32,599 nucleotides of DNA from Giesbergeria sp. (GTDB lineage Bacteria > Pseudomonadota > Gammaproteobacteria > Burkholderiales > Burkholderiaceae_C), in the NCBI GenBank assembly GCA_030690515.1, contig JAUYGP010000403.1, positions 1 through 32,599 of the forward strand, in the 5' to 3' direction. The first letter of the stretch is position 1, and every line of letters starts with the position of its first letter. The notes under the pieces were generated by a model. The model made no database searches. It worked only from the letters and a program-made list of their open reading frames with translations, and was not told the origin of the DNA. Positions 1 to 32,599 of the stretch are shown here, piece by piece. Both the position numbers and the translations under genes were made by a program.

Positions 1-62
1 TCTGGCACATGGTCGATCTGCTGTGGATCGTGCTGTTCCCGCTGGTCTACGTGCTGCGCTGA
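1..62 (+). CDS. C-terminal end of heme-copper (cytochrome c / NorE-like) oxidase subunit III, truncated by window edge
   Basis: Frame from nt 3 reads WHMVDLLWIVLFPLVYVLR*, typical of the C-terminus of oxidase subunit III; followed directly by a subunit IV-like gene. Confidence 0.7.
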   Translation, partial: WHMVDLLWIVLFPLVYVLR

Positions 63-74
63 AAGGGGCTGAAC

Positions 75-347
75 ATGCATGAATCACGACTGAACCGCGC
101 TTGGCTGCTGCTGCTGGTGATCACCGGGGTGACTTTCTGGATGGGTGAGAGCGGGTCATCGGCGAGCAGCCTGGCCGTGGCGTTGGTGGTGCTGGGGTTG
201 GCCTTCGTCAAGGGCATGCTGGTGGCGCTGGAGTTTCTGGAGCTGCGCGAGGCACCGGCGCTCTGGCGCTGGCTGATTGCGGGCTGGCTGGTGCTGGTGC
301 TGGGGTTGATTGTGTTGGCGTATGCCCTGGGCCTGCCCAAGGCCTGA
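75..347 (+). CDS. Cytochrome c oxidase subunit IV family protein (NorF-like small membrane protein)
   Basis: 90 aa, three hydrophobic segments, adjacent to oxidase subunit III; MHESRLNRAWLLLLVITGVTFWMGE... resembles prokaryotic COX4. Confidence 0.7.
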   Translation: MHESRLNRAWLLLLVITGVTFWMGESGSSASSLAVALVVLGLAFVKGMLVALEFLELREAPALWRWLIAGWLVLVLGLIVLAYALGLPKA

Positions 348-1307
<960 letters not shown>

Positions 1308-1309
1308 TG

Positions 1310-1505
1310 AACGCCCCCCTGAGTCGCTTCGCGCCTTCCCCCCTCTCTTGCATTGCTGCGCAATGCGGAGGGTGGTCGCCGCCAGCGCACGCAAGCAAAG
1401 CGCCGCATACGCGGCTTGGCGGCCCTTGCGCGGCGGTCGCTGGCTTGGGCAGCGCCCAACGCAAGCGCTGCGCTTTTTGCATGGGCCGCATCAATGCGCC
1501 CCATT
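1310..1505. repeat. Putative dispersed intergenic repeat (REP/MITE-like) between argB and the response regulator
   Basis: Contains perfect hairpin GCATTGC-TGC-GCAATGC (1350-1356/1360-1366) plus a GGCGGCCCTTGCGCGGCGGTCGCTGGCTTGGGCAGCGCCCAACGC block that I recall as recurrent in Comamonadaceae intergenic regions; no supported CDS. Confidence 0.5.
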
Positions 1506-1523
1506 AATCGCCGAGGATGAACC

Positions 1524-2222
1524 ATGCGCCTGCTTCTGGTTGAGGATGACATCATGGTCGCCAGCGGAATCAAGCTGGGGCTGTCGGATGCCGGGTATGC
1601 GGTGGACTGGGTGGGCAGCGGTGAGCGGGCCGAGGAGGTTCTGCAGCGCGAGACCTTTGATGTCGCCGTGGTCGATATCGGCCTGCCGGGTATCGACGGG
1701 CTTGAACTCACACGCCGTCTGCGGCGCCCCGACATGGCCAGTCGCGACATGCCGGTGCTGATCCTGACGGCGCGCGACGCGCTGCAGGACCGCGTGCAGG
1801 GGTTGGACCTGGGCGCGGACGACTATATGGTCAAGCCGTTCGAGCTGCCCGAGCTGCTGGCCCGGTTGCGGGCGCTGCTGCGGCGCTCGCAGGCGGCCAC
1901 CACGGCCGTGTTGGGCTTTGGGCCGCTAGAGCTGGACACCGCCAACCGACAGGTAGGCATCCGCGCTGCAGCGGACGCTGCCCTGGTGCCCATCGACCTG
2001 GGACCGCGCGAATGGACGGTGCTCGAATACCTGATGATTCACGCACCCAAGCCCGCCAGCAAAGACAAGCTGCTGCAGGCCCTGACCGGATGGGACAAGG
2101 AGATCACCCCCAACGCGGTCGAGGTGTACGTCTCGCGCCTGCGCGGCAAGCTCGAACCCCATGGCGTGGGCCTGCGTTCCATCCGGGGGTTTGGCTACCG
2201 GCTGGAACTGCTGGGCTCCTGA
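1524..2222 (+). CDS. OmpR/QseB-family response regulator
   Basis: MRLLLVEDDIMVASGI receiver start, VVDIGLPGIDGLEL phosphoacceptor Asp region, KPFELPELLARL, C-terminal winged helix (VEVYVSRLRGKL, IRGFGYRL). Confidence 0.95.
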   Translation: MRLLLVEDDIMVASGIKLGLSDAGYAVDWVGSGERAEEVLQRETFDVAVVDIGLPGIDGLELTRRLRRPDMASRDMPVLILTARDALQDRVQGLDLGADDYMVKPFELPELLARLRALLRRSQAATTAVLGFGPLELDTANRQVGIRAAADAALVPIDLGPREWTVLEYLMIHAPKPASKDKLLQALTGWDKEITPNAVEVYVSRLRGKLEPHGVGLRSIRGFGYRLELLGS

Positions 2223-2286
2223 GCCGCGCGGCTGCGCAGGACGACATGGCCCGCACGCGCGCACGGCTGGTGGAAACGGACAGGGC

Positions 2287-3765
2287 ATGAGCCTGTTGCG
2301 CCCCCGCCTGCGGGCGATGACCTCGGACCTGCGTAACCGGCTGCTGTTGCTGCTGGTGCTGCCCCTGTGCGTGCTGGCGCTGCTGGGTGCCTGGATGGAT
2401 TACCGTTCCGCCGACGAGGCCGCCTCGCGCCACGACCAGCGCCTGCTGCGCCTGCTGCCGGCGCTGGCCGACTCGGTGCTGGCGCGCGGGGCCGACGAGG
2501 GGGACGTCCCGGTCTGGCTGCTGGCCCCGCCCGTAGAGGACTTCTTGCGCCACAGCAACTACACCAGCTACAGCGTGCGCGATCTCTCGGGTCGTCTGCT
2601 GCTGGGCGATGAATGGGTGCACGGCGCGGTGCCGGCCACGCTGGAGCCGGAGTTCCACAGCGTGGAGTTCAGCGGCGTCACCTACCGGGTGGCTGTGCAG
2701 CGGGGGCGCACGGGGGCGGGCGAGTTGGTGGTCGCCCTGGCCGATGGCACCGACCCGCGCCAGCAATGGGCGCAGCACCTGCTGCTGCGGGTGCTGCTGC
2801 CCAACCTGGTACTGGTGGCAGCGGCGGCGCTGGCCATCCATTGGGCGGTGCGCCGGGCGTTTAAGCCGCTGGTCGATCTTGCAGCTGCTGTGGAGCGGCG
2901 CTCGCCGCGCGACCTGAGCGCCATCGACGAGGCGGCGTCACCGTCCGAGGTGCGCCCGCTGGTGCACTCGCTCAACCGCCTGTTCACCATGGTGAATGCG
3001 CAGGCCGAGAGTCAACGCCGCTTCGTGGCCGATGCCGCGCACCAGTTGCGCACCCCGCTGGCAGGCCTGCAGGCCCAGGTTGAAGCCTGGGCCATGCTGG
3101 CGCGCTCCGGAGTGAAAACAGTGGATGGAGCGGCAGGTTCAAGGTCAAATAGGCCTCCAGGGCAATACGGGCAAGCGGTATCAGCTATTACATTAGGAGC
3201 ATCAGAGATTGAGAAGCTGCGCGATGCCACCCGCCGCACCTCGCAACTGGCGCACCAGTTGCTGGCGCTCTCGCGGGCTGATGCACGTAGCCTTGATGGC
3301 CAGACCATGCAGCGGGTGGATTTGCAGGATCTGTGCGAGACCATGCTGGAGATGTTTCTTGACGCGGCCACCGGCAAAGGCATCGACCTGGGGCTGGAGG
3401 CCCAACCTGCCCATGTGATGGGGCATGGCTGGCTGCTGCGCGAACTGCTGTCAAACCTGGTGGACAACGCCATCAAGTACACGCCGACCGGGGGCAGTGT
3501 CACCATTCGTTGTGGCACGCAGCCGGGGCCGCAGGGAAGCGTGTGCGCCACCTTGCAGGTAGAAGACGACGGCGCTGGCGTGTCGCCTGCCGAGCGCGCA
3601 CGGGTACTGGAGCGTTTTTACCGGGTGCCGGGCACCGTGGGCGAAGGTACCGGCCTGGGTCTGCCCATTGCCGATGAGATCGCCCGCGCCCACGGGGCCC
3701 TGCTCACGCTGGCAGATGGCGGCAATGGCCGCGGCTTGTGGGTGGTGCTGGTGTTCCCCGCCTGA
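2287..3765 (+). CDS. Two-component sensor histidine kinase (QseC-like) with a repeat-derived in-frame insertion in the DHp region
   Basis: H-box RRFVADAAHQLRTPLAGLQAQVEAWA, N-box LLSNLVDNAIKYTPTGG, G-boxes GAGVSPAERARVLERFYRV and GTGLGLPIADEIARAHGA; ATG 2287 (MSLLRPRLRAMTSDLRNRL) preferred. Confidence 0.94.
   Translation: MSLLRPRLRAMTSDLRNRLLLLLVLPLCVLALLGAWMDYRSADEAASRHDQRLLRLLPALADSVLARGADEGDVPVWLLAPPVEDFLRHSNYTSYSVRDLSGRLLLGDEWVHGAVPATLEPEFHSVEFSGVTYRVAVQRGRTGAGELVVALADGTDPRQQWAQHLLLRVLLPNLVLVAAAALAIHWAVRRAFKPLVDLAAAVERRSPRDLSAIDEAASPSEVRPLVHSLNRLFTMVNAQAESQRRFVADAAHQLRTPLAGLQAQVEAWAMLARSGVKTVDGAAGSRSNRPPGQYGQAVSAITLGASEIEKLRDATRRTSQLAHQLLALSRADARSLDGQTMQRVDLQDLCETMLEMFLDAATGKGIDLGLEAQPAHVMGHGWLLRELLSNLVDNAIKYTPTGGSVTIRCGTQPGPQGSVCATLQVEDDGAGVSPAERARVLERFYRVPGTVGEGTGLGLPIADEIARAHGALLTLADGGNGRGLWVVLVFPA
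3135..3204 (+). repeat. Copy A of dispersed repeat (degenerate), inside the histidine kinase CDS
   Basis: aggtcaaataggcctccagggcaatacgggcaagcggtatcagctatta matches copies C and D (GGTCAAAATGGCCTCTAGCGC...GCGC..GCAGCTATTA); locally AT-rich compared with flanks. Confidence 0.65.
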
Positions 3766-3825
3766 AACATCGCCTGAAAGGGGGGGAGGGGCTGTGCGAG
3801 AATCAATTGCATACATCTTGCCCCT

Positions 3826-4473
3826 ATGACAGAGTCCGCGTCCCCTTCTCCACCCACTCCGGCCCCCACCGAGCGCAAGCGCGCACGGCCCGGTGAGCGG
3901 CGCGAACAGATTCTGCAAGCACTGGCAGCGATGCTCGAACAGCCCGGGACCGAGCGCATCACCACGGCCGCGCTGGCGTCGCGCCTGGGGGTCAGCGAGG
4001 CAGCGCTATACCGCCACTTTGCCAGCAAGGCGCAAATGTTCGAAGCGCTGATCGAGTTCATCGAACAGGCTGTGTTCACCCGCATGGCGCAGATTCTGGA
4101 GCGTGATTCCCAGGACGGTGTTCCGCCTGAAGAAGGTGCCCGCCAAGCCCAGCGCGTGGTGGCCTTGGTGCTGCAGTTTGGTGAGCGCAACCCAGGTCTG
4201 GTACGCGTGATGGTGGGCGATGCCCTGGTGCTGGAGCACGAGCGTCTGCAAGTCCGCATGAACCAGTTTTTCGATCGCATCGAGTCCAGCCTGCGCCAGT
4301 GCCTGCGCTCGGCCGCCGGTGCGGCGGGGTCGGCCACGCCCAGCGTGGATGCGCAGGTGGCCGCCAGCGTGCTGTCGGCCTTTGTTCAGGGCCGGTTGCA
4401 GCGGTTTGCTCGCTCGGGCCTGCGTCGTCTGCCGACGGAGCACCTGGAAGCCAGCTTGGCGCTGATGCTCTGA
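3826..4473 (+). CDS. slmA: TetR-family nucleoid occlusion factor, SlmA-like
   Basis: RREQILQALAAMLEQPGTERITTAALASRLGVSEAALYRHFASKAQMFEALIEFIE and ERNPGLVRVMVGDALVLEHERLQVRMNQFFDRIESSLRQ are characteristic of SlmA. Confidence 0.8.
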   Translation: MTESASPSPPTPAPTERKRARPGERREQILQALAAMLEQPGTERITTAALASRLGVSEAALYRHFASKAQMFEALIEFIEQAVFTRMAQILERDSQDGVPPEEGARQAQRVVALVLQFGERNPGLVRVMVGDALVLEHERLQVRMNQFFDRIESSLRQCLRSAAGAAGSATPSVDAQVAASVLSAFVQGRLQRFARSGLRRLPTEHLEASLALML

Positions 4474-4575
4474 TTCCATTTCTAAACCATCCGTGTCGTT
4501 GTTGCTTCGCCTTGCCGTGCTACAGCACTGTCTGCGGCTTCGCGCCTAGACATGAATGATTTGGAAACAGAATGA
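4473..4575. repeat. Putative REP/MITE-like hairpin element downstream of slmA
   Basis: Core GTGCT-AC-AGCAC (4517-4521/4524-4528) flanked by GCTTCGCCTTGCC...GCGGCTTCGCGCC; ends ATTCCATTTCTAAA and TTTGGAAACAGAAT are imperfect inverted repeats. Confidence 0.5.
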
Positions 4576-4653
4576 AGCGCGTCCCGCCAGTTTGGGGGCG
4601 GCTCTCTATTTTTGACACCGGACTGGGCACTGCAGTGAAATTGCTGCAAAATA

Positions 4654-4665
4654 GAACGATCGTTC
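4654..4665. promoter_or_regulatory. Perfect 12-bp palindrome GAACGATCGTTC, probable TetR operator
   Basis: GAACGATCGTTC is self-reverse-complementary and ends 15 nt before the ATG at 4681 of a TetR gene. Confidence 0.65.
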
Positions 4666-4680
4666 GTTTTTGTGAGCCCC

Positions 4681-5397
4681 ATGTCCGCAATCCCTTCTTC
4701 CAGTCCGGCGTCCCTCGCTCCCCGCGCTACCCGTGCGCGCAGCGGTGGCGCCCGCGCTTTGCAAAAAGGGCAACAAACCAAGGCGGCCATCATCGATGCC
4801 GCGCTGGGACAGGCCACGCACATCGGTTTGGAGGGCCTGTCCATCGGCGCTCTGGCCGAGGTGATGGGCATGAGCAAGTCGGGCGTGTTCGCACATTTCG
4901 GCTCGCGCGAGGAACTCCAGGTCTCGGTGATCCGCGAATATCACCACTGCTTCGAGCAGGAAGTTTTCTTTCCCGCCATGTCGGCTCCGCGCGGCGTGGC
5001 ACGGCTGCGCGCCTTGTTCGACAACTGGATGAAGCGCACCTCCATCGAGATCGATTCGGGTTGCATCTACATCAGCGGCGCCATCGAGTTTGACGACCGT
5101 ACGGGTCCGGTGCGCGATGCGTTGGCCCATTCGGTGCTGACCTGGCATGCCGCTATGAAACGCGCCATCCTGCAAGCCAAGGAGTTGGGCGAGCTCAACG
5201 CCGATGTGGTTGAGGACCAGATGCTTTTCGAGGTGCACGGACTCATTCTGGCGCTGCACTACGAGGCACGCTTTTTGAAGAACCCCGGTTCCATCGCACG
5301 GGCGCTGGCCGGTTTTGACAACATCCTTGCCCGCTTCAGCGCCCAGGCGCATCACGCGGGCGTTTCCCCTGTTCCCACCCAAACCACCAAGGAGTAA
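4681..5397 (+). CDS. TetR/AcrR-family transcriptional regulator
   Basis: QQTKAAIIDAALGQATHIGLEGLSIGALAEVMGMSKSGVFAHFGSREELQVSVI helix-turn-helix; 5-nt gap to the following acyl-CoA dehydrogenase. Confidence 0.92.
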   Translation: MSAIPSSSPASLAPRATRARSGGARALQKGQQTKAAIIDAALGQATHIGLEGLSIGALAEVMGMSKSGVFAHFGSREELQVSVIREYHHCFEQEVFFPAMSAPRGVARLRALFDNWMKRTSIEIDSGCIYISGAIEFDDRTGPVRDALAHSVLTWHAAMKRAILQAKELGELNADVVEDQMLFEVHGLILALHYEARFLKNPGSIARALAGFDNILARFSAQAHHAGVSPVPTQTTKE

Positions 5398-5402
5398 AAC
5401 CC

Positions 5403-7115
5403 ATGCCCACGTACACACCGCCCCTGCGCGACATGCAGTTTGTGTTGCACGAAGTGTTCAAGGTTGCTGACGATCTCAAGCAAATCCCCAAGCATGCCGA
5501 CATGGATGCCGACACCATCAATGCCGTTCTGGAAGAGGGTGGCAAGTTTGCAACCGACGTGGCGTTCCCGCTGAACATCAGCGGCGATGCCGAGGGCTGC
5601 ACCATCGACCAGGCCACCCACGCGGTGACCACGCCCAAGGGTTTCAAGGAAGCCTACGCCAAATACGTCGAGGGTGGTTGGGCGGCACTGGGCTGCGACC
5701 CTGAATTTGGCGGCCAGGGCCTGCCTTTCGTGGTCAATACCATGTTCTACGAAATGCTCAACAGCGCCAACCAGGCCTGGACCATGTACCCCGGCCTGAC
5801 CCATGGCGCCTACGCGGCCCTGGAGACCCACGGCACGCCCGAGCAGAAGGCCACCTACCTGCCCAAGATGACCAGCGGCGAGTGGACAGGCTCCATGTGC
5901 CTGACCGAGCCCCACTGCGGCACCGACCTGGGCCTGATGCGCACCAAGGCCGAGCCCCAGGCCGACGGCACCTACAAGATCACTGGCAACAAGATTTTTA
6001 TCAGCGCCGGTGAGCACGACATGGCCGACAACATCATCCACCTGGTGCTGGCACGCCTGCCTGATGCGCCTCCCGGCATCAAGGGCGTGAGCCTGTTCAT
6101 CGTGCCCAAGGTTCTGGTGAACAAGGACGGCTCTTTGGGTGAGCGCAACGGTATCTACTGCGGCGGCCTGGAGCACAAGATGGGCATCAAGGCCAGCGCT
6201 ACCTGCCAGATGGTGTTGGAAGACGCTGTCGGTACCCTGGTGGGGCAGCCGCACAAGGGCATGCAGGGCATGTTCGTGATGATGAACGCCGCACGCCTGG
6301 GCGTGGGCAACCAGTCGCTGGGCCTGACCGAAGTGGCTTACCAGAACGCCCTGGCGTACGCCAAGGACCGCCTGCAGATGCGTTCTTTGAGCGGCACCAA
6401 GGCCAAGGACAAGCCGGCCGACCCCATCATCGTGCACCCCGACGTGCGCAAGATGCTGCTCACCGCCAAGGCCTACGCCGAAGGTGGCCGTGCGCTGCAG
6501 ATTTTCTGCGCCATGCTGCTGGAAAAAGAGCACAACCATCCCGATGAAAAGGCCCGCAAGGAGGCGGGCGAACTGCTGGCCCTGTTGACCCCCATCGCCA
6601 AGGCCTTCCTGACCGACAACGGCCACACCGCCACCAATGCCTGCATGCAGGTCTTTGGCGGCCATGGCTACATCAAGGAATGGGGCATGGAGCAGTTTGT
6701 GCGCGACAACCGCATCAACATGATCTATGAAGGCACCAACACCATCCAGTCTTTGGATTTGCTGGGCCGCAAGATTCTGGGCAACAACGGCGCCACGCTC
6801 AAGAAGTTTGGCAAGCTCGTGGGCGCCCTGGTGCAGGAAGAAGGCGTGAACGAGAAGATGGCCGAGTTCATCAACCCGGTGGCCTACCTGGCGGACCAGA
6901 TGACCAAGTTCACGACTGAACTGGGCTTCCGCGGCATGCAGAACCCTGATGAAGTGGGCGCTGCCGCTGTGGACTACCTGCGCGTGGCCGGTCACCTGGT
7001 GTTTGGCTACTTCTTCGCCCGCATGGCCCAGGTGGCACTGCGCGAGATCGCCGCGGGCAACACCGATCCGTTCTACCAGGCCAAACTGCAGACGGCGCGC
7101 TTCTACTTTGCCTAG
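5403..7115 (+). CDS. Acyl-CoA dehydrogenase (FadE/AidB-like, with C-terminal extension), apparently truncated by an in-frame TAG
   Basis: WTGSMCLTEPHCGTDLGLMRTKAEPQADGTYKITGNKIFISAGEHDM, HTATNACMQVFGGHGYIKEWGMEQFVRDNRINMIYEGTNTIQSLDLLGRK; frame continues past TAG as LFPETATLMRTARTGAKVLMDTDLALA* to 7199. Confidence 0.93.
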   Translation: MPTYTPPLRDMQFVLHEVFKVADDLKQIPKHADMDADTINAVLEEGGKFATDVAFPLNISGDAEGCTIDQATHAVTTPKGFKEAYAKYVEGGWAALGCDPEFGGQGLPFVVNTMFYEMLNSANQAWTMYPGLTHGAYAALETHGTPEQKATYLPKMTSGEWTGSMCLTEPHCGTDLGLMRTKAEPQADGTYKITGNKIFISAGEHDMADNIIHLVLARLPDAPPGIKGVSLFIVPKVLVNKDGSLGERNGIYCGGLEHKMGIKASATCQMVLEDAVGTLVGQPHKGMQGMFVMMNAARLGVGNQSLGLTEVAYQNALAYAKDRLQMRSLSGTKAKDKPADPIIVHPDVRKMLLTAKAYAEGGRALQIFCAMLLEKEHNHPDEKARKEAGELLALLTPIAKAFLTDNGHTATNACMQVFGGHGYIKEWGMEQFVRDNRINMIYEGTNTIQSLDLLGRKILGNNGATLKKFGKLVGALVQEEGVNEKMAEFINPVAYLADQMTKFTTELGFRGMQNPDEVGAAAVDYLRVAGHLVFGYFFARMAQVALREIAAGNTDPFYQAKLQTARFYFA

Positions 7116-7217
7116 CTGTTCCCTGAAACGGCGACACTGATGCGCACCGCGCGTACTGGCGCCAAGGTGCTGATGGACACTGATCTGGCTCTGGCCTGAT
7201 CGGTGATTTTTGCGGAT

Positions 7218-7282
7218 TTCAAGCTTTTTTACTCTGGAGTGCCCATGAATAAAGCGCTAGCAGCTATTGTTTTTGCAGTGAT
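7218..7282 (+). repeat. Copy B of dispersed repeat, overlapping the start and signal peptide of the DUF2147 gene
   Basis: ttcaagcttttttactctggagtgcccatgaataaagcgctagcagctattgtttttgcagtgatt; shares CTCTGGxG...AAGCGCTAGCAGCTATT with copies C, D and E. Confidence 0.6.
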
Positions 7283-7682
7283 TGCCGCCCCCACGTGGGC
7301 CCAGATGACGCCCGAAGGTCTGTGGCGCAACATCGACGACAAGACCGGCGAGGCCAAGGCGGAAATCCGTATCAAGGACAACGGCACCGGCGCCCTGAAT
7401 GGTGCGTTGGAGAAGCGCCTGGCCAAGGATGCCAAGCCCGACGACCTGTGCAAGGAATGCAGCGACGACCGCAAGGACAAGCCGCTGCTGGGCCTGGAGA
7501 TCATCCGCAATGCCAAAAAGGCTGAGGGCAGGGACGTGTGGGAGGGCGGCAAGATTCTCGACCCCGAGAACGGCCGCAACTACACGCTGCGCATGACGCC
7601 CATCGAAGGCGGCAAGAAGCTGGAAGTGCGCGGCTCCTTCGGCCCCTTTGGCCGTACGCAAACCTGGACACGCGTCCAGTAA
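7245..7682 (+). CDS. DUF2147 domain-containing secreted protein
   Basis: MNKALAAIVFAVIAAPTWA signal peptide; MTPEGLWRNIDDKTGEAKAEIRI...GGKILDPENGRNYTLRMTPIEGGKKLEVRGSFGPFGRTQTWTRV typical of DUF2147. Confidence 0.85.
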   Translation: MNKALAAIVFAVIAAPTWAQMTPEGLWRNIDDKTGEAKAEIRIKDNGTGALNGALEKRLAKDAKPDDLCKECSDDRKDKPLLGLEIIRNAKKAEGRDVWEGGKILDPENGRNYTLRMTPIEGGKKLEVRGSFGPFGRTQTWTRVQ

Positions 7683-7762
7683 CCACCCGGTCTGCCCGGC
7701 GCCAGTCGCGGGGTGTCTGACAACGGAGGCCCGGTTTGAGCGGGTTCCATGGAGAAACATCG

Positions 7763-10162
7763 ATGTCTAGATTTCAAGTGAAGAAAGTCGCCGTGCTGGG
7801 CGCGGGCGTGATGGGCGCGCAGATTGCTGCGCACCTGGTCAACGTCAAGGTGCCGGTGGTGCTGTTTGACCTGCCGGCCAAGGAAGGCCCCAAGAACGGC
7901 ATCGTCACCCGTGCCGTCGAAGGCCTGAAGAAGCTCAAGCCCTCGCCGCTGGGCGTGGCGGACGATGCTGCGCTGATCGGCCAGGCCAATTACGAAGAGC
8001 ATCTGGAGCAACTGCGCGACTGCGACCTCATCATTGAGGCCATCGCTGAGCGCATGGACTGGAAGCTCGATCTGTACAAAAAGATCGCGCCTTTCGTCAA
8101 TCCGAACGCCATCGTGGCGTCCAACACCTCGGGCCTGTCGATCACGAAACTGAGCGAAGCACTGCCTGAGAATATCAAGCCACGTTTCTGCGGCATCCAC
8201 TTCTTCAACCCACCGCGCTACATGACGCTGGTGGAGTTGATCGATACCCCCACCACCGCCCCTGAGGTGCTCGACCAGCTCGAAGCCTTTGTCACCAGCG
8301 GTCTGGGCAAAGGCGTGGTGCGCGCGCACGACACCCCCAATTTTGTCGCCAACCGCGTCGGTATTGCCGGCATGCTGGCCACGATGAAGGAGGTCGAGAA
8401 CTTTGGCCTGACCTTTGACGTGGTGGACGACCTCACCGGCAGGAAGCTCGGCCGCGCCAGCAGCGGCACCTTCCGCACGGCCGACGTGGTGGGCTTGGAC
8501 ACGATGAACCACGTGATCAAGACGCTGCAGGACAACCTGGACGAAAAGAGCGATCCGTTCTACGGCAGCTTTGAAACCCCTGCCGTGCTCAAGAAGCTGT
8601 TGGAGCTGGGTAACCTGGGCCAGAAAACCAAGGCAGGTTTCTACAAGAAGGTGGGCCGCGACGTTCTGCGTTTTGACCTGGAAGGCGAAGAGTACGTGCC
8701 CGGCGGCCAGAAGGCCGACGAGGTGTACGGCCGCATGTTGAAAAAACCTGCTGCCGAGCGCCTGAAACTCCTGCGCAATGCCGAAGGCGCGCAGGGCCAG
8801 TTTCTGTGGGCCATTTTGCGCAACAGCTTCCATTACGCTGCCGTGCACTTGGGCACGATTGCCGACAACGCCCGCGACATTGATCAGGCCATGCGCTGGG
8901 GCTTCGGCATGAAGCAGGGCCCGTTCGAGCTGTGGCAAGAGGCTGGCTGGCTTGACGTGGCGAAGATGATCCAGGAAGACATCGACGCGGGCAAGTCACT
9001 GTCCAAGGCGCCGCTGCCTGAGTGGGTCTTCAAGGGCCCCGTGGCCGAGGCCGGTGGCGTGCACACCGCGCAAGGCTCCTGGAGCGCATCCAAGGCAAAG
9101 TTCATCCCGCGCCGCGAGTTGCCGGTGTACGAGCGCCAGCATTTCCCCGAGGCGCTGCTGGGCGAGACCCTGCCCGACTACAAGACGGCGGGCAAGACCC
9201 TGCACGAAGACGACGCCATCCGCCTGTGGACGCTGGACGACGAAGTGGTGATCGCCAGCATCAAGACCAAGATGCACGCCATCAGCCCCGACGTGGCCGA
9301 GGGCCTGGCCATGGCGGTCGATATTGCCGAGAAGGACTACAAGGCCGTGGTGGTGTGGTCGGGCGACGAGCCCTTCAGCGCCGGTGCCGACCTGCAGGCC
9401 ATGCTGCCCGCGTTCATGATTGCGGGTGTCAGCGCCATTGAGGGCGCCGAGCAGGAGCTGCAGAACACCATGCTGCGCCTGCGCTACGCCGGTGTGCCCG
9501 TGGTGTCGGCCATTCGTGGCCTGGCGCTGGGCGGTGGCTGCGAGCTGGCCGTGCACTCAGCTCGCCGCGTGGTGCACATGGAAAGCTACATCGGTCTGGT
9601 CGAAGTGGGCGTGGGCCTGGTGCCCGGCGCTGGTGGCCTGACCTATATCGCCCGCCGCGCCGCCGAGAACATGGCGCAGTCCACGTCCAAGGACGTGCTG
9701 CCTTTCCTGACCGAAGGCTTCACTGCCGCCGCCATGGCCAAGGTGGGCACCAGTGCGCTGGAATCGCGCAAGCTGGGCTTCCTGCTCGAGAGCGATGTCA
9801 TCGTGCCGCACAAGGACGAACTGCTGTTCGTCGCCCTCAACGAAGCCAAGGCCATGGCCCGGGGCGGCTGGCGTGCACCGCACAAGCGGCTGTTCCCGGT
9901 GGCTGGCCGCAGCGGCATTGCCACCATCAAGGCGCAGTTGGTCAACATGCGCGACGGCGGCTTCATCAGCGCACACGACTTCCACATCTCCAGCCTGATC
10001 GCAGGCGTGGTGTGTGGCGGCGACGTAGACGCCGGTGCCTTGGTCAGCGAGGAATACCTCATGGCCATGGAGCGCAAGGCCTTCTGTAGCCTGATCACCC
10101 ATCCCAAGACGCAGGAACGTATCCTGGGCATGCTCAGCACCGGCAAGCCGGTTCGCAACTGA
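7763..10162 (+). CDS. 3-hydroxyacyl-CoA dehydrogenase / enoyl-CoA hydratase fusion (FadN-like domain order)
   Basis: N-terminal KKVAVLGAGVMGAQIAAHLVN Rossmann motif, CGIHFFNPPRYMTLVELI; C-terminal crotonase SGDEPFSAGADL and GLALGGGCELAVHSARRV. Confidence 0.93.
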   Translation: MSRFQVKKVAVLGAGVMGAQIAAHLVNVKVPVVLFDLPAKEGPKNGIVTRAVEGLKKLKPSPLGVADDAALIGQANYEEHLEQLRDCDLIIEAIAERMDWKLDLYKKIAPFVNPNAIVASNTSGLSITKLSEALPENIKPRFCGIHFFNPPRYMTLVELIDTPTTAPEVLDQLEAFVTSGLGKGVVRAHDTPNFVANRVGIAGMLATMKEVENFGLTFDVVDDLTGRKLGRASSGTFRTADVVGLDTMNHVIKTLQDNLDEKSDPFYGSFETPAVLKKLLELGNLGQKTKAGFYKKVGRDVLRFDLEGEEYVPGGQKADEVYGRMLKKPAAERLKLLRNAEGAQGQFLWAILRNSFHYAAVHLGTIADNARDIDQAMRWGFGMKQGPFELWQEAGWLDVAKMIQEDIDAGKSLSKAPLPEWVFKGPVAEAGGVHTAQGSWSASKAKFIPRRELPVYERQHFPEALLGETLPDYKTAGKTLHEDDAIRLWTLDDEVVIASIKTKMHAISPDVAEGLAMAVDIAEKDYKAVVVWSGDEPFSAGADLQAMLPAFMIAGVSAIEGAEQELQNTMLRLRYAGVPVVSAIRGLALGGGCELAVHSARRVVHMESYIGLVEVGVGLVPGAGGLTYIARRAAENMAQSTSKDVLPFLTEGFTAAAMAKVGTSALESRKLGFLLESDVIVPHKDELLFVALNEAKAMARGGWRAPHKRLFPVAGRSGIATIKAQLVNMRDGGFISAHDFHISSLIAGVVCGGDVDAGALVSEEYLMAMERKAFCSLITHPKTQERILGMLSTGKPVRN

Positions 10163-10163
10163 C

Positions 10164-10691
10164 ATGGGCCGCGCTGCTGCAACCCTCGCGGCCACACGCC
10201 CCAACCGGCTGGCTCGTACCCTGGGCCAGCTCGATCGGGTGCCTGCGGTTGCCCGCCCCTGGGCGCGCAACCTGGTGCTGCGCCGCGCTGTGCCTTTCAC
10301 GGGTACAGCGGGGTTGCAGTACGTGGCGCTGACGCCGCAGCGTGTGGAAGTGGCCGTGGCCAACCAGCGCCGCGTACAAAACCATATCCACGGCGTGCAC
10401 GCCGCCGCCATGACGCTGCTGGCCGAAACGGCTACCGGCATGGTGGTGGGCATGAATGTGCGCGACGACTGCCTGCCACTGGCCAAGGAGCTGAAGGTTG
10501 CGTTCAAGAAGCGCGCCCAGGGCGCCTTGCGTGCAGTCGCCACCCTCACCGTCGAACAGCGCGCACTGATGCAGCAAAGCGACAAAGGCGAGGTGCAGGT
10601 GCAGGTCACCGTGACCGACGAAACCGGCGCCGAGCCGGTGCAATGTGAATTTACCTGGGCCTGGATTCCCTCCAGCCGCCCCAAGAACTGA
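10164..10691 (+). CDS. DUF4442 domain-containing protein, hotdog-fold (putative thioesterase)
   Basis: Hotdog-like VQNHIHGVHAAAMTLLAETATGMVVGMNV; coupled to the preceding gene (TGA 10160-10162, ATG 10164). Confidence 0.7.
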   Translation: MGRAAATLAATRPNRLARTLGQLDRVPAVARPWARNLVLRRAVPFTGTAGLQYVALTPQRVEVAVANQRRVQNHIHGVHAAAMTLLAETATGMVVGMNVRDDCLPLAKELKVAFKKRAQGALRAVATLTVEQRALMQQSDKGEVQVQVTVTDETGAEPVQCEFTWAWIPSSRPKN

Positions 10692-10702
10692 AGGAGTACC
10701 CC

Positions 10703-11899
10703 ATGGCTAAACAAGTCCAGGAAGCCTACATCGTTGCCGCCACGCGCATGCCCATTGGGCGCTCGGGCCGCGGCTACTTCCGCAATACCCGCCCCGACGA
10801 TCTGCTGGTCGCCGCCATCAAGAGCGCCATGCTGCAGGTGCCCACGCTGGATCCCAAGGCGATCGAGGATTCCATCATTGGTTGCTCGTTCCCCGAGGGC
10901 GAGCAGGGCATGAACATGGCCCGCATTGCCATGGGCCTGGCTTTTGACCACCCCGTGGGCGGCATCACCGTCAACCGCTTTTGCGCCTCTGGCGTGAGCG
11001 CCATCCAGATGGCGGCCGACCGCATCCGCGTGGGCGAGGCCGACGTGCTGATTGCCGGTGGCGCTGAATCCATGAGCATGGTGCCCATGGGCGGCAACAA
11101 GCCGTCGTTCAACCCCGAGGTGTTTGCCCGCGACGAGAACGTCGGCATTGCCTATGGCATGGGCCTGACGGCCGAAAAAGTAGCCCAGCAGTGGAAGGTA
11201 TCGCGCGAAGACCAGGACGCTTTTGCGCTGGAATCGCACCTGCGTGCCATCAAGGCCCAGCAAGCCGGTGAGTTCACCGACGAAATCACGCCCTTCGAAA
11301 TCACCGAGCGCACGCCCGATCTGGCCACCGGCGAAGTGACCACCAGGACGCGCACTGTGAACTTGGACGAAGGCCCCCGCCCCGACACCTCGCTCGAAGG
11401 CCTGGCCAAACTGCGGCCCGTGTTTGCCGCACGTGGCAGCGTCACGGCGGGCAATAGCTCGCAGACCAGCGACGGTGCGGGCGCCTTGATTCTGGCCAGT
11501 GAGAAGGCCGTGAAGCAGTTTGGTTTGACGCCACTGGCGCGTTTTGTCAGCTTCGCCGCACGCGGCGTACCGCCCGAAATCATGGGCATCGGCCCCATCG
11601 AGGCAATTCCTGCTGCGTTGCGCTACGCCGGCCTCAAGCACGAGGACATTGGCTGGTACGAGCTCAACGAAGCCTTTGCCGCCCAGTCGCTTGCCGTGGT
11701 GCGCACGCTGGGCCTGAACCCGGCCACGGTCAACCCCATGGGCGGCGCGATTGCACTGGGGCACCCGCTGGGTGCCACTGGCGCGATCCGCGCCGCCACG
11801 GTGGTGCACGCGCTGCGCCGCCACAAGCTGAAGTACGGCATGGTGACGATGTGTGTCGGCACCGGCCAAGGCGCAGCAGGAATCTTTGAGGCTGTCTAA
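10703..11899 (+). CDS. Acetyl-CoA C-acyltransferase (thiolase)
   Basis: VNRFCASGVSAIQMAADRI active-site Cys, GGAESMSMVPMG, NPMGGAIALGHPLGATGAI, CVGTGQGAAGIFE. Confidence 0.96.
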   Translation: MAKQVQEAYIVAATRMPIGRSGRGYFRNTRPDDLLVAAIKSAMLQVPTLDPKAIEDSIIGCSFPEGEQGMNMARIAMGLAFDHPVGGITVNRFCASGVSAIQMAADRIRVGEADVLIAGGAESMSMVPMGGNKPSFNPEVFARDENVGIAYGMGLTAEKVAQQWKVSREDQDAFALESHLRAIKAQQAGEFTDEITPFEITERTPDLATGEVTTRTRTVNLDEGPRPDTSLEGLAKLRPVFAARGSVTAGNSSQTSDGAGALILASEKAVKQFGLTPLARFVSFAARGVPPEIMGIGPIEAIPAALRYAGLKHEDIGWYELNEAFAAQSLAVVRTLGLNPATVNPMGGAIALGHPLGATGAIRAATVVHALRRHKLKYGMVTMCVGTGQGAAGIFEAV

Positions 11900-11901
11900 C
11901 T

Positions 11902-12015
11902 GGCTACTGCGCGGGTCATCTGCGTCGTTGGGCGGTGCTCGCCATCCTCACGTACCTTGAGTACGTTCTGGGGGCTCCGCTCCGTCCGCCTAGCAGCCCA
12001 TCCCGCTCGCTACGC
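11902..12015. repeat. Putative REP-like intergenic element downstream of the thiolase gene
   Basis: Perfect hairpin ACGTAC-CTTGA-GTACGT (11950-11955/11961-11966) within GTCGTTGGGCGGTGCTCGCCATCCTC...TCCGCTCCGTCCGCCTAGCAGCCCATCCCGC, recalled as a common betaproteobacterial intergenic motif. Confidence 0.55.
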
Positions 12016-12106
12016 CCTTGATGGCAGGGTGTAGGCCCTTTCTTGAGGGCGGAGTGTTCTGAAACTCAAGCTGGCGCAGATCAGCGTGATCGACAGGAGG
12101 CACGGT

Positions 12107-12982
12107 ATGAACAAGCAGAGCTTGCAGGTTGACGCCACCACCACGGTAGCAACATGCGTCTTTGAGCCCGAGGGCACGGCGCGCGCCAGCGTCGTCATTG
12201 GCGGGGCGATGGGGGTGCGGCAGGACTACTACGCATCGTTTGCGCAGTGGCTGGCGGGGCAGGGTTTTCGGGTCACCACCTTTGACTACCGGGGCCAGGG
12301 GGATTCCTTGCAAGGCCCCATGCGCGCGGTACGGGCCGATCTGCTGGACTGGGCACGCGACTATGAAGCCGTCATATCGGCGGCCCGAACTGCGATACCG
12401 GATGTGCCGCTGTACCTGCTGGGCCACAGCCTGGGTGCGCAGCTCCCGGGCCTGCTAAAAAACCCTGCGCAGGTCGATGGCCTGCTCAGCGTGGCGGCGG
12501 GTAGTGGTTACTGGCGTGAGAACGCGCCGCGCCTCAAGCGCATGGTGCCGTATTTTTGGTGGGTGCTGGTGCCGCTCGCTACGCGCCTGTGGGGCTATTT
12601 TCCGGGGCGCACGCTGCGCAAGGTGGGCGACTTGCCTGCGGGTGTGATCCTGCAATGGCGCCGCTGGTGCCTTAATCCCACCTACAGCGTGGGGGCCGAA
12701 GGCCCTGCCGCCGCGCAAAGCTATGCGGACGTGCGCTTTCCGGTGCTGGCGCTGTGGATGAGCGATGACGAGTTGATGACCCTGCGCGGCACGCACAGCC
12801 TGGTCAAGCTCTACCGCAATGCCCCGGCCCGGATCGAGCGCATTGCGCCCGAAGACATCAACGCCCTGCGCATCGGGCATTTCGGGTTCTTCCGCGAGCA
12901 GTTTCGCCAGACGCTGTGGCCGCGGGCCGTGGCCGACCTGATGGGGCTGGCCGGGCTGCCAGTCACCGGCACGACGGTTTAA
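12107..12982 (+). CDS. Alpha/beta fold hydrolase
   Basis: TTFDYRGQGDS, GHSLGAQLPGLL nucleophile elbow; AGGAGG ribosome-binding site upstream of ATG 12107. Confidence 0.88.
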   Translation: MNKQSLQVDATTTVATCVFEPEGTARASVVIGGAMGVRQDYYASFAQWLAGQGFRVTTFDYRGQGDSLQGPMRAVRADLLDWARDYEAVISAARTAIPDVPLYLLGHSLGAQLPGLLKNPAQVDGLLSVAAGSGYWRENAPRLKRMVPYFWWVLVPLATRLWGYFPGRTLRKVGDLPAGVILQWRRWCLNPTYSVGAEGPAAAQSYADVRFPVLALWMSDDELMTLRGTHSLVKLYRNAPARIERIAPEDINALRIGHFGFFREQFRQTLWPRAVADLMGLAGLPVTGTTV

Positions 12983-13010
12983 GTCGTGATTTAGCGGCAC
13001 ACTGTCCAGC

Positions 13011-13838
13011 ATGACGACGACACCCCATTCTTTTGATCAGGCACTGGTGCTTGAATCCACGGCGGCCGGCCACTATCGGGGGCACACCAGTCCCGCCTAC
13101 TGGAACATGGTCGGTCCCTTTGGCGGCATCACGGCGGCCACGATGTTGCGCGCCATCCTGCTGCACCCGGACCGCCTGGGTGATCCGCTCTCGCTGACCG
13201 TCAACTATGCGGGTGCGCTGTCCACCGGGCCGTTCACCGTGCAGGCCACGCCGGTGCGTACCAACCGTTCCACGCAGCACTGGACCGTGTCCATTGTGCA
13301 AACGGAGGCGCAGGGCGAGCAGGTGGTCACCACCACTGCCACAGCGGTCACGGCCGTGCGGCGCGAGACCTGGAGCCTGGCCGATGTGGCCATGCCCACC
13401 GTGCCCGGCCCCGAAGGGCTGGACGCCTACCCGCCCGCACCGGGCATCGAGTGGTTCGGCCGCTACGACCTGCGGCCCGTGACCGGGGCCTTGCCACGGC
13501 AATGGAATGGCCAGGGCGACAGCAGCTTGTCGCAGGTGTGGATGCGCGACAACCCGGCACGACCCCTCGATTTTTGTGCGCTGGCCGCGCTGGCCGATGT
13601 GTTCTTTCCGCGTGTCTGGCTGCGCCGCGCCGTGCACGTGCCTGCGGGAACGGTGTCGATCACGGTGTATTTCCATGCCAGTCCGGCGCAACTGGAAGCG
13701 ACGGGGACAGGCCATGTACTGGGGCAGGCGCGTGCACAAGAGTTTCGCAACGGCTTTTTCGACCAGACCGTGCAGTTGTGGAGCGAGAGCGGCACCATGC
13801 TCGCCACCAGCCACCAGATTGTTTACTACAAGGAATAG
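13011..13838 (+). CDS. Acyl-CoA thioesterase (TesB-like double hotdog)
   Basis: GGITAATMLRAILLHPDRLGDPLSLTVNYAGAL..., VSITVYFHASPAQLEATGTGHVLGQARAQEFRNGFFDQTVQLWSESGTMLATSHQIVYYK. Confidence 0.82.
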   Translation: MTTTPHSFDQALVLESTAAGHYRGHTSPAYWNMVGPFGGITAATMLRAILLHPDRLGDPLSLTVNYAGALSTGPFTVQATPVRTNRSTQHWTVSIVQTEAQGEQVVTTTATAVTAVRRETWSLADVAMPTVPGPEGLDAYPPAPGIEWFGRYDLRPVTGALPRQWNGQGDSSLSQVWMRDNPARPLDFCALAALADVFFPRVWLRRAVHVPAGTVSITVYFHASPAQLEATGTGHVLGQARAQEFRNGFFDQTVQLWSESGTMLATSHQIVYYKE

Positions 13839-13891
13839 GGCCGCATCTCCCGCGTGTCCAGCCTGCTTTCCATTTTTCAGGAACCCGTCCC

Positions 13892-14668
13892 ATGAGCGAA
13901 ATCCAAAACGACATCCTGGTGCACACCGAAGCCGGTGTGACCACCATCACCTTGAACCGGGTGGACAAGAAGAACTCCCTCACCCGCGCCATGTACACCA
14001 CGCTGGCTGAAACCTTCGAGGCAGCCGCCCCAGGAACCGATGTGCGTGCCGTGGTGCTGCAGGGCGATGTGGCCGTGTTCAGCGCCGGGAATGACATTGG
14101 CGACTTCCTGCAGCAGCCCCCGGCCTCGCAGGACTCGCCCGTGTTCCGCTTCCTGCGCGCCATCGCCACCTTTCCCAAGCCCGTGGTGGCTGCGGTCTGT
14201 GGCCCGGCGGTGGGCATCGGCACCACCATGCTGCTGCACTGCGATCTGGTCTACGCGGGCGATAACGCTGCGTTTTCCATGCCCTTCGTCAACCTGGGCC
14301 TGTGCCCCGAGGCCGCTTCGAGCCTGCTGGTGCCGCAGATGCTGGGCTACCACCGCGCAGCCGAGGCGCTTTTGCTGGGTGAGCCCTTCATGGCCGAGGC
14401 CGCGATGGAAGTGGGCCTGGTCAACCGCGTGGTGCCCCCCACTGAATGCAACGCCATCGCCCAGTCCCAGGCCCGCAAGCTGGCGGCCAAGCCGCTGTCG
14501 TCGCTGATCGAGACCAAGCGCCTGATGAAGCTGGGCCAGACGGCGCCCGTACTTGCGCGCATGGCCGAGGAGGGTGAAAGCTTTGGTCGCATGCTGAGCG
14601 AACCCGCCGCACGCGAAGCTTTCACGGCATTCATGGCCAAAAGAAAGCCTGATTTCAGCCAATGCTGA
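13892..14668 (+). CDS. Enoyl-CoA hydratase/isomerase family protein
   Basis: AVFSAGNDIGDF, KPVVAAVCGPAVGIGTTMLLHCDLVYAGDNAAFSMPFVNLGLCPE; ATG 13892, not the long upstream ORF start. Confidence 0.93.
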   Translation: MSEIQNDILVHTEAGVTTITLNRVDKKNSLTRAMYTTLAETFEAAAPGTDVRAVVLQGDVAVFSAGNDIGDFLQQPPASQDSPVFRFLRAIATFPKPVVAAVCGPAVGIGTTMLLHCDLVYAGDNAAFSMPFVNLGLCPEAASSLLVPQMLGYHRAAEALLLGEPFMAEAAMEVGLVNRVVPPTECNAIAQSQARKLAAKPLSSLIETKRLMKLGQTAPVLARMAEEGESFGRMLSEPAAREAFTAFMAKRKPDFSQC

Positions 14669-14744
14669 AGGCTTGAGTCTCTCGGGCGGCCCGCGCCGCA
14701 GGCCGGGTCCGGTGTCCTGCAATTCTGTGCACACACAGTACTTT

Positions 14745-14803
14745 TAGGTCAAAATGGCCTCTAGCGCCTATGTATATTGCGCTAGTAGCTATTAAAACAG
14801 AAG
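14745..14803 (+). repeat. Copy C of dispersed repeat, intergenic
   Basis: aggtcaaaatggcctctagcgcctatgtatattgcgctagtagctattaaaacagaagc; best-preserved copy in the window. Confidence 0.75.
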
Positions 14804-14852
14804 CAATCGATGTCGGTGCCGTGCGCCGGTACCGTGCCCATCCAGGACCCCC

Positions 14853-15335
14853 ATGAGCAAAACCCCCGCGCCGGTCAAACCCTTCGAGCCTGAGTTCATT
14901 GCCGGGCTCAAGTCCATCTTCGAGGAAAAGATCGTCTTCAACCAGGTTCTGGGGCTGAAGATCGTGAGCATGGCGCCCGAGCAAGTCGTCGGGCGTATCG
15001 ACATGAAGCCCGAGTTGGTGGGCCACTTTGCTTACAACCGCATCCATGGGGGTGTCATCAGTGCCGGGCTGGACGCCATGGGCGGGCTGGCTGTGATGGC
15101 CGCCATCGGCGCCCGCCACATGGACGAGGAACCCTTGCAGCGCCTGCACCGCTTTGCCAAGCTGGGCACCATCGACCTGCGTATCGATTACTTGCGCCCC
15201 GGCATTGGCGACCATTTCGAGCTGCGCGCGCAGGTGCTGCGCCTGGGCTCGCGCGTGGCGACCACGCGCATGGAGTTTCTGGGGCCCGACGGCCAGATCA
15301 TGTCGGCAGGGGCTGCCGCCTACATCGTTTCCTGA
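14853..15335 (+). CDS. Hotdog-fold thioesterase (PaaI/YigI-like)
   Basis: FNQVLGLKIVSMAPEQVVGRIDMKPELVGHFAYNRIHGGVISAGLDAMGGLAVMAA... with C-terminal SAGAAAYIV. Confidence 0.85.
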   Translation: MSKTPAPVKPFEPEFIAGLKSIFEEKIVFNQVLGLKIVSMAPEQVVGRIDMKPELVGHFAYNRIHGGVISAGLDAMGGLAVMAAIGARHMDEEPLQRLHRFAKLGTIDLRIDYLRPGIGDHFELRAQVLRLGSRVATTRMEFLGPDGQIMSAGAAAYIVS

Positions 15336-15488
15336 CGATCGACCGTACGGGACCGTGGCACGCATGTGTGCTGCTGCAAAGACTGCAAGCGCATGCAAGC
15401 ATCGAACCGTTTGGTTACCGTTCTTGCGCAATACAGGCAGCTTTTGCATCGATCGGTGGTCATCATGGTCTCTTTTCTAGGAGATCCC

Positions 15489-16025
15489 ATGGCCGTGCAA
15501 AACCCCTTCTTTGGCAAGCGTGAACCCGAAACTTTCCAGCCTCGCCAGCCCACCATTGCGCAGGGCAGCGCCAACGGACTGAATCCTGCCGGGAACACCA
15601 GCCAGGCGTCTTCTGCGGCGGCCAGCGCCAAAGCGCCGGTCGAAAGCGTTGGCAGCAAGCTGACGGTGGGCCCCAACATCAAGCTCAAGGGCGTTGAGAT
15701 CACCGATTGCGACACCCTGGTGGTCGAGGGTACGGTCGAAGCCACCATGGATTCGCGCGTGATCCAGATCTCGGAGCAGGGCGCCTTTCGGGGTTCGGCC
15801 GATATTGATATCGCCGAAATCCGGGGCGACTTCAACGGCACGCTCACGGTACGGCAGAAGCTGGTGATTTTCAGTACCGGCAAGGTGAGCGGCAAGATCC
15901 GCTATGGCAAGCTGGTGATCGAGGAAGGTGGCCAGATCTCGGGCGAAATCGATGTGGGCACTGCGAGCAGCGCGCCGCGCAGCACGGGCGCGCGCAGCCC
16001 CGAGGCGGTTGCCATCGCCGCCTGA
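15489..16025 (+). CDS. Bactofilin / polymer-forming cytoskeletal protein
   Basis: LTVGPNIKLKGVEITDCDTLVVEGTVEATMDSRVIQISEQGAFRGSADIDIAEIRGDFNGTLTVRQKLVIFSTGKVSGKIRYGKLVIEEGGQISGEI right-handed beta-helix repeats; TAGGAG upstream of ATG 15489. Confidence 0.9.
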   Translation: MAVQNPFFGKREPETFQPRQPTIAQGSANGLNPAGNTSQASSAAASAKAPVESVGSKLTVGPNIKLKGVEITDCDTLVVEGTVEATMDSRVIQISEQGAFRGSADIDIAEIRGDFNGTLTVRQKLVIFSTGKVSGKIRYGKLVIEEGGQISGEIDVGTASSAPRSTGARSPEAVAIAA

Positions 16026-16069
16026 CCCGCATCCCTGCGGTGGATGCACCGCCGCAGAATCATTTCACA

Positions 16070-16081
16070 AAGCATTTGCTT
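16070..16081. promoter_or_regulatory. AAGCA-TT-TGCTT palindrome, possible TetR operator
   Basis: 5-bp perfect arms with 2-bp spacer, 34 nt upstream of the TetR start at 16116. Confidence 0.35.
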
Positions 16082-16115
16082 GCTGAAATAACCAATCCCG
16101 GCTATCGTGCCGGGC

Positions 16116-16790
16116 ATGTCCGCCCAACCCCTTGATCCCTCGTCCGGGCCCGCTGCGGTGCCTGATATGCCCGTGGCGGCACGGCCCCGGGGGCGGCCCC
16201 GCAAGACTCTGGACGAGCGCGACGAAGGCAACCGCCGCCAGCTCATCATTGACGGCGCGGCGCGGCTGTTTCGTGCCCAGGGCTTTGATGCGGCCAGTAC
16301 ACGCGACATTGCTGCTGCGGCAGGCATGCGCAGCGGCTCGCCCTTCTACCATTTTGAAAGCAAGAACGCGCTGCTCTACGCCGTGATGGAAGAGGGCATG
16401 CAGCGCGCCGTGCGCAGCCAGGCGCAAGCCCTTTTGGGGCTGGGCGATGCCCCACCGCGCGCGCGCCTTGCGGCCCTGGTGCGCCACCATTGTGAAATCT
16501 TGCTCGGCCCAGCAGGTGACTTTGTGCCGGTCATGCTGTACGAGTGGCGTTCGCTCACTCCCGTCCAGCGCGAGGCCATTGCGCAAATCAAGACCGTGTA
16601 CGAAGCCCCCTGGATGCCCGTGCTGCACGCCCTGCACGACGCAGGTGCGTTGCGCACAGAACCCGGCCTGGCCCGGTTGTTCATTTTTGGGGCACTCAAC
16701 TGGGCGGTGCAGTGGTACCGCCCCGAGGGGCGCCTGTCGCTTGATGCCCTGGCCGCCCATGCCTTGCAGATGTTTCTGACCCCTGAGTGA
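16116..16790 (+). CDS. TetR/AcrR-family transcriptional regulator
   Basis: RRQLIIDGAARLFRAQGFDAASTRDIAAAAGMRSGSPFYHFESKNALLYAVM; AT-hook-like RPRGRPRKT segment. Confidence 0.93.
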   Translation: MSAQPLDPSSGPAAVPDMPVAARPRGRPRKTLDERDEGNRRQLIIDGAARLFRAQGFDAASTRDIAAAAGMRSGSPFYHFESKNALLYAVMEEGMQRAVRSQAQALLGLGDAPPRARLAALVRHHCEILLGPAGDFVPVMLYEWRSLTPVQREAIAQIKTVYEAPWMPVLHALHDAGALRTEPGLARLFIFGALNWAVQWYRPEGRLSLDALAAHALQMFLTPE

Positions 16791-16852
16791 CGCAAGCCGC
16801 GCCGTCTTGCGCCCGTAGCTGCCCACCCAACCCCAACCCTTTCGGAGACCCC

Positions 16853-17626
16853 ATGGACGTTCACTTCACCGCCAACATCCAGCACAAGGTGCTGCACCTG
16901 CGCTTTGGCCAAGCCGGGGTGCGCAACCTGATGGACGACCAATGGTTCGATACGCTCGAAGGCCATCTGGCTGAAGCCGACCTCAACCCCGAAGTGCGCG
17001 TGGTGCTGCTCAGTGCTGAGGGCGATGCATTTTGCTCGGGTGCCAACCTCAAGGGCATACAGCCGAGCTTGTTGACCGACGACTACGCGCAGTCGGCGCT
17101 GGCGCGTTTGCTGCGGCGCCTGACGACGTTTGAAAAACCATTGGTGGCTGCGGTGCACGGCTTGGCCATCGGTGGCGGCACCACCTTGCTGCTGCACTGT
17201 GATTTTGTCTACGCTGCCGAGGGCACGCGCTTTCAGATGCCGTTCACCAAGCTGGGCCTGGTGCCCGAGTTCGGCTCCAGCTACTTGATACCCTTGAACG
17301 CAGGCATGCGGCTGGCCAGCGAACTGGTGCTGCTGGGTGAACCTTTCGATGCCGCAACAGCGCTCAGAGCCGGTCTGGTGACCTCTGTGGAGCCCGTCGA
17401 CGGTTTGATGGAGCGTGCCCAGCGCACCGCCGACACGCTGGCGCAGATGGCCCCCGGCCCCCTGCGGCGTAGTAAAAACCTGCTGCGCCAGGGTCACCAG
17501 GCGGCACTGGAGGCTACGCTGGAGCGCGAAGGCCAGGCGCTGCAGGAGAGCCTGCGCTCCCCCGAGCTGGCCGAGGCGGTCTCGGCCTTTCTGGCCAAGC
17601 GCGCGCCCGATTTCTCCCGCTTCTGA
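16853..17626 (+). CDS. Enoyl-CoA hydratase/isomerase family protein
   Basis: DAFCSGANLKGIQ, EKPLVAAVHGLAIGGGTTLLLHCDFVYAAEGTRFQMPFTKLGLVPEFGSSYL; ATG 16853. Confidence 0.93.
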   Translation: MDVHFTANIQHKVLHLRFGQAGVRNLMDDQWFDTLEGHLAEADLNPEVRVVLLSAEGDAFCSGANLKGIQPSLLTDDYAQSALARLLRRLTTFEKPLVAAVHGLAIGGGTTLLLHCDFVYAAEGTRFQMPFTKLGLVPEFGSSYLIPLNAGMRLASELVLLGEPFDAATALRAGLVTSVEPVDGLMERAQRTADTLAQMAPGPLRRSKNLLRQGHQAALEATLEREGQALQESLRSPELAEAVSAFLAKRAPDFSRF

Positions 17627-17628
17627 AA

Positions 17629-18039
17629 TCAGCGCACGGGCAAGGGGCGTGGTCGACCTTCTGAGTCGATGGCCACGTAGGTCAACAGCGCTTCGGTCAC
17701 CTTGACATAGTTGCCCTGCTCGGAAAAGCGCTCGGCGTACACCTCTACACCCACCGTGATCGAGGTGCGGCCCACGCGCTTGACGCTGGAGAAGAACGAC
17801 AGGATGTCGCCCACGCGCACGGGGTGCTTGAAAACGAATTCGTTCACCGCCACGGTGGCCATGCGGCCCTGCACGTGGCGCGCGGGCAGCACTGAACCCG
17901 CCAAATCCACCTGGGCCATGACCCAGCCGCCGAAGATATCGCCGTTGCCATTGGTGTCGGCCGGCATGGGAATGACCTTGAGCACCAGCTCTTTGTCGGT
18001 GGGCAAGGTGGCGGAGGTGCGGCTGGGGGCTTCGGACAT
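17629..18039 (-). CDS. yciA: Acyl-CoA thioesterase, YciA-like
   Basis: PADTNGNGDIFGGWVMAQVDLAGSVLPARHVQGRMATVAVNEFVFKHPVRVGDILSFFSSVKRVGRTSITVGVEVYAER. Confidence 0.85.
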   Translation of the reverse strand: MSEAPSRTSATLPTDKELVLKVIPMPADTNGNGDIFGGWVMAQVDLAGSVLPARHVQGRMATVAVNEFVFKHPVRVGDILSFFSSVKRVGRTSITVGVEVYAERFSEQGNYVKVTEALLTYVAIDSEGRPRPLPVR

Positions 18040-18080
18040 GGGCACAATCTCGGTAGAAGTAACCAACGGAATTGTCCCTC

Positions 18081-19904
18081 ATGCGCCACCGCGGCGAATC
18101 GTCCCCCCCCCCAACCCCTGGCGCCACGGCGCGCACACGCTCTGACTGGGCCACGCTGGGTCGCCTGTTGCCCTATTTGTGGCAGTACAAGTGGCGTGTG
18201 CTGGCCGCACTCGCCTTTATGGTGGGAGCCAAGCTGGCCAATGTCGGCGTGCCACTGCTGCTCAAAAAGTTGGTCGATGCGATGGCGGTGCCGCCCGGCG
18301 CCGTGACCGCGCTGCTGGTGGTGCCCGTCGCGTTGCTCCTGGGCTACGGCGCCTTGCGCTGGACGACGTCGCTGTTCACCGAGCTGCGCGAACTGGTATT
18401 TGCCAAGGCCACGCAGGGCGCCGCGCGCAGCATCGCACTAAACACCTTCCGGCATTTGCATGCGCTCAGCCTGCGCTTTCACCTGGAGCGCCAGACGGGT
18501 GGCATGACGCGCGACATTGAGCGCGGCGTGCGCGGTATCGAGTCGCTGATCTCGTTCGCCCTGTTTAACATCGTTGCCACGCTGGTCGAGGTGGTGCTGG
18601 TGCTCTCCATCCTGGGTTCGCGCTTCGACATGTGGTTCGTCTGGATCACGCTCGGCGCGCTGGTGGTGTACATCACGTTCACGGTGGTCGTTACCGAGTG
18701 GCGCACCAAGTTCCGGCGTGAGGCCAACGCGCTGGATTCTGCAGCGCACACCAAAGCCGTCGATTCTTTGTTGAACTATGAAACCGTCAAATACTTCAAC
18801 AACGAAGAGTTTGAGGTACGCCGCTACGACGAAAGCCTGGAAGGCCTGCGCCGTGTGCGGCTCAAGAGCCAGAGCACGCTGTCCATGCTCAACAGCGGGC
18901 AGCAGGCCATCATTGCCACCGCACTGGTGGCCATGCTGTGGCGCGCCACACAGGGCGTGGCCGATGGCCGCATGACGCTGGGCGACCTGGTCATGGTCAA
19001 CGCCTTCATGATCCAGATCTACATCCCGCTGAACTTCTTTGGCGTGATCTACCGCGAGATCAAGCAGAACCTCACCGACCTGGACAAGATGTTTACGCTG
19101 ATGGACCGTGAGCGCGAGGTGGCCGATGCACCGGGCGCAGAGCCGCTCCACATCGCCGCTGGCACCAGCCCGGCGGTGCGTTTTGAAGACGTGCACTTTG
19201 CCTATGAACCTGACCGCCCCATTCTGCGCGGCGTGAGCTTTGAGATACCGGCAGGCAAAACGGTGGCTGTGGTGGGGCCGTCGGGTGCGGGCAAATCCAC
19301 GCTGGCGCGGCTGCTGTTTCGTTTCTACGACATTCAGCAAGGCCACATCAGCCTGGCCGGGCAGGACATGCGCGACGTCACGCAGGCCAGCGTGCGCCAA
19401 GCAATCGGCATCGTGCCGCAGGACACCGTGCTGTTCAACGACACCGTGGCCTACAACATCGCTTATGGGCGCCCCGGCGCCACCCAGCAGGAAGTCGAGC
19501 AGGCCGCGCGCGCTGCGCACATCCACAACTTCATAGCGTCCACGCCCAAGGGTTACGACACCATGGTGGGCGAGCGTGGCCTTAAGCTCTCGGGCGGAGA
19601 GAAGCAGCGCGTGGCCATCGCCCGCACCTTGCTCAAGAACCCGCCCATCCTGGTGTTCGACGAGGCCACCTCCGCCCTCGATTCAGCCAACGAGCGCGCC
19701 ATTCAGGCCGAACTGCGCGGCGTGGCCCGCGGCAAGACCACGTTGGTGATTGCGCACCGCCTCTCCACCGTGGTGGACGCGCACGAAATTCTGGTCATGG
19801 AAGCCGGCCAGATCATCGAGCGCGGCACGCACGCGCAGTTGCAGGCTGCAGACGGGCGTTATGCGCGCATGTGGGCGATGCAGCAGTCTGGCGATGCGGT
19901 TTGA
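18081..19904 (+). CDS. ABC transporter, Atm1/HMT1-type fused permease-ATPase
   Basis: GPSGAGKSTLARLLFRFYD Walker A, LSGGEKQRVAIARTLLKNPPILVFDEATSALDSANE signature and Walker B; TVKYFNNEEFEVRRYDESL typical of Atm1-type exporters. Confidence 0.92.
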   Translation: MRHRGESSPPPTPGATARTRSDWATLGRLLPYLWQYKWRVLAALAFMVGAKLANVGVPLLLKKLVDAMAVPPGAVTALLVVPVALLLGYGALRWTTSLFTELRELVFAKATQGAARSIALNTFRHLHALSLRFHLERQTGGMTRDIERGVRGIESLISFALFNIVATLVEVVLVLSILGSRFDMWFVWITLGALVVYITFTVVVTEWRTKFRREANALDSAAHTKAVDSLLNYETVKYFNNEEFEVRRYDESLEGLRRVRLKSQSTLSMLNSGQQAIIATALVAMLWRATQGVADGRMTLGDLVMVNAFMIQIYIPLNFFGVIYREIKQNLTDLDKMFTLMDREREVADAPGAEPLHIAAGTSPAVRFEDVHFAYEPDRPILRGVSFEIPAGKTVAVVGPSGAGKSTLARLLFRFYDIQQGHISLAGQDMRDVTQASVRQAIGIVPQDTVLFNDTVAYNIAYGRPGATQQEVEQAARAAHIHNFIASTPKGYDTMVGERGLKLSGGEKQRVAIARTLLKNPPILVFDEATSALDSANERAIQAELRGVARGKTTLVIAHRLSTVVDAHEILVMEAGQIIERGTHAQLQAADGRYARMWAMQQSGDAV

Positions 19905-19905
19905 G

Positions 19906-19962
19906 TGTTTTTTGGCTCTGGCGCTTTCTGGGCAAGCGCAAGCAGCTATCAAATACGGAGTG
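19906..19962 (+). repeat. Copy D of dispersed repeat, intergenic
   Basis: ttttttggctctggcgctttctgggcaagcgcaagcagctatcaaatacgg. Confidence 0.7.
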
Positions 19963-19964
19963 AA

Positions 19965-19990
19965 ACAAAAAACCCCGCGACAGCGGGGTT
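19965..19990 (-). terminator. Rho-independent terminator for the TRAP operon (minus strand)
   Basis: On the minus strand: AACCCCGC-TGTC-GCGGGGTT followed by TTTTGTTTC; 8-bp perfect stem 26 nt past the dctP stop. Confidence 0.85.
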
Positions 19991-20015
19991 GATGGATTGC
20001 GCCGCAGGGTACTTG

Positions 20016-21050
20016 TTACTTGCGCGCAGCAATCGCTTTCTCGGCCATGTTCACCAGGTCGGTGCCCACCTGACTCTTCCACTTGTCGTACACCGGGCGG
20101 GTGGCCTTGACGAAGGCCTCGCGCTCGGCAGGCGTGAGCTGGGTGACCGTCACGCCCAGACCTTCAATCTGCTTGAGCAAGGGCTTGTCGGCCTCGATCA
20201 CGCCCTTGCGGGCAATGGCGATTTCTTCCTTGCCGGCTTCAATGGCAGCCTGGCGCACGATTTCGCGGTCGGCAGGGGTCCAGGAGTTCCAGATGTCCTT
20301 GTTCACCACGTAGATCAGTGGATCGGCAATGTAGCCCCACAGCGTGAGGTACTTTTGCGCCACGCTGTGCAGCTTGGCGGCGGTGAAGATGGCCAGGGGG
20401 TTCTCCTGGCCGTCCACGGCGCCGCTGGCCATGGCGGGTTGGGCGTCGGCCCAGCTCATCTGCGTGGGGTTGGCACCCAGGGCACTGAAGGTGTCGAGGA
20501 ACAGTGGTGAGCCAACCACGCGAATCTTCATGCCCTTGAGGTCCGCCGGGGTCTTGATGGGGCGCTTGGAGTTGGAGATCTCGCGGTAGCCGTTCTCGCC
20601 CCAGGCGAGCGGCATCACCCCGGCCTTGTCCAGCGTCTTGAACAGGCTTTTGCCCACATCGCCCTGCGTGAGCGCATCGATAGCGGCGTAGTCGGGCATT
20701 AGGAAGGGCAGCGAGAACAGGTTGAGCTGCTTGACCTGGGGCGACCAGTTGATGGTCGAGCCCACGGCCATGTCGATCACACCCTGGCGCAGGGCTGAAA
20801 ACTCGCGCGTCTGGTCGCCCTGGATCAGCGAAACACCGGGGTAGAGCTTGATGTTGATGCGGCCGTTGGTGCGCTCACGCACTTTGTTAGCCCACAACTC
20901 GCCGCCTTTGCCCCACGGAAAGGCTGTGCCCAGCACCAGCGACATGCGGTATTCGCTCTTGTAGGCGGTTTGCGCCAAGGCAGCGGGGCTGCTGAAAGCC
21001 AGTGCGGCGGCAGTGGCCACGGCCGAGGTAAGGAAAGCGCGCAGTTTCAT
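20016..21050 (-). CDS. dctP: TRAP transporter substrate-binding protein, DctP family
   Basis: Signal peptide MKLRAFLTSAVATAAALAFSSPAALAQ; FPWGKGGELWANKVRERTNGRINIKLYPG, KGMKIRVVGSPLFLDTFSALGANPTQMSWADAQPAMASGAVDGQENPL. Confidence 0.92.
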   Translation of the reverse strand: MKLRAFLTSAVATAAALAFSSPAALAQTAYKSEYRMSLVLGTAFPWGKGGELWANKVRERTNGRINIKLYPGVSLIQGDQTREFSALRQGVIDMAVGSTINWSPQVKQLNLFSLPFLMPDYAAIDALTQGDVGKSLFKTLDKAGVMPLAWGENGYREISNSKRPIKTPADLKGMKIRVVGSPLFLDTFSALGANPTQMSWADAQPAMASGAVDGQENPLAIFTAAKLHSVAQKYLTLWGYIADPLIYVVNKDIWNSWTPADREIVRQAAIEAGKEEIAIARKGVIEADKPLLKQIEGLGVTVTQLTPAEREAFVKATRPVYDKWKSQVGTDLVNMAEKAIAARK

Positions 21051-21073
21051 GGTTTTAGTCTCCTTGTGAAAAA

Positions 21074-22372
21074 TCAGTAGCCCAGATAGCCTGGCAGCCA
21101 CAGGGCGAGCTGCGGCCAGAGAATCACGCCCAGCATGGCGATGCACATTGCGCCCACCAGCCAGAGCACCCAGCGCGTCGTGTCTTCCATGCGCACGCCC
21201 GCAATGCGGCTGGAGACCATCAGGTTCACTGCCATGGGCGGCGTGAACTGGCCAATCGCAACGTTCAGCGTGAGGATGACGCCAAACCACACCGGGTCCC
21301 ACTGGTAGTGGCGCAGGATGGGCATCATCAGCGGCACGAAGATCAGGAAGATGGAGATGCCGTCAAGGAACATGCCCAGCACGATCAGCATCAGGATGAG
21401 CAGTGCCAGCACGGTGCCTTCGCCCAGGCCAGAGTGCACGATGGCATCGGTGATGGGGTCGATCACGCCCAATGTCGAAAGCGAAAACGCAAAGATGGCT
21501 GCGAGCGATACCACCAGCAGGATCACGGCAGAAAGCTCGCCCGATTCGCGCAAAATCTCGAACAGGTCGCGCACGCGGATGGTGCGGTGAATGACCATAC
21601 CGACGAACAAGCCGTAAAACACCGCCACCACTGCGGCTTCGGTCGGGGTGAACCAGCCCGCACGCATGCCGCCCAGGATCACCACCGGCGCCGCCAGACC
21701 CCACGCGGCGTCGCGCAGGCTGCGCCAAAAGGGTGGGCGCGGTAGGGCCGCTTCAAGCTGCCCCATGCGGTGGCGCCGCGCGAGCCACACCGTGGGAATC
21801 GCTAGCGCCAAGCCCGCCAGCATGCCCGGCACCATGCCGGCAGCAAACAGCGCCGGGACCGAGGCCCCCGGTACGAGTACCGAATAGACGATGAAGGCGA
21901 CCGATGGGGGAATCAGGATGTCGGTAGACGCGGCCGCGGCCACCACGCTGGCCGAGTACGCTGGGGGGTAGCCTGCGCGTTGCATGGCCAGCAGCATCAC
22001 GCCGCCAATGGCCGCCGCCGTCGCCGGGCCAGAGCCCGAAATTCCTCCCATGAACATGGCCACACCAATGGCGACCAGCGGCAGCATGCCGGGGCCGCGG
22101 CCCACCAAAGCCACCGCCAGGTTCACCAATCGCAGCGCCACGCCCGAGCGGTCGAAGATCGAGCCCACGAGTACGAACATCGGAATGGCCAGCAAAGGGT
22201 ATTTGCCCAGACCGGCGTAAAAGTTTTGTGGCACGGCCAGTAAACCAAACCACTGTGAATCGGCGTTGGCCACCGCAATGGCAGCGGTGCCCGCCAGACC
22301 CAGTGCGGCGCCGATCGGCACGCCCGCCAGCATCAGCACGGCAAAGGCCACGAACAGCAAGGTCGCCGTCAT
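21074..22372 (-). CDS. dctM: TRAP transporter large permease, DctM
   Basis: Multi-spanning; GGISGSGPATAAAIGGVMLLAMQRAGYPPAYSASVVAAAASTDILIPPSVAFIVY. Confidence 0.93.
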   Translation of the reverse strand: MTATLLFVAFAVLMLAGVPIGAALGLAGTAAIAVANADSQWFGLLAVPQNFYAGLGKYPLLAIPMFVLVGSIFDRSGVALRLVNLAVALVGRGPGMLPLVAIGVAMFMGGISGSGPATAAAIGGVMLLAMQRAGYPPAYSASVVAAAASTDILIPPSVAFIVYSVLVPGASVPALFAAGMVPGMLAGLALAIPTVWLARRHRMGQLEAALPRPPFWRSLRDAAWGLAAPVVILGGMRAGWFTPTEAAVVAVFYGLFVGMVIHRTIRVRDLFEILRESGELSAVILLVVSLAAIFAFSLSTLGVIDPITDAIVHSGLGEGTVLALLILMLIVLGMFLDGISIFLIFVPLMMPILRHYQWDPVWFGVILTLNVAIGQFTPPMAVNLMVSSRIAGVRMEDTTRWVLWLVGAMCIAMLGVILWPQLALWLPGYLGY

Positions 22373-22914
22373 GCCCCGGGTTCCTGGTGGGTTTTGCGCC
22401 CGCTGCGCACGTAGTGGCCCAGCGCCCGCACAGCGATGAGCGCGGAGAGCACCGGCAACCAGACGGAATACCACCACTGCGGTACGCCAATGCCGGGTGA
22501 GGTCTCTTCAAAACGATAGTCGTCCCACACCAGGCGCACACTGAGCACGGCCATGATGGCAAACAGCAGCGCCACCATCAGGGCCCCCAGCTGGGCCAGC
22601 CGCTGGCGGCGCTTCAATGAGCCGCTCTCGGCAAAGTACTCAATGCGGATATGGCGGTCGCGCGCCACGGCGGCCGAGCCACCCACCATGGCCAGCACGA
22701 TCATCAGAAAGACCGAGATTTCCTCGGTCCAGGCAAAGGACGAATTGGTGAAATAGCGCACCAGCACGTTGGCAAAAGTGATGAGAGCCAGGGCGCCCAT
22801 CACGATCACGGTGAGCCAGTCTTCCAGGCCCAGCAGGCGGGCTTGGACGGGGGCCACGGAAGGGCTCGAAGGCGTCGCCGGGCTCTTGGGCGCGGCTGGG
22901 GGAGGGGTAGACAT
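22369..22914 (-). CDS. dctQ: TRAP transporter small permease, DctQ
   Basis: Four hydrophobic segments, RYFTNSSFAWTEEISVFLMIVLAMVGGSAAVARDRHIRIEYF; 4-nt overlap with dctM. Confidence 0.9.
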   Translation of the reverse strand: MSTPPPAAPKSPATPSSPSVAPVQARLLGLEDWLTVIVMGALALITFANVLVRYFTNSSFAWTEEISVFLMIVLAMVGGSAAVARDRHIRIEYFAESGSLKRRQRLAQLGALMVALLFAIMAVLSVRLVWDDYRFEETSPGIGVPQWWYSVWLPVLSALIAVRALGHYVRSGRKTHQEPGA

Positions 22915-23077
22915 GGATGCAGGTTGCGTGGCAGGTTCTGTGGCACGGCGGGCAAGGCCGCACGCCTGCGCAAGGCAGGCATATCGTTACATTATGCGGT
23001 GAATTGCTATGTAGGCGCAGTATCAAGGCGTGCACAAACCGCCTGCGCAGGCGCCTGCGCGCGCAGATAATGCGCCG

Positions 23078-24028
23078 ATGGAAACCAAGTGGCTTGAAGA
23101 TTTTGTCAGCCTGGCCGAGACGCGCAGTTTCAGCCGGTCAGCGCAACTGCGCCATGTGACGCAACCGGCGTTCTCGCGCCGCATCCAGGCGCTGGAAGCC
23201 TGGGCCGGCACCGATCTGGTGGACCGCAGTTCGTACCCCACGCGCCTGACTCCGGCGGGCAGGACGCTGTACGACCAGTCGCTGGAGGTGTTGCAGGCCC
23301 TGCAGAATACCCGCGCCATGCTGCGTGCGCACAGCACGTCCAGCCAGGACATGATCGAATTTGCCGTGCCGCACACGCTGGCGTTCACCTTCTTTCCGGC
23401 CTGGGTGACCCGCCTGCGCAGCCAGTTTGGCCCATTCAAGAGTCGGCTCATCGCGCTCAACGTGCACGATGCTGTCATGCGTCTGGTGGAAGGCAGCTGC
23501 GACCTGCTGATCACCTACCACCATGACTCGCAGCCCTTCCAGCTCGATGCAGATCGATATGAGATGGTCAGCCTCGGCAAGGAGGTGCTCTCGCCCTACA
23601 GCAAGCCCGACGCTGAAGGGCAGCCGCTGTACCGTCTGCCTGGCAAGCCGGGCCAGCCCCTGCCTTACCTGGGGTATGCGCCGGGGGCCTACCTTGGGCG
23701 CGTGACGGAACTCATCCTCAAGCAATCGGCCACGGCCATACACCTCGACCGGGTGTACGAAACCGACATGGCCGAAGGCCTCAAGGCCATGGCGCTGGAG
23801 GGGCAGGGTGTGGCGTTTCTGCCCCATAGCGCCGTGAAGAAGGACTTGCGCGCACGTCGGCTCGTGGGCGCTGCTCCCACGGGGAGCCAGGACTTGCAGA
23901 TGGTCATGGATGTGCGTGCCTACCGCGAAAAACCCAGTGCCAGGGAGCAGCCCAAGGGGACGGCTCAGGCCCTTTGGTCGTATTTGCAGGCCCAGGCCCA
24001 CGAGAGCCCAAGCGTGATGCTGGTATAA
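23078..24028 (+). CDS. LysR-family transcriptional regulator
   Basis: METKWLEDFVSLAETRSFSRSAQLRHVTQPAFSRRIQALEAWAGTDLVDRSSYPTRLTPAG HTH; divergent from the TRAP operon. Confidence 0.93.
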   Translation: METKWLEDFVSLAETRSFSRSAQLRHVTQPAFSRRIQALEAWAGTDLVDRSSYPTRLTPAGRTLYDQSLEVLQALQNTRAMLRAHSTSSQDMIEFAVPHTLAFTFFPAWVTRLRSQFGPFKSRLIALNVHDAVMRLVEGSCDLLITYHHDSQPFQLDADRYEMVSLGKEVLSPYSKPDAEGQPLYRLPGKPGQPLPYLGYAPGAYLGRVTELILKQSATAIHLDRVYETDMAEGLKAMALEGQGVAFLPHSAVKKDLRARRLVGAAPTGSQDLQMVMDVRAYREKPSAREQPKGTAQALWSYLQAQAHESPSVMLV

Positions 24029-24200
24029 ATTTTTTGCATAGTTGTCCGCGTATTCGGCATTTGAATTCGGCGGTTGCGGGAATTAGCATTCGCCGCCAGG
24101 TTGCTTTTTTCAGAACATGGCGCGGGTATTCGCGGTGTGCGGAACGACCAAAGAATAGTAAAACAAGCAGCCTTCTCCCGTGGGTTTACCGAGATACAGC

Positions 24201-25091
24201 ATGAAAACACTTTTGGGATTTGCATGGAGTCTTGCGCTGGTGTGCTCTGCAGCGTCGGCTGCGGCCGATTCCGTGCTCGAGCGCATCTCTGCGGGCGGCA
24301 AACTGGTGATTGCGCATCGTGAATCCTCGGTTCCTTTTTCGTACGTGGATGCCAAAACCGGCAAGCCCGTCGGATATGCCGTCGATCTGTGTCTGCGCAT
24401 GGCCGAGGTGGTGCGCAAGAAAACAGGTATGAAGGAAATGCAGGTAGAGTTTCTTCAGGTCACGCCCGCCAACCGTATCAGCATGATCGAACAGGGCAAG
24501 GCCGACCTGGAATGTGGCTCTACCACCAACAATGCAGAGCGGCGGCAGAAAGTGGCTTTCACGGTTCCGCACTTCATTACCGGTGCTCGCCTGCTGGTCA
24601 AGGCCTCCAGCCCGATCAATCGTGTCGAAGATCTCATGGGCAAAAGACTGGTCTCGACCAAAGGCACGACCCCCCTGAAAGCGGCGGAGCAGGCCAACCG
24701 CGAGCGGTTGATGGGTATCACCATCTCCGAGGCGCCTGACCATGCGCGCGCACTGGAGATGGTGGAAAAAGGTGAGGCCGATGCCTTCGTGATGGATGAC
24801 GTGCTGCTTTACGGCCTGGCAGCCAACCGCCCCGACCCGAAAGCGCTTAAGGTCGTGGGACGCTTCATGACCACCGAGCCCCTGGCCATCATGCTGCCCA
24901 AGGGTGACCCTGATTTCAAGAAACTGGTGGACGATGAAATGCGCCGTCTGATCACCAGCCGCGAGATCCACGCCATCTACGAAAAATGGTTTACGCAACC
25001 CATACCGCCCAGCAACACGACGCTGAACCTTCCAGTCAGCTACCTGTTGCGCGATTTCTGGAAATACCCCACCGACCAGGTTCCGTTTTAG
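24201..25091 (+). CDS. Amino-acid ABC transporter substrate-binding protein (GltI-like, first of tandem pair)
   Basis: Signal peptide MKTLLGFAWSLALVCSAASAAADS; DLECGSTTNNAERRQKVAFTVPHFITGARLLVKASSPI; IYEKWFTQPIPP. Confidence 0.9.
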   Translation: MKTLLGFAWSLALVCSAASAAADSVLERISAGGKLVIAHRESSVPFSYVDAKTGKPVGYAVDLCLRMAEVVRKKTGMKEMQVEFLQVTPANRISMIEQGKADLECGSTTNNAERRQKVAFTVPHFITGARLLVKASSPINRVEDLMGKRLVSTKGTTPLKAAEQANRERLMGITISEAPDHARALEMVEKGEADAFVMDDVLLYGLAANRPDPKALKVVGRFMTTEPLAIMLPKGDPDFKKLVDDEMRRLITSREIHAIYEKWFTQPIPPSNTTLNLPVSYLLRDFWKYPTDQVPF

Positions 25092-25221
25092 CAATGGGCA
25101 ACGCCCCGGGGACGTTGCCCTCAATACCGTTCCAGTGATTTTTTGCCCATGTCCTACCGTGTGGGCTGCGAATCTCTAGAATCCACTCTTTCCCCCCGTT
25201 TACCCACAAGGAGACAAAAGT

Positions 25222-26121
25222 ATGAAAAAACATTTGCTGGCTGCTGCCATTACCGTTCTGGCTGCAAGCAGTGCCTTTGCACAGGCCAACGACACCCTGG
25301 CCAAGATCAAGTCCGCCGGTAGCATTACGCTGGGCGTGCGCGAGTCCTCTGGCCTGTCCTACACGCTGGGCAATGGCAAGTACGTGGGCTTCCACACCGA
25401 GATGGCCGAGCACATCATTGCCGACCTGCAAAAGCAGATGGGTCTGGCCAAGCTGGAAACTAAGTACCAGCCTGTGACCTCGCAGAACCGTATCCCGCTG
25501 GTGACCAACGGCACGGTGGACCTGGAGTGCGGCTCCACCACCAACAACGCCACCCGCCAGAAGGACGTGGCCTTTGCTGTGACCACCTATGTGGAAGAAG
25601 TGCGCATGGCGGTCAAGGCCAGCTCGGGTATCGCCTCGATCAAGGACCTGAACGGCAAGACCGTGGCCACCACGACCGGCACCACGTCGGTGCAGACCCT
25701 GCGCAAGAACGAGCGCGCTGGTGGCCTGGACTTCAAGGAAGTCTATGGCAAGGATCACGCCGACAGCTTCCTGATGGTGGAAACCGGCCGCGCCGATGCG
25801 TTTGTGATGGACGGCTCCATTCTGGCGGCCAACATCTCCAAGTCCAAGAACCCAGCCGACTTCAAGGTCGTGGGTGAAGTGCTGTCGGTCGAACCCATCG
25901 CCTGCATGCTGCGCAAGGATGACCCCGCCTTCAAGAAGGCGGTGGATGATTCCATCAAGCGCCAGATCGCCGATGGTTCGCTGGCCAAGCTGTATGACAA
26001 GTGGTTCATGCAGCCCGTGCCACCGACCAACACCAAGATCGGTCTGCCGATGTCTGAAGCCACCAAGAACGCTTGGGCAAACCCGAACGACAAGCCCATG
26101 GAAGACTACGCCAAGAAGTAA
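25222..26121 (+). CDS. gltI: Glutamate/aspartate ABC transporter substrate-binding protein
   Basis: GSITLGVRESSGLSYTLGNGKYVGFHTEMAEHI, VDLECGSTTNNATRQKDVAFAVTTYVEEVRMAVKASSGI; next to gltJKL. Confidence 0.92.
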   Translation: MKKHLLAAAITVLAASSAFAQANDTLAKIKSAGSITLGVRESSGLSYTLGNGKYVGFHTEMAEHIIADLQKQMGLAKLETKYQPVTSQNRIPLVTNGTVDLECGSTTNNATRQKDVAFAVTTYVEEVRMAVKASSGIASIKDLNGKTVATTTGTTSVQTLRKNERAGGLDFKEVYGKDHADSFLMVETGRADAFVMDGSILAANISKSKNPADFKVVGEVLSVEPIACMLRKDDPAFKKAVDDSIKRQIADGSLAKLYDKWFMQPVPPTNTKIGLPMSEATKNAWANPNDKPMEDYAKK

Positions 26122-26136
26122 TCGGCGCGCTGTAAC

Positions 26137-26172
26137 GCCCCTTCGAACCATACGTTCGGGGGGGCTTTTTTT
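26137..26172 (+). terminator. Rho-independent terminator/attenuator-like hairpin between gltI and gltJ
   Basis: GCCCCTTCGAAC-CATAC-GTTCGGGGGGGC (12-bp stem with two G-U pairs) followed by TTTTTTT. Confidence 0.8.
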
Positions 26173-26208
26173 GTTGCGCGGCACAGGCTGTCACATGAAA
26201 GGAATCCT

Positions 26209-26961
26209 ATGAGTTGGGATTGGCAGGTGTTCTGCGAAGACACCTTGGATCGCCAGGCGGTGCCGGGCTGCTTTGGCAAGGGCGGCGACATCACCTATCT
26301 GGACTGGTTGCTGTCGGCCTGGGGCTGGACGGTGTCCGTGTCGCTTCTCGCCTTGGCGCTGGCGTTGGTGCTGGGCGCCGTCATTGGCACGCTGCGCACC
26401 CTGGAGGGGCGCCGCGTAGTCGTGGGGCTGTGCAACACCTGGGTGGAACTGTTCCGCAACATACCGTTGCTGGTGCAGATTTTTCTGTGGTACCACGTGC
26501 TGCCCACCATTTTTCCGGCGCTGCAAGGCGTGCCCGGCTTTGTGCTGGTGGTCTTTGCGCTGGGTTTCTTTACCTCGGCGCGCATTGCCGAGCAGGTGCG
26601 CGCAGGCATACAGGCGCTGCCACGCGGCCAGCGCTACGCCGGGCTGGCCATGGGTTTTACCACCTTCCAGACCTACCGCTATGTGCTGCTACCCATGGCG
26701 TTTCGCATCATCATCCCGCCGCTGACCAGCGAGACCATGAACATCTTCAAGAACTCGTCTGTGGCGTTTGCCGTGTCGGTGGCTGAACTGACCATGTTCG
26801 CCATGCAGGCACAAGAAGAAACCTCGCGCGGCATCGAGGTCTATCTGGCAGTGACGGCGCTTTACGTTGTCTCGGCATTCGCCATCAACCGCATCATGGC
26901 GTTCATCGAAAAACGGGCGCGCGTGCCGGGCATGGTTGCCGCGAGCGGGGGAGGCCACTGA
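26209..26961 (+). CDS. gltJ: Glutamate/aspartate ABC transporter permease
   Basis: VELFRNIPLLVQIFLWYHVLP, PRGQRYAGLAMGFTTFQTYRYVLLPMAFRIIIPPLTSETMNIFKNSSVAFAV. Confidence 0.92.
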   Translation: MSWDWQVFCEDTLDRQAVPGCFGKGGDITYLDWLLSAWGWTVSVSLLALALALVLGAVIGTLRTLEGRRVVVGLCNTWVELFRNIPLLVQIFLWYHVLPTIFPALQGVPGFVLVVFALGFFTSARIAEQVRAGIQALPRGQRYAGLAMGFTTFQTYRYVLLPMAFRIIIPPLTSETMNIFKNSSVAFAVSVAELTMFAMQAQEETSRGIEVYLAVTALYVVSAFAINRIMAFIEKRARVPGMVAASGGGH

Positions 26962-26962
26962 C

Positions 26963-27628
26963 ATGAATCTGGACTTCTCCTTCTACAACTGGGACCTGAT
27001 CTCCAACTTCGTGCTCAAGGGGCTGTATTTCAGCCTCATGCTCACGGCGGTGGCTACGATCGGCGGCGTATTTTTTGGCACCCTGCTGGCGCTCATGCGG
27101 CTGTCGGGCAAGAAATGGCTGGACATGCCGGCCACCATCTACGTCAACGGCATGCGCAGCATTCCGCTGGTGATGGTGATCCTGTGGTTCTTTCTGCTAG
27201 TGCCGGCCATCATTGGCCAGCCTATCGGCGCTGAGGTGTCGGCCGTGATCACCTTCATCGCCTTCGAGGCTGCGTATTTCAGCGAAATCATGCGCGCCGG
27301 CATCCAGTCCGTCTCGCGTGGCCAGGTGCACGCGGGCCAGGCGCTGGGCATGACCTACGGCCAGAACATGAAGCTCGTTGTGCTGCCACAGGCGTTTCGC
27401 AACATGCTGCCGGTACTGCTCACGCAGACCATCATCCTGTTCCAGGACACCTCGCTGGTCTACGCCATTGGCGCCTACGACATGCTCAAGGGATTCGAGG
27501 TGGCTGGTAAAAACTTTGGCCGTCCCATTGAGGCCTACCTGGCCGCGGCGGTGCTGTACTTTGTGATGTGCTACGCCCTCTCCTGGTTGGTCAAGCGTCT
27601 GCACCAGAGAATCGCCATCATCCGCTGA
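26963..27628 (+). CDS. gltK: Glutamate/aspartate ABC transporter permease
   Basis: [77 protein letters not shown] 26963. Confidence 0.92.
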
Positions 27629-27662
27629 AGCGGGCAAGAGAGATTGGATTGAGGAAAAAGAA

Positions 27663-28400
27663 ATGATCGAACTCAAGAACGTATCCAAGTGGTATGGCCC
27701 GGTGCAGGTGCTCAATGAATGCTCGGCCTCCATCAGCAAGGGCGAAGTGGTGGTGGTGTGCGGCCCGTCGGGCTCAGGCAAGTCCACGCTGATCAAGACC
27801 ATCAACGCGCTCGAACCCTTCCAGAAGGGCGAGATCACGGTCGATGGCATCCCGCTGCACGACCCCAAAACCGACCTGCCCAAGCTGCGCTCGCGTGTGG
27901 GCATGGTGTTTCAGCACTTTGAACTGTTTCCGCACCTGTCGGTCACGGAGAATCTGACCATCGCGCAAATCAAGGTGCTGGGCCGCAGCGCGGACGACGC
28001 AAAGGCGCGTGGACTGAAGATGCTCGAGCGTGTGGGTTTGACGGCCCACAAGGACAAGTTTCCCGGCCAGCTCTCGGGTGGCCAGCAGCAGCGCGTGGCC
28101 ATTGCGCGTGCGCTGTCCATGGACCCCATCGTCATGCTGTTTGACGAGCCCACCTCGGCGCTCGACCCCGAAATGGTGGGCGAAGTGCTGGACGTGATGG
28201 TGGGCCTGGCCAACGAAGGCATGACCATGATGTGCGTAACCCATGAAATGGGCTTTGCCCGCAAGGTGAGCCACCGTGTGATCTTCATGGACGTGGGCGG
28301 CAAAATCCTGGAAGACTGTTCCAAGGACGAGTTCTTTAACAACCCCGACGCTCGCCAGCCGCGCACCAAGGACTTCCTCGACAAAATTCTGCAGCACTGA
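27663..28400 (+). CDS. gltL: Glutamate/aspartate ABC transporter ATP-binding protein
   Basis: [19 protein letters not shown] Walker [35 protein letters not shown]. Confidence 0.95.
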
Positions 28401-28421
28401 GCGCACGGCGCACGAGACCAG

Positions 28422-28446
28422 CGGCACCTTCGGGTGCCGTTTTTGC
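28422..28446 (+). terminator. Rho-independent terminator after gltL
   Basis: CGGCACC-TTCG-GGTGCCG followed by TTTTTG. Confidence 0.88.
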
Positions 28447-28542
28447 TTTTGCATCCAGGCACTGGGCTGGGGCTACGCCGGTAAGATACATGGCACCGGA
28501 ATCTCCCGGCATGACCAACATGGTCTGAACAAGAAGCTGCAT

Positions 28543-28734
28543 ATGAAACAACCCGTGGTCATCACCGCCGAACTCACGTCCGAGAATGCCCAGGCGCTGG
28601 CGCAGTTCGTCAAGCAGATCAGCCATGAGGCCATCCGGGCGTGTTCCCGCGACGATGCAGAAACCTTCCTCGTACGTGACGCGCTCGATTCGTTGCGCGA
28701 AGCGCTGGACCTGGCCGGTTTCGACCCGCAATAG
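28543..28734 (+). CDS. Conserved-looking small hypothetical protein, 63 aa
   Basis: Intergenic ORF MKQPVVITAELTSENAQALAQFVKQISHEAIRACSRDDAETFLVRDALDSLREALDLAGFDPQ; balanced soluble composition, between a terminator and pyrC. Confidence 0.65.
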   Translation: MKQPVVITAELTSENAQALAQFVKQISHEAIRACSRDDAETFLVRDALDSLREALDLAGFDPQ

Positions 28735-28797
28735 ACCCGGCCTTGGGTGAGGCATGGCATGCACCGCCAGGTGCCATGGCCAGGGAGTGATGGGAGA

Positions 28798-29847
28798 ATG
28801 GCGACCATGACCGCCGCCCAAGACACCCTCACCATCACCCGCCCCGACGACTGGCACCTGCACGTGCGCGACGGCGAGGCACTGCACACCGTTGTGCCGC
28901 ACACGGCCGCCCAGTTTGGCCGGGCCATCATCATGCCCAACCTGCGCCCGCCCGTGACCACGGCCCAGCAGGCTGGTGAATACAAGCAGCGCATTCTGGC
29001 GGCCGTGCCCGAAGGCGTCGCTTTCGAGCCGCTGATGACGCTCTACCTCACCGACAACCTGCCGCCCGATGAAATCGCGCGTGCCAAGGACGCCGGCGTG
29101 GTCGCCGCCAAGCTCTACCCCGCGGGCGCCACCACCAACAGCGATGCGGGCGTGACCGACCTGCGCAAAACCTACCCAACGCTCGAAGCCCTGCAGAAAG
29201 CAGGCATGCCGCTGCTGGTGCACGGCGAGGTCACCAGCCCTGACATCGACCTGTTCGACCGCGAAGCCGTGTTTATCGAGCAGCAGCTCATGCCGCTGCG
29301 CCGCGACTTTCCCGAATTGAAGATCGTTTTCGAGCACATCACCACCAGGGAAGCTGCGCAGTACGTGCAGGAGGCCGGGCCCCATACGGCCGCCACCATC
29401 ACCGCGCACCACCTGCTCTATAACCGCAACGCCCTCTTCACGGGGGGCATTCGCCCGCACTACTACTGCCTGCCCGTGCTCAAGCGCGAGCAGCACCGCC
29501 TGGCCCTGGTGCAGGCGGCCGTCAGCGGATCGGACCGGTACTTTCTGGGCACCGACAGCGCCCCCCACCCCGCGCACCTGAAAGAGCACGCCACCGGCTG
29601 CGCCGGGTGCTACACCGCGCACGCTGCCATCGAGATGTACGCCGAGGTCTTCGACAACGCGGGTGCCTTGGACAAGCTTGAGGGCTTCGCCAGCTTCCAC
29701 GGCCCCGCCTTCTATGGCCTGCCGCGCAACACCGGCACCATCACCCTGCGCCGCGAAAGCTGGACGCCGCCCGACAGTTTTGCTTTTGGTGAGGCCGAAC
29801 TCAAACCCCTGCGCTCGGGTGAAGCGCTGCCGTGGAAGCTGGTGTAG
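28798..29847 (+). CDS. pyrC: Dihydroorotase
   Basis: [15 protein letters not shown] metal-binding motif, [50 protein letters not shown]. Confidence 0.96.
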
Positions 29848-30587
29848 ACGCCACCCCCATCGACTGGGATGCGCCCTGGCTGGAACCGTGGAACGTGCGC
29901 GGGCGTGCGCTGGCCGGGCGCCTTTACGATGGCGTGCCGGTCTGCCAGGCGCTGAACGCGGACGCCGCCGCACCGGTGCGCTTCGTGTCCCAGGCCCTGC
30001 TGCCGCCGGGCATGGCGTATGAGCAGTTCATCTTTGACACCGGCCAGGTGCCCACGCGCGAGAACCTGCACGACTTTTTTAATGGACTGGTGTGGCTGCA
30101 CTTGCCGCAGGCAAAGCGCCGCATGAACCAGTTGCAGGCGTAGGCCATTGCCGCGCAGGGCGTGGGAGCGGTGCGCGGGCCGCTGCGCGATGCGCTCACG
30201 CTGTTTGATGAAAACGGCGCCCTGCTCGATGCGCCCGCGCCGCTGTGGCAGGCGCTGCGCGCACGGGACTGGCAGCGGTTGTTCGTCGATCTGCGCCCGC
30301 TCTGGGTGCAGGCGCGGTTGCTGCTCGTCGGACATGCGCTGATGGAAAAACTGGTTTTTCCCCGAAAAGGCATCACAGCGCACGTCTATCAAGCGCCTGC
30401 AGCTATTGAAACCATAGCGCAAACGGATGCCTGGCTGGCCGCAGAGCTGCAGCCGGACCGCTGGGCGCAGAAACCTTTTGTTTCTTTGCCTCTCATGGGG
30501 ATACCGGGCTGGTGCCATGGGAACGACGCGGTTTCCTTCTATGATGACCTTTCGGTTTTTCGCCGCGCAGCAGCCCGCCCGGCTTGA
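29832..30587 (+). pseudogene. DUF3025 domain-containing protein, interrupted by in-frame TAG at 30141-30143
   Basis: IDWDAPWLEPW...PPGMAYEQFIFDTGQVPTRENLHDFFNGLVWLHLPQAKRRMNQLQA*AIAAQGVGAVRGPLRDALTLFDENGAL...[31 protein letters not shown]; both halves in the same frame; GTG start overlaps pyrC. Confidence 0.8.
30378..30425 (+). repeat. Copy E of dispersed repeat, inside the DUF3025 frame
   Basis: cagcgcacgtctatcaagcgcctgcagctattgaaaccatagc, sharing AAGCGCnnGCAGCTATT with copies B and D; encodes AHVYQAPAAIETIA. Confidence 0.6.
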
Positions 30588-30609
30588 AGCCGCGCACGGT
30601 CATCCCCAC
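30583..30609 (+). promoter_or_regulatory. Candidate sigma32 heat-shock promoter for htpX
   Basis: CTTGAA (30583-30588), 15-nt spacer, CCCCAC (30604-30609), 41 nt before the htpX ATG; matches CTTGAA-N13-15-CCCCAT. Confidence 0.65.
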
Positions 30610-30649
30610 CTTTGAAACCTTGATCAACCTGCACGCTTGTGCACGCACC

Positions 30650-31528
30650 ATGAAACGAATCTTTCTGTTCCTGCTGACCAACATCGCTGTCGTGGCTGTG
30701 CTCGGCATAGTGTCCAGTCTGCTCGGCGTCAACCGCTACCTTACGGCCAACGGCCTGAACCTGGGGGCCTTGCTGGGTTTTGCCCTGATCATGGGCTTTG
30801 GCGGCGCCATCATCTCGCTGCTGATCAGCAAGCCCATGGCCAAGTGGAGCGCGGGCGTGCAGATCATCGAGCAGCCGCGCAGCCAGGACGAAGCCTGGAT
30901 TCTGGAGACGGTGCGCGGCTTTGCCGACAAGGCGGGCATCGGTATGCCCGAGGTCGGCATCTTTGAGGGCGATCCCAACGCCTTTGCCACCGGCGCCTTC
31001 AAAAATTCAGCACTGGTCGCGGTCTCTACGGGCCTGCTGCAGAACATGACGCGCGAAGAGGTCGAGGCCGTGATCGGCCACGAAGTCGCCCACATCGCCA
31101 ATGGTGACATGGTGACCATGACGCTGATCCAGGGCGTGATGAACACCTTTGTGGTGTTCCTCTCGCGCGTCATCGGCTATGCGGTGGACAGCTTCCTGAA
31201 CAAGAACAGCGAAAACCGCTCGGGCCCCGGTATCGGTTACTACGTCACCACCATCGTGCTCGACATCTTGCTGGGCTTCGTAGCTGCCATCATCGTTGCC
31301 TGGTTCTCACGCCAGCGCGAGTTCCGTGCCGACGCTGGTGCTGCGCAGCTCATGGGCCGTCGCCAGCCCATGATCAACGCCCTGGCCCGCCTGGGCGGTC
31401 TGCACCCGGCCGAGCTGCCCAAGAGCATGGCCGCCATGGGCATTGCGGGCGGCATTGGCAAGTTGTTCAGCACGCACCCGCCCATCGAAGAGCGCATTGC
31501 CGCGCTGCAGAACGCCCAAAAAGGCTGA
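30650..31528 (+). CDS. htpX: Membrane metalloprotease HtpX
   Basis: [51 protein letters not shown] (HEXXH), [18 protein letters not shown]. Confidence 0.96.
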
Positions 31529-31534
31529 TCACAC

Positions 31535-31553
31535 CGCGCCGCCTTGCGGCGCG
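31535..31553. terminator. Hairpin between convergent htpX and SUMF1 gene, possible bidirectional terminator
   Basis: CGCGCCGC-CTT-GCGGCGCG, 8-bp perfect stem; no T-tract on either side. Confidence 0.4.
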
Positions 31554-31556
31554 TGC

Positions 31557-32576
31557 TCAGGGGTGTGCGCGCGGCGCCTCGCGCACCAGCCGGATACCGA
31601 CCAGCGTGTAGCGCGTCTGCGGCGTGTTCCAGTTGCGAAAGCTGCAGCGCGCGTACAGCGACCAGGTGTGCCACGAGCCACCGCGGCGCACGCGCACCGC
31701 ACCGTTTTCCGGGCCTTGTGGGTCGTCCCGGGGCGATTGCGCGTAGTAGGTGTCGCTGTGCCAGTCGGCCGTCCACTCCCACAGGTTGCCCAGCATGTCG
31801 TGCAGCCCGAAGGCATTGGCCGGATAGCTTCCGACCGGTGCGGTGAAAGCATGGCCGTCGTGGCCCGTCAGGGCCTGGGCCTGCCAGCGGGGCCAGAAGA
31901 CAACGGCATCGGCGTCGAAAGTGTTGGCGATGCCCAGCAAGGTTTCGGGGGCGTCGCTGCCAGGGTAGCGCGTGCGCGAACCGGCGCGGCAGGCGTATTC
32001 CCATTCGGCTTCGGTCGGTAGGCGGTACACCGCGTTTTCCCGCTGACTCAACCATGCGGCCAGCGCTACGGCGTCGTTCCAGGTTACGTTGGCCACCGGG
32101 TGGTGGTCGCCTTGTGCGAAGCCGGGATTCTTCCACGAGTATTTCGGGTCGCGCCCCTCGAAGGCGTCGCCGCGCGGGGTGGTGGCCGGATCGTAGGCGG
32201 CGTTGTAACCATAGCCACCAGTGCCATCGGCCAGGGATTCGGGTGTGTAGCCCGAGGCTGCGACGAACTGGCGGAACTGCCCCACCGTGACTTCGTGCCG
32301 ACCCATGAAAAAGGGCTGTGTGATGCGTACCCGGTGCACCGGCGCTTCATCGCGCAGAGCGGTCAGGCGCCTGCGCTCGTACTGCGGGTAGTCGTGCGCC
32401 AGGCGCTCGGGCGTTTCGTCGCTGCCCATCAGAAACTCGCCCGCGGGTAGCTGGACGAATTCCATGCCCACGCTGTTGGTGATCACCCGCGGTTCGGATG
32501 TAGCGCCCAGCGTTGCGCAGCCGCCAAGCAGGCACGCGAGAAGGGACAGGGCTGTCAGCGAACGGGGTGGGCGCAT
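31557..32576 (-). CDS. SUMF1/FGE-sulfatase-domain lipoprotein
   Basis: Lipobox LLACLLGGC; NSVGMEFVQLPAGEFLMGSDE, FFMGRHEVTVGQFRQFV, HHPVANVTWNDAVALAAWLSQRENAVYRLPTEAEWEYACRAG, GLHDMLGNLWEWTADW, VRRGGSW; alternative start at 32594. Confidence 0.88.
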   Translation of the reverse strand: MRPPRSLTALSLLACLLGGCATLGATSEPRVITNSVGMEFVQLPAGEFLMGSDETPERLAHDYPQYERRRLTALRDEAPVHRVRITQPFFMGRHEVTVGQFRQFVAASGYTPESLADGTGGYGYNAAYDPATTPRGDAFEGRDPKYSWKNPGFAQGDHHPVANVTWNDAVALAAWLSQRENAVYRLPTEAEWEYACRAGSRTRYPGSDAPETLLGIANTFDADAVVFWPRWQAQALTGHDGHAFTAPVGSYPANAFGLHDMLGNLWEWTADWHSDTYYAQSPRDDPQGPENGAVRVRRGGSWHTWSLYARCSFRNWNTPQTRYTLVGIRLVREAPRAHP

Positions 32577-32599
32577 AGGAAGTGGCCGACGCATGTGCA

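Follow-up and report, generated by a model that had tools for sequence, protein, structure and literature searches.

Palindromic elements that lie in frame within protein-coding genes are best known in Rickettsia. The Rickettsia palindromic elements (RPE) are short palindromic repeats found between genes and also in frame within unrelated genes, where they are tolerated, and the same route of protein change was considered conceivable in other prokaryotes in a 2024 review (PMC10969869). The window analysed here, a stretch of 32,599 nt from a 3.52-Mb draft genome of Giesbergeria sp., holds copies of a dispersed element that works like RPE, being likewise a short palindromic repeat present both between genes and in frame within them. 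The likeness is one of behaviour, with lengths and taxa taken from descriptions, and the element is not placed as a member of that group. RPE are about 150 nt long and belong to Rickettsia, whereas the present element is about 70 nt long, belongs to Comamonadaceae, and has a copy in a histidine kinase gene whose register is fixed across several genera (PMC10969869).

Other described families share some of these features. QMITE1 and QMITE2 of Coxiella burnetii are MITEs reported to overlap open reading frames, sometimes in frame in the middle of the ORF, but by description they are unlike the ~70-nt element, with 150-400 bp and ~50 copies per family (PMC5896051). The Beta-proteobacterial repeat element (BRE), the only named Comamonadaceae repeat found in the literature, is reported as dispersed in Bordetella, Polaromonas, Delftia, and Acidovorax, with some copies lying wholly in coding sequences (PMC3110155). 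BRE measures about 90 bp with 69% GC and occurs in up to 29 copies, partly as tandem arrays, whereas the element here is about 70 nt, mostly 30-50% GC, and present in hundreds of copies; the two are set apart by description in length, GC, and arrangement (PMC3110155). Similarly, REP elements of the GTAG/CGTC superfamilies are short, palindromic, and of high copy number, and a REP survey makes no mention of Acidovorax, Delftia, Polaromonas, Rhodoferax, Verminephrobacter, or Variovorax (PMC3733652). Mobilisation of the REP/RAYT kind did not fit, as one Y1_Tnp gene is also found in the nearly element-free genomes G302, G378, and G184, and none in G338 with its 111 copies. No Rfam family matched anywhere in the window.

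Aligned copies give a consensus of about 70 nt with an inner 9-bp stem, CTAGCGCTT/AAGCGCTAG. The draft genome containing the window has 74 occurrences of the core AAGCGCNNGCAGCTAT and 0 of the reversed control, and a covariance model finds at least 150 copies there. In the sister genome G004, the model finds 101 copies in an 800-kb sample taken evenly (20% of the genome), which is about one per 8 kb or roughly 500 per genome. The matches in the window outside the kinase gene are the following:

7213-7282 (+), element copy at the beginning of a DUF2147 gene (7245), taking in its start codon and an N-terminus that resembles a signal peptide (MNKALAAIVFAVIAAPTWAQ), 36.8 bits
14738-14807 (+), well-preserved element copy, 52.9 bits
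19895-19964 (+), best element copy in the window, followed by a terminator-like hairpin, 67.3 bits
30351-30421 (+), weaker element-like match within a DUF3025 ORF, 30.6 bits

Given the position of the first of these copies, the signal peptide of the DUF2147 gene may have come from the repeat. The DUF3025 ORF is no longer than its family profile.

The kinase gene lies in a stop-free frame of 534 amino acids at 2161-3765 (+), next to the gene of a response regulator. Its start is placed at 2287 (MSLLRPRL) or 2317, both inferred.

1524-2222 (+), partner response regulator with Response_reg and Trans_reg_C domain matches
2287-3765 (+), CDS of a TctE-like sensor histidine kinase with 2CSK_N, HAMP, HisKA, and HATPase_c; start inferred
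2944-3111 (+), first helix of the DHp hairpin (alpha-1), AlphaFold2 helix 210-265
3040-3042 (+), codon of the phospho-acceptor histidine in AAHQLRTP, H242, invariant among orthologues
3112-3198 (+), DHp turn of 29 residues in the AlphaFold2 model, pLDDT below 50 over residues 267-289
3134-3203 (+), eroded in-frame copy of the ~70-nt dispersed palindrome, 39.3 bits and E 1.8e-7 by covariance model, 30.2 bits by HMM
3199-3300 (+), DHp alpha-2 of the model, from AlphaFold2 and the loop alignment

The Pfam domains of the frame are 2CSK_N, HAMP, HisKA, and HATPase_c, with 2CSK_N, HisKA, and HATPase_c each above the cut-off. The kinase had originally been called QseC-like; because it carries 2CSK_N (Pfam PF08521), it is TctE-like instead, and it resembles the TctE / 2CSK_N sensor kinases in domain order and in the adjoining response regulator. 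It differs from them in the DHp turn, which is about 10 residues in those kinases and 29 here.

The original prediction described 3112-3210 as a repeat-derived in-frame insertion in this turn, poorer in GC than its flanks and followed by intact N and G boxes. Most of this holds. The GC fraction of the interval is 0.55 against about 0.70 in the flanks (0.50 for the element copy against 0.68 for the ORF), the frame is open throughout 2161-3765, and the N and G boxes downstream are intact. The repeat origin stands for 3134-3203 and fails for the first ~22 nt (3112-3133, GVKTVDG), since the model matches only from 3134 and these nucleotides form a variable non-repeat linker ahead of the element. 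The covariance model, R1, was trained on 23 other copies with the kinase loop excluded, and an HMM from the same copies scores the loop far above the maximum of 9.0 bits among 5,750 codon-order shuffles of orthologue loops. Read in frame, the element gives (W)PLAL...QALAAI. The copy is worn, matching the sister-genome consensus at 41 of 70 positions, and 3 of the 9 stem pairs are broken in the covariance-model alignment. A low-GC hypervariable loop could come to resemble the repeat by chance or through convergent alanine-rich codons; the loop is indeed variable, and DapF shows that element-like coding sequence can exist as such where nothing was inserted. The separation of the loop score from the shuffles, the E value within the window, and scores of up to 43.5 bits (HMM) in the loops of relatives nevertheless make such an origin extremely improbable.

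The placement of the insert in the DHp turn agrees with the predicted structure. An AlphaFold2 model of the window kinase, built with 64 orthologues, has helices at 210-265 and 295-328 joined by a turn at 266-294, whereas that of a short-loop orthologue has helices at 208-262 and 273-304 and a turn of 10 residues (263-272); both models are monomeric and of modest overall confidence (pTM 0.40 and 0.46). As both helices are retained without shortening on either side of a turn of 29 rather than 10 residues, the insert is predicted to lengthen the turn by about 19 disordered residues. A longer turn had thus been anticipated correctly, but the expected 25-30 additional residues shrink to about 19-20 in comparison with the short-loop orthologues. 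The 3' end of the element codes for the residues just ahead of alpha-2 together with the very start of that helix (AITLGA). Since the insert splits the hairpin, the HisKA profile matches the window kinase over only positions 2-27 of 66, still above the family cut-off and with both helices in the model, whereas short-loop orthologues match over 1-65 or 2-65.

Comparison with relatives (80 kinase loci kept, and further orthologues from 400 genomes of the family) shows that the insertion is shared. It had been expected to be missing from sister species. However, sister orthologues have loops of similar length, and the nearest ones (94%, 89%, and 84% identical) as well as most of those from Acidovorax carry recognisable element DNA. 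Between the motifs used, the loop measures 43-51 residues, usually 49, in every Simplicispira and nearly every Acidovorax orthologue, most of which show the repeat. Clearly shorter loops of 18-32 residues, with no element score, are found in more distant Comamonadaceae. With a threshold of 3 bits, element-bearing loops are found in Acidovorax, Simplicispira, Giesbergeria, g1, g37, g40, g52, g57, g102, g105, g130, and g142, codes and names that partly overlap; the genus group g1 probably includes Simplicispira psychrophila. On orthologues that have the same loop without the repeat, the outcome is mixed. Four Acidovorax loci (L041, L046, L048, and L067) have a 49-residue loop ending in QGAIVLGVDQIEK without recognisable repeat DNA; the best reading is that they descend from the same insertion and have been ameliorated. 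A recent insertion specific to the Giesbergeria species, as the original prediction implied, would agree with the abundance of the repeat in its genome, but it is refuted by the sister orthologues that carry the element and sits badly with the eroded state of the window copy, so that it can hardly be credited at all. The insertion is instead taken to be ancestral to several Comamonadaceae genera and not specific to the window genome.

Loop length is not a matter of the element alone. Loops with the element have 40-53 amino acids (median 49), and those without have a median of 37.5 and range from 18 to 131; because length varies even without the element, some of it may predate the insertion. 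The g43 orthologues L189, L192, and L193 have DHp loops of 68-131 residues that are rich in serine, alanine, and glutamine and unrelated to the repeat.

The position of the element within the loop bears on whether it entered once or several times. The 53 loops with scores of 2 bits or more all place the 3' end of the element 15 nt from the fixed loop end, at one and the same nucleotide as counted from helix 2, and the length of the 5' linker differs among element-bearing loops by whole codons (steps of 3 nt). On a tree of 111 kinases built with the loop left out, presence changes at least 12 times at a 9-bit threshold or at least 16 times at a 2-bit threshold. These changes fit a single gain with later erosion and deletion. 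With a minimum of 12-16 changes, repeated gain at the same codon is also formally compatible with the tree, and if different genera had each acquired the element independently in this tolerant loop, so patchy a presence would be accounted for. Such insertions would also be in line with the g105 orthologues, whose loop scores roughly track the number of core copies in the genome (148 copies and 40.7 bits in G228, 17 and 5.4 in G128, 7 and 5.7 in G365, and 0 and 0 in both G302 and G423). That all 53 loops share one 3' register argues against them, however, and Acidovorax loops have GGTGCT in common where dispersed copies have GCAGCT, as expected under vertical descent. Several separate insertions are therefore unlikely, though they keep some weight, and one ancestral in-frame insertion remains the preferred reading.

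After a single insertion, the element DNA appears to have drifted under constraint on the protein. Codons ending in A or T make up 60% of the element segment against 17% around it (41 species), and GCT ATT GTT/ACT TTA GGA is kept in many species despite a GC-rich background. This persistence could mean that what preserves the element in the kinase transcript is its hairpin or its rare codons, for example by setting the pace at which the DHp hairpin folds during translation. In favour of such a role, all 9 bp of the stem are paired in the g37 orthologue L158 (CTAGCCCAG/CTGGGCTAG), with a sequence that departs from the consensus. Over 51 loops, however, stem pairing averages 5.51 of 9 against 5.38 of 9 with the arms shuffled between sequences (p 0.145), and as this is no better than shuffled, selection on the hairpin at the RNA level is unsupported. 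Likewise, the Acidovorax soli group has exchanged the codons of the loop for GC-rich ones and kept the peptide end QGAIVLGVDQIEK. A role of the element in the mRNA is thus quite improbable.

The kinase is not the only protein with such a copy. Of the copies sampled from G004, roughly one in five falls inside a long ORF whose third codon positions are GC-rich to either side of the copy. The clearest second in-frame case is HsdR, where the element in G004, QNFKPNVPLALDAQAQAATKS, adjoins the DEAH box; near-identical peptides are found in G000 and G012 and similar ones in other genera. The HsdR loci with the element are L302-L304, L317, L321, and L323, and shorter sites without it, in other genera, are L310, L314, L329, and L331. 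Further candidate in-frame copies in G004 are the following:

L252:17285-17354, MutL
L233:14000-14069, PepN
L247:10968-11037, TrmJ-like
L250:10477-10546, near the LigA N-terminus

Two genes were set aside as insertions. The loop length of TrmJ is too variable to call, and DapF has an element-like stretch yet does not differ in length in genomes where copies are few or absent, so the genome-wide in-frame pattern does not always reflect insertion. In-frame copies in unrelated genes together with empty sites in relatives, the behaviour seen in RPE, are found here for the kinase and for HsdR with its shorter sites, with MutL, PepN, and TrmJ as candidates.

Taken together, the kinase loop probably stems from one ancestral in-frame insertion of a ~70-nt RPE-like, MITE-like palindrome into a tolerant DHp loop, kept as a flexible spacer. 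The event would date back to an ancestor of several Comamonadaceae genera, in which the element entered the codons for the DHp turn of the TctE-like kinase. The insertion was presumably nearly neutral at first, since a four-helix bundle should tolerate a floppy insert of ~20 residues in this surface loop. Drift would have followed under protein-level constraint, strongest where the 3' end of the element enters helix 2 (AI-x-LG), and the insert may now act as a partly domesticated flexible spacer or turn. In the kinases studied, the DHp loop is regarded as deciding whether autophosphorylation proceeds in cis or in trans (Ashenberg et al., 2013, as cited in PMC11371814), and the insert may possibly influence this choice. 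More tentatively, Comamonadaceae might own an RPE-like family, numbering hundreds of copies in each genome, that has repeatedly supplied new peptide segments through its stop-free frames, namely disordered loops such as the DHp turn of TctE and the segment by the DEAH box of HsdR, and perhaps signal-peptide cores such as that of the DUF2147 protein.

The kinase case is directly testable, because nature provides orthologues of three kinds: some carry the element, some lack it, and some have recoded DNA that still specifies the same end of the peptide. It would offer an example from free-living bacteria whose position on a tree can be established, and the domain concerned has a loop believed to direct kinase chemistry. 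If the reading is true, the kinase loop would be an anciently domesticated selfish repeat that has reshaped a signalling hairpin, possibly altering cis or trans autophosphorylation.
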